Assembly: GCA_903838415.1 (NCBI GenBank)
Contig: CAILYI010000149.1
Location: 1-57,707 of the forward strand
Direction of reading: 5' to 3'
Origin: an uncultured Anaerolineae bacterium
GTDB lineage: Bacteria; Chloroflexota; Anaerolineae; Anaerolineales; Villigracilaceae
Length of the DNA: 57,707 nt
Shown: positions 1 to 57,707 of the stretch, piece by piece
Layout of the letters: each line of letters opens with the position of its first letter
Numbering within the stretch: position 1 is the stretch's first letter
Position numbers and translations under genes: made by a program
Notes under the pieces: model-generated
What the model was told of the DNA's origin: nothing
Database searches by the model: none
Seen by the model: the letters and a program-made list of their open reading frames with translations, nothing else

Positions 1-2
1 CT

Positions 3-728
3 CCCATGCCGGTCAAGGAAGCCATCCTGACGACTCTCTCCAACCGCCCGTTCTGGATGGTGATGGGCCTCTATCTCTTCAGTTGGACGACCGCCAGCAT
101 CCTGGCCGCGATTCTGATTTATTTTGCCAATTACTATCTGCGCGTTCCCGAACAAGCCAATTACCTGGTGCTGGTTACTGAGTTTTCTGCCATCCTGTTC
201 ATCCCGCTCTGGGTCTGGGTCTCCCAAAAACTCGATAAACGCCGCGCCTTCATCCTCGGCAGCCTCTCCTGGATCGTGGTTCTGCTCGGAATATCAGCGC
301 TCAACCCAGACCAGGTAGTCTGGACCTATATCCTTGCCGTGCTGTGCGGCTCCGGGCTGGCGACTGCTTTTGTCATCCCCTGGTCGATGGTTCCCGACAT
401 CATCGAATACGATGAACTCAAAACCGGCCAGCGCCGCGAGGGTTCCTACTATTCTTTTGCCTCGTTTTTCCAGAAAATGGCGACTGCCATCGCGATCTGG
501 GCCATGGGACAGGCGTTGAGCGTCACTGGCTATATCACCCCCACGTTGACCAATCCGGTCCCGGTTCAGCCTGAAAGTGTCTTGTTCGCCATCCGCCTGT
601 TTACCGGGCCGATCCCGACCGTTTTGCTGGTTCTGGCGATCGTCTTTGCCTGGCGCTACCCGATCACCCGCGAGAGCCATCGCGCAATCCGCGACGAACT
701 CGCGCAGACCGTGCTCAACCAGAGCTAG
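3..728 (+). CDS. GPH-family sugar:cation symporter (MFS), 3' part
   Basis: C-terminal half of a glycoside-pentoside-hexuronide:cation symporter (MelB type), an inner-membrane protein that imports glycosides with H+ or Na+. The reading frame is open to the window edge, so the start lies outside; the ATG at 6 is unlikely to be the true start. About six hydrophobic segments are visible, half of the usual twelve. The signature near residues 128-146 (MVPDIIEYDELKTGQRREG, counted from the ATG at 6) is the cytoplasmic loop typical of this family. Substrate cannot be told from sequence, but the GH31, GH42, GH4 and GH116 genes elsewhere in the window make a plant-type oligosaccharide plausible. Confidence 0.85.
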   Translation, partial: PMPVKEAILTTLSNRPFWMVMGLYLFSWTTASILAAILIYFANYYLRVPEQANYLVLVTEFSAILFIPLWVWVSQKLDKRRAFILGSLSWIVVLLGISALNPDQVVWTYILAVLCGSGLATAFVIPWSMVPDIIEYDELKTGQRREGSYYSFASFFQKMATAIAIWAMGQALSVTGYITPTLTNPVPVQPESVLFAIRLFTGPIPTVLLVLAIVFAWRYPITRESHRAIRDELAQTVLNQS

Positions 729-1050
729 CAGTCTGTCAATCTTGAATTTGATACAGGCATCGGCCATAGTGAACCGCCAATCCATTTTGCGTAACGGCCC
801 CAAAAGGATAAAAAATTGGCGACACCTGGACGTTCATACTCATAACCTATCCGTTCAACTTGCCCAGGGCTGGCCGGTCTCGGCTGATTGACTTCGCTGA
901 TCAATCGTTTGCTGGTTTCATCCATCCGACAGATTGGATTTGAGTACATCTGGCTGAAGAAGCGCATCTACCAAAGATAAGGTTAGCCAGTGTTCCGGCC
1001 CGGCGTCTTTTTGAACAAACGCCTAAATGTTAACCATTTGATTGCATCAA
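729..1050. other. Intergenic region without recognised gene
   Basis: About 320 bases between two converging genes. I see no coding signal in either strand. Near 1003-1024 there is a short weak inverted repeat (GGCGT...ACGCC) with an A/T-rich middle, and at 1039-1053 a 6-bp repeat (TGATTG/CAATCA) overlaps the stop codon of the leftward gene. Either could help end transcription, but neither has a convincing T tract. Confidence 0.4.
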
Positions 1051-1539
1051 TCATTCCTTCACGACGGGTATCGGTTTTTCAGGAACGTGGCCACTTTTGT
1101 AGACCAGGATTGTGCGCTTAAACTTCATCACCACGGTTCCGTCTTGTTTGAAGCCAACCGTTTTGATCTCAACGATCCCCATGTTGGAACGCGATTTGGA
1201 CTCGCGGGTGCTCAACACCTCGGTCTGCGCGTAGAGCGTATCTCCTTCAAAGACAGGCGAGGGCATGGTAATTTCCTGCCAGCCCAGGTTGACAGCGTTT
1301 TGCGAAATATCGCTGACGGAAAGGCCCACGAGTATAGCCAGGGTCAACGTTGAATTCACCAGGGGTTTGCCAAATTCGGTTTGGGCGGCATAATTGTGGT
1401 CGAAATGAATCGGGTTGGTATTATTTGTCAGCAGGGTGAACCAGGTGTTATCGGTGGTGGAAATGGTGCGTCCAATCTGGTGGCGAATCACCATTCCGAC
1501 TTGAAAATCTTCATAGCAATTTCCGGCAGAGTTGTTCAT
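1051..1539 (-). CDS. MaoC-family (R)-specific enoyl-CoA hydratase-like protein
   Basis: A 162-residue hot-dog-fold hydratase, probably adding water to a 2-enoyl-CoA in the cytoplasm. The hydratase-2 motif is visible at about residues 38-50 (TNNTNPIHFDHNYA). The His is kept, while the usual catalytic Asp position reads Asn. As I recall, related mesaconyl/itaconyl-type hydratases also vary there, so this need not mean loss of activity. It lies 50 bases downstream of the acyl-CoA dehydrogenase gene on the same strand, as expected for consecutive steps of acyl-CoA oxidation. Both are divergent from the GntR regulator gene. The exact acyl substrate is unknown; a short or branched acyl group is an inference from the neighbours. 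Confidence 0.85.
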   Translation of the reverse strand: MNNSAGNCYEDFQVGMVIRHQIGRTISTTDNTWFTLLTNNTNPIHFDHNYAAQTEFGKPLVNSTLTLAILVGLSVSDISQNAVNLGWQEITMPSPVFEGDTLYAQTEVLSTRESKSRSNMGIVEIKTVGFKQDGTVVMKFKRTILVYKSGHVPEKPIPVVKE

Positions 1540-1589
1540 AGTTTAATTCTCCTTGTTTCTTGCATCCATTGAATTTTGGCGTTGTAAGA

Positions 1590-2759
1590 CTAAAACGAAC
1601 GCGGCATCCCCAAAACGTGCTCAGCAATAAATGACAAAATGAGATTGGTGGAGATTGGCGCTACCTGATACAACCGCGTTTCACGGAATTTGCGCTCGAT
1701 GTCATATTCAGACGCAAACCCAAATCCACCGAAGGTTTGCAGACAGACATTCGCCGCCTGCCAGGAGGCATCCGCCGCCAGTAATTTTGCCATGTTGGCT
1801 TCGGCGCCGCAGGGTTTCCCCGAGTCGAATAGTTCAGCCGCTTCATAGCGCATCAAGTCCGCTGCGCGTATCTGGGCATAAGCCTGGGCAATAGGAAATT
1901 GGATTCCCTGGTTTTGTCCAATCGGGCGGTCGAATACCACCCGGTCCGTCGAATACCCGCGCGCTTTGTCGATAAACCAATAACCGTCCCCAACACATTC
2001 AGCCGCAATCAAAATACGCTCGGCATTCATGCCGTCGAGAATGTATTTGAAGCCCTTTCCTTCCTGCCCGATCAGGTTTTCGGCTGGAACTTCGAAATCG
2101 TCGAAAAATAGTTCATTTGTTTCGTGATTAACCATGTTCCGGATGGGTCTGATCGTTAACCCTTTACCTCCGTTCTCTCTCAAATCGACCAGGAAAATGG
2201 ACAGGCCATCAGTTTTTTTTGTAACCTGTTCGCGCGGGGTGGTTCGCGCCAGCAGCATCATCAAATCCGTGTGCTGCACCCGCGAAATCCAGACTTTCTG
2301 GCCATTCACAAAATAGCGGTCGCCCCGTTTTTCGGCAATGGTGCGGGTCTTGGTGGTATCCGTCCCCGTTGTGGGCTCGGTGACAGCAAAGGATTGGAGC
2401 CGTAATTTGCCTGACGCAATCTGCGGCAGGTATTTGCTTTTCTGTTCTGGAGATCCATGGCGTAAAAGCGCCCCCATGATATACATCTGGGCATGACAGG
2501 CTCCGGAGTTGGCGCCAGAGCGATTGATCTCCTCCAGGATGACCGAAGCCTCCACCAGGCTGGCTCCGCCTCCGCCATATTCTTCAGGAATTAACGCTGA
2601 TAGCCATCCAGTCTTGGTCAGGGCCTGAATGAATTCGTCCGGATACCCGGAGGCTTCTTCAATTTTCTGCCAGTAGCTGCTGTCATAAGCGCTACAAACG
2701 TCGCGGACAGCCTTCCTGATTTCGGTGTGCTGCTGAGTGCGGGGGTTGATATCAGCCAT
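1590..2759 (-). CDS. Acyl-CoA dehydrogenase
   Basis: A 389-residue FAD enzyme that would oxidise an acyl-CoA to the 2,3-enoyl-CoA and pass electrons to an electron-transfer flavoprotein. The flavin/substrate motif FAVTEPTTGTDT lies at about 124-135 and the family's C-terminal end (RLYQVAPISTNLIL) is present. The Glu usually used as base near the C-terminus (EGT motif) is missing. A Glu at about 247 in NAERILIA matches the helix-G base of isovaleryl-CoA and long-chain dehydrogenases, so a branched or long acyl substrate is suggested. A good AAGGAG ribosome site precedes the ATG. First gene of a leftward pair with the MaoC hydratase, under the shared regulatory region of the GntR gene. Confidence 0.92.
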   Translation of the reverse strand: MADINPRTQQHTEIRKAVRDVCSAYDSSYWQKIEEASGYPDEFIQALTKTGWLSALIPEEYGGGGASLVEASVILEEINRSGANSGACHAQMYIMGALLRHGSPEQKSKYLPQIASGKLRLQSFAVTEPTTGTDTTKTRTIAEKRGDRYFVNGQKVWISRVQHTDLMMLLARTTPREQVTKKTDGLSIFLVDLRENGGKGLTIRPIRNMVNHETNELFFDDFEVPAENLIGQEGKGFKYILDGMNAERILIAAECVGDGYWFIDKARGYSTDRVVFDRPIGQNQGIQFPIAQAYAQIRAADLMRYEAAELFDSGKPCGAEANMAKLLAADASWQAANVCLQTFGGFGFASEYDIERKFRETRLYQVAPISTNLILSFIAEHVLGMPRSF

Positions 2760-2856
2760 TTCTTTTTCTCCTTAATTCCGATTTGTGAGCGCTGTTGGCG
2801 TACCAGACCATACTCAAGGTATGAATTGCTCTGACAGGGAAAGCTGATAAAAGGCT

Positions 2857-2899
2857 TTGACTTTTTGCCAACTCGCCAGTATACTGGTAGTATACTGGC
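2857..2899 (+). promoter_or_regulatory. Promoter with overlapping palindromic operator for the GntR gene
   Basis: A near-consensus promoter reads rightward: -35 TTGACT at 2857-2862, a 17-base spacer, -10 TATACT at 2880-2885. Overlapping the -10 is an inverted repeat, GCCAGTATAC (2875-2884), TGGTA, GTATACTGGC (2890-2899); within it CCAGTATACTGG (2876-2887) is itself a perfect palindrome. A further partial half-site (AGTATTGGC) follows at 2902-2910. FadR-type GntR proteins bind short palindromes of this kind, so autoregulation and control of the divergent acyl-CoA dehydrogenase pair are likely. Confidence 0.75.
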
Positions 2900-2937
2900 G
2901 GAGTATTGGCTCGTCAAGTCATCATCAAGGAGCGTGT

Positions 2938-3591
2938 ATGATCAAGCGTGAATTGAACCAGCAAGCCTACGATGAAATTCGGCGTCGCATTTTGGATGGT
3001 GAATTTCTTCCATCCAGCCCGCTTTCAGAGTATCAGCTTGCGGCAGCTTTGAATTTGAGCCGGACTCCCGTGCGTGAGGCGATCAAGCAGCTTGAAAAAG
3101 AAGGCCTGGTGTGGTCGATTCCCAACAAGGGCACCTTTATCGTCGAATTATCCGCCCACGATATCATGGAAATTTACCAGGTTCGGGAACGCCTGGAGGG
3201 GTTGGCGGCCCGTATCGCGGCGGAACGGATGTCGGGGAGAGATATTGAGCTGCTTGAGCAGGAAATTTCCATCACAAACGAATTGGAATTCGCCGGGCGG
3301 ATAAATGAAATCCTTCAATGTGATGTCCGTATCCATAAACTTATTATCGCTTCCACCCAAAATGTCAGGCTTGGCGCAATCCTGGCAACGCTGGACGATC
3401 AAATGCACCGTGTAAGGGCAATTTTCCCCCAATCCCCAGAGTGGCTGCATGCCACCATTCAAGATCATGCGCTGATTGTAGCGAAAATCAAGGAGCATGA
3501 TGGCGCGGGCGCTGAAAGCGCCATGGAAGAGCACCTCCGTTCTGCGTGTGAACGCGCTGTGCAGATTCTCCTGCCGCTGCGCCGAAATTAA
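2938..3591 (+). CDS. GntR-family transcriptional regulator, FadR/FCD type
   Basis: A 217-residue repressor-like protein. The N-terminal winged helix covers about residues 1-70 (LNLSRTPVREAIKQLEKEGLV is the recognition region), followed by an all-helical FCD ligand domain to the end. FCD domains usually bind carboxylates or acyl-CoAs with a metal. The start was set at 2938 because AAGGAG at 2927-2932 sits six bases ahead; a longer frame from 2857 would run through the promoter and operator. It stands between the leftward acd-maoC pair and the rightward 2-oxoacid oxidoreductase operon, and 18 bases separate it from the first oxidoreductase gene, so it is probably their shared regulator. Confidence 0.93.
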   Translation: MIKRELNQQAYDEIRRRILDGEFLPSSPLSEYQLAAALNLSRTPVREAIKQLEKEGLVWSIPNKGTFIVELSAHDIMEIYQVRERLEGLAARIAAERMSGRDIELLEQEISITNELEFAGRINEILQCDVRIHKLIIASTQNVRLGAILATLDDQMHRVRAIFPQSPEWLHATIQDHALIVAKIKEHDGAGAESAMEEHLRSACERAVQILLPLRRN

Positions 3592-3609
3592 GGTACTGGT
3601 GGTGAAAAA

Positions 3610-4176
3610 ATGAAAGATACCCGGTTCGAAATTCGCGTTGCAGGCTTCGGTGGTCAAGGAGTAGTGACCATAGGCAGGGTTCTGGGGGTTGCTTTTACAA
3701 TCCATGAGGGCATTAACTCGGTCAATACGCGTTCCTATGGCCCTGAATCGAGGGGTGGGGCTTGCCGGTCTGAAGTTGTGGCTTCCCAGGGTGAAATCCA
3801 TTATCCGAGCGTGCGCAAAGCGGATGTTTTGGTGGCTTTGTCGCAGCCCGCTTTGGATAAATACAAAGCGGATATGAAAGAGGGTGGGGTATTGCTCGTT
3901 GACCCCAATTCAGTGAAGGATATTCCGAAACATGTGGCCTGCCATGCGGTGCCAGCCATGGAGATTGCCCTTGCTGTGGGCAGTCTGAAATACCAGAATT
4001 CGGTGGTGCTGGGAGCGCTGGCCGCGCTTTTGAAATCGATGCTTAAAAAGGAATCGCTGAAATCGGCTGTAACTGAAAACGTCCCGCCCAAAACCATCGA
4101 GAAGAATCTGGAAGCCTTTGAAAAAGGCTGGGAGTACCTGGTTGCAGAGATGTCGAATGAAAATCCTGCGGGATAA
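3610..4176 (+). CDS. 2-oxoacid:ferredoxin oxidoreductase, gamma subunit
   Basis: A 188-residue gamma subunit of the pyruvate/2-ketoglutarate/2-ketoisovalerate ferredoxin oxidoreductase family. The motifs VAGFGGQGVVTIGRVLG (about 9-25) and the RSYGPESRGGACRSEV block (about 41-56) are typical. With the alpha, beta and ferredoxin subunits downstream it would form the four-subunit enzyme that oxidatively decarboxylates a 2-oxoacid to acyl-CoA, CO2 and reduced ferredoxin. The gene order is unusual because the MerB-like gene separates gamma from alpha. Confidence 0.92.
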   Translation: MKDTRFEIRVAGFGGQGVVTIGRVLGVAFTIHEGINSVNTRSYGPESRGGACRSEVVASQGEIHYPSVRKADVLVALSQPALDKYKADMKEGGVLLVDPNSVKDIPKHVACHAVPAMEIALAVGSLKYQNSVVLGALAALLKSMLKKESLKSAVTENVPPKTIEKNLEAFEKGWEYLVAEMSNENPAG

Positions 4177-4231
4177 ATCCGACTCATCCAGGTTCGACGC
4201 TGGCGTGAAAGGAAAAAATAAGTGAGTTTGT

Positions 4232-4918
4232 ATGGGAACAATCATCTCTGAATTTGACTTACAAGTTCGTTACCAGATCTATCATTTTTTTGTTAATCAT
4301 TGCGTTGCGCCTTCTTATCAGCAAATTGCCAATTCGCTCAATGCAGAAAATGAAAATGTGCGAGTTTCCTTTCATAAACTGCATGAGCGACATATGATTT
4401 TCTTAGAACGCAACAGTGATTCTATTCGCATGGCAAACCCTTTTTCGGCAATACCAACGAAATTCAAGGTAATCTCTGGGAATAAGCAATGGTGGGCAAA
4501 TTGCGCTTGGGATTCTTTAGGTATCGCCGCCGCCCTGAAAATTGACGTGCAAATAAAAGCCAGTTATCCCGATACACAAGAAACCGTGGATTTACAGGTA
4601 AATGATGGAATCGTAGACGGGAAAAAACATATTGTTTATTTCCCCTTACCGTGCAGCCAATGGTACGATGACTTGATTTTTACCTGAGCAAATATTTTGC
4701 TCTTTCGGTCGAAAGAACATGCTGAAACTTGGTGCGGTCAAATGCAAATGCCTGTTGGCGAATTATTATCCTTTGAACAAGTTTGGAAACTTTCTGAATT
4801 ATGGTATCAAGACCGTCTTTTGCCTGAATTTAAAGGACGCTCAATCGCAGAAGCGCACGAAATATTTGAAAAACTTGGTTTGAATACAGGTTTTTGGCGG
4901 TTTGATAGTTCAAGTTAA
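4232..4918 (+). CDS. MerB-like organometallic lyase with probable selenocysteine (TGA at 4685-4687)
   Basis: One continuous frame of 228 residues if TGA at 4685-4687 is read as selenocysteine 152; otherwise a 151-residue fragment. The N-terminal 65 residues look like a winged helix, as in MerB. WANCAWDSLG (about 88-97) keeps the catalytic Cys91 and Asp94, matching MerB Cys96 and Asp99. The TGA falls in IFT-TGA-ANILLFRS, aligning with the second catalytic cysteine of MerB (Cys159). The frame continues without a break through a conserved C-terminus (LFRSKEHAETWC, about 157-168). A hairpin with a GGTC loop follows at SECIS distance. MerB cleaves carbon-mercury bonds; here the substrate is unknown. 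Base composition is visibly A/T-richer than the flanking oxidoreductase genes, suggesting transfer. The ribosome site is weak. The alternative is a recent nonsense mutation. Confidence 0.8.
4701..4716 (+). promoter_or_regulatory. Putative bacterial SECIS hairpin
   Basis: TCTTTC-GGTC-GAAAGA forms a perfect 6-bp stem (7 if the inner G-C pair is counted) with a GGTC apex at 4707-4710. The first apical G is 20 bases after the TGA; in the E. coli fdhF SECIS, as I remember it, the GGUC apex starts at base 19. SelB recognises such a loop in known cases. A competing hairpin, GAGCAAA-TAT-TTTGCTC (4686-4702), shares two bases with this stem and covers part of the TGA. Confidence 0.7.
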
Positions 4919-4961
4919 AAATGCGGCTCTCGTAAAATGCACCGAACAAAAGGATAAGTTA

Positions 4962-6155
4962 ATGGATGAAGTTGAAAAAAAATCCCCCGCTGACCTGTCT
5001 CGCCCTACCATCAAGGCTGGCAGGCATTACCTTGAAGGCAGCGAAGCCTGTGTCGAAGGAGCACTGCTGGCAGGTCTGAAAGTCTATGCGGGATACCCCA
5101 TCTCGCCCGCTTCAGAAATCATGGAACATGCAGCCCGACGACTTCCGCAGTTTGGCGGGCGCTTCATCCAAATGGAGGATGAAATCGCCGCTGTTTGCAC
5201 CCTGATTGGCGCTTCCTGGGCCGGCGCAAAAGCGATGACGGCGACTTCCAGCCCGGGTTTTTCGCTGATGCAGGAAGCCATCAGTTTTTCGATCATGACC
5301 GAGACGCCGCTGGTGATTGTCGATGTCCAACGACCGGGGCCCGGGCAGGGATATATCACCACCAGCCAGGAAGATGTGATGCAGGCCCGCTACGGACATC
5401 ACGGAGAGGCGCCCATCATCGCCCTGTCTCCCAGCTCGGTGCAGGATATGTTTGATCTGACCATTGAGGCTTTTAACCTGTCTGAAAAATGGCGAACTCC
5501 CGTCTTGATCATGGCTGAAGAAACCGTGGCGCATATGCGTGAGCAACTGATTGTGCCTGATTTGGAGACGATTGAACTTGTCGGGCGGAAAAAGCCCCAG
5601 GACCTGGGCATTTCCCCGGAAGCCTATCTCCCTTATGGACACGATATCGTGCCTCCGTTGGCGAATTTCGGGGAAGGGTACAACATCAACCACGTCTCCC
5701 TGGCGCACAGCGAAGATGGGGGTGTTGGCAACTACTCTCTAAAGGTTCACAGGGAAAATATTGAACGGCTCCATCAAAAAATTGAAGGAAATGTGAACGA
5801 AATTGCCCGGGTCGAAGCCCTGTTCCTGGATGATTGCGAGCATGTGCTGATCTGTTATGGTTCTGTGGCCCGAACCGGACTGGAAGCCGTAAATGAAGTC
5901 CGCGAGGTTCATGGCATTAAGGTAGGATTTATCCGCCTGGTGACTTTGTGGCCCTTCCCGGAAGAAAAATTGCGGAACCTGATTTCAAGGGTAAAGACTG
6001 TTTTTGTTCCCGAGATGAACCTTGGGATGATGAAACACCCCATCACCGCAGCCCTGCGGGATAAATGCGATCAGGTTATCTCCATTCCCGAAATCGGAGC
6101 CTTGCACACCCCCGAAAAGCTGGTTGAAAAAATCTTGGAGATGGCAAAATGCTAA
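4962..6155 (+). CDS. 2-oxoacid:ferredoxin oxidoreductase, alpha subunit
   Basis: A 397-residue alpha subunit carrying the pyrimidine-binding and C-terminal domains of the thiamine-diphosphate enzyme. The block VYAGYPISPASEIMEH (about 42-57) and the RPGPGQGYITTSQEDVMQARYG region (about 124-145) are typical of 2-ketoacid oxidoreductase alpha subunits. The start at 4962 is preferred because AAAGG lies about nine bases upstream; an upstream in-frame start would overlap the end of the MerB-like gene. It overlaps the beta subunit gene by seven bases. The substrate class (2-oxoglutarate, branched 2-oxoacid or pyruvate) cannot be fixed from sequence alone; the neighbouring dehydrogenase favours a branched-chain 2-oxoacid. 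Confidence 0.93.
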   Translation: MDEVEKKSPADLSRPTIKAGRHYLEGSEACVEGALLAGLKVYAGYPISPASEIMEHAARRLPQFGGRFIQMEDEIAAVCTLIGASWAGAKAMTATSSPGFSLMQEAISFSIMTETPLVIVDVQRPGPGQGYITTSQEDVMQARYGHHGEAPIIALSPSSVQDMFDLTIEAFNLSEKWRTPVLIMAEETVAHMREQLIVPDLETIELVGRKKPQDLGISPEAYLPYGHDIVPPLANFGEGYNINHVSLAHSEDGGVGNYSLKVHRENIERLHQKIEGNVNEIARVEALFLDDCEHVLICYGSVARTGLEAVNEVREVHGIKVGFIRLVTLWPFPEEKLRNLISRVKTVFVPEMNLGMMKHPITAALRDKCDQVISIPEIGALHTPEKLVEKILEMAKC

Positions 6156-6973
6156 AGCACCCGATGCTCAAATATGTCAAAGAAGAGGGCCCCTCTGGGA
6201 TGCGATTTCCGCATATCCTGTGCCCAGGCTGCGGGGCGGGCCAGGTGCTCAACTATACATTGCACGCTGTCGATGACCTGATCAATCAAACCGGGGCGAA
6301 AAAAGATGATTTTGTGTTCATCTCCGGGGTTGGTTGTTCGTCGCGACTCACCAGTCATTATCTGGATTTTGATTCCGGCTGGACGCTGCACGGTCGGGCG
6401 CTCCCAATTGCAACCGGCGCACTCCTGGCGAATCCTGATCTGAAGATTATCATTTTCACTGGAGATGGTGACGCCGCGGCGATTGGCGGGAACCATTTCA
6501 TTCATGCTTTTCGCAGGAATATCGATGTTACGGTAATATGCGTGAACAACGGTTTGTATGGCATGACCGGGGGCCAGGTTGCCCCAACCACTTTGCCATT
6601 TGCAAACACCCCCACCACACCGTATGGCAATATTGAAGATGCCTTTGACCTATGCAAGTTGGCTGAGGTGGCTGGTGCCTCCTACGTCAGCAGGTGGATA
6701 ACCGCCCAGCCGATTCAGATCATTAAAGCGATCAAGAAGGGTCTCGCTAACAACGGCGCATCGTTTATCGAAATCCTGTCCCAGTGCCCGGTTCATGAAC
6801 ACGAAACTCCCGTGGCATCGATGAATGCTCTGAAGGAGCTAACGGTACCTGTCAAGCAGGCGATGGGTAGCGACAAAATCCCGGTTGGCGAACTTCATTT
6901 CGCGCCGCGTCCCACCTGGACTGAAAAATATGAGGCTGTCATTGAGCAAGCAATGAGGCAAGCTCATGATTGA
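6149..6973 (+). CDS. 2-oxoacid:ferredoxin oxidoreductase, beta subunit
   Basis: A 274-residue thiamine-diphosphate-binding beta subunit. CPGCGAGQ (about 24-31) supplies cluster/cofactor cysteines, GDGDAAAIGGNH (about 108-119) is the diphosphate-Mg motif, and NNGLYGMTGGQVAPTT (about 133-148) completes it. At 274 residues it has the usual length of the short beta subunit. It overlaps the alpha gene upstream and the ferredoxin gene downstream by a few bases, so all are translated together. Confidence 0.94.
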   Translation: MLKHPMLKYVKEEGPSGMRFPHILCPGCGAGQVLNYTLHAVDDLINQTGAKKDDFVFISGVGCSSRLTSHYLDFDSGWTLHGRALPIATGALLANPDLKIIIFTGDGDAAAIGGNHFIHAFRRNIDVTVICVNNGLYGMTGGQVAPTTLPFANTPTTPYGNIEDAFDLCKLAEVAGASYVSRWITAQPIQIIKAIKKGLANNGASFIEILSQCPVHEHETPVASMNALKELTVPVKQAMGSDKIPVGELHFAPRPTWTEKYEAVIEQAMRQAHD

Positions 6974-7178
6974 AATTGTCATTAATTCGAATTATTGTAA
7001 AGGTTGCAGTATCTGCATCGACTTTTGCCCCAGGGATGTTTTGCAACCGTCGAAAGAAATTAATGCGAAAGGATATACTCTGCCTGAGGTCGTCAACATC
7101 GAGGCCTGTACCCAATGTCAATTGTGTGAAATCGTATGCCCCGACCTGGCGATTGCGGTAACGCCCAAAAACAAATAG
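6966..7178 (+). CDS. 2-oxoacid:ferredoxin oxidoreductase, delta (ferredoxin) subunit
   Basis: A 70-residue protein with two CxxCxxCxxxC-type [4Fe-4S] motifs: CKGCSICIDFCP (about 11-22) and CTQCQLCEIVCP (about 48-59). It would carry electrons from the beta subunit to free ferredoxin. It overlaps the beta subunit gene by eight bases. Confidence 0.93.
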   Translation: MIEIVINSNYCKGCSICIDFCPRDVLQPSKEINAKGYTLPEVVNIEACTQCQLCEIVCPDLAIAVTPKNK

Positions 7179-7192
7179 GCGAGGAGGAAGAC

Positions 7193-7648
7193 ATGCAAGA
7201 AAATAAACCTTTCAGCAAGCCCCATCACATCTGCATTGTTGTAAACGATATCGAAAAAACCAAAAGCTATTACGAATCTATCGGCATCGGACCGTGGATG
7301 GAATACCCTCCACTGGCTGAATATATCAGGCTCAATGTGATGGATGAAAAAGCCTTTTTTGCCTGCCGTTTTGTCTACACAAAAATTGGCGACCTGCAGC
7401 TCCAGCTTGTTCAACCCGGTGAGGGCAGGACGATTTACAGGGAGTTTCTTGAAAAGAAGGGCGAAGGCGTTTTTCATATCGGTTTTGAAGTAGCCGATAT
7501 CGGCGCGGTGGATGAGCAATTATCAGGCGATGGGCTGAAAGTCCTTGCCAGTGGCCGCCGCGATGATGGGTCTGGTTTTTCCTATTTGGATACCCGGCAG
7601 GATGCTGGTGTAACCTTGCTGATTCGGCAAACCAAACAACAAGCCTAA
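7193..7648 (+). CDS. VOC (glyoxalase/methylmalonyl-CoA epimerase-like) protein
   Basis: A 151-residue vicinal-oxygen-chelate protein with two beta-alpha-beta-beta-beta units, starting HHICIVVNDIEKTKSYYE (about 10-27) and, in the second half, FHIGFEVADIGAVDEQL (about 85-101). His and Glu positions fit metal binding. The start was set at 7193 behind AGGAGG at 7181-7186. Members range from glyoxalase to methylmalonyl-CoA epimerase; next to acyl-CoA genes, an epimerase or isomerase acting on a CoA ester is plausible but not shown. Confidence 0.85.
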   Translation: MQENKPFSKPHHICIVVNDIEKTKSYYESIGIGPWMEYPPLAEYIRLNVMDEKAFFACRFVYTKIGDLQLQLVQPGEGRTIYREFLEKKGEGVFHIGFEVADIGAVDEQLSGDGLKVLASGRRDDGSGFSYLDTRQDAGVTLLIRQTKQQA

Positions 7649-7661
7649 TTTTGGAGCAAAT

Positions 7662-8462
7662 ATGATAATCCGACTCTGTCTCGCAGGCGCAACCGGTTGG
7701 GCAGGTTCTGCCCTTGCCCTGGCTCTCGCCAAAACTCCCGACATCCAGCCAGTCTCAGCAGTTTCTCGTACACATGCCCATCGCAACCTGGGCGAAGTGC
7801 TGGGCGAACCACTGCTCGACTGTCCAATCTACGCAACCACAGAGGATGCCCTGGCGCAGCCCTGCGAGGTGTTCTTTGAATATACCAAACCGGATGTTGC
7901 CAAGTCAAACGTACTGGCGGCCTTGCGGCACGGAGCGCATGTGGTCATCGGGACCTCCGGCCTGACCGACGATGACTATGTCGAAATCGCGGCTGCCGCC
8001 GAGCAATACCAAAGAGGCGTGCTGGCTGTGGGAAATTTTGCTATGACGGTCGTTTTATTGCAAAAATTCGCCGAGTTCGCCGCGCGTTACATCCCCCAGT
8101 GGGAGATTATCGACTATGCCAGCGACAGTAAAAAGGATTCCCCGAGTGGCACCGTGCGGGAACTGGTACACCGCCTGTCGACTGTGCGCCCGTCTGAGTT
8201 GACAGTTCCGCTGGAGAAAACTCAGGGCATTGTCGAGACACGCGGCGCGCGGATGAGTGGCTCCCAGGTGCACTCCATCCGCCTGCCCGGATACGCCATC
8301 TCAGCTGAAATCATCTTTGCCATGCCGGATCAAAAACTCAGCATACGGCATGATTCTGGCAGTAGCGCCCAGCCTTATATCGACGGCGCTCTGCTGGCCA
8401 TCCGCAAAGTCAGCACTTTTACCGGCTTGCGCCGCGGGCTGGATACGGTGTTGGAAATTTAA
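7662..8462 (+). CDS. DapB-like NAD(P)-dependent reductase lacking the catalytic His pair
   Basis: A 266-residue protein with the two-domain layout of 4-hydroxy-tetrahydrodipicolinate reductase: a nucleotide-binding start CLAGATGWAGSAL (about 6-18) and a substrate region with KKDSPSGT (about 157-164). In DapB the segment before this reads E-x-x-E-x-H-H; here it is EIIDYAS, so both histidines are replaced (Ala153, Ser154) while the Lys (157) and PSGT loop are kept. It lies in a catabolic operon with no other lysine genes. A changed reaction, for instance on another cyclic imine or an amine-derived substrate, seems more likely than lysine synthesis. Confidence 0.75.
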   Translation: MIIRLCLAGATGWAGSALALALAKTPDIQPVSAVSRTHAHRNLGEVLGEPLLDCPIYATTEDALAQPCEVFFEYTKPDVAKSNVLAALRHGAHVVIGTSGLTDDDYVEIAAAAEQYQRGVLAVGNFAMTVVLLQKFAEFAARYIPQWEIIDYASDSKKDSPSGTVRELVHRLSTVRPSELTVPLEKTQGIVETRGARMSGSQVHSIRLPGYAISAEIIFAMPDQKLSIRHDSGSSAQPYIDGALLAIRKVSTFTGLRRGLDTVLEI

Positions 8463-8524
8463 TCCGCCAAATCTTGAAATGTGCTATGGTTAAAATGGTC
8501 TCAGGACTGGAATAGGATAATCCG

Positions 8525-9685
8525 GTGAACAAAAATTCAGCTGATGTTGTGATTATTGGTGCAGGCATCGTTGGGGCCTCCGTGGCCTATCATCTGGCGC
8601 TACGGGGTTGTACGGATGTGTTGATTCTGGAGAAGGCCGAAGCCCCGATAACGGGCAGCACGTCCTTTTCTGCTGGTGGGGTGCGGCATGAGTTCGAACG
8701 AGAAGTAAATATCCGCTTATCCAAGTACAGCATCGAGCATCTAAAAAACTTCAATGAAGAAGTAGGTGGGCACGCAGGTTTAAACCTGACCGGATACCTG
8801 TTTTTGATCAACAAGGAAGATGTATGGGCGGAATTCCAGGAGCAGGCGAAATTACAGCGGAGTCTGGGAGTAAAAGTTGAGATGCTTGAACCGCGAGATG
8901 TGCTGCACTATGTGCCTGGCACTCGGCTGGATGATCTCGTTGGGGCAATTTTCGGCGTCGAGGACGGTTTTTGCGATCCTTACGGGATTGCCAGCGGATA
9001 TTTGAAGCGGGCGCGCGAGTTGGGGGTCCGCATCGCGCTTTCCACGGCTGTTACCGGCGCGCAGGTACAGGGAGATCGCTTAATAACAGTCGAAACTTCG
9101 TCCGGGCCGGTGAGCGGAAAGTATGTGGTGAATGCCTGCGGCGCCTGGTCTGGACAGGTCGCCTCGCTCTTTGGGGTCGATCTGCCGGTGCTGCCCTACC
9201 GTCGTAACGCATATATGACAGAAAACTTCCCTCAATTCCCCAATCCGATCCCTTTGACTTTCGATGTGGAGTCCGGGTTCTGGATGCGCAAGGAACACGA
9301 CCGTGTTCTTTTTGGCATGGTAAACCCTGCCGAAACCCCCAGAGTCAACCTGAACGTAGATTGGGACTGGATGCCCGAAGTGCTGGAGGCGGGAATCTAC
9401 CGATTTCCCCTGCTTGGAGAAACCCGTCTGGCAAAAAAGCAATGCTGGGCCGGTCTTTATGAAATATCACCGGATCACATGCCGATTCTTGGCCGCCATC
9501 CGGAGATGCCCAATTACCTGGACGCCAGCGGTTTCAGCGGTCATGGGGTGATGCACTCCCCAGCCACCGGGATGTTGATCGCCGAAGAAATATTGGATGG
9601 ACGCGCCCACAGCATCAATATCGATGAATTGCGAATTACCCGGTTCCGGGATATGTCGCTCCAAAAAGAAGCGAATATCTATTAA
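8525..9685 (+). CDS. FAD-dependent amine/D-amino-acid oxidoreductase (DAO family)
   Basis: A 386-residue protein starting with a dinucleotide-binding motif VVIIGAGIVGASVAYHLA (about 8-25), and the family end GFSGHGVMHSPATGMLIAEEI near residues 338-358. It resembles sarcosine oxidase beta, glycine oxidase and D-amino-acid dehydrogenase proteins. It would oxidise an amine or amino acid to an imine or 2-oxoacid. The start is GTG at 8525 with AGGA at about 8513. Position right after the oxidoreductase genes fits supplying a 2-oxoacid to them; this is inference. Confidence 0.85.
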   Translation: MNKNSADVVIIGAGIVGASVAYHLALRGCTDVLILEKAEAPITGSTSFSAGGVRHEFEREVNIRLSKYSIEHLKNFNEEVGGHAGLNLTGYLFLINKEDVWAEFQEQAKLQRSLGVKVEMLEPRDVLHYVPGTRLDDLVGAIFGVEDGFCDPYGIASGYLKRARELGVRIALSTAVTGAQVQGDRLITVETSSGPVSGKYVVNACGAWSGQVASLFGVDLPVLPYRRNAYMTENFPQFPNPIPLTFDVESGFWMRKEHDRVLFGMVNPAETPRVNLNVDWDWMPEVLEAGIYRFPLLGETRLAKKQCWAGLYEISPDHMPILGRHPEMPNYLDASGFSGHGVMHSPATGMLIAEEILDGRAHSINIDELRITRFRDMSLQKEANIY

Positions 9686-9740
9686 TATAGGATGTGTCGC
9701 CTGTATGGTACCGAAAATAAGTCAACCCAAGGAGAACTTT

Positions 9741-11909
9741 ATGGTCTTGTCTATTGAAAAAATGAAGGTAGCTCACAAACTGCTGGGCGAATATGCCTAC
9801 GCACTAAAACCCATCGAGCGTGGATATGCCAACCGCACGCTCCGCATCAACCTGACAGATAACACTTTTACCGAGAAACCGGTCACGCAGCAGATGAAGG
9901 AAATCTTTACCGGCGGACGTGGTTTTGCGCTGAAATTGCTCTGGGATGCGGTCACGCCCGAAACCAAATGGGACAGCCCCGAGAACGAACTGGTCTTCGC
10001 CAATGGGCCGATCTGTGGCATCACCGCTTATCCCGGCTCGGGCAAAGCCACGATTGTCACGATTGGGCCGCTGACCGAAAATGTAATTGACTCCAACGTG
10101 GGCGGTTATTTCTCGCCTTTCCTGAAATTTTCCGGGTTCGATGCGCTCGAGATTACGGGCAAAGCAGCCGAGGATGTGATCATCTTCATTGATGGCGATA
10201 CAGGCCAGGTTTCCATCGAATCCGCCCCGCTCGAAGGGGTTGATTCACACTTGTTGGGCAACATCCTGACTGAAATGTACAGCGAAGGTGATGAAAAAAC
10301 CAGGCGTAACATCTCGGTGCTGTCTGCCGGGCAGGCCGCCGAGCATATCCGCTATGCGCTGATCAACTCCACCTGGTACGATGTGCGCCGCAACGAGATC
10401 CGACTCAAACAGGCCGGGCGCGGCGGAGTGGGGCGCGTCTTTCGTGACAAAAAAATCAAGGGGATCGTGGTCAAGTTCAGCGGCATGAAAGGCGATTTGA
10501 ACGGTGTGGCTGACATGGCGCTCATCCGTAAGGCTGGGGCTCGCATTAACAAAGAGATTGCCGACCTGGATGGCTCACAGAACAATATGCGCAAGGTCGG
10601 CACGGCCAACATCGTCGGGATCATGGATCACTTCGACCTACTGCCTGTCCACAACTTCCGCTATGGCTCGCATCCCGATACACACAAGATCGACTCGCAT
10701 GTCTGGATGGAGAGCTTTACCCAGGGCGTGCCGGATGGCTGTTGGCTGGGATGCACCATGTCCTGCTCGCATGGCGTGGACAAATTCCCGCTCCAAACCG
10801 GTCCCTATGCCGGTCAATGCGTCCTGGTGGATGGGCCAGAGTATGAGAATGCCGCCGGGCTGGGCGCAAATATCGGCAACTTCGATCCGCAGAAATTGCT
10901 TGAGCTCAATTTCTACTGCGATACCTATGGCGTGGACAGCATTTCGTTTGCCAACTGCGTGGCCTTTGCGATGGAGTGCTATGAAGAAGGGCAGATCACG
11001 AAAGAAAACACCGGAGCCCTGGAGCTGAATTTTGGCAACGGCGCTGCCGCGCTGGAACTGCTGCACCAGATGGCCAGGGGATCCGGCTTCGGCGTCATCG
11101 TGGGGCAGGGCGTGCGCTACATGAAGAAATACTTCATCGAGAACTTCGGCGCGGATGCGGGCTTCCTGCAGGATATCGGCATGGAGATCAAGGGCATGGA
11201 GATCTCCGAATACGGAACCAAGGAATCCCTTGCCCAGCAGGGTGGCTTTGGGCTGGCGACCAAGGGCCCACAGCATGACGAAGCCTGGTTGATATTCATG
11301 GATCAGATCCAGAACCTGCTGCCGACCTTCGAAGCTAAGGCTGAAGCGCTGCATTATTTCCCGATGTGGCGCACCTGGTTCAGCCTGCATGGACTGTGTA
11401 AACTGCCCTGGAACGACATCTCTCCCGCCAACAACAAGCAAACCAAAGAACCCGCCAAGGTGGAAGAGCATGTGGAAAATTACACCTGGATCCACGAAGG
11501 CGTGACCGGTATCCCGACCACCGTTGAGACTCTGCTCCAGCAGTCCGAGCGCGTCTACAACTTCCAAAAGGTTTTCACCATGCGCATGGGACGTGTTGGC
11601 CGCCAGCACGATTATCCGCCCTACCGCGCGATGGGCCCGGTGACTGTGGTGGAGTACGAATCCCGCCAGGAGCGTTACGATGAACAATTGCAGCGCCTGG
11701 TGGAAATCGACCCGGCGAATATGTCCACCGAAGAGAAAATGAAAGCGCTGCGCGATTACCGCAAAGCTCAGTATGAATATCTGCTGGATGCGGTCTACAA
11801 GCGCCGTGGCTGGGATGGGAACAGCATCCCCACCCCGGAGAAGTTGAAAGAGTTGCGAATCGATTCCCCCGAATTGCTTGAAGTAGTCGCTTGGGCGCAG
11901 GCGCAGTAA
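9741..11909 (+). CDS. Aldehyde ferredoxin oxidoreductase (tungsten/molybdopterin type)
   Basis: A 722-residue AOR-family enzyme, about 100 residues longer than the classic form; the C-terminal part after about 600 has an extra helical stretch. The N-terminal domain (about 25-220) shows the family pattern with TGGRGFALKLLWD and GKATIVTIGPLTENV. Cluster cysteines are C334, C338 and C342 (CWLGCTMSC, one residue longer than the classic CxxCxxxC) and C553 in HGLCKLPW. It would oxidise an aldehyde to the acid with ferredoxin, or act in the BamB-like branch of the family. Start chosen by AAGGAG at 9729-9734. It ends the rightward operon and shares a ferredoxin partner with the 2-oxoacid oxidoreductase. 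Confidence 0.9.
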   Translation: MVLSIEKMKVAHKLLGEYAYALKPIERGYANRTLRINLTDNTFTEKPVTQQMKEIFTGGRGFALKLLWDAVTPETKWDSPENELVFANGPICGITAYPGSGKATIVTIGPLTENVIDSNVGGYFSPFLKFSGFDALEITGKAAEDVIIFIDGDTGQVSIESAPLEGVDSHLLGNILTEMYSEGDEKTRRNISVLSAGQAAEHIRYALINSTWYDVRRNEIRLKQAGRGGVGRVFRDKKIKGIVVKFSGMKGDLNGVADMALIRKAGARINKEIADLDGSQNNMRKVGTANIVGIMDHFDLLPVHNFRYGSHPDTHKIDSHVWMESFTQGVPDGCWLGCTMSCSHGVDKFPLQTGPYAGQCVLVDGPEYENAAGLGANIGNFDPQKLLELNFYCDTYGVDSISFANCVAFAMECYEEGQITKENTGALELNFGNGAAALELLHQMARGSGFGVIVGQGVRYMKKYFIENFGADAGFLQDIGMEIKGMEISEYGTKESLAQQGGFGLATKGPQHDEAWLIFMDQIQNLLPTFEAKAEALHYFPMWRTWFSLHGLCKLPWNDISPANNKQTKEPAKVEEHVENYTWIHEGVTGIPTTVETLLQQSERVYNFQKVFTMRMGRVGRQHDYPPYRAMGPVTVVEYESRQERYDEQLQRLVEIDPANMSTEEKMKALRDYRKAQYEYLLDAVYKRRGWDGNSIPTPEKLKELRIDSPELLEVVAWAQAQ

Positions 11910-12263
11910 TATATTTACTGTGAAAAATGGTTACCGCAGTCTCTATTTTTTAACGAACACGAGATAAAGTGGTGATTACCGCTGCCGTTTCGTAAATACT
12001 ATGATCGATTAAAAAGTTCCTCGATACCTGATTTTGTGATTTTGAAGAAAATGGTCTGGTGTTTGGATGGAGCCGATCATAGCGGTATGGATAACCAGGC
12101 TCGTCGTCTTGGATATAATGGGGGGATGACAGTGCAAGGAATCGACCTGAACTGCTATCTGGCGCGGGAGCTTTAGGCTATGGACTAAAGCTCCCGCCGA
12201 AAAATCACGATGGCATAGAAGCGGCTGTTTCCTTTTTTTATCCCTGCTATAAGGAAACACAAA
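11910..12263. other. Intergenic region, about 350 bases
   Basis: No gene is supported here. It holds a long perfect hairpin (listed separately) and an isolated TATAAT at 12114-12119 without a matching -35. The last 15 bases contain the AAGGAA ribosome site (12251-12256) of the GH31 gene. Confidence 0.5.
12164..12197. repeat. Perfect 13-bp inverted repeat, loop of 8
   Basis: GCGGGAGCTTTAG (12164-12176) pairs perfectly with CTAAAGCTCCCGC (12185-12197) around an 8-base loop. No T tract follows on either strand, so a simple intrinsic terminator is doubtful. It could be an mRNA-stabilising or REP-like element between the AOR and GH31 genes. Confidence 0.7.
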
Positions 12264-14585
12264 ATGAAATTTACAGATGGATACTGGTTAATGCGCAAAG
12301 GCATGACACCTCATTTCCCAGCCCAGGTTTACGAAGTCAATGTAGAACCGGGCGCCATGACAGTTTTTGCCCCAACCACAAAAATTCATGAACGTGGCGA
12401 TACGCTTGGACCGCCAGCGCTCACCATCCGTTTTTCAACGCCAATGGAAAATGTCATTCGCGTGCAGATGGTTCATCACAAAGGCGGACTTGCGCGGAAA
12501 CCAGAATTTACCGTGAACGAACAACTCCATCCGCAGCCGGTCATTTTGGACGATGAGCAGTGTGCCACCCTGACAAGTGGCGCGTTAAGTGTGCGCGTTC
12601 AGAAAGGCGAAAAATGGCTGGTGGAGTACAAGGCGGGTGAGCATGTCCTTACCTCCAGCGTCTGGCGCGGTATGGGTTTTGTGGATACGCCCGAGGGGCG
12701 TTTCATCCACGAGCAATTGAATATCGGTGTGGGGGAGTGTATCTATGGGATGGGGGAACGCTTCTCGGCTTTTGTCAAAAACGGCCAGGTGGTTGATATT
12801 TGGAACGAGGATGGCGGCACCAGCAGCGAGCAAGCTTATAAAAACATCCCGTTTTATTTAACGAACCGCGGCTACGGGGTATTTGTCAACCATCCGGAAA
12901 AAGTCTCGTTTGAAGTGGCCTCCGAAAAAGTCGAGCGGGTGCAGTTTAGCGTCCCCGGCGAAACGCTTGAATATTACATTATTTATGGCCCCACGCCCAA
13001 GGAAGTGCTTAATCGCTATACCACGCTGACTGGCCGCCCGGCCTTGCCTCCGGCCTGGTCGTTCGGGTTGTGGCTTTCTACCTCGTTTACCACCAATTAC
13101 GATGAAGAAACCGTGACAGGTTTCATCCGTGATATGGCTACCTGCGGCATCCCGCTGCATGTCTTTCATTTCGACTGTTTCTGGATGAAAGAATTCCGAT
13201 GGTGTGATTTCACCTGGGATGAACGTTGTTTCCCCGACCCGCAAGGCATGCTCAAGCGCCTGAAGGAGCATGGCCTGCATATCTGTGTCTGGATCAACTC
13301 CTATATTGGCGAACGTTCCAGCTTGTTCGATGAAGCTGCCGCGGCAGGTTATTTGCTCAAAAGAACTGATGGCTCCGTTTGGCAGTGGGATATGTGGCAA
13401 ACCGGCATGGGCCTGGTGGATTTCTCCAATCCGGCAGCCTGCAAATGGTTCCAGTCCAAATTGCGCCCTCTGCTTGAAATGGGGGTCGATACCTTCAAAA
13501 CTGATTTTGGCGAGCGGATTCCTACCGATGACGTGGTCTATTATGACGGCTCCGACCCGCTGAAAATGCACAACTATTACACCTACCTGTACAACAAAAC
13601 CGTCTTTGATTTGCTTAAGGAAGTCCGCGGGGAAGGCGACGCTGTGGTTTTTGCCCGCTCTGCAACCGTTGGCGGACAGCAGTTCCCCGTCCACTGGGGC
13701 GGCGATTGCACCGCAACCTTTGAATCAATGGCTGAAAGCCTGCGTGGCGGTTTATCGCTGGGCTTGTCGGGATTTGGTTTCTGGAGCCACGATATGGGCG
13801 GTTTTGAGCAGACTGCCTCGGCGGATGTCTACAAGCGCTGGGTGGCTTTTGGCCTGCTTTCCTCGCACAGCCGCCTGCATGGCAGTTCATCGTACCGTGT
13901 ACCGTGGGTTTACGATGAAGAAGCTGTGGATGTGCTGGCCGAATTCACCAAACTCAAATGCAGCCTGATGCCATATCTCTACAATGCTGCGCGCCAGGCG
14001 CACGAAAACGGCGCCCCGATGCTGCGTGCCATGCTGTTAGAGTTTCCCGATGACCCCGGCTGTGACTATCTCGATCAGCAATACATGCTTGGCGATTCCC
14101 TGTTGGTCGCGCCGGTCCTAAATTATGAGGGAATCGTCAACTACTACGTCCCTGCCGGGCGCTGGACCAGCTTGCTGAATGGGAAAGTAGTGGAAGGTCC
14201 GCGTTGGGCGCGGGAAACCCATGACTTTTTGAGCCTGCCATTGCTGGCGCGTCCGAATTCGGTCATCCCGGTTGGAAACCGTACTGACCGCCCTGACTAC
14301 GATTTCAGCGACGATCTTACCTTGCGGGTTTATCAGCTCGAGAGCGGAAAAAGCGTGCGAGTGGAGATACCGTCCTTAATTGGGAAGATCGAAACGTTCT
14401 TCAATGTCAGTCGTGATGAAAATGTTATCCGCGTCTGGCGGGAGGGGCCGCCCAAAGCCTGGAAGGTTTACCTGGTCAATCTTCATGCGGTAAAATCAAG
14501 CGCTCAAACGAAATCAACTCCCGAAGGAACCCTGGTTACGCCGGAAAAGACAGAAAATTCCGTCGAAATCACCATCTTGTCTTGA
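12264..14585 (+). CDS. GH31 alpha-xylosidase-like glycoside hydrolase
   Basis: A 773-residue enzyme close in layout and length to E. coli YicI. N-terminal beta-sandwich (about 1-250), then the catalytic barrel. The nucleophile is Asp414 in KTDFGER and the acid/base Asp481 in HWGGDC, nearly the numbering of YicI (416, 482). The HFDCFWMKEFRWCDFTWD segment (about 302-319) also follows YicI. It would release alpha-xylosyl, less likely alpha-glucosyl, residues from xyloglucan-type oligosaccharides in the cytoplasm; no signal peptide is seen. The GH42 gene follows within about 20 bases, so both act on the same diet. Confidence 0.92.
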   Translation: MKFTDGYWLMRKGMTPHFPAQVYEVNVEPGAMTVFAPTTKIHERGDTLGPPALTIRFSTPMENVIRVQMVHHKGGLARKPEFTVNEQLHPQPVILDDEQCATLTSGALSVRVQKGEKWLVEYKAGEHVLTSSVWRGMGFVDTPEGRFIHEQLNIGVGECIYGMGERFSAFVKNGQVVDIWNEDGGTSSEQAYKNIPFYLTNRGYGVFVNHPEKVSFEVASEKVERVQFSVPGETLEYYIIYGPTPKEVLNRYTTLTGRPALPPAWSFGLWLSTSFTTNYDEETVTGFIRDMATCGIPLHVFHFDCFWMKEFRWCDFTWDERCFPDPQGMLKRLKEHGLHICVWINSYIGERSSLFDEAAAAGYLLKRTDGSVWQWDMWQTGMGLVDFSNPAACKWFQSKLRPLLEMGVDTFKTDFGERIPTDDVVYYDGSDPLKMHNYYTYLYNKTVFDLLKEVRGEGDAVVFARSATVGGQQFPVHWGGDCTATFESMAESLRGGLSLGLSGFGFWSHDMGGFEQTASADVYKRWVAFGLLSSHSRLHGSSSYRVPWVYDEEAVDVLAEFTKLKCSLMPYLYNAARQAHENGAPMLRAMLLEFPDDPGCDYLDQQYMLGDSLLVAPVLNYEGIVNYYVPAGRWTSLLNGKVVEGPRWARETHDFLSLPLLARPNSVIPVGNRTDRPDYDFSDDLTLRVYQLESGKSVRVEIPSLIGKIETFFNVSRDENVIRVWREGPPKAWKVYLVNLHAVKSSAQTKSTPEGTLVTPEKTENSVEITILS

Positions 14586-14602
14586 TTGGATCTGTGACTA
14601 CC

Positions 14603-16579
14603 ATGCAAAAACTACAATTTGGCGTCGCCTATTATCCCGAACATTGGCCGCAGGAACGCTGGGCCGAAGATATTCGTCTGATGCAAGCTGCCCATGTGAC
14701 CGTGGCCCGCCTCGGCGAGTTTGCCTGGTCCAGCATGGAACCAGTGGAAGGCCAGTTCAACTTTGCTTGGCTCGAAAAAGCGATTGAGATGCTGGCCGAG
14801 GCTGGCATCGCCACTGTTTTGGGCACGCCTACCGCTGCTCCGCCCGCCTGGTTGGCGCAAAAATATCCTACCACCCTGGCGACCGAGGAAACTGGCCGCC
14901 AGGCGCAGTTTGGCAACCGCTGTCACTACTGTGTCAACTCGCCGGAGTTCCACACTGCCAGCCGGCGCATTGTGCAAGCCATGGCCGCGCGTTTTGGAAG
15001 TTCGCCGCACGTAATTGGCTGGCAGTTGGATAACGAATACAACCGCGTCTGCTACTGCGATCACTGTCGCGCCGAATTTCAGGCTTTTTTGCGTGAACGA
15101 TACGGCACGCTCGATGAACTGAACCGGCACTGGTCCACAGCCTATTGGAGCCAGAGTTATTCTGACTGGGCGCAAATCCCCATCCCGATTGGCCCGCATA
15201 ACCCGGGGCTGATGCTGGTCTTCCGACATTTTGTTACCCGTTCTTATCAGAATTTTCAGCAGGCGCAATTGGATGAATTGCGCCCGCACCTGCCCCCGTC
15301 CGTCTGGGTGACGCACAACTTTATGGGCTGGTTCGGCGCTTTTGACCATTACACCCTGACCCGTGACATCGATTTTGCATCCTGGGATTGGTACATCGGG
15401 ACGGGGCATATCGACTACCTGACCACCGGCGCCATCCACGACCTGACGCGGGGCTTCAAGCAAAAGAATTTCTGGCTGATGGAAACCCAGCCGGGAAATG
15501 TCAACTGGTCCAAAACAAACAATGTGCTCAACCGGGGCGAAGCGCGCGCCATGGCCTGGCACGCTGTGGCGCATGGCGCGGATGCCCTGCTGTACTGGCA
15601 GTGGCGTTCAGCGCTGGGTGGGCAGGAACAATATCATGGTTCGCTGATTGACCAATCGGGGCGCCAGCGTCCATTTTTTGACGAGGCCAAACGCATCGGG
15701 CAGGAATTTGCCCAGGTTGCCGATTTACTTTTCGGATCGATCATCCAGAGCAAAGTGGCCTTGCTGAACTGTTACGACAGCCGCTGGTCGCTCGAATTCC
15801 AGCGTCACAACAGCGAATTCGATTATGTCCGTCATTTGACGCATTGGTATCGTGCTTTGGCTGCCCGCAATCTGAATGTGGATGTGATTTCAGCCGATGC
15901 AGCGCTGGATCAGTATGAACTGGTCATTGCGCCCGCCCTATTGGTCCTGGACGAGGCCCGCGCTGAAAAGCTAAAGGCGTTTGTACAGCGCGGTGGGCGG
16001 CTGGTGCTCACGGTGCGGACCGGTATGAAAGACCGGCATAACGCCCTGTTGCCCCAACGCCAGCCTGGCACACTAGCTGAACTGGCCGGTGTGGAAGTGG
16101 TCGATTATTATTCGCTGCTTGAGCCTGTGCCCGTTGCGGGCGAGTTATTTCAGGGCACCTCACAATTATGGGCCGAGCGCCTGCAGATTTTGGATGGGCA
16201 ATCCCCGGTTGTTTTGGCGTGTTTTGGCGCCAGCAATGGCTGGCTGGATGATCAGGTGGCAATTGCGCTCAATCCATACGGGAATGGTTTTGTTTACACG
16301 GTGGGTGCGTATCTCGATGTGGCCAGTCAGCAGGCTTTAACCGATCAAATTCTCAACGATGCCAGACTGGAGATGTTTGAAACCCCACCCGGAATTGAAG
16401 TGCGCCCCCGTACCCTGGTCAATGGGGAACCGGTTTATTTCATTATTAATCACACCCGGTTGCCGCAGACAGTTTCTTTGCCCTGGGCCGCCTTTGACCA
16501 CCTGACCGGGAAAATCAGCGCTGGCGAAATGGAATTCGCTGGTTATGCAGTGGCTATAGTGACTCGTCAAAAAGATTGA
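14603..16579 (+). CDS. GH42 beta-galactosidase
   Basis: A 658-residue GH42 enzyme. The acid/base Glu145 lies in GWQLDNEYN and the nucleophile Glu294 in WLMETQPGN. Cys107, Cys150, Cys152 and Cys155 match the zinc site of the family. After the barrel come the trimerisation domain (about 395-590) and a small C-terminal beta domain. ATG at 14603 was chosen; a TTG at 14582 would overlap the GH31 stop but has no ribosome site, though that of 14603 is also weak. It removes terminal beta-galactose from oligosaccharides, fitting the GH31 partner upstream. Confidence 0.93.
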   Translation: MQKLQFGVAYYPEHWPQERWAEDIRLMQAAHVTVARLGEFAWSSMEPVEGQFNFAWLEKAIEMLAEAGIATVLGTPTAAPPAWLAQKYPTTLATEETGRQAQFGNRCHYCVNSPEFHTASRRIVQAMAARFGSSPHVIGWQLDNEYNRVCYCDHCRAEFQAFLRERYGTLDELNRHWSTAYWSQSYSDWAQIPIPIGPHNPGLMLVFRHFVTRSYQNFQQAQLDELRPHLPPSVWVTHNFMGWFGAFDHYTLTRDIDFASWDWYIGTGHIDYLTTGAIHDLTRGFKQKNFWLMETQPGNVNWSKTNNVLNRGEARAMAWHAVAHGADALLYWQWRSALGGQEQYHGSLIDQSGRQRPFFDEAKRIGQEFAQVADLLFGSIIQSKVALLNCYDSRWSLEFQRHNSEFDYVRHLTHWYRALAARNLNVDVISADAALDQYELVIAPALLVLDEARAEKLKAFVQRGGRLVLTVRTGMKDRHNALLPQRQPGTLAELAGVEVVDYYSLLEPVPVAGELFQGTSQLWAERLQILDGQSPVVLACFGASNGWLDDQVAIALNPYGNGFVYTVGAYLDVASQQALTDQILNDARLEMFETPPGIEVRPRTLVNGEPVYFIINHTRLPQTVSLPWAAFDHLTGKISAGEMEFAGYAVAIVTRQKD

Positions 16580-16680
16580 GCAACGAAGTTTAGCAGGAAC
16601 AGACCCATCCAGGAACGCGGTGGAATCGATCAACCGCAGCCGTGAAACGATGAACTCTCTGAACATACAAGGAAAAAATC

Positions 16681-17865
16681 ATGACCCAACAATCGGCCCA
16701 CTCCGTAATCCCGGCTTCAGAATATCCGCAGCGCTGGCAAAGAGTCCAGGCTGCGATGGCTGAATATGAGCTTGATTTTTTGGTGGCCTACGCCGATGAC
16801 CGAGCCACTTTCGGCCCGGCGCATGCCCGCTGGCTGGCAAACTTCCCGGTTCATTTTGAACCTGTCTGCATTCTCCTATCCAGGCACGGCGATCCGGTCA
16901 TGCTGGTTGGGCCGGAAAGCGACCAGTATGCGCTGCTGGTTGGGCAGATCACCGATGTGAGAGTATTGCGGGAATTTACCCATCCAAACGAGGATTACCC
17001 TTTTTCCAGGATACAGAGTCTGAAGGAAGTCATGGCTGAAATGGGGCACAACACCCAATCCGTGGGACGCGTTGGGCTGGCCGGACGCGGCCTGATTGGC
17101 AGCGACGTGATGGCCGCATGGCAGGCCGCCCTGCCGAACCTGGTCTGGGTGGATATGGAAGACAGCTTGTGCGACATCAGGTCTCAAAAATCCCCCGCCG
17201 AAATCGAAGTCATTCGCCATGCTTACAAGATCGCCGAGGCAGGTTTTCAAGCCGCGGTCGATACGATCCGTCCTGGCGTGACAGAGCGCCAGGTGGCCGC
17301 CGAAATTGAAGCAGCCATGCGCCGCGCTGGTTCTGAAGGCACCGGGATTGACACGATTGTTGCGTCTGGTCCCAATACCCGTCCGATTCTGGCCCGCTCC
17401 ACTTTTCGGCCGATCGCGGCCAATGATATCGTGTTGCTGACGATCGCCCCGCGTTATGAAGGCTATCACGCCGCCATTGGCCGGGTCGTCATGGTGGGAA
17501 ACCCGGATCCGGAGATCAAACGTGCCCTGGATGTAGCGATTCAAGCCCAGCAGGAGTGTTACCGTGCGCTACGCCCCGGCATTGAAGGCCGCCAAGTGGA
17601 AGCGATCGGCAGGCAAATCGTCGCTGCGGGAAACCTGGGACAATATTTTCTTTATTCGGGCGTGCACAGCCTGGGCGTGATTGAGTTTGAAGCCCCAATC
17701 TTTGGACCGAGCAGCCCGGCGGTTTTGAAAAAGGATATGATCATTTCGATTGATATCCCCATGTTCAATGCCCCCTGGGGCGGCTTGCGAATTGAAAATG
17801 GCTACCTGATCACCACGGATGGTGCGGAACCACTCCACGATACTCCCTACCAGGTTCAAAGATAG
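16681..17865 (+). CDS. M24/creatinase-family protein with degenerate metal site
   Basis: A 394-residue protein with the creatinase N-terminal domain (about 1-150) and the pita-bread fold of M24 peptidases (about 155-390). In aminopeptidase P-like members two Asp bind metal in VxxDxGxxxxGYxxDxTR; here the stretch reads VLLTIAPRYEGYHAAIGR, so both are gone, and the first Glu is Asp (SIDIPMF). The last Glu (GLRIENGY) is kept. Loss of the metal site is known for creatinase, which hydrolyses C-N bonds without metal, so a hydrolase of a small amide or guanidino compound is possible. A good AAGGA precedes the ATG. Related to the gene at 25630-27000. Confidence 0.8.
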   Translation: MTQQSAHSVIPASEYPQRWQRVQAAMAEYELDFLVAYADDRATFGPAHARWLANFPVHFEPVCILLSRHGDPVMLVGPESDQYALLVGQITDVRVLREFTHPNEDYPFSRIQSLKEVMAEMGHNTQSVGRVGLAGRGLIGSDVMAAWQAALPNLVWVDMEDSLCDIRSQKSPAEIEVIRHAYKIAEAGFQAAVDTIRPGVTERQVAAEIEAAMRRAGSEGTGIDTIVASGPNTRPILARSTFRPIAANDIVLLTIAPRYEGYHAAIGRVVMVGNPDPEIKRALDVAIQAQQECYRALRPGIEGRQVEAIGRQIVAAGNLGQYFLYSGVHSLGVIEFEAPIFGPSSPAVLKKDMIISIDIPMFNAPWGGLRIENGYLITTDGAEPLHDTPYQVQR

Positions 17866-17959
17866 TCATGCTCAGAGGCTGTGCCCATAAACACATGCCG
17901 AGATCGGAAGGTTGACTGCCCGGCAACCTGCCGCCCCTTACAGAGAATCAACACATACT

Positions 17960-19072
17960 TCAAAGATCATTCTGTCCCCATACCCGCCGGGCAGCCTGCA
18001 GATAAAACAGGTAATTCTGGTAAGGCACGTACGGTGGCACCAGGTGATCACAGTGCGGGATAAAACCGCCTTCATGCACCAGCGGGGCCAATCGCTGCAC
18101 TTCAGCCTCGATAGCTTGCGGTGTTGACATCAGGATATTCTTATCAAAGCCGCCGATGATGCGCATTTCCTTGCCAAAGTGCTTGCGGTAGGCCAGCGGA
18201 TCGCCGTGCCAGGTGCCCACCTCGAATGGGAACATGGTGTTGATGCCGACATCCATCCAGAGCGGGGCCAATTTTTCGATGTTCCCATCACAGTCCAGGA
18301 AAACAAAATCAACACCGTGGCTGTGCAGCAGATCGGTGATGCGCCGGTAGTGCGGCATCAAATATTGGCGGAAATGCTTTGGGCTGAGCAGCGGCCCGGC
18401 GTTGTAGCACATATCCTCCCACATGGCGCAGGCATCGAATATACCGCCTGTGCCCAGGACACGTTCCAACGTGCCGATCGAGCAATCCGCCAGCGTTTCA
18501 ACCATTTCGCTAAACCAGGCCGGATCATCGTAGATCACCAACGACAGCGCTTCCAGCCCCATCCAGTTGCGCAGGTAACCATACAGCCCGCCTCCGCGCA
18601 CCACCACCAGATTCGGCCGCTGCGGGTCGCGCCAGTTATCGACGCGCACATCCCAGTCCGCAGGGTAGCGCCCCGGATCGCTCGGATCCAGGCGCGGTTT
18701 GTAATATTTGCGCCAGCTTGCGCGGTCTGTTAGCAAGTGACGGACCGGATGCGGGATGGAGCTCATGAACTTGCGCCGCAGCACCTGCACGCCGTCATCC
18801 TGCTGGATGACTTCATGATCGCCGCGGTCTTCCAGCACTTGCAGCGGGAATTTTGGGTACCACTTTACATCCACGCCGGTGGTGTCGTACAGATCATCCA
18901 CGTTGTAATCCATCCCCAAGTAGGCATGGATGTTGGTTTTGTCAATTTCGATCGGCAGGCCTTGTTCATGCCAGGCCGGGATGGTTTCGTCCCAAAAGCC
19001 ATAATCAGCCATCGGGCAGCGGTCAACCGGCTGATAATGCATGGTGGCGTTGAAGCGCTCGCGCTCATTCAT
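17960..19072 (-). CDS. URO-D superfamily protein, paralog 2 (possible methyltransferase)
   Basis: A 370-residue member of the uroporphyrinogen decarboxylase superfamily, which includes corrinoid-dependent methyltransferases such as MtaA and CmuA. It is clearly a paralog of the gene just upstream (for example KFMSSIPHPVRHLLTDR and GGGLYGYLRNWMG occur in both with few changes). FLDCDGN and PHCDHLVPP near residues 255 and 340 give two cysteines that could bind zinc as in MtaA. The arginine cluster needed for porphyrin decarboxylation is not obvious, so heme synthesis is unlikely. Its ATG overlaps the stop of the upstream copy by eight bases, so translation is coupled. Last gene of the leftward ABC-transporter operon. 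Confidence 0.82.
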   Translation of the reverse strand: MNERERFNATMHYQPVDRCPMADYGFWDETIPAWHEQGLPIEIDKTNIHAYLGMDYNVDDLYDTTGVDVKWYPKFPLQVLEDRGDHEVIQQDDGVQVLRRKFMSSIPHPVRHLLTDRASWRKYYKPRLDPSDPGRYPADWDVRVDNWRDPQRPNLVVVRGGGLYGYLRNWMGLEALSLVIYDDPAWFSEMVETLADCSIGTLERVLGTGGIFDACAMWEDMCYNAGPLLSPKHFRQYLMPHYRRITDLLHSHGVDFVFLDCDGNIEKLAPLWMDVGINTMFPFEVGTWHGDPLAYRKHFGKEMRIIGGFDKNILMSTPQAIEAEVQRLAPLVHEGGFIPHCDHLVPPYVPYQNYLFYLQAARRVWGQNDL

Positions 19073-20216
19073 CGCGGTAGTCCGCCAGCGCCGGGGCAGG
19101 TGTCTGGTCGATCCCACAGCCCCACACTTCCCGCGCCTGTTGAAGGTAGTAGAGATAGTTTTTGTAAGGTACGTCCGGTGGAACGAGGTGATCGCAGTGC
19201 GGAATAAAGCCGCCCTGTTCCACCAGCGGCGCCAGCCGCTGCACTTCCGCCGCGATGGCCGCCTTGGATGAACGCAGGATATTCTTGTCAAACCCGCCAA
19301 TGATGCGCATGTCCTTGCCGAAGCGTTTGCGATAATCATACGGGTCAGTCTTCCAGGTGCCGATCTCGAACGGGAACATCACATTGATACCCACGTCCAG
19401 CCAGAGCGGGGCCAACTTTTCGATTTTTCCATCACAGTCCAGCGAAACAATATTCACACCGTGCTTGTGAAGCACATCGGTGATGCGTCGGTAGCGCGGC
19501 ATCAGGTACTTGCGGAAGTGCGCAGGGCTGATCAGCGGCCCGGCGTTATAGCACATATCTTCCCACATGTGACAGCCGTCAAAGATGCCGCCGGTGCTCA
19601 GGACATGTTCCAGCATGCCGACGAATAGATCCGCCAGCGTATCCACCATCTCTTCGAACCAGGCCGGATCATCGTACAACACCAGCGACAGGTTTTCCAT
19701 ACCCATCCAATCGCGCAGGTAGCCGTATAGCCCGCCGCCGCGCAGGAAGACAATATTGGGTCGCAGTGGATCGCGCCAGTTGGGAATCCGCGCATCCCAA
19801 TCTGGCGGGTAGCGCCCGGTCGTGGCGGGATCCAAGCGCGGCTTGTAGTGTTTTCGCCAGCTTTCACGGTCGGTCAGCAGGTGCCGCATCGGATGCGGGA
19901 TGGAGCTCATGAATTTCCGTCGCAGCACCTGGACGCCATCAGGCTGCTGCACAACTTCGTGTTCGCCGCGATCTTCAATCACCAGTTCTTCAAAGAGAGG
20001 GTCCAGCTTGTTGATGATGCCGGTCGTCTCGTCGATGCCGGTCATGCTGAAGTCCATCCCCAAGTAATCGCGCAGATTATCCATCCCAATTTCGTGCGGC
20101 AGGCCCTGTTCATGCCAGAACACCGGTGTTTCGTCCCAAAAGCCGAAATCGGTGCTCGGGCAGCGATCCACTGGGCGGTAGTTCATGATGGCATTAAAGC
20201 GCTGGCGATGATTCAT
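19065..20216 (-). CDS. URO-D superfamily protein, paralog 1 (possible methyltransferase)
   Basis: A 383-residue URO-D-fold protein with the same motifs as its downstream copy (SLDCDGK and PHCDHLVPP) plus a C-terminal tail of about 20 residues (GIDQTPAPALADYRDE end). The start at 20216 was preferred because the homology with the copy begins there (NHRQRFNAIMNY against NERERFNATMHY). It lies 13 bases after the ABC ATPase gene. The pair suggests a heterodimer or two substrates, likely a methylated compound brought in by the transporter; this is inference. Confidence 0.82.
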   Translation of the reverse strand: MNHRQRFNAIMNYRPVDRCPSTDFGFWDETPVFWHEQGLPHEIGMDNLRDYLGMDFSMTGIDETTGIINKLDPLFEELVIEDRGEHEVVQQPDGVQVLRRKFMSSIPHPMRHLLTDRESWRKHYKPRLDPATTGRYPPDWDARIPNWRDPLRPNIVFLRGGGLYGYLRDWMGMENLSLVLYDDPAWFEEMVDTLADLFVGMLEHVLSTGGIFDGCHMWEDMCYNAGPLISPAHFRKYLMPRYRRITDVLHKHGVNIVSLDCDGKIEKLAPLWLDVGINVMFPFEIGTWKTDPYDYRKRFGKDMRIIGGFDKNILRSSKAAIAAEVQRLAPLVEQGGFIPHCDHLVPPDVPYKNYLYYLQQAREVWGCGIDQTPAPALADYRDE

Positions 20217-20229
20217 CCGGTTGTCCAGG

Positions 20230-21012
20230 CTATTTCTCCAGGATCTGCGAAAGGAACAGCTTGGTGCGGTCACTCTGTGGATTGTTGAAGATCTGCTGCG
20301 GAGTTCCTTCTTCCACGATCTGGCCCTGGTCGAAAAAGATCATGCGGTTTGCGACGGCGCGGGCAAAGCCCATTTCATGCGTCACCACCACCATCGTCAT
20401 GCCAGACTTGGCCAGTTCGATCATCACATCCAGCACTTCTTTGATCATTTCAGGGTCGAGGGCCGAGGTTGGCTCATCAAAAAGCATGATCTTGGGCTGC
20501 ATCGCCAGCGCACGCGCAATCGCCACTCTCTGCTGCTGTCCACCGGAAAGCTGCCCGGGGAATTTATTGGCCTGTTCGGGGATGCCCACGCGTTTGAGCA
20601 GCAGCATGGCGGCTTCTTCAGCCTGCTTCTTATTCACCTTGCGGACCCAAATCGGCGCCAGGGAAACGTTGTCCAACACGGTCAGGTGCGGGAACAGGTT
20701 GAAGGATTGAAAAACCATGCCCGTTTCGGTGCGAACATGCTCGACGTTGCGCACATTATGCGTAAGCTCAATCCCATCCACGATGATCTGCCCGCGCTGG
20801 TGCTCTTCCAGCCGGTTGAGCGTGCGGATAAAAGTCGACTTGCCAGAACCGGATGGGCCAAAGATGACGATCACTTCGCCCTTTTGGATTTCCATGTTTA
20901 TGCCGCGCAGTGCGTGAAACTGCCCATACCATTTGTGCACGTCCCGACATACGATGATCGCTTGCTGATCCCTGGTAGATTCGGGATGTGATTGAGATAT
21001 TTGAGATTCCAT
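20230..21012 (-). CDS. Polar amino-acid ABC transporter ATPase (AapP/GlnQ type)
   Basis: A 260-residue ATPase. Walker [10 protein letters not shown] (about 52-60), signature LSGGQQQR (about 157-164) and Walker [13 protein letters not shown] (about 177-188) are all intact. The start at 21012 has AGGAG just upstream. It energises the two permeases encoded upstream. Confidence 0.95.
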
Positions 21013-21056
21013 GATGTTTTCTCCTCGTGCAGGAACCGAGACTATCGCCTCGTGCC

Positions 21057-22259
21057 CTAACGCTGCGTAGCTTCGACCCCTGCGCGTGTTTCGATCGTCT
21101 GGCCGATGTAAGACATGATGTAGCTGATCAGCCAATAAACGAAAGCCAGGAAGGTATAGACTTCAATATGCCGGCCCAGGAAAGCCGATTGCGACAGGGT
21201 TATCCTGGCGATATTCATCAAGTCATACAGGCCTACGATCATCACAAGCGATGTATCGCGGAAGCCGCCGATTGCGGATGCGGTCAGGATCGGGATAATG
21301 TTTCGCAAGGCTTGCGGTAGGATGATCAGGCGCAGGCTGAGCAATGAGCCCAATCCCAGCGCGGCTGCCGCTTCATGCTGGCCCTTTGAAATGGCCTGCA
21401 AGCCGCCGCGCACATTTTCCGCCATGTAAGCCGCGCTGAACAGGGTGAAGGCGGTCATGGCGCGCATCAGCGGATCAATCTCGAGATTATCCGGCAGAAA
21501 CAACGGCAGCATGGTCTGGGACATAAAGAAAACGGTGATCAGCGGGACTGCGCGGATCAATTCAATATAAACCACGCAAAAAGCGCTGATTAGGGGGTAG
21601 CGCGACATGCGCCCGATCGCCAGTGCCACACCGAGCGGAAAGGACACCAACAGCCCGACAAAAGCAAGCAGCGCGGTCAGCATCAGACCACCCCAGATGC
21701 TGGTGGGAACCTGTGGGATGATGCCGTTATCTCCTGTCCAGCCGCGCACCAGCATGAGCACAACCGGCAGGTATAACAGCCAGGCAATGGTCACAAACCG
21801 TCCCAGCTTTTTGGGGAAGGCCTTGGCTAATCCAAACCCGGCCGCGGTGATGATCCCCACGACCAGCATCAAGATACGATTGCCAGCATCCGTTGGGAGC
21901 AGCGCCAGCAGGAATGGCCCACCCAGGGTCACCAGGGTTGCCATCGGTTTCTGGCGGATCCACAGACCCCACGATAGCCCGGCCAGCGCGCCGAGTATGC
22001 CGACACAAATCCAGATGCGCCATAATTGAATGACCGGGTACTGTCCAACCATCAGGAGCTGCATGTTGGCAATGATCACCTGCCACTGGGCCTCAGTAAG
22101 AGTCCAGATCAGGACAACCCTTACAATCACAAAGATAAAATATATACCGGCCAGGGTTACGATGCTGCTCAGCCAGTCCTGGAATAGGTTTTTGCGCAGC
22201 CAGTTCAAAATGGAGTAACGTTCGATCGGAGGCGGGAGAATTTCGTTGGATGTACTCAT
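21057..22259 (-). CDS. Amino-acid ABC transporter permease (AapM type)
   Basis: A 400-residue membrane protein with several N-terminal segments and a C-terminal permease core. The EAA loop, with [24 protein letters not shown] near 303-324, contacts the ATPase. The long form resembles AapM of the general L-amino-acid transporter. It starts one base after the stop of the partner permease. Confidence 0.93.
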
Positions 22260-22260
22260 A

Positions 22261-23457
22261 TCAGCGCTCCACAATCCGAACCCGATTGTTATACCAGTTC
22301 ATAAAAAAGGAAGTCAGCAAACTGAGCGTGGCATAAATCCCCATCATAATTGCCATGATTTCGACCGCGCGTCCAGTCTGGCTGGTGATTGTTTTGGAGA
22401 CGGCGACCAGTTCCGGGAAAGCAATCGCAGATGCCAGCGATGAATTCTTGGTCAGGCTCAGATAATTGCTGGTCATGGGCGGAACGATCACGCGCATGGC
22501 CTGCGGAAATATCACCAGCCGCATGGTCTGATAGCCAGAAAGCCCCAAAGCATGCGCTGCTTCGATCTGGCCTTTTGAAACTGACTGCAAACCCGCCCGC
22601 ACCGTATCCGCCGTGAAGGGCGAACTTCCCAGGACAAGCCCGATGACAATGCCCATCAATTCGGGAGGTAAAGCCAACCCGCCAGTATAGTTTAATCCTG
22701 TCCGGACGGGGTGATCAACCGTGAAAGGCGCCGTGGGTAGGACAAGCCAGGCAACAATTCCCAGGATGAGCAGCATGCCAAGGCCGATCAGGGTGCCGAT
22801 GAAGTTATCGAGCCGGAAGCGTTTGGCAATCAGCCAAGCACCAAAAATCGCAGCAACCAGGCAAACCAGAACGATAATCTGGTAGCTGCCAGTTGAGATG
22901 GTGGGGAGCAGGCTCGGAATGTTCAAACCGCGATTGCTCAAGTAGGTTGGGCCGGGTAGAACAATTGGCTGTTTGACATCGGGCAAGTTGAAGACGTAGA
23001 CGGTATACGTGAAAACGATCACCAGTAGCAGGGGGATGTTGCGGAAAATTTCAATATAAAGCCAGGCGATCCGGTTGGCCAGCAAGTTGCTGGAGACGCG
23101 CATGATCCCCACAACCACACCCAGAACCGTCGACAGAATTATCGAAATAACGGAAACCAGGATGGTGTTGATGATGCCAACTTCGATGGTGGTCCAGTTG
23201 CTGCTGGCGCGGGTCTGATTGATCAATGCGAAACCAACATCAAAACCGGTCGTAAGGCGCAGAAAATTGAACCCCAACACCATGCCTTGCTTTGCCAGTG
23301 CGCGCGCCATATTCTGGTAGAGCAAATAACTAATCACCAAAACGACCGCGGCAAAAATGATTTGGGCGAGTACTTGCAGGAAGCGCTCGTCCAGAAGCCA
23401 GGCTGAAATACTCTGGTGTCCCTTTTTGGAACCACTCGGTTCAGCTAAATCTTTCAT
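22261..23457 (-). CDS. Amino-acid ABC transporter permease (AapQ type)
   Basis: A 398-residue membrane permease with an extended N-terminal region like AapQ and an EAA loop (EAAHALGLSGYQTMRLVIFPQAMR) near 294-317. Pairs with the 400-residue permease downstream to form the heterodimeric channel. Separated from the binding-protein gene by a stable hairpin. Confidence 0.93.
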   Translation of the reverse strand: MKDLAEPSGSKKGHQSISAWLLDERFLQVLAQIIFAAVVLVISYLLYQNMARALAKQGMVLGFNFLRLTTGFDVGFALINQTRASSNWTTIEVGIINTILVSVISIILSTVLGVVVGIMRVSSNLLANRIAWLYIEIFRNIPLLLVIVFTYTVYVFNLPDVKQPIVLPGPTYLSNRGLNIPSLLPTISTGSYQIIVLVCLVAAIFGAWLIAKRFRLDNFIGTLIGLGMLLILGIVAWLVLPTAPFTVDHPVRTGLNYTGGLALPPELMGIVIGLVLGSSPFTADTVRAGLQSVSKGQIEAAHALGLSGYQTMRLVIFPQAMRVIVPPMTSNYLSLTKNSSLASAIAFPELVAVSKTITSQTGRAVEIMAIMMGIYATLSLLTSFFMNWYNNRVRIVER

Positions 23458-23487
23458 ATTAGCATCCTGTGATGGCCAGTATTGCAG

Positions 23488-23528
23488 AATCTGGCAGGCA
23501 AGCCAGGGTAGGCCCGCCTGCCAGGATT
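23488..23528. repeat. Hairpin between binding-protein and permease genes
   Basis: AATCTGGCAGGC (23488-23499) pairs with GCCTGCCAGGATT (23516-23528) with one bulged base. No T tract follows on the transcribed (minus) strand. Such hairpins commonly protect the upstream transcript and give more binding protein than permease; that role is inferred. Confidence 0.6.
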
Positions 23529-23544
23529 GGATTTTGGTGATGAC

Positions 23545-24636
23545 TTAACGGTAAGGCATGGCGTACAACAGGCCGCCCTTGGTCCACAGGTTGTTGATAC
23601 CGCGCGGGATGGCGGTCTTGGTGGTCGGGCCGAGGTTGCGGTTCCAGATTTCATCGAAGTTGCCAACGGATTTGACCATGTTGTAAATCCATTCGTTCTT
23701 CAAGCCGAGCTTGGCGCCCATTTCGCCTTCCAGGCCGAGCAGACGGCGAATTTCGGCATCTGCATCCGGAGCCGCGGCTTTGGCTTTGACATCATCAATA
23801 TTTGCCATGGTGATGTTCTTCTCATCGGCAGTCCACAGAGCATACTCCACCCAGCGGACAATATCGAACCACTGGTCATCGCCCTGGCGCACAACTGGGG
23901 CAAGAGGTTCCTTGGAGAGTGTTACATCCAGGATCAGATAATCGTCGGGGTTCTTGCCCATGCTGCGCTGGGCGATCAGACCAGACTTGTCATTGGACAT
24001 GGCATCGCAGCGGCCTTGATCAAAGGTGGAGAACACATCGTCCGGGTTATCGAACAGGCTGGCGGTGTATTTCAGGTTCTTGGCAGCCATTGCATCGGCA
24101 AGGTTCAACTCGGTGGTGGCGCCGCGGCCCATGCAGATGGATGCGCCGTTAAGGTCTTCAAGTTTCGTGAAGCCGCTGGCTTTTTTAACCATGATGCCCT
24201 GCCCGTCATAGAAGTAGGGCGGAGCGAAATTCAGGCCCAGGTCAGTGTCGCGGGTGAAAGTCCAGGTGGTGGAGCGAATCAGCACATCGATATCGCCGGT
24301 CTGCAGCATGGTGAAGCGTGTGTCACCGGTGGTCGGCACGTATTCAACAGCCTTCGGATCACCCAACACAGCCGCGGCAACTGCTCGGCACATGTCGATA
24401 TCGAGACCGCTGGCAGCACCTGCAGAATCAATCACAGAAAAACCGGGGTTGGAGGGGTTGATGCCGCACTTGAGCTTACCGCGCGCCAGAACACCTTTCA
24501 AAATGTCACCAAAACCGGTGGCCTTGGAACCACTCGCTGCAGGGGCTGTTGTTGCAGCGGCGGCAGGGGCTGCTGCCGGAGCACAGGCTGACAGAAAAAC
24601 TGCCAGGATAACAAGAACGAACAAAATCTTGCGCAT
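23545..24636 (-). CDS. Amino-acid ABC transporter substrate-binding lipoprotein (AapJ type)
   Basis: A 363-residue periplasmic-type binding protein anchored by lipid. The signal peptide ends in a lipobox FLSAC (Cys at about 18), followed by an Ala/Pro/Thr linker. The start at 24636 has GGAGAG upstream. The mature part matches the general L-amino-acid binding protein: CGINPSNPGFSVID near 55-68, then DMCRAVAAAVLGD. The ligand is an amino acid or related compound; which one is not decided by the sequence. Confidence 0.94.
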   Translation of the reverse strand: MRKILFVLVILAVFLSACAPAAAPAAAATTAPAASGSKATGFGDILKGVLARGKLKCGINPSNPGFSVIDSAGAASGLDIDMCRAVAAAVLGDPKAVEYVPTTGDTRFTMLQTGDIDVLIRSTTWTFTRDTDLGLNFAPPYFYDGQGIMVKKASGFTKLEDLNGASICMGRGATTELNLADAMAAKNLKYTASLFDNPDDVFSTFDQGRCDAMSNDKSGLIAQRSMGKNPDDYLILDVTLSKEPLAPVVRQGDDQWFDIVRWVEYALWTADEKNITMANIDDVKAKAAAPDADAEIRRLLGLEGEMGAKLGLKNEWIYNMVKSVGNFDEIWNRNLGPTTKTAIPRGINNLWTKGGLLYAMPYR

Positions 24637-24751
24637 TTTCTCTCCTTCATATTTCTGAATAGTATGGTTGGGAAACGGTAAATTTGGTTCGCAACAGGTT
24701 GTGCAATGGTTGTAAATGTTTGAGAACGCACCTCCTTGTTTGTAATTTGTC

Positions 24752-25630
24752 CTAATCCTTGATCCACAGTCCATGAGTGCCTGAGATGCAGGCGTGAACC
24801 ATGTGATTGGTATTGAAAGCGCTCCCGACTTCTCCGGCCGGGTTCAGCAGGATAATGCCGCCATGGCTGGAGCCGGTTCGCCGCTCCAACAAACGCAGCA
24901 CTTCCTCAGCGGCTTGCTGCGGGTTTAGCCCGCCGCCCATCAGGTCGCAGGCGGTTTTACTGAACACTACTTTCATCAGGGCTTCGCCGCTGCCGGTGGC
25001 TGCCGCTGTGCCTAATTCATTATCAGCATACCCGCCGCAGCCGATGATTGGGCTGTCGCCGACCCGGCCGGGCATTTTTCCGGCCATGCCGCCGGTTGAG
25101 ACTGCCACGGCCAGCGTTCCGCTGGCATCCATTGCGATAGCGCCGACCGTGTCACCGGCGTGGGGGCGAAAAATGCGATCTTCCGGTCGCAGTAGGTGGG
25201 TACTGCTGCCCGCCACCAATTCTTCCATTGGACAATCGGGCACACCCATTGAGCGCGCGAATTGCTCGGCGCCAGCGCCCACGAAGATTGAGTGTGGCGT
25301 GTGTTCCATCACCAGGCGTGCCACACTGACCGGGTGGCTCACGCGTTGGATGCCAGCCACGGCGCCGTAACCCAGCTTTGCGCCTTCCATCACCATGGCG
25401 TCCATTTCAACTTCGTTGTTGGCATTCAGAAACGAGCCATGCCCGGCGTCGAAGTTGGGATCATCTTCCAGCATGCGCACAGCCGCCTCGACAGCGTTCA
25501 GCGCCGAGCCGCCTTGACTTAGCACCGCCCAGCCTGTCTGAGTGGCGCGTTCGACGCCCACGCGAAATTCTGCAACGCGGTCGTCAAAATCGTTGCCTGC
25601 GCCGCCATGCACGACAATAACCGGCTCCAC
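24752..25630 (-). CDS. Isoaspartyl peptidase/L-asparaginase (Ntn hydrolase)
   Basis: A 292-residue precursor of the plant-type asparaginase family. The protein opens with PVIVVHGGAG and the self-cleavage/nucleophile Thr lies in AGDTVGAIAMD (about 161-171), followed by STGGMAGKMPGRVGDSPIIG. The start is GTG at 25630, which overlaps the stop of the M24-like gene (TAGTG) with AAGGAG five bases ahead. It would cleave isoaspartyl dipeptides or asparagine, giving amino acids for the cell. Its place ahead of an amino-acid transporter suggests a peptide or amide-degrading operon. Confidence 0.93.
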   Translation of the reverse strand: MEPVIVVHGGAGNDFDDRVAEFRVGVERATQTGWAVLSQGGSALNAVEAAVRMLEDDPNFDAGHGSFLNANNEVEMDAMVMEGAKLGYGAVAGIQRVSHPVSVARLVMEHTPHSIFVGAGAEQFARSMGVPDCPMEELVAGSSTHLLRPEDRIFRPHAGDTVGAIAMDASGTLAVAVSTGGMAGKMPGRVGDSPIIGCGGYADNELGTAAATGSGEALMKVVFSKTACDLMGGGLNPQQAAEEVLRLLERRTGSSHGGIILLNPAGEVGSAFNTNHMVHACISGTHGLWIKD

Positions 25631-27000
25631 TAAGACTCCTTTGAAACGGCGCAAACCAGCTCGTTTGCCAGCCAGAAAGGCGGCAGATAAGCGGTCCCAT
25701 CCGTCAGGGGCAGCAGCTCTTCAGCCAGTTCAATGCCGAGGGCTTCAATCATCAGCTTACGCCGGTTCTGCACACGTGCCCACAGCACCGGGTGATTTGA
25801 CTTCAGTTCAGCGCGCAGCGAGGCGTCTGCCACAGCCACGGTATCTTCGCAGTTAGTCAGCCAGCCCGCCGGAAGCGGCGTTGGGATGATGTCGCTCTGG
25901 AAGACCATCCCCGAGCGGATTTTTTCAGTACTGTCGGCCCGGATGGGCGAACTTGTCCATTCTTCGTAGGAGGTCAGGTGTCCCGGGTTGAGCATGGCGT
26001 GCATCCCGCTGCCCTCGAAAGCTCCGGCGACTGTTTGGAATATTTCTTTGCCCGTTGCGCCGATGCGCATCTTCTGGTACCAGCTGGCAACTACCTGGAA
26101 ATAGGGCGCGGCGACTTTTTCAAAGTAGCCCATATCCGGTTGTCCGAGCATCATGCCCGCCCGGCAGGATAGACTGCCCCAATACCCCAACCCGGTGGAG
26201 ACTGCATCGCCGTATTCAATGATTTTGCCGCTCGGACTGCGCAGTCCGTTAATCTCGCCCTTGCCTGAGACGAAAATTGGGTGCATGCTCAGCGGCTGAC
26301 CGGAGAAACGCATCAACTGCATGGCTTGCATCTCGCTCATGCCCGGACGTGTGCCGGTCAGAATGCTGAAAACAGCTGCTGAAGAGGTGCGGGCGGCCCA
26401 TTCAAACGCGGCAATCTGGTCGGCGGAGTTCAGGTTGCGCAGCCCGGTTTCGGGGTGCATCAACAGGGCGGTTCCATCCACCAGTTTTCCGCTGTTTCCG
26501 AGCAGGCTGCGCACCACATCCACAAAAAAAGCCGGGATGAAAGCCGGGGCGCTGGGTTCGTCGGTTTCGTAAGTTTCCAGATATTTCCAGCCTACCAGGC
26601 AGGCAGATTGCCCGCTGTTCAAGCCAATCTTTGCCAGGACGTCTTTCAGGCGCGGAGCGCTGACGCGTGGTTGCGAGTTCAGGCTGAAAGTCTGGCACAA
26701 TTCCGCGTCCACCGGCACCCGCACGATCGGCAGGTAGCCCAGCCCTTCGTTTCCAACAATTAATGTGCGCTGACCGTTGCGTCCCAGTACCAGTAAACCT
26801 TCTTCAAAGCGCGGATCGTAGCTGATCAGCCAAGTCAGGTTGGCGGAATGTTCCCGGTCGGCAAAGACCAGCACCCAGTCAGTTCCCGCCGCCTGATAAA
26901 GGGCGGACAATCTGCGCTCGTATTCCTCGGATGGTATGGCGGGAATCTCTTCCGAGAATTGGAATTCAGGTAAGGGGACGTGCTTCAAAACAATCTTCAT
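25630..27000 (-). CDS. M24/creatinase-like protein, second copy
   Basis: A 456-residue protein with creatinase N-domain and M24-like C-domain but few intact metal ligands. The usual Asp pair region reads DAVSTGLGYWGSLSCRAGM and the next Glu is Asp (VFQSDIIP), while a His (NPGHLTSYEE) and a late Glu (NCEDTVAV) are kept. Like the gene at 16681 it may be a metal-free C-N hydrolase rather than a peptidase. GGAG precedes the ATG. It sits between the regulator gene and the isoaspartyl peptidase gene in the same leftward operon. Confidence 0.78.
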   Translation of the reverse strand: MKIVLKHVPLPEFQFSEEIPAIPSEEYERRLSALYQAAGTDWVLVFADREHSANLTWLISYDPRFEEGLLVLGRNGQRTLIVGNEGLGYLPIVRVPVDAELCQTFSLNSQPRVSAPRLKDVLAKIGLNSGQSACLVGWKYLETYETDEPSAPAFIPAFFVDVVRSLLGNSGKLVDGTALLMHPETGLRNLNSADQIAAFEWAARTSSAAVFSILTGTRPGMSEMQAMQLMRFSGQPLSMHPIFVSGKGEINGLRSPSGKIIEYGDAVSTGLGYWGSLSCRAGMMLGQPDMGYFEKVAAPYFQVVASWYQKMRIGATGKEIFQTVAGAFEGSGMHAMLNPGHLTSYEEWTSSPIRADSTEKIRSGMVFQSDIIPTPLPAGWLTNCEDTVAVADASLRAELKSNHPVLWARVQNRRKLMIEALGIELAEELLPLTDGTAYLPPFWLANELVCAVSKES

Positions 27001-27018
27001 GGAGCCTCCAGGTTTGAA

Positions 27019-27759
27019 TCAGGAATTTCGGACAGCATGGAATAAAAACTCATAGCGGTCGCCACGGTAATAAGTGATGACGTATTCCACCGGCTGATCG
27101 TTTTCTAAAAAGGCCGGGCCGCTTACCAGCATCAGGGCACTTCCAACCGGGACCTTAAGCAGTTCAGCCTGTTCACTCGTTGCCAGAACGGGGCTGAGCG
27201 AACGGTCAGCGTAACCGATTCTCAGAGAAAGGTGAGCGGAGAGCAGTTCGAAGAGAGAGCCCGCGGCAATCGCCTCGCCGGATAATCCCGGCATCAGCGC
27301 GCAAGGGATGTAGGCTGTGCTGATCGCCATCGGCTCACCATCCGCCAGCCGTAACCGGCGAATTTCGTGCGTCTGTTCTTCCGGCTGCATCCTGAGTTCG
27401 GTTGCGATGCTGGCGGGTGGCGTGATCTGTGCCAATCCCAACAAGCGCGTATCAGGTTTTAGTCCGCGCTGGCGCATATCTTCGCTAAAACTGACCAGTT
27501 TGGACAGCTCATAGCGACTGCCCTTGGATGCCACGAAGGTGCCCTTGCCCCGTCGTGATGTCACAAAACCCTGATTTTCCAGAACCTCGATGGCCTGTCG
27601 CACCGTATTACGGCTGACGTTGTAGCGGGCGATCAAGTCTGTTTCCGAGGGCAGCAGGTCGCCGGGTTTGAACTGCTGATGGATCATCAGCTTGATCTTC
27701 TCTGCCAGCTGGAAATACAAAGGCTCAAAGCTATTGCGGTTCAATGGCTTATTGGGCAT
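27019..27759 (-). CDS. GntR-family regulator, HutC/UTRA type
   Basis: A 246-residue regulator. The winged helix is at about 8-76 (PSETDLIARYNVSRNTVRQAIEVLENQGFV), the UTRA ligand domain at about 95-240. It leads the operon it presumably controls, and a palindrome lies just behind the predicted transcription start. UTRA domains bind small metabolites, often the transport substrate or its breakdown product. Confidence 0.94.
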   Translation of the reverse strand: MPNKPLNRNSFEPLYFQLAEKIKLMIHQQFKPGDLLPSETDLIARYNVSRNTVRQAIEVLENQGFVTSRRGKGTFVASKGSRYELSKLVSFSEDMRQRGLKPDTRLLGLAQITPPASIATELRMQPEEQTHEIRRLRLADGEPMAISTAYIPCALMPGLSGEAIAAGSLFELLSAHLSLRIGYADRSLSPVLATSEQAELLKVPVGSALMLVSGPAFLENDQPVEYVITYYRGDRYEFLFHAVRNS

Positions 27760-27818
27760 GTTGGCTCGGATGGGTTTGAGATTGGAGCGGTGGATTGTGC
27801 TATTTCGAACTCATGCGG

Positions 27819-27874
27819 TTATTGGCTTGTACCAATAAGTTATTTTATTATAATGACCGATATAAAAAAGTCAA
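27819..27874 (-). promoter_or_regulatory. Promoter and operator of the HutC-type regulator operon
   Basis: Reading leftward: -35 TTGACT (27874-27869), 16-base spacer, -10 TATAAT (27852-27847). Just behind the expected start lies TTATTGG-CTTGTA-CCAATAA (27819-27838), a perfect 7-bp inverted repeat placed to block the polymerase. It fits a binding site for the GntR protein encoded next. Confidence 0.75.
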
Positions 27875-28169
27875 TCACCTATTTTAGTTTTCGGCAAGCT
27901 GATATATTGATTGGATCCTTTCCCCATCCAAAACATTCCGGTTTTGCAGTTTGACCGAATTTCACTATTGGTGGAAAAACTCGTTTTCGAGCTCCTTCGG
28001 GTGGGCTAGAAACCCAAAAGCAGCCGACTGGCGATATGTCAGTGGGCTGCTTTCGCTTAACTACCTGCCAGGAATTACCCTCGCTCAAAGCTGATTCCGA
28101 AATTGCCAACCTCCCTGCAGTTTTATTCGATTATGGAAGCGGAAATTATTTTGGAGATAAATGTTGGTG
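27875..28169. other. Intergenic region, mostly featureless
   Basis: Lies between the DUF6398-like gene and the HutC-type operon. Apart from the terminator hairpin listed separately I see no gene or site. A 76-codon open frame on the minus strand (27879-28109) has no ribosome site or recognisable sequence. Confidence 0.4.
28018..28052 (-). terminator. Probable intrinsic terminator of the leftward beta-CASP/DUF6398 pair
   Basis: AAGCAGCC (28018-28025) pairs with GGCTGCTT (28045-28052), with an inner ACTG/CAGT helix. On the minus strand the stem is followed by TTGGGTTTCT. It lies about 120 bases past the DUF6398-like stop. Confidence 0.6.
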
Positions 28170-28700
28170 CTATTCATGCGCGCTCTCTTTTTCTGGCGGC
28201 AGATAAGGGATCAGGCCCTTGCGGTAGGCTTCTTCTTGCAGTGGGCGAGGCAGGCTGCGGGCATCCATAATGAAACCGTTAACCATGACCATCCAGGCCA
28301 TCGTATTTTTTTCCATGCGGCTGGGTAATGTCCAGTGAGAATCCATCAAACCAATCTTGAGAATCTGCTTGATCTGGGTCGAGCGATTCCCGCCCGTGCT
28401 TTTGGACACTCCGAACCATTCGCAAAGCTCATCGGCGCGGATGTGAGGTTTCTGACTTTTATCGAACAAAAAATTGACCGATCCAACCGTGTGCGCGATG
28501 CCACAAGCCCAACTTTTCGCCTGGCCAGTGACCAGGGGCGAGGGCCGTTTGCGCGCCAGCGTAGCCGTCATTTCACGACAGAGCTGGGCGTATTCGTCGT
28601 TCAACACTTCCTGGCAAAAAGCATCGGTCAGCGCCGTGATGGCTGTGTAGGTGGGCAGCATCGGCTCGGGAACGGATAAACTTTTGGTTTTTGGGGGCAT
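28170..28700 (-). CDS. DUF6398-like protein
   Basis: A 176-residue protein that resembles the DUF6398 family: LTDAFCQEVLNDEYAQLCR (about 24-42), LARKRPSPL (about 48-56), VGSVNFLFDKSQKPH (about 72-86) and a possible helix-turn-helix around LCEWFGVSKSTGGNRS. Function is unknown. The second half contains a near-invariant MVMVNGFIMDARSLP. It starts 11 bases after the beta-CASP gene and so shares its transcript. Confidence 0.75.
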   Translation of the reverse strand: MPPKTKSLSVPEPMLPTYTAITALTDAFCQEVLNDEYAQLCREMTATLARKRPSPLVTGQAKSWACGIAHTVGSVNFLFDKSQKPHIRADELCEWFGVSKSTGGNRSTQIKQILKIGLMDSHWTLPSRMEKNTMAWMVMVNGFIMDARSLPRPLQEEAYRKGLIPYLPPEKESAHE

Positions 28701-28711
28701 GCTCGACTCCT

Positions 28712-31492
28712 TTATTCTACAATGGCTGAAATGCGCTCCAGCCCCAGGGCCTCGGCACCGCGCAAACGGAAAAGGCCATCGACCAAAACGTAACCATCAG
28801 CGGCGCGGCGCACCTGGATCGGGGGCATAATGCCCATGTGGCGGGCGCGTTCGATGGCCTTTTCCAATTTGACGGGATCAAGACTCAAGGTTTGCTGGGA
28901 GCGGGTCAACCGGATACGATTGATTGGGATTTGCATAACATCGGAATTTACGACGGGGGCTTTGGGATTTTGGATTGCGGCCTGGCTGAGAGTGATTCGC
29001 ATCTGGAATCCGGTCTGGATTTGGAAAGATTCCGTCAAATCAGCCAAAAGCCCGGCTTCAGGCGAATCCGCTAAAACCGCGCTGACTTCAGCTTTTTCTG
29101 GATAAATGCTGGGGCCTTTGCTGATGGCAAGTTCGGCCCGGGTCAACAGGGCGCGGGCGATTTCCAGGATGGCACCCTGATTGGGCTGCGGATTAACACT
29201 CAGCGGCCAGCCGGTTTGCCGGGCCAGCACTTCGATCTGTTCCTGATACCTTCCAGCGATCTGCGGCGAGATAAACGAAAGCACAATTTCGCCATCTTTC
29301 AAGCTGGTACGATAGAGCGTACTGCCCTCCAAAGCGGATTTGATGAAAGCATAGGCAGCGTTGATTTCCATCTGCGTACCGGCAGGAGCGGCGGAAACCG
29401 TCGCAGCCACGGCAGGCTGGGAGCCTTCTGTGACCTCCAGTTCCCAACCACTGATGGCAAAGAATTGGTCACAGATTTCATCAATATCGCCATTCAGAAA
29501 GGAAAAAGGGGCCAGGGCGATGGCTACACATTTTTGGTCGCGGTGAATGGCGGGGCCTTTGACGATTTGCCAGCCTTTGGGCTGTAGTTCGCGCACCAGG
29601 GCGTTGAGCGCCGCCTGATTCGTTTCGGGGGCAATTTCCACCTGCCAGCCGGTCGCTTCGCGCAGCGAGACGATTAAGTCTGCGTAAAGGTCGCGGGCCG
29701 CATCGGGGAAGTCAAAAGTCAGGGTCAGGATTTGATCAGCCAGGCGGTAGCCGCTTTTTCGCAGGCGCGCGGCGGGTGGAAAGTGTCCATTGGCAACGGC
29801 GATGGCTTGATTCGGCTCCATCCGCGCCGATTTGGCGGAAGGTGGCTGCAGCGGCGCTAACTCGGCCGGGGTGGGGGGATTCTCTCCCATAACGGCCAGC
29901 ACGGCTTCGGGGTAGACGGATTGTCCCAACCCGGGGGCAATCTCCACCCACAGGTGGTCGCTTTCGAGGGCGAGACAACGCACGGTAGTCGCGTCATCCC
30001 CTTTGATGGCAATCCATTTGCCGACAGCATCTGCAAAGTCACGCATTTTCTCGCGGCGCTGACGGGTAAGCGCATCCCAGCGGGTGCGTGGATCATCGCT
30101 TGAGTCTGGTTTTTGGAAGCGGGCCTGGCGGTTAAAATGCAGTTCCACCACTTGCCCGGCGCGTGGCAGATGCACAATCCGCCCGCGCTGGCTGAGGGCT
30201 TTTTCGAGGCTTTCCCGGGCAGATGCATCCCCGTGAACCAGAAAAACATGCTCCGGGTTGAGGGTTTCAGTGAGATTGATGAGCTGCGCTTCATCGGCGT
30301 GGGCCGACAGTGAGTAGCTACCAATCCGGCATTGAACATCGACCTTGTCTTTCCCCAGGCGGATCGTGCCGGAGCCGCGCTCGGTCAATTCCTGCAAGCG
30401 GCGGCCAGGCGATTCTTCATCCTGGTAGCCGGTCAGCAGGATGGCGTGCTGTGGATTGGGCGCCAGCGCGCGGGCATAGGAGAGTGACGGGCCACCCGCC
30501 AGCATCCCCGAACTGGAAACGATGACTGCCGCGCCAGGGTTCCAAATGAGAGCGTTGCGCTGCTCGTTGGAGGCCACCGGGCGGATGCGGTCGTTGAAAA
30601 ACTGGCAGTTTTGTTCCTGCAACGCAAGGGGCAGGGCCTCGCCAAAGCCGGGATAGGCATGACAAATGGTGCGCACCATGCCATCGGCCCAGATGGGTAC
30701 GGGGGGCAGCTCGCCGCGCCGCTGGTATTCGTTGAGAATCAGTAAAACTTCCTGCGCGCGCCCCAGGGCAAAAGCCGGGATGAGCACTTTGCCGCCTGCG
30801 GCTGTCACCTGCGCCACTGTTTCGACCAGGTTGCGCTCCTGAACTGCGCGGTTGGCGTGCAGCCGTCCACCGTACGTGCTTTCGATGATGATGGCATCCG
30901 GGTGAAAGGCGGGCGGCCTGGCCCCATCGACTGTGCGTTGAGCCGAAATGGAAATGTCGCCGCTGATCAGCAGGCGGCCTTCATCACTTTCCAGGCCGAT
31001 CATGGCCGCACCGGCGATATGCCCGGCAGGGAAAAAGGTGGCTGCCAGCCCGTCGGCCAGTGGGATGCGTGTTTTAAACGGTACCGGCACCAGCGCAGAC
31101 ATCAGCCGCTGTACGGCCAGATCGTCAAAAAGCGGGAGTTCACCTTCCTCGTCCAGCCGCGATTGCATAATGCGGCGCGCATCCTGGTGCAGTACGCGGG
31201 TGAGCGCCAGTGTAGGCGCGGTGGCATAAACAGGGACATTGGGGTAGCGCCCAACCACCAATTCCAGCGCGCCGGTGTGGTCGGTATGGGCGTGGGTGAC
31301 GAGAATGGCATCGAGCTTGCCGGAACCGGCTTCGATCTGACTCAGGGCGGGCAACTGGTCGGCGGCCAGCCCCCAGTATGATTTTGGCGAGGGACGGATG
31401 CCGCAATCGACCAAAACGCGCCGCCCGGCGGTTTCGATCAAGATACCACTTGCGCCAACTTCGTCTGCGCCACCTAAAAACGTGATTTTCAT
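28712..31492 (-). CDS. Beta-CASP metallo-beta-lactamase RNase-like protein with C-terminal ParB-like domain
   Basis: A 926-residue protein. The metallo-beta-lactamase core carries HAHTDH at 67-72 and later zinc ligands (AGHIAGA near 156-162, SGDIS near 175-179), and the beta-CASP insert follows to about 420 (IIESTYGG, SSSGMLAGG, HADEAQL). So far this matches KH-free cleavage/polyadenylation-type RNases. The middle (about 430-850) has two repeats with TGW and NQ motifs. The last 75 residues (MQIPINRIRLTR... VDGLFRLRGAEALGL) look like a ParB/Srx nuclease-type domain. Likely an RNA-processing enzyme; the ParB-like tail could bind nucleic acid or a nucleotide. It diverges from the sensor-kinase gene. 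Confidence 0.82.
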   Translation of the reverse strand: MKITFLGGADEVGASGILIETAGRRVLVDCGIRPSPKSYWGLAADQLPALSQIEAGSGKLDAILVTHAHTDHTGALELVVGRYPNVPVYATAPTLALTRVLHQDARRIMQSRLDEEGELPLFDDLAVQRLMSALVPVPFKTRIPLADGLAATFFPAGHIAGAAMIGLESDEGRLLISGDISISAQRTVDGARPPAFHPDAIIIESTYGGRLHANRAVQERNLVETVAQVTAAGGKVLIPAFALGRAQEVLLILNEYQRRGELPPVPIWADGMVRTICHAYPGFGEALPLALQEQNCQFFNDRIRPVASNEQRNALIWNPGAAVIVSSSGMLAGGPSLSYARALAPNPQHAILLTGYQDEESPGRRLQELTERGSGTIRLGKDKVDVQCRIGSYSLSAHADEAQLINLTETLNPEHVFLVHGDASARESLEKALSQRGRIVHLPRAGQVVELHFNRQARFQKPDSSDDPRTRWDALTRQRREKMRDFADAVGKWIAIKGDDATTVRCLALESDHLWVEIAPGLGQSVYPEAVLAVMGENPPTPAELAPLQPPSAKSARMEPNQAIAVANGHFPPAARLRKSGYRLADQILTLTFDFPDAARDLYADLIVSLREATGWQVEIAPETNQAALNALVRELQPKGWQIVKGPAIHRDQKCVAIALAPFSFLNGDIDEICDQFFAISGWELEVTEGSQPAVAATVSAAPAGTQMEINAAYAFIKSALEGSTLYRTSLKDGEIVLSFISPQIAGRYQEQIEVLARQTGWPLSVNPQPNQGAILEIARALLTRAELAISKGPSIYPEKAEVSAVLADSPEAGLLADLTESFQIQTGFQMRITLSQAAIQNPKAPVVNSDVMQIPINRIRLTRSQQTLSLDPVKLEKAIERARHMGIMPPIQVRRAADGYVLVDGLFRLRGAEALGLERISAIVE

Positions 31493-31654
31493 CTGCTCTT
31501 CCTGAATTCGGCTAATACCGGTGAGTTGAGAATTGGAATATTATAACTGCACACCGATCGTGTAAAATGAACCGTAGCAAATTTCTTTTGACGGGCGTCT
31601 CCTGCGGGTATAATCAGACATGCCATCCATCCTCAATAAAATCTGCGACCTGCT

Positions 31655-34351
31655 ATGAAAGACCAAGCGCCGGGATTCTTCAGCCTCCTGCACTTGCGCC
31701 GCGATTTGGGAATCCAACTGCTGGCACTCTACCTGCTGCTGGTGATTCCCGCGCTGACCGCCATCCTGAGTTTCGATTTCATCACCGGGCGGCAGATTCA
31801 GGCTGAAGTGAGGGCCAGTGACCTGTCACTGACGCGCGCCATCGCCAAGGAAACTGGTCAGCGCCTGCAAAGCGCGCTCAAAGCGGTGGAAAACCTGGGA
31901 ACTTATCCGGCTGTGATTGCTTCCGACCCGCAAGGGATGGAAGCAATTTTTGCAATTGCGAGCAGCGCCCGCTCGGATGTCAACCTGATTTACCGCCTGA
32001 CACAAGAAGGACGGATGCTGTACCACTACCCTCCCGGCCCAAGCAGTACTGTGGGCACGGATTTCTCATTTCGTGAATATTTCAAACGCGCCAAGCTAAG
32101 CAGCGGCCCGCTGATGTCCGAAGGGCGCATCTCGCCCACCACCGGCCAGCCGGTGGCAACCGCACTGATGCCGATCCGCTCAGCGACGGGAGAATTCGAG
32201 GGACTGGTGGCAGCCAATATCCGTCTGGAAAGCCTGAGCGCCACCTTGCGCGAAATTTTGGCCGAACATACCGACGGCGAATTCTTCCAAATCTTCATCA
32301 TTGACCACGTCGGACAGATTATCGCCCACCCAAATGCGCCTGAATTACTGCGAAAGATCGCCGATCTGGCCCCGGCGCTGGTCAATGTTGGGCAAATCCA
32401 GGATAATACCAGCCTGATTGCCACGGATGGGTTGGGCGTTGAAACCCTGTATACCTACACCGCCATCCCCGGCACCGGCTGGGGAGTTGTGGCCAGCCGC
32501 CCAACGGCAGCGGCCTTTTCCAAACAAATTACATTTCATCGCATCACGCTGGCCGCCTGTGCCGGTTTCGCGGTCGTCGGCGGCCTGTTCTGGTTGATGC
32601 TGGCGCGCGCAGTCATCCTGCCCGTTGAAAAGCTCTCAGGTATCAGTCAGAAAATCGGGGCCAATGAACCTGTCGCAGCGGATGACCGGCTCTTTCTCGA
32701 GAAATCATCCCATCGCCCGGATCAAATCGGGAATCTGATCGCCAGCCTGCTGCGGATGGAAAGTTCAATCCGCGAGCGCATGAATGAACAGGCCACGCTG
32801 CTTGAAACCAGCCAGGCGGTGGTCTCCTCGCTTGATTCCCAGGTGGTGCTGAATCGCATCCTGGAGCAGGTGGAGCGCTTGATGAACGTGGAAAAAGTGG
32901 TGCTGGTGGCGCTGGCCGAAGAAGAAGGCGTCTTTCGCGCGCGCGCCAGCCGGGGTCTTTCGCAAGACTACACCAACCAGATGTCGATTCAGCCCGATGA
33001 GCCTTACTCGGTGACGATGCGCGCCATCCGTACGGGCGAACCGATGCAAATCAGCGATACTGAATCTGATTCCACCTACAGCCCGCGCGCCAGGGCCGAA
33101 GGCTATCGCTCCATGCTGGCAGTGCCACTTAAGACTCAGCACACGCCACCCTCCGCCCTGATTGTCTATCGCCCCGACCCGCATGAATACAGCCATTCTG
33201 AAATGCAGCTGCTGGTCAGTTTTGCCAACCATGCCACCATGGCGATCGAGAACGCGGCCCTGTTTGCGCGTTCTGATACACGGCTCAAAGAACAAACCCG
33301 GCGCATCGAAGCGTTAATCCAATCCATGCAGGATGGCCTGATCTTGGGCAATTTGCGCGGAAACGTCATGTATGCCAATCGCCGCATCAGCGAACTGGCC
33401 GGGTTGGCGCCCAATGAAGTCATCAGAATGCCGGTCAAGCGCGTCATCCGGTTGATTCTGTCCCATGCGCTGGACCCGGTCACAGCGAAAAAGGAAATGG
33501 ATCGGGCGTTGGAAGAGCTTGAAACCGTCAGCGTGGAGTTTACCCTGCAAATCAACGGACGCACGCTGTTTGTGCGGGCGCAAACCTTCAATGTGACCGA
33601 CCCGCAGGATATTTCGCTGGGAAAAGGGATCATCCTGAAGAACATTACCGCCGACCGGCAACTGGATCGCATGAAATCGAGCCTGATCTCCACTGTCAGC
33701 CATGAGCTGCGCACGCCGCTGGCCTCGATCAAAGGCTACGCCACCACGCTGCTGGCCGAAGATGTGGAATGGGATCGCGCCTCGCAGCGCGAATTCCTGG
33801 AGATCATCTCAAGCGAATCAGACCGTCTGAGCGACCTGGTCAATAACCTGCTCGATCTTTCGCGCATCGAATCGCAAAACCTGCGGATTGAGCAGGTTGA
33901 GTGCAGCCTCGAAGACCTGATTCAGAGCGCCGCCCAGCGCGCGCATTTAACATCCAGTAACCAACTGGTTGTATCCATTGCACCCAATTTGCCCGGCTTG
34001 TTTGCCGACCCGCCACGGCTGGAAACCATTTTGCGGAATCTACTCGAAAACGCGGTCAAATACGCCGGGGAACAGGCCGAAATCAGGCTGAAAGTCTTTC
34101 AGCGCGGGCAAGATTTCATTTTTCAAATGGAAGATAACGGTCCGGGCATTCCGGCCGACCAAAGCCAGCGCGTCTTCGAATCCTTCTACAGGCTGGATAA
34201 CAGTCTATCGCGCGCGGCGGGCGGTGCCGGGTTGGGGCTGGCAATTTGCCAGGGCTTTGTCGCGGCGCATGGCGGTAAAATCTGGATCGAAACGCGCGAA
34301 AGCGGCGCCTGTATCGCCTTCTCTATTCCAATTTTGACAATGGCGGTTTGA
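31655..34351 (+). CDS. Membrane sensor histidine kinase (Cache-HAMP-GAF-PAS)
   Basis: An 898-residue kinase. A membrane segment near 25-45, an extracytoplasmic double-Cache-type sensor region (about 50-285), a second membrane segment near 295-318 and a HAMP-like linker, then a GAF domain (about 385-540), a PAS domain (about 555-665), the dimerisation helix with phospho-accepting His in STVSHELRTPL (about 682-692) and the ATPase domain with DNGPGIP and GAGLGLAICQGF. It senses an external small molecule. It is paired with the response-regulator gene two bases downstream and sits ahead of an amino-acid uptake operon it may control. Confidence 0.93.
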   Translation: MKDQAPGFFSLLHLRRDLGIQLLALYLLLVIPALTAILSFDFITGRQIQAEVRASDLSLTRAIAKETGQRLQSALKAVENLGTYPAVIASDPQGMEAIFAIASSARSDVNLIYRLTQEGRMLYHYPPGPSSTVGTDFSFREYFKRAKLSSGPLMSEGRISPTTGQPVATALMPIRSATGEFEGLVAANIRLESLSATLREILAEHTDGEFFQIFIIDHVGQIIAHPNAPELLRKIADLAPALVNVGQIQDNTSLIATDGLGVETLYTYTAIPGTGWGVVASRPTAAAFSKQITFHRITLAACAGFAVVGGLFWLMLARAVILPVEKLSGISQKIGANEPVAADDRLFLEKSSHRPDQIGNLIASLLRMESSIRERMNEQATLLETSQAVVSSLDSQVVLNRILEQVERLMNVEKVVLVALAEEEGVFRARASRGLSQDYTNQMSIQPDEPYSVTMRAIRTGEPMQISDTESDSTYSPRARAEGYRSMLAVPLKTQHTPPSALIVYRPDPHEYSHSEMQLLVSFANHATMAIENAALFARSDTRLKEQTRRIEALIQSMQDGLILGNLRGNVMYANRRISELAGLAPNEVIRMPVKRVIRLILSHALDPVTAKKEMDRALEELETVSVEFTLQINGRTLFVRAQTFNVTDPQDISLGKGIILKNITADRQLDRMKSSLISTVSHELRTPLASIKGYATTLLAEDVEWDRASQREFLEIISSESDRLSDLVNNLLDLSRIESQNLRIEQVECSLEDLIQSAAQRAHLTSSNQLVVSIAPNLPGLFADPPRLETILRNLLENAVKYAGEQAEIRLKVFQRGQDFIFQMEDNGPGIPADQSQRVFESFYRLDNSLSRAAGGAGLGLAICQGFVAAHGGKIWIETRESGACIAFSIPILTMAV

Positions 34352-34353
34352 GC

Positions 34354-35046
34354 ATGAATACTACCCCTCTGGTGCTGATCGTTGACGACGAAAAACCGCT
34401 GCGTGATTTCGTGCGGCGCAACCTGGAAGTGCGCGGATTCAACACCCTGACCGCTTCCAATGGTCTTGAAGCGCTGACCATCTTTGAAAGCCAGGATATT
34501 GACCTGGTGATCCTGGATATCATGATGCCACAACTTGACGGTTTTGATACCACCCGCCGCATCCGACAGATTTCCAGCGTCCCGATCATCATTCTGACCG
34601 CACTGGGCGAGCAGGATGACAAAATCAAGGCCTTCGATCTGGGCGTGGATGACTATCTGACCAAGCCATTCGGAACCGGCGAATTGCTGGGGCGCGTCAA
34701 AGCGGTGCTGCGGCGGGCCCAATGGGCGGAAGTGCAGCCAGACCAGGAAACCATTGTGCGCGGAGAAATCTCCGCTGACCTGGTCCGGCACCAGATCACA
34801 GCCCGCGGCAGGCTGATCGATGTGACCCCGACCGAATTTAATTTATTGGTCTATCTGATGAAAAATACCGGCAAGGTGCTCTCGCACCGCATCATTTTGC
34901 AGCATGTGTGGGGAACCGAATACGGCGAAGAATCGGAATATCTGCGCGTCTACATGGGCAAACTGCGCCAAAAAGTGGAAGAAGACGCCAATCACCCCCG
35001 TTATATCCAGACCGCGCGTGGAGTGGGTTATCATTTTGAAAGTTAG
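34354..35046 (+). CDS. OmpR-family response regulator
   Basis: A 230-residue regulator: receiver domain with phospho-acceptor Asp55 (VILDIMMP), Lys in LTKPFG near 105, and a C-terminal winged helix with VTPTEFNLLVYLMKN. ATG at 34354 is preferred; a TTG at 34348 overlaps the kinase stop. Partner of the upstream kinase, and 175 bases ahead of the livK-like gene. Confidence 0.95.
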   Translation: MNTTPLVLIVDDEKPLRDFVRRNLEVRGFNTLTASNGLEALTIFESQDIDLVILDIMMPQLDGFDTTRRIRQISSVPIIILTALGEQDDKIKAFDLGVDDYLTKPFGTGELLGRVKAVLRRAQWAEVQPDQETIVRGEISADLVRHQITARGRLIDVTPTEFNLLVYLMKNTGKVLSHRIILQHVWGTEYGEESEYLRVYMGKLRQKVEEDANHPRYIQTARGVGYHFES

Positions 35047-35221
35047 CCAAGACGCTTACGCAGAAAAATTCCTTTATACGATTTTTACAAATCACGGGAT
35101 AAATTTAGTCTTTTTTTGCATTCCTTTTGTAAAATAAAAATAGAGAAAACGTCCCGCTTTCTCTTGGTCAGTCTGGGAGATCTGTCCAATCGATTTTCAT
35201 TTTTCGCACGAGGAGAAGATT

Positions 35222-36529
35222 ATGAAACGAGCTGTCTATGCCTTTTTATCCTTGCTGGTTCTTGCCAGCCTGGTGCTGACGGCGTGCGGTGCCCCCGCTG
35301 CCACAGAAGCCCCCGCCGCCCCTGCTGCAACTGAAGCCCCAGCCGCGGCAGCTCCCGCAGCCACCGAGGCTCCGGCCGTGGTGGAAAAAACCGCCATCAT
35401 CGGCTTCACCGCTTCGCTCACCGGCAAGCTGAATGTTGAGTCCACCCGTCAGAACAATGGCTTCAAGTTGTGGATGGATCAGGTCAACGCCGCGGGCGGC
35501 ATCAAGCTGGCCGATGGCAGCGTGGTCAAATTCGATTCCAAGTTCTACGATGACGAATCCAAGACCGACCGGGTGCAGGAACTGTACACCAAGCTGGTCA
35601 CCGAAGATAAAGCCGATTTCCTGCTCAGCCCTTACTCTTCCGGTCTGGCAGATGCTTCTGCAGTGATCGCTGAACAGTACGGCAAAGTGATGGTCACCAC
35701 CGGCGCCGCTTCGGACGGTACCTATAAAAAGGGTTACACCCTGGTCTACCAGGCTTACACCCCGGCCAGCCGCTACCTGACCGGCGCCCTGGATGCGCTG
35801 GCGAATGCCGATGCGAATGCCAAGAAACTGGCCATCATCCATGAAAATGACAAATTCTCCAGCGATGTGGCCGACAAACTCAAGACGTATGCCGAAAGTA
35901 AGGGTTATACGGTCGCCATCTATGAAGGCTACGACACTGGCACGACTGACTTTGCCCCGATCATCAACAAAATCCCCGCGGATGTGGATGCCGTCATGGG
36001 TGGCGGTCACTTCGCCGATGGGCAGCAGTTTGCCAAAGCCATGTCTGAAAAAGGCATCAAAGCCAAATTCATCGCCCTGCTGGTAGCTCCCCCTGAACCC
36101 AAGTTTGCTGAAATCGGCGATGCTGCCGTTGGCATCGTTGGCCCCAGCCAATGGGAACCGCAGGCCGCTTTCAAACCTGATTACGGCCCCAGCGGTGCAG
36201 ACTTTATCGCCGCTTACAAAGCCGCTTACAACGAAGATCCTTCCTACCATGCCGCTGGTGGTTATGTGGCCGCCCTGATCCTGCAAAAAGCCATCGAAAC
36301 CGCTGGTTCGCTTGATACGGACGCCGTCAAGACCGCCCTGGATGCGACCAACATGACCACCTTCTTCGGCCCCATCAAGTTCGATACCAGCGCTGAAGCC
36401 CATGGCCTGCAGACCGGTCACGAGATGATCTTCATCCAATGGCAAAAAGACGCTTCCGGCGCCCTGGCCAAGCAAGTCATCTGGCCGCTGACTGGCAAGA
36501 CTGCCGACCTGACATATCCCGCCCGGTAA
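35222..36529 (+). CDS. livK: Branched-chain amino-acid-type ABC binding lipoprotein
   Basis: A 435-residue Leu/Ile/Val-type periplasmic binding lipoprotein. The signal peptide ends in the lipobox LTAC (Cys at about 21), followed by a linker of repeated ATEAPA units (about 26-52). The mature domain begins IIGFTASLTGKLNVES. GAGGAG lies upstream of the ATG. The substrate could be an amino acid, urea or amide; family members vary, so the gene symbol is a family name only. Confidence 0.9.
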   Translation: MKRAVYAFLSLLVLASLVLTACGAPAATEAPAAPAATEAPAAAAPAATEAPAVVEKTAIIGFTASLTGKLNVESTRQNNGFKLWMDQVNAAGGIKLADGSVVKFDSKFYDDESKTDRVQELYTKLVTEDKADFLLSPYSSGLADASAVIAEQYGKVMVTTGAASDGTYKKGYTLVYQAYTPASRYLTGALDALANADANAKKLAIIHENDKFSSDVADKLKTYAESKGYTVAIYEGYDTGTTDFAPIINKIPADVDAVMGGGHFADGQQFAKAMSEKGIKAKFIALLVAPPEPKFAEIGDAAVGIVGPSQWEPQAAFKPDYGPSGADFIAAYKAAYNEDPSYHAAGGYVAALILQKAIETAGSLDTDAVKTALDATNMTTFFGPIKFDTSAEAHGLQTGHEMIFIQWQKDASGALAKQVIWPLTGKTADLTYPAR

Positions 36530-36544
36530 TTATTCAAGGATTGT

Positions 36545-36577
36545 TTCTGCAGGCGCGCAATCTGCGCGCCTGCAGAA
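36545..36577. repeat. Perfect 15-bp hairpin between livK and livH
   Basis: TTCTGCAGGCGCGCA (36545-36559) pairs perfectly with TGCGCGCCTGCAGAA (36563-36577) around a 3-base loop. No T tract follows, so it probably stabilises the livK transcript rather than ending it. Confidence 0.7.
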
Positions 36578-36653
36578 GTGTTTATGGATCCCCTTTGCCA
36601 GGACTTTCACGAAAAACAACGGTCCCGGTCTCTGCACGGGAAAGGAGCGTTCA

Positions 36654-37517
36654 ATGGATTTAGGCAGCCTGAGTACATCGCTGATTGACGGCCTGCTGAT
36701 TGGCGTGGTTTACGGCATTACCGCCATGGGTTTGAACCTGATCTGGGGCGTCATGCGCGTGATCAACCTGGCCCACGGCGCCATCATTGCGCTGGGAATG
36801 TTCGGTGTCTACCTGATTTTCAGTGTTTGGGGTGTCAACCCATACATCGCGTTGGTTTTGGTGGCGATCCTGGGATTACTGCTCGGGATCGTGATTTATT
36901 ACCTGACCATCGGAAACATGGTCTCTGCGCCGCATCTCTCAACCCTGCTGGCTACTTTTTCCATTAACATGGTCATCATCGGGCTGGGAACTGCCGCTTT
37001 CAGCACCTCGCCGCGTGATTCGGGCTATTCGCTGGGCTCTGTGCAAGTTGGATTTTTGCATCTGCAAAACACACGCCTGGTCGCCGCGCTGATAACGCTG
37101 GCGGTGACGGGAGCGCTATACTTTTTCCTGTACCGCACCCGCCCCGGAAAATACATCCGCGCCGTTTCGAACAATCGCGCCGCCGCAGAATTGATGGGGA
37201 TCCCGGCATCGCGCATCCTGGCGTTGAGTTTTGGGATCGGCACCATGCTGGCCGCCATCGCTGGCGGGCTGATCGCCACCTTCTTCTCTTTCACGATTCT
37301 CTCTGGTGATGTGTACCAACAGAAAAGCTTTGTCATCGGCGTTTTGGGCGGGCTTGGAAATCCGCTCGGGGCCTTGCTGGGCGGATTGATTTTGGGCGCG
37401 CTCGAAGGACTCTTGCCGCTGGCCATGCCCAACACCTGGGTCCCGGTGATTGAATTCATGCTGTTTGTGATCATCCTGCTCGTCAAGCCCAGCGGGCTGC
37501 TAGGAGGCAAGAAATGA
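36654..37517 (+). CDS. livH: Branched-chain amino-acid-type ABC permease 1
   Basis: A 287-residue permease with about eight hydrophobic segments and the LivH pattern MGLNLIWGVMRVINLAHG at about 25-42. Forms the channel with the protein encoded next, overlapping its start by four bases. Confidence 0.93.
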   Translation: MDLGSLSTSLIDGLLIGVVYGITAMGLNLIWGVMRVINLAHGAIIALGMFGVYLIFSVWGVNPYIALVLVAILGLLLGIVIYYLTIGNMVSAPHLSTLLATFSINMVIIGLGTAAFSTSPRDSGYSLGSVQVGFLHLQNTRLVAALITLAVTGALYFFLYRTRPGKYIRAVSNNRAAAELMGIPASRILALSFGIGTMLAAIAGGLIATFFSFTILSGDVYQQKSFVIGVLGGLGNPLGALLGGLILGALEGLLPLAMPNTWVPVIEFMLFVIILLVKPSGLLGGKK

Positions 37518-38500
37518 TCCAATGGAAGAATTGGGGATTATGGCTGGCGCTCGCCACCGTGATTGGATTCGGTTTTTGGCCGATCATCACCCGGGATGCC
37601 GCCGGGCGTGAAACCGGCTTCACCATCCTGCTGGCCATCACGATGGCCAGCAGCCTGAACATCGTCATGGGCTACACCGGCTACGTCAGCTTTGGGCACG
37701 TGGTTTTCTATGGACTGGGCGGCTATGTGGGCATGTATGCGCTCTCTGCGTTGGGTTGGCCGCTGCCGGTTGCGGTACTGGCCGGAGGTGCCGGTTCGGC
37801 GCTGCTGGCCTTCCTGCTCGGAAAAGCCATCCTGCGCCTGCGCGGCTCGTATTTTGCCCTGGCCACCATCGGCGTCAACGAAGCCGCCCGCACCTTCGTG
37901 GCTAACTTCACTCCATTTGGGGCTTCCACCGGTATCGAGCTGCAATTCTCGATCTACAAAACCTATGGCGGCGCCATGCAGGCTCTCTGGTTGACTTACT
38001 ATGCGGTGGTGGGCATCGCCATTTTCGCGGTGTTGTTCAGCTTCATGATCAAAAACAGCAAATTTGGCCTGAGCCTGATGTCAATCCGCGAAGATGAAGA
38101 CGCCGCCGAAGTGATGGGGATCGTGACACCCAACGCCAAAACAATGGCCTTCATCCTTTCCGCCGTTTTGCCGGGCATGCTCGGCACCCTGTTCTTTTTC
38201 AAGAACGGAAGTGTGGAACCGGGCGATGCCTTCCGCCTGGGCTTTTCAATCGAATCTCTGGTCATGATCATGCTGGGTGGACAGGGAACCGTGCTTGGCC
38301 CGGTACTGGGAGCGCTCGGTTACCAACGCCTGCGCAGCATCCTGTTGACCAGTGACGTGACCCTGGGCAGCTTTGCCCTCAAGGATTTTCAACTGGTTAT
38401 TTCTGGCCTGCTGATGCTGCTGATCATTTTATTCATCCCCGGTGGATTGGTCGGGTGGCTGCGACAGCGCTTTCCGCGTCTGAGGAGGGTACTGGCATGA
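37514..38500 (+). CDS. livM: Branched-chain amino-acid-type ABC permease 2
   Basis: A 328-residue permease with LivM features: SLNIVMGYTGYVSFGHVVFYGLG near 48-70 and an ALRSIREDEDAAEVMGI-like loop (LMSIREDEDAAEVMGI) near 191-206. It overlaps livH upstream and livG downstream (ATGA), so translation is coupled. Confidence 0.93.
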   Translation: MIQWKNWGLWLALATVIGFGFWPIITRDAAGRETGFTILLAITMASSLNIVMGYTGYVSFGHVVFYGLGGYVGMYALSALGWPLPVAVLAGGAGSALLAFLLGKAILRLRGSYFALATIGVNEAARTFVANFTPFGASTGIELQFSIYKTYGGAMQALWLTYYAVVGIAIFAVLFSFMIKNSKFGLSLMSIREDEDAAEVMGIVTPNAKTMAFILSAVLPGMLGTLFFFKNGSVEPGDAFRLGFSIESLVMIMLGGQGTVLGPVLGALGYQRLRSILLTSDVTLGSFALKDFQLVISGLLMLLIILFIPGGLVGWLRQRFPRLRRVLA

Positions 38501-39249
38501 CGCTCATCTTACAGGTGGAAAACGTCACCAAACGCTTTGGCGGCTTGCAAGCGCTGACAAAAGTAACCCTTGATTTGGTCGAAGGCCAGATTTTGGGGCT
38601 GATCGGCCCCAACGGCGCGGGCAAAACCACGCTTTTTAACACCATCAACGGAGTTTATACCCCGGATGAAGGGAGTATCCGTTTTCTGGGCAAGGATGTC
38701 ACCGGCGCCAAACCTTACGAGATGGCGCGCATGGGCATGGCGCGCACACATCAGATTGTGCGTCCACTCAATGAGCTGACCGTGCGCGAAAATGTCATGG
38801 CAGGCGCCTGTTTCGGGCACGAAAACCACAGCCTCGGGCCCGCTTTCAAAATTGCCAACGAGGTCCTGGAATTCGCCGGGCTGGCGCCACGCGCAGACCA
38901 ATTGGCAGGCAGCCTGAACGTGGCGCAGAAAAAACGCCTCGAAATGGCGCGCGCTTTGGCAGCGCACCCCAAATTACTGCTGCTGGATGAAGTTCTGGCC
39001 GGGTTGACACCTTCCGAAATCGACGGCATGGTCACTACCATCCTCAAAATTCGTGAACAGGGCGTCACCATCATCATGATCGAGCACGTCATGAAAGCCA
39101 TTATGAACGTCTCTGATCACATATTTGTGATGGAATACGGGCAGCAAATCGCAGAAGGCAAACCCGAAGATGTGGTGCGCAATCCGCGCGTGGTGGAAGC
39201 CTACCTGGGTGATCCACAAATGGCCAAACGGCTGATGGAGGCTGGCTGA
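38497..39249 (+). CDS. livG: Branched-chain amino-acid-type ABC ATPase 1
   Basis: A 250-residue ATPase with Walker A GPNGAGKTT (about 37-45). The signature LSGGQ is altered to LNVAQKKRLEMARAL here, a change worth noting since it lies at the ATP sandwich. Walker B LLLLDEVLAGL is intact. The start at 38497 shares ATGA with the upstream stop. Confidence 0.92.
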   Translation: MTLILQVENVTKRFGGLQALTKVTLDLVEGQILGLIGPNGAGKTTLFNTINGVYTPDEGSIRFLGKDVTGAKPYEMARMGMARTHQIVRPLNELTVRENVMAGACFGHENHSLGPAFKIANEVLEFAGLAPRADQLAGSLNVAQKKRLEMARALAAHPKLLLLDEVLAGLTPSEIDGMVTTILKIREQGVTIIMIEHVMKAIMNVSDHIFVMEYGQQIAEGKPEDVVRNPRVVEAYLGDPQMAKRLMEAG

Positions 39250-39250
39250 T

Positions 39251-39961
39251 ATGTCCCTTCTCGAAGTTCGCAACATCGAATCCGGTTACGGCGAAGTGCA
39301 GATTCTGTGGGGCGCAAGCCTGAGTCCGCAGGATGGCAAGTTGACCAGCCTGGTGGGCGCTAACGGCGTGGGGAAAACCACCACGCTGCGCACCATCATG
39401 GGGCTGAATCGCGCCTGGAAGGGCTCAATCACTTTTGATGAAAAAGATATCACGCACACCCCGGCCTATACCAAGGCCGAACTTGGCATCGTGCTCGTTC
39501 CCGAAGGCCGCCAGCTTTTCACCGACATGACCATTTACGAGAACCTGGAGATGGGCGCCACCAACAAACGCGCAAATGCCAAGTTCAAAGACAACCTTGA
39601 ACGCGTCTACAACATGTTTCCGCGGCTGAAAGAACGCGCTACGCAAAAAGCCGGGACGCTTTCGGGCGGCGAGCAGCAAATGGTGGCGGTTGGGCGTGGA
39701 CTGATGGCAGATCCGCTCATCCTGATGATCGACGAGCTTTCGCTCGGCCTGGCGCCAGTCCTGACCTTGCAGTTGTTCGAAAGCCTGCGCGACTTGCGCA
39801 AACAGGGACTGACCATCTTACTGGTCGAGCAAAACGTTCAAATGGCGCTGGCTGTCAGCGACTATGCTTACGTTTTTTCAGAAGGCAAAACCGAGATGGA
39901 AGGCCCCGCGCGCGAATTGATGAACGATGAGCACATCCGCGCTTCGTACCTGGGGCTGTGA
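39251..39961 (+). CDS. livF: Branched-chain amino-acid-type ABC ATPase 2
   Basis: A 236-residue ATPase with Walker A GANGVGKTT (about 37-45), signature LSGGEQQM (about 138-145) and Walker B ILMIDELSLGL. Last gene of the operon; a strong terminator follows at 39993. Confidence 0.94.
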   Translation: MSLLEVRNIESGYGEVQILWGASLSPQDGKLTSLVGANGVGKTTTLRTIMGLNRAWKGSITFDEKDITHTPAYTKAELGIVLVPEGRQLFTDMTIYENLEMGATNKRANAKFKDNLERVYNMFPRLKERATQKAGTLSGGEQQMVAVGRGLMADPLILMIDELSLGLAPVLTLQLFESLRDLRKQGLTILLVEQNVQMALAVSDYAYVFSEGKTEMEGPARELMNDEHIRASYLGL

Positions 39962-39992
39962 GCTTCAGGCCGTTGCGTAAGACTTGACATGA

Positions 39993-40041
39993 AACCCGGC
40001 TTTCTGTGGGGTGCTACACAGAAAGCCGGGTTGATTTTATT
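39993..40041 (+). terminator. Intrinsic terminator of the liv operon
   Basis: A perfect 16-bp stem (AACCCGGCTTTCTGTG at 39993-40008 with 40017-40032), loop of 8, followed by TTTTATTT at 40034-40041. It ends the rightward transport operon. The remaining 160 bases to the amidohydrolase stop show nothing else. Confidence 0.9.
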
Positions 40042-40208
40042 TCCGCTGATTACATCATTGAATGCTTTTTATCATGTCCCCGGTCATAAATTGTGGCTTT
40101 TCACTCATCCCCAACGCGCAAGCTGAATGGATATGTCTATCATTCGAATTGGCTGCATAACTTGTTGGTTGCAATGGCAAACTACAAAAAAGCAGAACCA
40201 GAAATTCC

Positions 40209-41249
40209 TTACTTCGTTTCTATTTTTAGCAAGCGCGCCGCATTGTGGTAATAAATCTTTGCCAGGATTTCATCTGGCAGATAGATGCCGTTGATGTACC
40301 AGCGTCCTTGCAGTGGAATTTCGCCGCTGTTGTAGTTGAAATATTCATCATCCGTTTCGAGAAAACGATAATTGATCTGGTAACTCTGGAGGTCTGGGCC
40401 TGCATCCAGCCCGAAGAGAATCCGGTCTTGATAACGGAGAAAAAATCGCCGCGCAGAATAGGGCTGACGTCCCAATTCGCTCAGGCGCGCTGAAAAGTCG
40501 ACGAAATAATTTGGGCAGTCATCCAGCATCTGGCCCACCCAGCCCAGATTTTCGGCATAACAACCAACATGCGCCCCAATAAAGGTCGTTTTGACGTGCC
40601 GTTTTACCAGGTTATAAAAACCTGTCATGATGCTCATAAAAGATGGAAAGGGTGGACTGGTAAAGGCCCAATCCGGGTGCTGCCCGATTTCCTCCCAGCG
40701 TTCGTTGGCTTCGTCAATTGGATCAAAGAATGCCACCGGGTCTGCGACGTGCACCAGCACTGGCAGGCCAAGCTCTCCGGCTGTCTGCCAGATTGGGTCG
40801 AGGCGCGTGTCATCCACGCTGACGAGTGCGCCTAAATGATCGCGTACATGCAAACCAAATGGTTTCCAGATCTTGAGACCTTGCGCACCGCGTTCTTTCT
40901 GGATTTTTAGCCGGTTTGCTGCCCATGCGGGGAAGGCGTTGCCGAGCTCGGCCCACTTGCCCCAATCCACACCGCCAAAGATTTGGAAACGCTCCGGCGC
41001 GGGCTGCTTGAAAAGGTCGAGATGCTCATTCAGGATCTCTTCGCCCCAACCTCCATCCAGGTCGACATAAGCGACTACCCCGGCCTGGTCAAGCTGGTCG
41101 AGCAGGCCGGGCAGGGGCTTTTTATCCCAGCCGCCTCCGAAAAGCTCGCCGAGGTGGTTGTGGGCATCGATGACCTGGAATTTCGCCCGGGTTACCTGGG
41201 TTTGCTTGACAACGAGTTTGGGTTTGGGTCGATAGTTTTTCAAGAGCAT
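40209..41249 (-). CDS. Amidohydrolase-family TIM-barrel hydrolase
   Basis: A 346-residue metal-dependent hydrolase of the amidohydrolase-2 type. The HxH motif is in VIDAHNHLGELF near residue 26-37, a later His in TFIGAHVGCYAENL and an Asp in LFGLDAGPDL are consistent with the metal site. The start at 41249 skips a 25-residue N-terminal extension that has no ribosome site. Reaction unknown: family members hydrolyse or decarboxylate small cyclic and aromatic acids. It is divergent from the GH4 gene. Confidence 0.85.
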   Translation of the reverse strand: MLLKNYRPKPKLVVKQTQVTRAKFQVIDAHNHLGELFGGGWDKKPLPGLLDQLDQAGVVAYVDLDGGWGEEILNEHLDLFKQPAPERFQIFGGVDWGKWAELGNAFPAWAANRLKIQKERGAQGLKIWKPFGLHVRDHLGALVSVDDTRLDPIWQTAGELGLPVLVHVADPVAFFDPIDEANERWEEIGQHPDWAFTSPPFPSFMSIMTGFYNLVKRHVKTTFIGAHVGCYAENLGWVGQMLDDCPNYFVDFSARLSELGRQPYSARRFFLRYQDRILFGLDAGPDLQSYQINYRFLETDDEYFNYNSGEIPLQGRWYINGIYLPDEILAKIYYHNAARLLKIETK

Positions 41250-41301
41250 GGCTGAACGAAGCCTCCGATTGCAGGTAATTATACAAGACATACGCACAGA
41301 C

Positions 41302-41349
41302 TTTGGGGAAATGCCTGACTTCATTCAGGTCTCAACTCCCCAAATTTTT
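41302..41349 (+). terminator. Terminator-like branched hairpin in the GH4 leader
   Basis: TTTGGGGA (41302-41309) pairs with TCCCCAAA (41337-41344) and an inner CCTGA/TCAGG helix (41314-41329) lies between, followed by TTTTT at 41345-41349. It faces right, yet there is no rightward gene ahead of it, so it may regulate GH4 by attenuation. No ligand-binding fold is recognised. Confidence 0.5.
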
Positions 41350-41490
41350 CTTGAAATCTGAAGTAAGTTGGCGCATATATGTTGGTAAACTGGGCGTAGA
41401 ATAAGGTCAAAGATGCAAGCCAGGGTCAACCCATCTACAAGTATCAACGAACAACGATGTTATTCAACCATTTGATGAGGAGAATTCGAT

Positions 41491-42822
41491 ATGACCAAAA
41501 TAGCATTTATCGGTGCAGGCAGCCTGGGTTTTACGTCTACGCTGGTGCGTGACATTCTTACTTTCCCGCTGCTGCGCGATGCCCACATTTCCTTGATGGA
41601 TATCAACTCTGAGCGGCTTGACTTTGCCAAAACAGCGGTGGAAAAAATCATCACCGAAGGGCAGTATCCTGCCACAGTATCCGCAAGCCTGGATCGGGTG
41701 GAAGCCCTGGCAAACGCAGACGTGGTACTGACGACGATCCTTTCCGGCTCCACCGAAGTCTGGCGGCATGATATCGAAATCCCCAAAAAATACGGCGTCG
41801 ACATCAATGTCGGTGATACGCGCGGGCCAAGCGGCATTTTTCGCTTCCTGCGCACCATCAACCCCATGCTTGATATTGTCCGCGATATGGAACGGTATTG
41901 CCCCAAGGCCATCTTGCTTAACTACACAAATCCAATGGCCATGCTATGCGGCGCACTGCAGCGACAATCCTTTATCACCGTGACGGGCCTGTGCCACTCG
42001 GTGCAGGGAACATCCATGATGCTGGCGGAATGGATCGGCGCACCGTATGAAGAAATCACTTACACCTGTGCGGGCATCAATCATATGGCCTGGTACCTGG
42101 ACTACAAGTGGAATGGCAACGATGCATACCCGCTCATCCACAAAGCCATCACTGAACGCCCGGAAATCTATAATACGGAAATTGTGCGCAATGAAATGTA
42201 CCTGGCTTTGGGCAAATACGTAACTGAATCGAGCGGGCACAACTCTGAATACAATTCATGGTTTCGTAAACGAGCCGATTTAATTGAAAAATACTGTGAG
42301 CCCGGGACGGGTTGGAATCCGGGTGAATATGCTTATATTTTGAAGGAATACCAGCAAACCGAGAAAACCTGGAAGGAAGGTGTGCGTGTGAAACTGGCTG
42401 AACCGCTCACTCCCACCGATCTGGAACGTGGACAGGAATATGCCGCCTTCATCATCAATGCCCTGCAGGGTGGCGAGATGTTCAAATTCAACGGCAATGT
42501 ACCCAACACCAACTTGATACCCAATCTGCCGCAGGGTGCCTGCGTGGAAGTGCCGGTCCTGGTTGATAAATCCGGTTTTCATCCAATTCATGTTGGCGCC
42601 TTACCTGCAGAATGTGCCCTGTTGACCGGGCTATCCAGCGGGATCGAAGAGCTTGCCATCCAGGCTTCGCTGACGGGTGACCCAACGCTGGTCTATCGCG
42701 CCATCGCTCACGACCCGTTGACTGCCGCCGTGCTGTCGTTGGCCGAAATCCGTGCCATGACCAATGAGTTGTTCGACCAGCACAAGGATTATCTGCCTCA
42801 ATTCAAAACGCACCGGGTTTAA
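41491..42822 (+). CDS. GH4 NAD-dependent alpha-glycosidase
   Basis: A 443-residue family 4 enzyme, which cleaves glycosides by a redox mechanism with NAD+ and Mn2+. NAD site [13 protein letters not shown] (about 4-16), NYTNPMAML (about 144-152), Mn ligands Cys168 (GLCHSVQ) and His198 (GINHMAW). The pattern is that of MelA/LplD alpha-galactosidases or alpha-galacturonidases. GAGGAG precedes the ATG. No sugar transporter is adjacent. Confidence 0.93.
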
Positions 42823-42989
42823 CAAAAGGTCTTGAGCGATCCAGCTCAACTGATCCTTGTTCAGCAACCTCGATAAAACAGCATTTGCGCAGCTATTACG
42901 TGACCAATACACTTTTCAGCAGACTCTTGGATTTGATAGGTGCGCAAACTTCTGGTGGTACAATCCCCACCGAAAACTTATTTCATCAT

Positions 42990-43105
42990 TGAGGTAACCC
43001 CTTGGCCAAGATGCCAGGGTGAACAGGTGGAAGCTGGTGCAAATCCAGCGCTGTGCCGCAACTGTAAGTGGCCGAGAGCCATAAGCCAGGATACCTGCTT
43101 GATGT
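42990..43105 (+). ncRNA. Cobalamin (B12) riboswitch aptamer
   Basis: The conserved parts are plain: GGTGAACAGG near 43018, GAAGCTGGTGCAAATCCAGCGCTGTGCCGCAACTGTAAG-type core across 43030-43067 and the closing AAGCCAGGATACCTGC (43084-43099). It lies ahead of cbiB, cobD and cobQ and would shut them off when adenosylcobalamin is plentiful. Confidence 0.93.
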
Positions 43106-43142
43106 TTTTTGAGATAACCTTCTCGCAGCAAGGAGGCGCCCC

Positions 43143-43235
43143 ATGGTTCATATCCTTGACCTCGCCCCTGCCCACCGAATAGGTTGGGCAGGTTTCTTTT
43201 CCCATTGGGAATATCTGTCTTTCGGCCCAAAATAA
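43143..43235 (+). CDS. Possible 30-residue leader peptide in the B12 leader
   Basis: An ATG at 43143 has an AAGGAGG (43130-43136) at ideal spacing and opens a 30-codon frame ending in TAA at 43233-43235. It runs through the whole terminator stem and T tract, so ribosomes on it could affect termination. The peptide is rich in aromatic residues and matches nothing I know. The ribosome site is the best in this region, better than that of cbiB. Real expression is unproven. Confidence 0.35.
   Translation: MVHILDLAPAHRIGWAGFFSHWEYLSFGPK
43167..43200 (+). terminator. Expression-platform terminator of the B12 riboswitch
   Basis: CCTGCCCACC with GGTTGGGCAGG (one bulged T) forms a stem across 43167-43192, followed by TTTCTTTT (43193-43200). 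Placed 60 bases after the aptamer and 65 before cbiB, it suits transcription attenuation. Confidence 0.75.
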
Positions 43236-43264
43236 CCTCTCTCACGACAAGAAATATAGAAATC

Positions 43265-44179
43265 ATGCCCATTCTGCTTGCCATCTTCAGCGATATTATC
43301 TTCGGTGACCCGCCCAACCGTTTCCATCCCACCGCCTGGATGGGCAGCTTGATTGCGTTTCTCAGCCGACGCCATCCACACAACCGGCCAAGCTCCGAGC
43401 TGCTCTATGGTGGGTTGTTGATGTTCATCGGCCTGACGCTGGTGGGCGGGATGGGCGCTTTGCTCGCGAGGCTGTTTGCCTTTCTGCCGCTGCCGCTTAA
43501 TTGGTTGGCAACCGCATTGGTGCTAAAAACCACCTTCTCCCTGCGCGGACTTGACCGCGCTGCACGGGAAGTTCTTTCGGCACTCGAAGCCGGGAATTTG
43601 CCCGAAGCCCGTCGCCTGCTTTCCTGGCACCTCGTCAGCCGCGAGACCTCCCAATTGACGGAATCACAGGTGGCAGCGGCGGCGATCGAATCAGTTGCCG
43701 AAAATGTCTCCGACAGCCTGATAGCGCCACTCTTTTTCTTTGCTTTGGGCGGTCTGCCATTGGCGTTGGCCTATCGGTTCGCCAATACTGCCGATGCCAT
43801 GCTTGGCTATCACGACCCGGAACATGAATGGTTTGGCAAAATCCCCGCCCGGCTCGATGACCTGCTCAACCTTATCCCGGCGCGCCTGACTGGCTTGTTA
43901 CTGGTTTGCGCCGCCTTTCTGAGCGGCAATTCCGGCAAGGGGGCCTGGAAAATCACCTGGCGTGATGCCCGGCTGACAGCCAGTCCTAATGCCGGGGTGC
44001 CGATGAGCGCGATGGCTGGGGCCTTATCCATCGAGTTGGAGAAAATTGGCCACTATCGTCTCGGCGCAGGGCTGAACGCGCCCCAAGTCATCGACTTGCG
44101 CCGTGCGCGGCGTGTCTATGCTGTGACGGCAGCGCTGGCTGCGCTGCTCTTTGCCGGGTTCTCCTTTTTCATCAGGTAA
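43265..44179 (+). CDS. cbiB: Adenosylcobinamide-phosphate synthase CbiB
   Basis: A 304-residue membrane protein that attaches the aminopropanol arm to adenosylcobyric acid. The start DIIFGDPPNRFHPTAWMGSLI (about 10-30) and the motif NTADAMLGYHDPEHEWFG (about 175-192) are family marks. ATG at 43265 was chosen to match the usual start; its ribosome site is poor. First gene under the B12 riboswitch, four bases ahead of the next. Confidence 0.93.
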   Translation: MPILLAIFSDIIFGDPPNRFHPTAWMGSLIAFLSRRHPHNRPSSELLYGGLLMFIGLTLVGGMGALLARLFAFLPLPLNWLATALVLKTTFSLRGLDRAAREVLSALEAGNLPEARRLLSWHLVSRETSQLTESQVAAAAIESVAENVSDSLIAPLFFFALGGLPLALAYRFANTADAMLGYHDPEHEWFGKIPARLDDLLNLIPARLTGLLLVCAAFLSGNSGKGAWKITWRDARLTASPNAGVPMSAMAGALSIELEKIGHYRLGAGLNAPQVIDLRRARRVYAVTAALAALLFAGFSFFIR

Positions 44180-44183
44180 TCGG

Positions 44184-45272
44184 ATGGATTTCTTGCGCTT
44201 CGAACAGACTCACACTCCCCCCGCTACCCACGGCGCGCTGGATTTCGCCGAATTGGAACGTCTTGGCCTGTCCGCCGAAAGCGTGCTCGATTTTAGCGTC
44301 AACAGCAACCCTTTCGGACCGTCGCCCGCTGTCCGGGCTGCCGTGGCTGCCACCCCGCTCGACCGTTATCCTGACCGGGAGAGCCTGTCCCTGCGCCGCG
44401 CCCTGGCTGAGCGCCTGAAAATCCTTCCACAGCAAATCGTCATTGGCAACGGCACGGCTGAACTGATCTGGTTGACGGCTTTTGCCTCCCTGAAAGCCGG
44501 GGATGAGGTCCTGATTCTTGGCCCAACCTTTGGCGAATATCAGCGCGCCGTCGATTTGATGGCGGCCACGTCCCAGCATTGGAATGCGCTGCCAGCCGCC
44601 GGTTTCGCGTTCGATGTGCCGGAAATTACCCGGATTCTGGATTCCGTCCAATTCCGGGCGGTTTTTCTGTGCAACCCGAACAACCCTACCGGGCAGGTTT
44701 TGCCCAACGCCGCCATCTACGCCTGGGCGGAAGCCCATCCCCAAACCCTGTTTATCGTGGATGAGGCCTACCTGGCCTTTGTCCCCGGCATGGAATCGGT
44801 CCTTTCCACCGGGCGCGCCAACCTGCTGGTGCTGCGCTCGATGACCAAAGATTACGCTTTGGCCGGGCTGCGCCTTGGCTATGCCGCCGGGGATGAACGG
44901 CTCATCCAGGCGCTGACCAGCGTCCGCCCGGCCTGGAATGTCAACGCGCTGGCGCAGGCGGCTGGCATGGCCACCCTGACTGACGAGGCGCATCAACAGG
45001 CTACCCTGGCACAACTCCAACAGGAAAAACACTTTCTGCTGAACGGGCTGAGAGACCTGGGCTTTACTCCGGTGACATCGCAAGCGCAGTTTTTTCTCGT
45101 CCCGGTTCCTGCGGGAAATGCGACCGTTTTTCGGCAAAGCCTGTTGCCGCAGGGCATTCTGGTGCGCGACTGCGCCTCGTTTGGCCTGCCCAACCACATC
45201 CGCATATCCCCGCGCACGCGGGATGAGAACCTGCGGCTGCTGGAAGCGTTGAAACACGTTCGCCCGGTTTGA
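44184..45272 (+). CDS. cobD: Threonine-phosphate decarboxylase CobD-like aminotransferase
   Basis: A 362-residue PLP enzyme. The Lys for PLP is 222 (RSMTKDYALAGLR), with NPNNPTG at about 164-170. Close to histidinol-phosphate aminotransferase in fold; beside cbiB and cobQ it most likely makes aminopropanol phosphate for the B12 side arm. The start at 44184 follows AGGTAAT. Confidence 0.85.
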   Translation: MDFLRFEQTHTPPATHGALDFAELERLGLSAESVLDFSVNSNPFGPSPAVRAAVAATPLDRYPDRESLSLRRALAERLKILPQQIVIGNGTAELIWLTAFASLKAGDEVLILGPTFGEYQRAVDLMAATSQHWNALPAAGFAFDVPEITRILDSVQFRAVFLCNPNNPTGQVLPNAAIYAWAEAHPQTLFIVDEAYLAFVPGMESVLSTGRANLLVLRSMTKDYALAGLRLGYAAGDERLIQALTSVRPAWNVNALAQAAGMATLTDEAHQQATLAQLQQEKHFLLNGLRDLGFTPVTSQAQFFLVPVPAGNATVFRQSLLPQGILVRDCASFGLPNHIRISPRTRDENLRLLEALKHVRPV

Positions 45273-45297
45273 AATCTATTTTTTGGGAGTTATTCTG

Positions 45298-46806
45298 ATG
45301 ACCGCAAAAGTCCTGATGGTTCAGGGCAGCAGTTCCTCTGCGGGCAAAAGCCTGCTGGTGACCGCGCTCTGTCGAATTTACGCCCAGCGTGGTGTGCGCG
45401 TGGCCCCCTTCAAGGCGCAAAACATGTCGAACAACGCCGCCGTTTGTTCAAGTGGCGGTGAAATTGGCCGCGCCCAGGCGCTGCAAGCTGCCGCCTGCGG
45501 AATTGCGCCAACAGTCGATATGAACCCGGTCTTGATTAAGCCCGAAGCCGATTCCCGCTCTCAAATCATCCTGATGGGCCATCCCTGGCAAACCCTGCAA
45601 GCTAAAACCTACTACGAGAAAAAAGCCATCCTGTGGGAGCATGTCACCGCGGCCCTCGACCGACTGCGCGCCAACTATGACCTGGTCATCATCGAAGGCG
45701 CGGGCAGCGCCGCCGAAATCAACCTGCGCGCCAATGACATCGTCAATATGGCGGTGGCGCTTTACGCTCAGTCCCCGGTGCTGCTGATCGGGGATATTGA
45801 CCGGGGCGGCATCTTTGCCCAACTGCTTGGTACGCTCTGGCTGCTCGAACCCGAGGAACGCGCGCTGGTGCGCGGGTTGGTGGTCAATAAATTTCGCGGC
45901 GATCTGTCACTTTTTGCGGATGGGGTTCAAGCGTTGGAACAAAAAGGGGATATACCTGTGTTGGGGGTGGTGCCGTACCTGAGAAATCTCAACCTGCCGG
46001 ATGAGGATGCCGTTTCGGTGGAGACTTCACTTTCCACCCCGCGGCCTGCCGCCGTAACCGAAATTGACCTGGCCGTTTTGGCCTTGCCGCGCATCGCCAA
46101 CTTCGACGATTTCGACCCGCTCAAGGCGGAACCAGGCGTCAATGTGCGTTACGTGGCATCTGTCAAAGAACTCGGTTCTCCGAGCGCCATTCTCATTCCC
46201 GGAACCAAAAGCACCCTGGCCGATTTGGAATGGTTGGAAAAAACCGGCCTGGCGCAAGCCGTGACGGAGTTTGCCCGCTCAGGCGGCACGCTGGTCGGCA
46301 TTTGCGGCGGGTACCAGATGCTTGGCGCACAGATTGATGATCCGCAGCACGTCGAATCGCCGCTGGATAGTCTCTCTGGCCTAAACCTGCTGCCAGTTAC
46401 CACCCAATTTTTGCAGGAAAAAGCGACTTATCAGGCCCAGGCGCGCATCCACTCTCAACAGGGTTGGATGGCGCAGCTAAACGGGACACTTGTCAGTGGA
46501 TACGAAATCCACATGGGCGCGACGCCGAGTCAAGCTACCTGGTTGGAGATTACCCAACGTAACGGCGAACCGGCCAAAGTCCTGGATGGCAGTATCTCTC
46601 CCGGCGGAAAAATCTGGGGCTGTTATCTGCACGGCATTTTTTCCAACGATGTTTTTCGTCAGGCCTGGCTGGAAAGCCTCGGCTGGCAAAAGGGGGAACG
46701 GATCTCCCAGGCAGAATCCTTCAACCAATCTCTGGATGCGCTGGCTGATGCCGTAGAAGGCGCGCTAAACATGGAGTTGCTGGAAAAAATCATATGGCCA
46801 AGCTGA
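45298..46806 (+). CDS. cobQ: Adenosylcobyric acid synthase CobQ/CbiP
   Basis: A 502-residue glutamine-dependent amidase of the corrin ring. ATP-binding start VQGSSSSAGKSLLVTALC (about 8-25) and KAQNMSNNAA; GATase domain with the Cys in GICGGYQMLG (about 335-344) and His in CYLHGIFSN. Start by GGGAG nearby. It overlaps the nitrilase gene by 13 bases. Confidence 0.95.
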   Translation: MTAKVLMVQGSSSSAGKSLLVTALCRIYAQRGVRVAPFKAQNMSNNAAVCSSGGEIGRAQALQAAACGIAPTVDMNPVLIKPEADSRSQIILMGHPWQTLQAKTYYEKKAILWEHVTAALDRLRANYDLVIIEGAGSAAEINLRANDIVNMAVALYAQSPVLLIGDIDRGGIFAQLLGTLWLLEPEERALVRGLVVNKFRGDLSLFADGVQALEQKGDIPVLGVVPYLRNLNLPDEDAVSVETSLSTPRPAAVTEIDLAVLALPRIANFDDFDPLKAEPGVNVRYVASVKELGSPSAILIPGTKSTLADLEWLEKTGLAQAVTEFARSGGTLVGICGGYQMLGAQIDDPQHVESPLDSLSGLNLLPVTTQFLQEKATYQAQARIHSQQGWMAQLNGTLVSGYEIHMGATPSQATWLEITQRNGEPAKVLDGSISPGGKIWGCYLHGIFSNDVFRQAWLESLGWQKGERISQAESFNQSLDALADAVEGALNMELLEKIIWPS

Positions 46807-47609
46807 CCAATCCTTCAGGACCATCGATCCGAATCGCGCTGCTGCATTTTGCTCCCCGCTACGATAGCGTTTCAGACAACGTAGCCATGTTGAAAAGGCT
46901 GTTTCTCAAAGCCGTTGAATTACAGCCAGACCTGATCCTGACGCCTGAATTGGCGGTCAGCGGTTATGAGTTTTGTGAAGTTTTGGGCAAAGAGTGGATT
47001 AAGGCCGACGGCCCCATCATCCTTGAGAAATTTTCCCGTTTGGCTCGGGACCATCAGGTTGCGTTGGTTTTGGGCATTCCAAGCTATGAAGCAGAGAGCG
47101 ATAAATATTACAACGCCGCCATCTTTATCAATGAACAGGGACAGGTCCTTGGTGCGCATCACAAGATACTCGTCCTGCCGGGGGCCGAGGCCTGGTCCAG
47201 CCCTGGCGCGGAGATCAAACCGGTCGCGTGGCGGAATCACAAAATCGGTTTGCTGATTTGCGCGGATGCTTATCGAGAGAATATCGCCGCAGAATTGGCG
47301 CAACAGGGCGCACAGGTGTTGATCAGCCCGGCCGCCTGGGCGCCGGGTGAGCATGGTCCCAATGGAGAATGGGAGCAGCGCTCAAAGGACACGGGCTTGC
47401 CTTTGCTGGTCTGCAATCGGACGGGGCAGGGGGCTTTGGTCAATTTCGAGGGCAGTTCCAGCGTTGTCGTTGTGGCTGGGCGCAGGGTGTTTGAATATTC
47501 TGACCAAAAGCCCGCCATCCTGACGGTTGAGGTCAATGCCGAGAACTGGCAGCCGCGCAGCGATCAGTTTGAAGTGATTGAGCTTGATGGGTATCCTGAA
47601 CCCGGATAA
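46794..47609 (+). CDS. Nitrilase-superfamily C-N hydrolase
   Basis: A 271-residue enzyme with the intact Glu52 (TPELAVSG), Lys124 (HHKILVLPG) and Cys156 (LLICADAY) triad. It would hydrolyse an amide or nitrile. Its overlap with cobQ puts it in the B12 operon; a role such as salvage of a corrinoid amide or NAD-type amidation is possible but not established. Confidence 0.88.
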   Translation: MAKLTNPSGPSIRIALLHFAPRYDSVSDNVAMLKRLFLKAVELQPDLILTPELAVSGYEFCEVLGKEWIKADGPIILEKFSRLARDHQVALVLGIPSYEAESDKYYNAAIFINEQGQVLGAHHKILVLPGAEAWSSPGAEIKPVAWRNHKIGLLICADAYRENIAAELAQQGAQVLISPAAWAPGEHGPNGEWEQRSKDTGLPLLVCNRTGQGALVNFEGSSSVVVVAGRRVFEYSDQKPAILTVEVNAENWQPRSDQFEVIELDGYPEPG

Positions 47610-47648
47610 GCTGGAATTGTTCGATCAGCAAAAGTCTGAGTATGGTAA

Positions 47649-47671
47649 GGGGCGACCCAGCGGGTCGCCCC
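47649..47671. repeat. Perfect 10-bp inverted repeat, GGGGCGACCC type
   Basis: GGGGCGACCC (47649-47658) pairs with GGGTCGCCCC (47662-47671) around AGC. Part of a small repeat block; a copy of the right part (GGGTCGCCCC) recurs at 47771-47780. This kind of element is common between genes in some Chloroflexota, from memory. Confidence 0.65.
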
Positions 47672-47675
47672 TACT

Positions 47676-47786
47676 GTTAGTCTCTTCCCAAGAGGCAATG
47701 AGTCTCTTCCCAAGAGGCTGGTAACTTCTTACCGAGAACTTTGTAACTTCTGCTTACCGAGAATCTGAACGGGTCGCCCCCTACTG
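47676..47786. repeat. Mosaic of short direct repeats
   Basis: AGTCTCTTCCCAAGAGGC occurs at about 47679-47696 and again at about 47701-47718. A second unit, TAACTTCTTACCGAGAA, occurs near 47722 and, with two extra bases, near 47743. The sequence ends with the GGGTCGCCCC tail and CTACTG, as at 47662. It overlaps the end of the leftward gene by a few bases. Too short and irregular for CRISPR. Confidence 0.6.
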
Positions 47787-49013
47787 CTCTTCCAATTCTT
47801 CCAATCGTTCCGCGGCCCGGGCAAAGCCTTTTTGCCGGGCCAGGGCCAGTACCTCGCTCACGGGCAGGGATGGCAGGCTCAGGCGCTGGGCCAGGCTGGC
47901 AAACTTCCGCGTAATTTCGGGCGGGGCGGGCTGGGTGTTGGCGCCCTGCAGCCAGTCCAGCAGCTGTTCGGCGGCGGCCTGTTTGCGCACCCCGGCATCA
48001 TCACACATGACCCAGATGCACCAGTCGTAGATGATGGTGTAGCGGCCAACACTTCTCAGGCTCAGGCGGCCGCTCTCTTCCTCGTCCGACTGGCCGGGTC
48101 CGGGTAGAAAAACCTGTCCATCCACCATCACCTGCGCGCCCCAGGGGCCGTTTTCATTCAAATACCAGGCATCCTTCTTCAATCCACTTTGCTCAAAATA
48201 GCGGCGCACCGCTTCGGGCAGGCTGTCCGTTTTGGCTTTCAAGGCCCGGTAGACCAGCGGGTCGCGGTTGACGGCCTGCTCCAGGATGACATCGTGCAGC
48301 CCGCGCACCTGGCTGAAGACCATCAAGCGCGGCGGGCTGGCGGGCTTGTTTTCGCGCACTTCGATGAAATACGCGGGCATGTAGACCGGTTCGGGATTGA
48401 GCAGCTGCGCGGCGCTGATTTCATCCGGCAGATTGAGGGGATTCTGCTGCGGGTTGAGCCGCATTTGCTTGAGCGCGTCTTCCGTCCAGGTCTGGTCAAA
48501 ATGGAAAAAAGCCTGAAAGGGCGTTTTCTCAGCAGGGGGCAGCGCTTCGAGGATCGGGATTTTGAAATGCTCCTGGGTCAGGGGCAGGTTGCCGAGCGCC
48601 TCGAAATATAACTCGCTGCTGGTCTTTTGATCTTCGTAACGGACGCGATCGCGGACGGAGGCGGCCCCCAGCTCGGTCAGGGCGAGATGCGTGTCATCCC
48701 CAACCAGGTGCCCAATCTCGCGCGCGAAATTGACCAGGCGCTGCACGAAGGCCGTTTCCAGGCCAAAAAAGGAGGCCAGTTCTGCCACGGAACTGAAACT
48801 GGCCTGCTGCAGGCCGCGCTCCAGGTACCATTCCAGCTCGTCGAAATCCGTTTCAACGCGCTGCCGCCCCTCCACGCGCACGCGCCAGAGCGGGTAAAAG
48901 ACCCGGAACAAGCGCAGCGGAATCAGACCCAATTCCTGCACCTGGTCGAGGGCTTTGTAGTGACTGTAGAGCAGGTACTTAGAATTCGAGCTGGCCGGGT
49001 AATTCGCTGGCAT
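47781..49013 (-). CDS. Unknown-family protein coupled to the helicase
   Basis: A 410-residue soluble protein that I do not recognise. The N-terminal third contains a likely winged helix (SSVAELASFFGLETAFVQRLVNFAREIGHLV at about 78-108), followed by RVRYEDQKTSSELYFEALG, and the rest is mixed alpha/beta with an acidic, hydrophilic end. No catalytic motif or membrane segment is seen. Its ATG lies 35 bases inside the helicase gene with AAGG upstream, so it is translationally coupled. Possibly a helicase partner or regulator. Confidence 0.7.
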   Translation of the reverse strand: MPANYPASSNSKYLLYSHYKALDQVQELGLIPLRLFRVFYPLWRVRVEGRQRVETDFDELEWYLERGLQQASFSSVAELASFFGLETAFVQRLVNFAREIGHLVGDDTHLALTELGAASVRDRVRYEDQKTSSELYFEALGNLPLTQEHFKIPILEALPPAEKTPFQAFFHFDQTWTEDALKQMRLNPQQNPLNLPDEISAAQLLNPEPVYMPAYFIEVRENKPASPPRLMVFSQVRGLHDVILEQAVNRDPLVYRALKAKTDSLPEAVRRYFEQSGLKKDAWYLNENGPWGAQVMVDGQVFLPGPGQSDEEESGRLSLRSVGRYTIIYDWCIWVMCDDAGVRKQAAAEQLLDWLQGANTQPAPPEITRKFASLAQRLSLPSLPVSEVLALARQKGFARAAERLEELEEQ

Positions 49014-51966
49014 AAAGGTAGCCTTTGGGGGTCTGTTTGACGGTTTCGAGCAGGGTTTTCACCAGGCGCGCAAAATCCTGATCCGGCGAACCGGTCAGGG
49101 TGACGGAATCGCCCACCAGCACCAGTTGGCGGCGCGCGCGCGTCAGGCTGACGTTCAGGCGACGCAGTTCAGTCAGAAAGCCGATGCGGCCCGCGGTGTT
49201 GCTGCGGGTAAAACCAAAGATGATCACATCCTGCTCGCGGCCCTGGAAGGAATCGACCGTCGCCACTCGGCTGGTCAGTTCATCTTCACTCAATCCGCAC
49301 TGGCGGCGGCGCAGTTCGCTGCGGATGACTTCGGCCTGCTTCTTGTAGGGCACGATCACCCCGGCCTGTACGTCTTTGGACTGGTAGGCCAGCAGCAGGT
49401 CGCTGATCAGGCTGGCTTCCTGCGGATTGAAATAGCCCTGGCTATCTTCGGAGCGCTGCTCGAAATGACGGAATTCCCGCATGGTATCGATAAAAACCAG
49501 CGGGCTGCCGGGGAAGAAGACCTCGGCTGAGGGGCTTTCGCTGCCGGTATGGTAATGGCCGCCATAAAACTGCCCTGAGATAAAGTCGGCGATCTGGCGC
49601 GGCATGCGGTATTGGGTATCGAGCATGACCCGGTTATTGACCGGGGTCGAGGGGCGTTCAATCAGGCGTTCGAACAGGCTTTTCTCCAACCATTCGCCCA
49701 ATTCCTGGTTTTCCGGTTCGTTCTCGCGGATCTTCTGCGTGATTTCCGGCTCTACCACTGGCGGGAGCTGCAGGTGATCGCCCACCAGGACGGCGCGCCG
49801 CGCGCGCACCAGTGGCACCAGCAAATCCATGACTTGAATCTGCCCGGCCTCATCGGCGATCACCAGGTCAAATTCGAGATCATCGAAGCGCAGATCGGTG
49901 GCAATGCCGATGCAGGTGGCGCCAACCACCTCCGCCCCGCGAATCAGCGCCGGGAAAAGAGCCTGCGGATGGCCCTGGAGCAGGTCGCGCCACTCCTGCA
50001 GCAAGCCCATGCGGCGCATCATCAACTCGTACCAGGCGCCCCAGCCTGGCAGCGCGGCTTCAAGCGCGGCGGGCGTCCCGGCTTCCGATAGGATGGCGGG
50101 CATCCCGGGCAGGGAACCGCTCAAGGTGGGCAGGGTCGCCAGCAGACGGGCGAAATCCTGCAGCGCCGGGGTCACTGCTTCGCGCACGGCGGCCAGGTTT
50201 TCTTCAGCCTGCAGCACTGCGCGTTTGAGCTGGATGGCATTCTCGCCAGTCGTCACAAAATAGCGGTAAGCCTCCCAGGTATGCCCCAGGCTCTTGCGAG
50301 CCCGGCGCACTTCCTGCTGGGCGGCGCGGTACTGCCGCGCGGATTGCTGCCAGTCAGACGCCCAGCGATCTGCCAGCAGGGTCACAAACGTGCCGAGCAG
50401 CGGCAGTTGGCTGAACTTCTGCAGCCCATCCAGGCGGCGGCAGCCAAGCTCGGCCTGGCGCGCCGCCTGATTCAGACGGTCGTTCACCAGCAGGAAATGC
50501 TTCTTTTGATGGTCAAGCACCCGTTCAAGGCGCAGATGGGAGGCGCGCTGCCAGTTGGCCAGGTCCTGCAGCTCGCGCTCCAGGCCGGTTTGGGCCTGCC
50601 GCCAATCCGCCGCCAGTTGGGACAGGGCTTCCAGCCGCTGCCGGATCTGCGGCCAGAGTCCCTGCACATCTTCCAGGCCTTCCTGCACGGGTTGAATGCC
50701 GCCCAGAATCTTTTGCTGCATGGCATACGCCAGGTTGTCGATCAACAGCGGGCGCACCTCGGCGCTGACCACTTCTTCCCGGCCAATGCGCAGCGCCTGG
50801 ACGTTCTGCAACCCTTCCAGGACGTTATCGACTGCCTTGTTATTCTTGGAGGTCAGCAATACTTTTTTGCCGAGCGCGGCCTGGCGCGCCACGATCTCGC
50901 GGATGGTATCCGTTTTGCCGGTGCCCGGAGGGCCAAGCGCCAGTAGCAAATCGGGGACCAGCAGGGCGCGTTCGATCAGCGTCTTTTGGGCGGGGTTGGG
51001 CCGCTCGCTGGCCGCGCTGACGGTGGGCGCGGAATAATCCGCAAAGCGATTCTCGACAATCAATGGGAGCAGGCGCGGATTGAGGGAGGCGCCATTGCGC
51101 AGGGCGTTGACCGCGGCGTGTTGAATGCTGTACTGCCTGGTGGAGACTTTCGGCGCCAGCCATTCCAGCCGCTGCAGCTGCCGCAATTCCAACGGCTGAT
51201 AGAAGCGCAGCACCAGCGCACCGGCCGAGGCTTCCACCACCACGCCATCATAGCCGGGCCCGGACTCGCCAAGCCCGGCCTGCAAGGTTTCCCCCACCCG
51301 AAACCTGGTCGGCGCCGCCAACAGAAAACGATAAGCCATCCCGGCGGTGCGCGCCAGTGTTGGCATTTCAATCCCTTTAATCGGGATGCGCTCCTGCCGG
51401 GCGGCCTGCTCCAATTCCACCTGACAGGCCAGGTCGATCAGCGTATCGATATTCGCCAGGAAAGCCAATTCATCCGAGGAACGGCCGGGGTTGGAAATCG
51501 GCGTGCCCGGCTGCGGCTGGCGGGTTTCTTTCCAACAGGCCAGGATCGTCTCAAGACCCGTTTGGGCGGGAAAGACCGGGTCCGCGCCCTGGGCAGTCAA
51601 GTCCGATAAATCTTCGTAGAGCTGCCAGAGTTGTGGGATGACCTGCACCGCTCCGCGCGCGATCAGGTTATGCGTGCGCAGGGAAAGCGGCGCCAGGCGC
51701 AGCGCGAGATAGGCATCCTGCTGAGGCGTCAGCCCGCAGACCAGCTCGTAGCGCGGCGTGCAAAAAGAGACCAGCAGCCGCTCGGGCTGTTTGTCGTTGA
51801 CCAGGGTCAGCACCCCGCTCGCGGAAAGCGCCGAAAAATCGGCTTCCACCTGCGCGGCGGTTTGGGGAAAGGGCAGGCCGGGGTAGTTTTTGGCCGTGCT
51901 GAGCAAACATTGGTTCGCGAGCACCAGGTGAATGGCATGCGGCAAGGCACAGCGCACAAAGTTCAT
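48979..51966 (-). CDS. UPF1-like superfamily 1 helicase
   Basis: A 995-residue helicase. Walker A GPPGTGKT is at about 344-351, Walker B/motif II IADEAGQ at about 700, motif III GDHLQLPPV follows, then LDTQYRMPRQIADF, DSFQGREQDVIIF and SLTRARRQLVLVGD (about 940). Between motifs I and II sits a 350-residue insert with predicted coiled-coil stretches (HLRLERVLDHQKKHFLLVNDR). The N-terminal 340 residues are a domain I do not recognise. Start at 51966 shares ATGA with the small membrane-protein gene. No nuclease motif is present, unlike Dna2-type proteins. A role in RNA or DNA remodelling, repair or defence is possible. Confidence 0.88.
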   Translation of the reverse strand: MNFVRCALPHAIHLVLANQCLLSTAKNYPGLPFPQTAAQVEADFSALSASGVLTLVNDKQPERLLVSFCTPRYELVCGLTPQQDAYLALRLAPLSLRTHNLIARGAVQVIPQLWQLYEDLSDLTAQGADPVFPAQTGLETILACWKETRQPQPGTPISNPGRSSDELAFLANIDTLIDLACQVELEQAARQERIPIKGIEMPTLARTAGMAYRFLLAAPTRFRVGETLQAGLGESGPGYDGVVVEASAGALVLRFYQPLELRQLQRLEWLAPKVSTRQYSIQHAAVNALRNGASLNPRLLPLIVENRFADYSAPTVSAASERPNPAQKTLIERALLVPDLLLALGPPGTGKTDTIREIVARQAALGKKVLLTSKNNKAVDNVLEGLQNVQALRIGREEVVSAEVRPLLIDNLAYAMQQKILGGIQPVQEGLEDVQGLWPQIRQRLEALSQLAADWRQAQTGLERELQDLANWQRASHLRLERVLDHQKKHFLLVNDRLNQAARQAELGCRRLDGLQKFSQLPLLGTFVTLLADRWASDWQQSARQYRAAQQEVRRARKSLGHTWEAYRYFVTTGENAIQLKRAVLQAEENLAAVREAVTPALQDFARLLATLPTLSGSLPGMPAILSEAGTPAALEAALPGWGAWYELMMRRMGLLQEWRDLLQGHPQALFPALIRGAEVVGATCIGIATDLRFDDLEFDLVIADEAGQIQVMDLLVPLVRARRAVLVGDHLQLPPVVEPEITQKIRENEPENQELGEWLEKSLFERLIERPSTPVNNRVMLDTQYRMPRQIADFISGQFYGGHYHTGSESPSAEVFFPGSPLVFIDTMREFRHFEQRSEDSQGYFNPQEASLISDLLLAYQSKDVQAGVIVPYKKQAEVIRSELRRRQCGLSEDELTSRVATVDSFQGREQDVIIFGFTRSNTAGRIGFLTELRRLNVSLTRARRQLVLVGDSVTLTGSPDQDFARLVKTLLETVKQTPKGYLYASELPGQLEF

Positions 51967-52181
51967 GATGGCAGCCATCCCAACAGCAACGCGAACACCA
52001 GCAGGCAGGCGCCGATCAAGAAGATCAGCAGGCCAAGGCTCCATCCCAACTGCTGGCGGGCCGCCTGCACCTGCGCGGAGGTTGGCTGCCAGCCTGGGCG
52101 CTGCAAACGGGCCGGTTCTCCCGTCAAATCCGGCGGGGGCAGCACTCCATCGTTGTAAAGTTCGGCGAGATCAGGTTCCAA
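51963..52181 (-). CDS. Small single-pass membrane protein, first gene of helicase cassette
   Basis: A 72-residue protein: a hydrophilic N-terminal part (EPDLAELYNDGVLPPPDLTGEP) and one C-terminal membrane segment (LGLLIFLIGACLLVFALLLGWL at about 49-70). Its stop overlaps the helicase start as ATGA, which strongly suggests co-translation. It might tether the helicase complex to the membrane. I know no family for it. Confidence 0.6.
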   Translation of the reverse strand: MEPDLAELYNDGVLPPPDLTGEPARLQRPGWQPTSAQVQAARQQLGWSLGLLIFLIGACLLVFALLLGWLPS

Positions 52182-52500
52182 AAAGAATTTCCTATCGATA
52201 AATAACCGAAACTATTCCCCGGCAGGCTGCGCTGCGGCTGGGGAGTTGTCGGCGGGAGAATATCAAGAGACACTGTTTTCTGATTTTCATGGAAGGCCAT
52301 AAGTTTACTTCCAGCACTGCGAAGTGTCCAGCCAAAGCGCCGCTTGAATTCCGGCCACCAGGCGCATCAACCCGACCCGCACGCAAAAGCGCGTGCGGGT
52401 CGGGTTGATGTATCCATTTGGGGCGATCGGGATGTCTTGAAACAAGAGCTGTCAATCGCTTTGGATTGACGGGAAACGTCAGCGTGTCACGAGGATGGAA
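52182..52500. other. Intergenic region with a long hairpin
   Basis: About 320 bases between the helicase cassette and the glycyl-radical gene. No gene is supported. It contains the 20-bp hairpin listed separately; no promoter was recognised. Confidence 0.5.
52365..52410. repeat. Perfect 20-bp inverted repeat, loop of 6
   Basis: The arm at 52365-52384 pairs perfectly with 52391-52410 around AAAAGC. It is very G/C-rich, with no T tract on either strand. It lies 90 bases past the glycyl-radical gene stop and could end transcription or be a repeat element. Confidence 0.75.
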
Positions 52501-54651
52501 TCATCCCAAAAACCGGTCGACAATCTGTTGGCGGTATTCTGGAGAAAGCGAATGGAAGTAGGCGCTGTAGCCGGTCACCCGCACAACCAGGTCTGGAAAA
52601 GCGTTCGGGTCGGCGTGAGCATCCAGGATTTGCTGCCGGGAAACAATGTTCAAGTTTATCAATGTGCCGCCCAAAGCGTTGTGGCCGCGGATTAATGCCT
52701 CGACAGCCTGCACTCCGCCTTCCTCGACCAGTAAGTGGCTGTCCAAATCCAACTGTAGCGGGGCGGAATTACCCCAACCGGGCTGGACTGATGCGACCGC
52801 GTTCGATTTGGCTGTCGGGGCAGCCGTGCCGTCTCGGGCAAAGCCAGGGTCGGGATCGGCGCTGTGCGAAATCTCAGCCCCGGCATGCCGTCCATTGGGG
52901 GTTGCGCCAAGAGCGTGTCCCAGCCCATAGACATCGCCGTGTGAGAATAAGCCCGGGATGACATTGAAACCTGCCGGGGTGGGACTGCGCTTGACCAGTT
53001 CTATATAGGTGGATGAAATCCGCCGAGCCCACCAATCGGCGCGGGCGACGCCGGTGCCATAGCGGGGGATGTTTTTCAGCATCAGGCGAACTGCTTCGGC
53101 GCCAGAGAAATCATTCTTAAGCTGTTTCACCAAATCTTCCCAGGTCAGCCGCTGTTCTTTGACCACGCGCTGTTCGATCGCGGTAAACGAGTCTGCGACA
53201 GTTGCCAGGCCAAACCCATCCACCGCGATGTTGATGATATCCACGCCACCTTCCGCCACATCCAGGCCGCGCTCCAGTGGCCCATGACAGAACAGGTTCA
53301 GGACAATCTCCGGGCGATTTCTCGATTGATAGGCCATGTGCCAGTCAAATCCTTCTTTCATCAGCGCCACGGAATCTGAAAGGTGTTGCACGTATTGACT
53401 CCACAGCGCTTCGATGGTTGGGGGCGAGGCTGGGTCGCTGGTGACATCGTCAAGCGCCATCAGCAGCGGTTGGACCAGGCTTTGGCGGGTGACATCCTGC
53501 AGGGAATATTCAATCCCCGGCAGCGCAGTCCAGTTACAACCCACCTTGGCGCGCATGCGGGCCAAACCGATCGGGAAACCGTTGCGGGCAAAGCCGCGAT
53601 CCAAACCGTTTGAGCAGGAAAAACAGACTCCGGTGCCATCTGCCAGAGTGTATTGCACAGCTTGACGCAACAAGTCTGGATTCAGCCCATCGTGAACCCG
53701 CACCGCCAAATTCATGGGGATTTTCAGCTGGTGGGTCGCTTCGAGAATCAGGAACGAGATCGGGCTGGTGAGATCGTGACCATCCGGGGCAGGTCCGCCA
53801 ATTTGGGAATAGTGTGTATCGTTAATAAACAGGCTGGCGAGATGCCAGATCGCTTCCTCGTCATCCAGAATACCGGACTGAAGATCCCTTTTATAATAGG
53901 GACGCAGCAATTCGTCCAGTTGACCCAACGCTCCACCCAGGCCCCACATGCGATCTACCACTTGAAACCAGCCCAGGAACTGGCAGGCTTCCCGGAAGGT
54001 GCGCGGTGGATGATCGACTAACCACTCGTTGCATTCCGCCATTTGACGCAGGTTTTCCTTCAAACCGGGGTCGAGCTCGCGGCTTGCAAGCTGGTCAGCC
54101 AGCAGGGTGTGCTTCCGAATCCAGGTTTGCATGCCGAGAAGCAAGGCTTCTTCGCCTGCATAGAAATCCGAATCAACCTGATGGCTGAAGTCGCGGTAAT
54201 AGCGGAGTTTCTCCAGCAGTCCGCCAAAACCCAATTCCAGGCCGATCCGCATATCGGGGCCGAGGTGGTTGGGGGCGCCGATTCCCGAACTGACAATATG
54301 GTATTTCTGATGAAGCGCGTACAAATGCTGTGGTCGATCTTCCGGGCGCCAGCCGCCCATTTCTGGGATCAGGCTCACCCAGGCGCCCGCCAGGGAACTG
54401 AAAGGATTGATGTAGACCGGGTGAACTTCCAGCCAGCGGCGGAAATTTTCGCCGATACAACGCGCCCCATAACTGCCGCCATCGGGATGGTTGCTGATCC
54501 GCTCAAACGGAATCTCGGCCTCCCAGGGGATATTGCCGTGATCGTCGACATCATGGTATCCGTTTTGGATGATTTTGGCCTGGTTCTGTTCAAGTTTCTT
54601 TTGAGCGAGGGCTGCTATTCTTTGCTGATAAGAAGGCTGAGTTTTTGACAT
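52501..54651 (-). CDS. Glycyl-radical enzyme, pyruvate formate-lyase superfamily, unknown type
   Basis: A 716-residue glycyl-radical enzyme. The radical Gly is 694 in RVTGYSAYF, the C-terminal domain usual place. The active-site Cys372 lies in VGCNWTALPGIEY, not the GCVE of pyruvate formate-lyase, choline lyase or diol dehydratases. The Glu comes seven residues later, so the chemistry is not predictable; I recall this motif in an uncharacterised branch with DUF3864. It works in an oxygen-free cytoplasm and is preceded by its activase gene, as usual. The GH116-like gene heads the same strand, hinting at a sugar-derived substrate. Confidence 0.86.
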   Translation of the reverse strand: MSKTQPSYQQRIAALAQKKLEQNQAKIIQNGYHDVDDHGNIPWEAEIPFERISNHPDGGSYGARCIGENFRRWLEVHPVYINPFSSLAGAWVSLIPEMGGWRPEDRPQHLYALHQKYHIVSSGIGAPNHLGPDMRIGLELGFGGLLEKLRYYRDFSHQVDSDFYAGEEALLLGMQTWIRKHTLLADQLASRELDPGLKENLRQMAECNEWLVDHPPRTFREACQFLGWFQVVDRMWGLGGALGQLDELLRPYYKRDLQSGILDDEEAIWHLASLFINDTHYSQIGGPAPDGHDLTSPISFLILEATHQLKIPMNLAVRVHDGLNPDLLRQAVQYTLADGTGVCFSCSNGLDRGFARNGFPIGLARMRAKVGCNWTALPGIEYSLQDVTRQSLVQPLLMALDDVTSDPASPPTIEALWSQYVQHLSDSVALMKEGFDWHMAYQSRNRPEIVLNLFCHGPLERGLDVAEGGVDIINIAVDGFGLATVADSFTAIEQRVVKEQRLTWEDLVKQLKNDFSGAEAVRLMLKNIPRYGTGVARADWWARRISSTYIELVKRSPTPAGFNVIPGLFSHGDVYGLGHALGATPNGRHAGAEISHSADPDPGFARDGTAAPTAKSNAVASVQPGWGNSAPLQLDLDSHLLVEEGGVQAVEALIRGHNALGGTLINLNIVSRQQILDAHADPNAFPDLVVRVTGYSAYFHSLSPEYRQQIVDRFLG

Positions 54652-54764
54652 GCTTCACAACTCCATTTCACGCCGGATGGGGGAGGTACTTGTATCTGGA
54701 AGGACATTCATTTGCGCGCGCATTCTCTGTTCAAGGTCACGAAAGCCAAACCTGCAGAATCGGC

Positions 54765-55673
54765 TTATTTCGAGATCGTAGTTTCCAGGTGGACAGCTTG
54801 AAAAATAGCCTGTAGTCTGTCCAACAACGCGCCGGAAGGTGTTTGGTAGTCTTTGGTTGGGTATGGCAGGCCGAGACTTTCGTACTTCCCGGCGCCCAGG
54901 TGATGAAAAGGCATCAAATCCACCCGGCGAATTCCGGGCAGTGGCGCAAGGAAAGCGGCGATTCGCTCGATTTCAGCTTCGTCATCATTCACGCCCGGAA
55001 TCACCGGCACCCGAATCCATATTTCGGCGCCGCTTTCGGCCAAGCGAACCAGGTTGGCCAGAATTCGCCGGTTGCTGACGCCAGTCGCCTGGCGATGTTT
55101 TTTCTCATCGAACACCTTGCAATCGAACAGGAACAAGTCCGTAAATGGTCGAATCGCTGCCAGACTTTCCCAGGGAATATTTCCGGCGGTATCCACAGCG
55201 GTATGGATGCCTTGCGCCTGACAGCCCTCCAGCAGGGCCGTCAAAAAATCGACCTGGAGCAGTGGCTCGCCTCCTGAAAAAGTGACTCCGCCCTGGCGGC
55301 TGTTGTAATAAGGCTTGTCCTGCTCAATTTCCTGGAGAATTTCTGCTACGCTGACTTGTCGCCCGGTTACCACCATGGCCTCGGCAAAACATTCGGAAAT
55401 GCATTCCTGGCAATCGGTGCATAATTCGCGCTGATATTGGCGTATTCCGCTGGCGGCATCCAACTGCTGGGCGCCTTCCTGGCAAATTTCGACGCAGCGC
55501 CCGCAGGCGATACATTTGCGAGAAAAGAACTGGATATCCGGCAGCATTCGCGCAGATTCTGGATTATGGCACCAGAAGCAGCGCAAATTGCAGCCTTTGA
55601 GAAAGACAGTCGTGCGTATTCCCGGTCCATCGTGGATGGAGAAGCGTTGGATGTTGAAAATCGTTCCGAGCAC
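54765..55673 (-). CDS. Glycyl-radical enzyme activating enzyme (radical SAM)
   Basis: A 302-residue activase. The SAM cluster Cys are in CNLRCFWC (about 28-35), followed by an 8-Fe ferredoxin-like insert (CIACGRCVEICQEG near 54-67, CTDCQECISECFAEA near 85-99) and GGVTFSGGEPLLQ (about 127-139). It puts the radical on the glycine of the enzyme encoded next. Gap to that gene is 113 bases. Confidence 0.95.
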   Translation of the reverse strand: MLGTIFNIQRFSIHDGPGIRTTVFLKGCNLRCFWCHNPESARMLPDIQFFSRKCIACGRCVEICQEGAQQLDAASGIRQYQRELCTDCQECISECFAEAMVVTGRQVSVAEILQEIEQDKPYYNSRQGGVTFSGGEPLLQVDFLTALLEGCQAQGIHTAVDTAGNIPWESLAAIRPFTDLFLFDCKVFDEKKHRQATGVSNRRILANLVRLAESGAEIWIRVPVIPGVNDDEAEIERIAAFLAPLPGIRRVDLMPFHHLGAGKYESLGLPYPTKDYQTPSGALLDRLQAIFQAVHLETTISK

Positions 55674-55745
55674 TTTACCTCTATTGTTTGGAGCGGCTGA
55701 TTTAATTGCGTTTGTTATACCAGCAAAGCGGGCAATCCCGGGGGA

Positions 55746-57707
55746 TTAGTGTCGATAGTTTATCACGGCCTTTTTGCCTGCGTCTGCACGCAGATTGGCT
55801 TCAATCATGATCGGTTTGCCGTCCAGGGTGATGATAAGCTGATCGATATCCAGCCAGCCTGCCTTGATGTCAATCATCACGCTGGAATCTCGAATTGTCA
55901 GCAGGCCCCAACCTGTGGCGGTGCAGAAAAAGGTTTTGAAAGGTTTCCCGGCAGGCACAATCTCCAGGCGCGGTTCAAGATGGAGACTTTTTTCGGCTGC
56001 CGAGTAGAAAAAACCGGATAGGGCCAGCAGCAGTCCGTAGCTGGCCATGGCGCGGGCGTAGTAATTGCCGCACTCGTATTCATTCCAGGGGTTGCGCGCC
56101 AACCCGTCGTAACGCGAGCGCAAGGCTTTGACGATTGTCATTCCCTCTTTAACCAGGCCTTCGGAGATCATGTGCGCCGCTGCCTGGTATTCGATCCCGG
56201 TCCAGACCTCGTCAGAATAGACAAAGGGCAGGGTTGGTTTGCCGCCTTTGGGCCATGTGCACAGCAGCAGCCCGGGTTCGTCGCCAATCGCATAGCCCGG
56301 ACGCTGGGGGTTGGCGTGCTCCCAAAGTGTGGCTTTGAAGTTGTATTCAAAGATGGCTTTGAGATTTTTGCGAACATTAACCTGGTTTTGAATTGTGCGG
56401 ATTCCGCACAGCCGCGCCAGCCAGGCGCCGAAAACGCCATCGCTGATGCAGCCTTTTCCATATTGGTATTTGGGGCCCTCGCGCATGAGCAACTCATATT
56501 CGTCCGGGTTCCTGACGCGCAGGCTGTCCAGCTCAGTCTCTGAAGGTGACGCTCTCAGCCCGGTGAGCATATATTTTTGCTCATAATACTCACCGTTGAA
56601 GAGTCTTTCATCCAGATAGTCGGCGCCTTTGCGGGCCAACTCAAGATACGGCCCGGCCTGCTCCGGATGACCGGAATCCACAGCCAGTTGGGCCATGGCT
56701 GTCAATGCGCCGATATAGAAACTGCTGCACATCCCATCCGGCCCCCAGAATTCGATATCGTAGGTATTGTGATGGGGTTCCATGAGCACGCCCAGGCGGT
56801 CAGGATCCCAGAATTCGATGCAAAAATCCATACTTTGTTTTGCGCTCGGATACATTTCCAACAGCCAAGCACGGTTTCCGGAAATCTGCCACTCACGGAA
56901 GACTTTCATTACGCCACCCAGCTGTCCATCCGAGGCCGGATGGAAGGTATGCGAAACCGGGCCATCGGGCAGCGCCGAACGGAAACTGACGTGCCCCTGC
57001 GCATCCATTGAGCGTGAAAGTTCCTGTTCGCGCAGCGTTCGCTCCAGCGCTGGAAAAAGGTTGGGGATGGCTTGGGCATAATTCCAGACGTGCGTGCATG
57101 ACCCGTGACAACAGCCGCGATCGCCAAAGCAGCCCTCCCAACCCCACAGGTTGCCGTTGGATTGCCGCAAGACTGTCGGCGATTTAATAATTGCCAGGTT
57201 GGCTGAGAGCGCATCCAGCACATAGTCGGGGAAGCTGGAGTCGAAGAGCGCATCGTGGAAGGCTGCCGTCCGGGCGCGCAGGTCGGCGTAGTTGCTGTGA
57301 AAGTAAGTGAGCAGCTCACGCGCGTTTTTCCACTGCGAGGCGTAGTACGGTTGCCACCGCGGCGGTTCGGATTGGTTGCAAGCGCATTCGCAAGTGCAAA
57401 GCGGGCTGCCGTGCTCAGCAAAAGAAGCGACATCCTCCTGCCCGGTACCTTTATCTTCGCCAAAAGCGTAATGCACATTGGGGAAAAACCAGGTGATGAT
57501 GATGGGGTAAGTTATTTTTTCGCCCGGCTTCAACTCCGCTTTCAGCAGGATGGAAGCGCCGTTTCGGCCTTTATCCGCTCCCGATTGGTCGCCCTGATTG
57601 GATGTGAAGGTGCCGGTCGAAATTTCCCGCCATAAAGCGCTGATTCCATCGAACCAGCCACCCCGAAACCACATGGCTTTGATCTCCGGGCTATGCCCAA
57701 CGATGCC
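55746..57707 (-). CDS. GH116-like glycosidase (glucosylceramidase-type), 3' part
   Basis: C-terminal 653 residues of a GH116-type enzyme; the frame is open to the window edge, so the start lies outside. The N-terminal part here shows the end of the beta domain (KITYPIIITWFFPNVHYAFG), then an (alpha/alpha)6 barrel with NGNLWGWEGCFGD, HVWNYAQAIPNLFPALERTLRE and VLMEPHHNTYDIEFWGPDG. Residues fit the family's Glu nucleophile and Asp acid. Known members release beta-glucose or beta-xylose. The leftward activase and glycyl-radical genes follow. Confidence 0.85.
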   Translation of the reverse strand, partial: GIVGHSPEIKAMWFRGGWFDGISALWREISTGTFTSNQGDQSGADKGRNGASILLKAELKPGEKITYPIIITWFFPNVHYAFGEDKGTGQEDVASFAEHGSPLCTCECACNQSEPPRWQPYYASQWKNARELLTYFHSNYADLRARTAAFHDALFDSSFPDYVLDALSANLAIIKSPTVLRQSNGNLWGWEGCFGDRGCCHGSCTHVWNYAQAIPNLFPALERTLREQELSRSMDAQGHVSFRSALPDGPVSHTFHPASDGQLGGVMKVFREWQISGNRAWLLEMYPSAKQSMDFCIEFWDPDRLGVLMEPHHNTYDIEFWGPDGMCSSFYIGALTAMAQLAVDSGHPEQAGPYLELARKGADYLDERLFNGEYYEQKYMLTGLRASPSETELDSLRVRNPDEYELLMREGPKYQYGKGCISDGVFGAWLARLCGIRTIQNQVNVRKNLKAIFEYNFKATLWEHANPQRPGYAIGDEPGLLLCTWPKGGKPTLPFVYSDEVWTGIEYQAAAHMISEGLVKEGMTIVKALRSRYDGLARNPWNEYECGNYYARAMASYGLLLALSGFFYSAAEKSLHLEPRLEIVPAGKPFKTFFCTATGWGLLTIRDSSVMIDIKAGWLDIDQLIITLDGKPIMIEANLRADAGKKAVINYRH

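What the first reader, a model, noticed from the sequence alone, without database searches (positions are those of the whole stretch)
4232..4918. MerB-like lyase with an in-frame TGA at the catalytic cysteine and a SECIS hairpin
Two halves of one MerB-like frame are separated only by TGA at 4685-4687. It aligns with MerB Cys159, while Cys91 and Asp94 match MerB Cys96 and Asp99. A perfect stem with a GGTC apex begins 13 bases after the TGA, as in fdhF. Selenium at the second active-site position would suit cleavage of carbon-metal bonds. I recall a Sec-containing MerB-like protein (SaoL) in a proposed selenocysteine-assisted organometal system; I cannot check whether this is the same group. Here it stands alone inside a 2-oxoacid oxidoreductase operon, without the transporter genes I would expect.
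Basis: partly seen in the sequence, partly recalled or inferred. Interest (0 to 1): 0.95.

Follow-up and report, generated by a model that had tools for sequence, protein, structure and literature searches.

The report
Selenocysteine MerB-like organometal lyase
A bacterial gene related to the mercury-detoxifying enzyme MerB has a stop codon exactly where that enzyme keeps its second metal-holding cysteine; the codon is predicted to be read as selenocysteine, and the same arrangement recurs in dozens of bacterial genomes from five phyla, pointing to an overlooked group of enzymes that would likely use selenium to break carbon-metal bonds.

Summary
Frame 4232-4918 is a Pfam MerB protein (E 1.8e-26) interrupted only by TGA 4685-4687, which aligns with MerB Cys159; Cys91 and Asp94 align with Cys96 and Asp99. 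In 69 distinct loci from five phyla the same column is TGA, each followed by the same hairpin with apex GGTC or AGTC; six near Cys forms lack that apex. Codons over the apex are frozen (Ser TCG 66 of 66), and protein selection continues past the TGA. The genome has selA, selB, selD and tRNA-Sec. Databases hold relatives cut off at this point. The gene fails the SaoL model (47.6 bits, cut-off 140), and no mer or sao gene was recognised among 30 neighbours scanned. A second clade carries TGA at both the Cys96 and Cys159 columns. Selenium content and lyase activity are inferred, not shown. A Sec-containing MerB-like protein (SaoL) is already in print, so a Sec MerB is not new in itself; this stand-alone group and the double-TGA clade were not found described in what I could search, but two key papers were not held. 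New variant of a known kind.

The parts
4232..4918 (+). MerB-family gene, 228 codons plus TAA, one in-frame TGA; predicted selenoprotein
4685..4687 (+). in-frame TGA, residue 152, MerB Cys159 column; predicted Sec codon
4701..4716 (+). bSECIS-type hairpin: stem 4701-4706/4711-4716, apical loop GGTC 4707-4710, 13 nt after the TGA (19 nt to the loop)
4502..4504 (+). Cys91 codon, MerB Cys96 column
4511..4513 (+). Asp94 codon, MerB Asp99 column
3610..4176 (+). 2-oxoacid:acceptor oxidoreductase gamma-type subunit (Pfam POR), upstream neighbour; likely bystander
4902..6155 (+). 2-oxoacid oxidoreductase alpha-type subunit (POR_N), downstream neighbour (start codon not settled); likely bystander
6149..6973 (+). 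TPP-binding beta-type subunit of the same oxidoreductase
6966..7178 (+). 4Fe-4S ferredoxin-type subunit

Best explanation
The gene at 4232-4918 is a MerB-family gene whose in-frame TGA, at the MerB Cys159 column and followed by a conserved hairpin, is predicted to be read as selenocysteine, giving a 228-residue enzyme that likely cleaves carbon-metal bonds with a Cys91-Asp94-Sec152 site. Shown: the frame, the column, the hairpin and its recurrence in five phyla, the codon freeze over its apex, purifying selection after the TGA, the Sec machinery genes. Inferred: that SelB and tRNA-Sec deliver Sec at this codon; that, as in MerB, Cys91 and Sec152 hold the metal, Asp94 gives the proton to the leaving carbon and cell thiols then carry the metal away. 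The selenolate, ionised at lower pH and softer than a thiolate (general knowledge), would favour capture of scarce methylmercury or a similar soft organometal. The gene is probably a stand-alone scavenger or detoxifier that moves between genomes, not a part of a mer operon or the SAO operon.
Against: No protein or activity data. The hairpin alone folds at only -5.6 kcal/mol in the window copy, weaker than the -7.5 rule (rule in PMC13188914), and another hairpin competes. Two of the five covariation measures do not exceed the shuffles: pairs with a change on both sides (2; 129 of 500 shuffles reach it) and further pair types (5; 497 of 500 reach it), and the shuffles do not keep relatedness. 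The window protein lacks MerB's Cys117 (Tyr112; Cys in 33 of 66 Sec loci). No mer gene was recognised among 30 neighbours scanned (5 of them without any Pfam match), and merA was not searched in the genome, so disposal of the freed metal is unexplained. The assembly has 8.63% contamination, so machinery on other contigs could in part be foreign. Three Sec-form genomes (L082, L088, L095) show no selB over cut-off. Cys forms L092 and L093 live in genomes that do have selB, so Cys does not track loss of selB everywhere; L092 still has 5 of 6 stem pairs with another loop.
Confidence: 0.74

Rival explanations
1. The Sec-containing MerB fold is real but not a lyase: it works as a metal-binding or metal-sensing protein, or as a Cys/Sec redox protein, its winged-helix N-terminus binding DNA.
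Against: Matches over the whole protein are all MerB, which has the same N-terminal part; Asp94 is kept with Cys91 in 66 of 69 Sec loci, as expected if it works like Asp99 of MerB (PMC4525700, passages).
Confidence: 0.17
2. [quoted passage not shown]
For: SaoL is the best NCBIfam match; a Sec-containing MerB-like protein, called SaoL in PMC13188914, is listed there and in PMC9312934 (passages).
Against: 47.6 bits against a cut-off of 140; 9 of 10 diverse members tested hit SaoL, none above 54.9 bits; SaoB not found in the genome (control silent); no sao gene recognised among the neighbours scanned with Pfam, though Pfam may not tell Sao proteins apart.
Confidence: 0.05
3. The TGA is a plain stop: the gene is decayed, misread, or makes a 151-residue protein.
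For: TGA is an ordinary stop in 12 of 33 long ORFs of the window; database entries end there.
Against: The same TGA and hairpin recur in 69 distinct loci; selection on the protein continues after it; the apex codons are frozen and the stem keeps pairing; the window's own 151-residue form is seen on 48 contigs; Cys forms read on through the column.
Confidence: 0.03

Closest known systems
MerB, organomercurial (alkylmercury) lyase, including MerB2 of PDB 5c17
   Same: Fold, winged-helix N-terminal part, Cys96 column, overall length; Asp99 column as in MerB proper (5c17 has Ser there)
   Different: TGA/Sec at the Cys159 column, no Cys117 in the window copy, no mer gene recognised among the neighbours scanned; NCBIfam MerB models 32.4 bits (cut-off 193) and 25.5 bits (cut-off 200)
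SaoL (NCBIfam NF040728), MerB-like selenoprotein of the SAO system
   Same: MerB-related and Sec-containing; SaoL is listed with a CU motif (PMC13188914, passage)
   Different: Below the SaoL cut-off, Thr before Sec in 65 of 66 loci instead of Cys, no sao neighbour recognised. Where Sec sits in SaoL I could not test: no SaoL sequence was reached. The SaoL model is 159 columns long and would end near our Sec column (inference)
   Same: TGA and FRSEE hairpin at the Cys159 column
   Different: TGA also at the Cys96 column in 4 of 5 genes read, Glu at the Asp99 column in 4 of 5 (Asp in L127), CLDC motif in 5 of 5

Membership tests
Bacterial selenoprotein gene | In-frame TGA with conserved coding on both sides | tested here: met
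Bacterial selenoprotein gene | bSECIS loop 3-9 nt, stem 4-16 bp, G in first two loop positions, 16-37 nt from TGA to loop (rules from PMC13188914, passage) | tested here: met
   loop GGUC, 6 bp, 19 nt; 63 of 69 loci have all 6 pairs, 6 have 5
Bacterial selenoprotein gene | bSECIS free energy of -7.5 kcal/mol or lower | tested here: inconclusive
   window hairpin alone -5.6; -7.7 only when a neighbouring helix is counted; 66 of 69 loci reach -7.5 by that generous measure, the best of many stretches
Bacterial selenoprotein gene | selA, selB, selD and tRNA-Sec in the genome | tested here: met
Bacterial selenoprotein gene | Homologues with Cys at the Sec column | tested here: met
   13 of 86 aligned rows have Cys there, 6 of them nearer relatives (L033-L036, L092, L093)
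Bacterial selenoprotein gene | Selenium in the product | not testable with these tools
   needs 75Se or mass spectrometry
MerB organomercurial lyase (signatures in PMC8261052, passages) | Cys96 and Asp99 | tested here: met
   Cys91 and Asp94
MerB organomercurial lyase (signatures in PMC8261052, passages) | Cys159 | tested here: not met
   TGA, predicted Sec
MerB organomercurial lyase (signatures in PMC8261052, passages) | Cys117 (variants without it are called 117alt) | tested here: not met
   Tyr112 in the window copy; Cys in 33 of 66 Sec loci
MerB organomercurial lyase | MerB fold | tested here: met
MerB organomercurial lyase | Cleavage of organomercurials | not testable with these tools
   no assay
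SaoL NF040728 | Score over the equivalog cut-off of 140 bits | tested here: not met
   47.6 bits; best of 10 other members 54.9
SAO system | Sao partner genes in the genome | tested here: inconclusive
   SaoB not found but the control was silent; SaoC, SaoX, SaoP, SaoT not searched in the genome; none recognised among the neighbours scanned with Pfam

The most novel reading that the evidence does not exclude
The MerB superfamily holds a large unrecognised radiation of selenoenzymes in which one or both metal-holding cysteines are selenocysteine: a Sec159 group in Chloroflexota, Actinomycetota, Gemmatimonadota, Acidobacteriota and Planctomycetota, and a double-Sec group with two selenolates facing the metal. 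They are stand-alone organometal lyases tuned to trace methylmercury or another soft organometal. Surveys that screen MerB for Cys159, and databases that cut the protein at the TGA, have left them out of the count of bacterial demethylators.
Probability: 0.5. Interest if true: 0.9.

Novelty: new variant of a known kind. Interest (0 to 1): 0.8.

Why it matters
MerB is the known bacterial enzyme that breaks methylmercury. A large set of MerB-family genes is stored in databases as proteins cut off before the second metal ligand, so they look inactive or would fail a screen for it. If these are selenoenzymes, the census of bacterial demethylators is too small, and they give a natural Cys-to-Sec, even Sec-Sec, comparison at a mercury site, which makes the role of selenium in mercury chemistry directly testable in an enzyme.

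Tried and rejected
Rfam scan of 4500-5000: no family matched; not evidence against, as I know of no Rfam family for this bacterial hairpin (recalled). ARAGORN on the window: no tRNA. Viral contigs: 15 pattern matches, none encodes a relative. SaoL membership: rejected on score. Genetic-code change: rejected, TGA ends 12 of 33 long ORFs. Decay or read error: rejected. Neighbour hunt for mer/sao partners: 30 neighbour proteins from the window and other loci, part of the 696 ORFs listed around the loci, scanned in three Pfam calls; 5 of 30 had no Pfam match. Recurrent neighbours in the close Anaerolineales clade include HMG-CoA reductase, an ACP-synthase-III-like protein, thiolase, a GAF histidine kinase and DnaA, which I take as clade synteny; one TerB-domain protein lies near L075. 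Correlation of Cys forms with loss of selB: holds for 4 of 4 nearer Cys forms in Chloroflexota by selB (best hits E 2.2e-57 or weaker), but their tRNA-Sec hits of 47.1-55.6 bits all reach the gathering score of 47, and it fails for 2 of 2 in Acidobacteriota. The tree has long branches and I draw no direction of Sec/Cys change from it. dN/dS for distant pairs is saturated; of the 25 pairs printed (of 261) I use the 15 with upstream dN under 0.3; the 10 set aside have 0.32-1.12 after the TGA and dN over 0.5. Rows dropped: L018, L020, L029 as duplicates; L043 as an alignment artefact at an ORF end; L037 and L102 as fragments and L038 as divergent in the codon count; L038 also from the DNA alignment. 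Papers with no word on it: PMC5029168 and PMC12013277 (term look-ups); PMC2398784 showed mercuric transport proteins only (term look-up). Not found in print: searches of the open library; the two papers by Haft that matter most (2023, 2025) are not held, so I know them only from a review's passages and from recall. On checking I lowered the novel case from 0.55 to 0.5, because the stem after the first TGA of the double-TGA clade is also present in the gene with Cys there.

Full report

Recurrence. A scan of named genome contigs gave 56 loci, and 36 of 400 Chloroflexota genomes have a match. Reading TGA as U, 86 rows were aligned: column 152 is U in 73 and Cys in 13. One U row (L043) is an artefact at an ORF end and three are duplicates, leaving 69 distinct loci with TGA. 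In 66 of these Cys91 and Asp94 are kept; two are fragments and one (L038) belongs to the double-TGA clade below. The phyla, by record titles, are Chloroflexota, Actinomycetota (mostly Acidimicrobiia), Gemmatimonadota, Acidobacteriota and Planctomycetota, the last two by one Sec-form contig each; by their titles most of these records are metagenome-assembled. In the protein database 118 of 120 listed relatives (of 200) stop at the residue just before this column; two, P0096 and P0114, diverge earlier. With an acidobacterial member as query 1862 relatives were found; 117 of the 120 listed end in Thr, the residue that usually precedes Sec, the other 3 in Ser or Phe, and none of the 120 is longer than 173 residues although about 262 was allowed. 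These entries show a stop, not which stop; the codon was seen only in the loci.

The hairpin. All 72 TGA rows (duplicates included) carry [GA]GTC at the same distance; of 69 distinct rows 63 have all 6 stem pairs and 6 have 5. On 68 rows, 98.5% of cells pair, 15 cells show changes on both sides of a pair, and the covariation score of 0.179 is reached by 0 of 500 shuffles; two of the five measures do not exceed the shuffles (pairs with a change on both sides, 129 of 500; further pair types, 497 of 500), and shuffles ignore relatedness. Sliding the partner lowers pairing to 47-70%. RNAalifold finds five of the six pairs. The codons over the apex do not vary: Ser160 TCG 66 of 66, Arg159 CGG 48 of 48, Gln159 CAG 18 of 18, while the 21 other conserved residues listed have codon entropies of 1.1-2.3 bits. 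The six nearer Cys forms all lack the apex; five keep 0-3 of the 6 stem pairs and one, L092, keeps 5. By the published bSECIS rules (PMC13188914, passages) loop, stem, G and spacing are met; the energy rule is met in 66 of 69 loci by a generous measure (best of many stretches, neighbouring helices counted) and is borderline for the window copy: -5.6 alone, -7.7 with a neighbouring helix.

Selection and machinery. For 15 pairs of relatives with upstream dN under 0.3, among the 25 printed of 261 and not independent of each other, dN/dS after the TGA is 0.07-0.52; for the window against L047 it is 0.10 after and 0.12 before. The window's genome holds tRNA-Sec with anticodon TCA, selB (19), selA (20) and selD, which itself has an in-frame TGA (62). 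Among 32 genomes reached through 32 of the 56 loci, selB is over cut-off in 27 of 30 Sec forms; the other three have strong tRNA-Sec hits. Among 16 TGA-form genomes other than the window's own and G137, 15 have selB hits at E 6.5e-77 or better and one, G246, at 2.2e-53; G092 and G246 seem to be the genomes of L050 and L088 already counted, since the sequences are the same. In that sample 307 of 400 genomes are over the cut-off, so the background is high. The four nearer Cys forms in Chloroflexota lack a selB hit of that strength; the two in Acidobacteriota have one.

Setting. In the window the gene sits between a POR gamma-type gene and the alpha, beta and ferredoxin genes of the same oxidoreductase, with a GntR regulator upstream. 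Its GC is 39.6% against 51.8-52.7% for the three larger oxidoreductase genes, the small ferredoxin gene being 43.3%, and its closest relative L047 has a DinB-like neighbour instead. I read it as a recent arrival in that operon. No mer or sao gene was recognised among 30 neighbour proteins scanned with Pfam from the window and other loci, 5 of which had no match.

A second clade. Three genes in G137 and one in G356 have TGA at both the Cys96 and the Cys159 columns, and one in G097 has Cys at the first and TGA at the second. The second TGA is followed by the same FRSEE hairpin. After the first TGA there is a GCTGGC-N5-GCTGGC stem, with two G-U pairs, in all four genes; but the G097 gene, with Cys there, has GCTGGC-N5-GCTGGC too, so it may be a remnant or merely coding, and this site's SECIS is not shown. 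Using the 90 residues before the first TGA as query, 318 database proteins were found; of the 120 listed 93 end exactly at the Cys96 column, 25 have Cys there, and 20 of those 25 are 154-156 residues long, about where the second TGA would fall. One that ends at the Cys96 column is from Geomonas sp. RF6. So Sec and Cys seem to interchange at both metal-holding positions; the codons of these database entries were not seen.

How it would work. In MerB, Cys96, Cys159 and Asp99 hold the metal and incoming thiols displace it, with proton transfers through Asp99 and Cys159 (PMC4525700, passages; the proton gift to the leaving carbon is general knowledge of MerB). With Sec at 159 the nucleophile would be ionised at neutral pH and bind soft metals more tightly. 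This would suit trace substrates; slower product release is the expected price. This part is inference. A metal-binding or sensing role is the main rival, since residues of about 3-68 resemble winged-helix regulators, but MerB itself has that part.

Known or new. A Sec-containing MerB-like protein is listed in two reviews, as SaoL with motif CU and as 'alkylmercury lyase MerB-like protein' (PMC13188914, PMC9312934, passages). The original papers by Haft are not held. The group described here is not covered by any NCBIfam 20.0 model above cut-off in the 11 members I scanned, and a census of MerB screened for Cys159 and names only variants at 99 and 117 in the passages I saw (PMC8261052); a protein cut at the TGA cannot pass that screen. 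No text on Sec in stand-alone MerB was found in the listings of searches of the open library. I therefore call it a new variant of a known kind.

Noticed in passing
G137 (C176 = L106, C274 = L127, C143 = L128), G356 (L105), G097 (L104): MerB-like clade with in-frame TGA at both the Cys96 and the Cys159 columns (Cys at the first in G097); three paralogues in one genome.
   Followed up: partly
L049:8430-8480, Cys168 column: A further in-frame TGA stands where many relatives have Cys168 (NGW-TGA-QA), 16 codons after the Sec codon.
   Followed up: no
L092, L093 (Acidobacteriota): Cys forms with Cys also at the Asp99 column, in genomes that do have selB; L092 keeps 5 of 6 stem pairs of the hairpin with another loop.
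   Followed up: partly
P0114: A database protein equal to the window gene up to about residue 95, then a different tail, on a 20.7 kb contig; perhaps a strain in which the gene is interrupted.
   Followed up: no
G000:C261:29621-30556: selD of the window's genome has an in-frame TGA itself, as often in Sec-decoding bacteria (general knowledge).
   Followed up: no
L103 (Oscillochloris sp. ZM17-4): The best selB match lies in a 162-residue open stretch although tRNA-Sec and the Sec-form merB are present; broken selB or an assembly error.
   Followed up: partly
window:4232-4918: GC 39.6% and GC3 35.5% against about 52% and 55-58% in the larger oxidoreductase genes around it, suggesting recent arrival.
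   Followed up: partly
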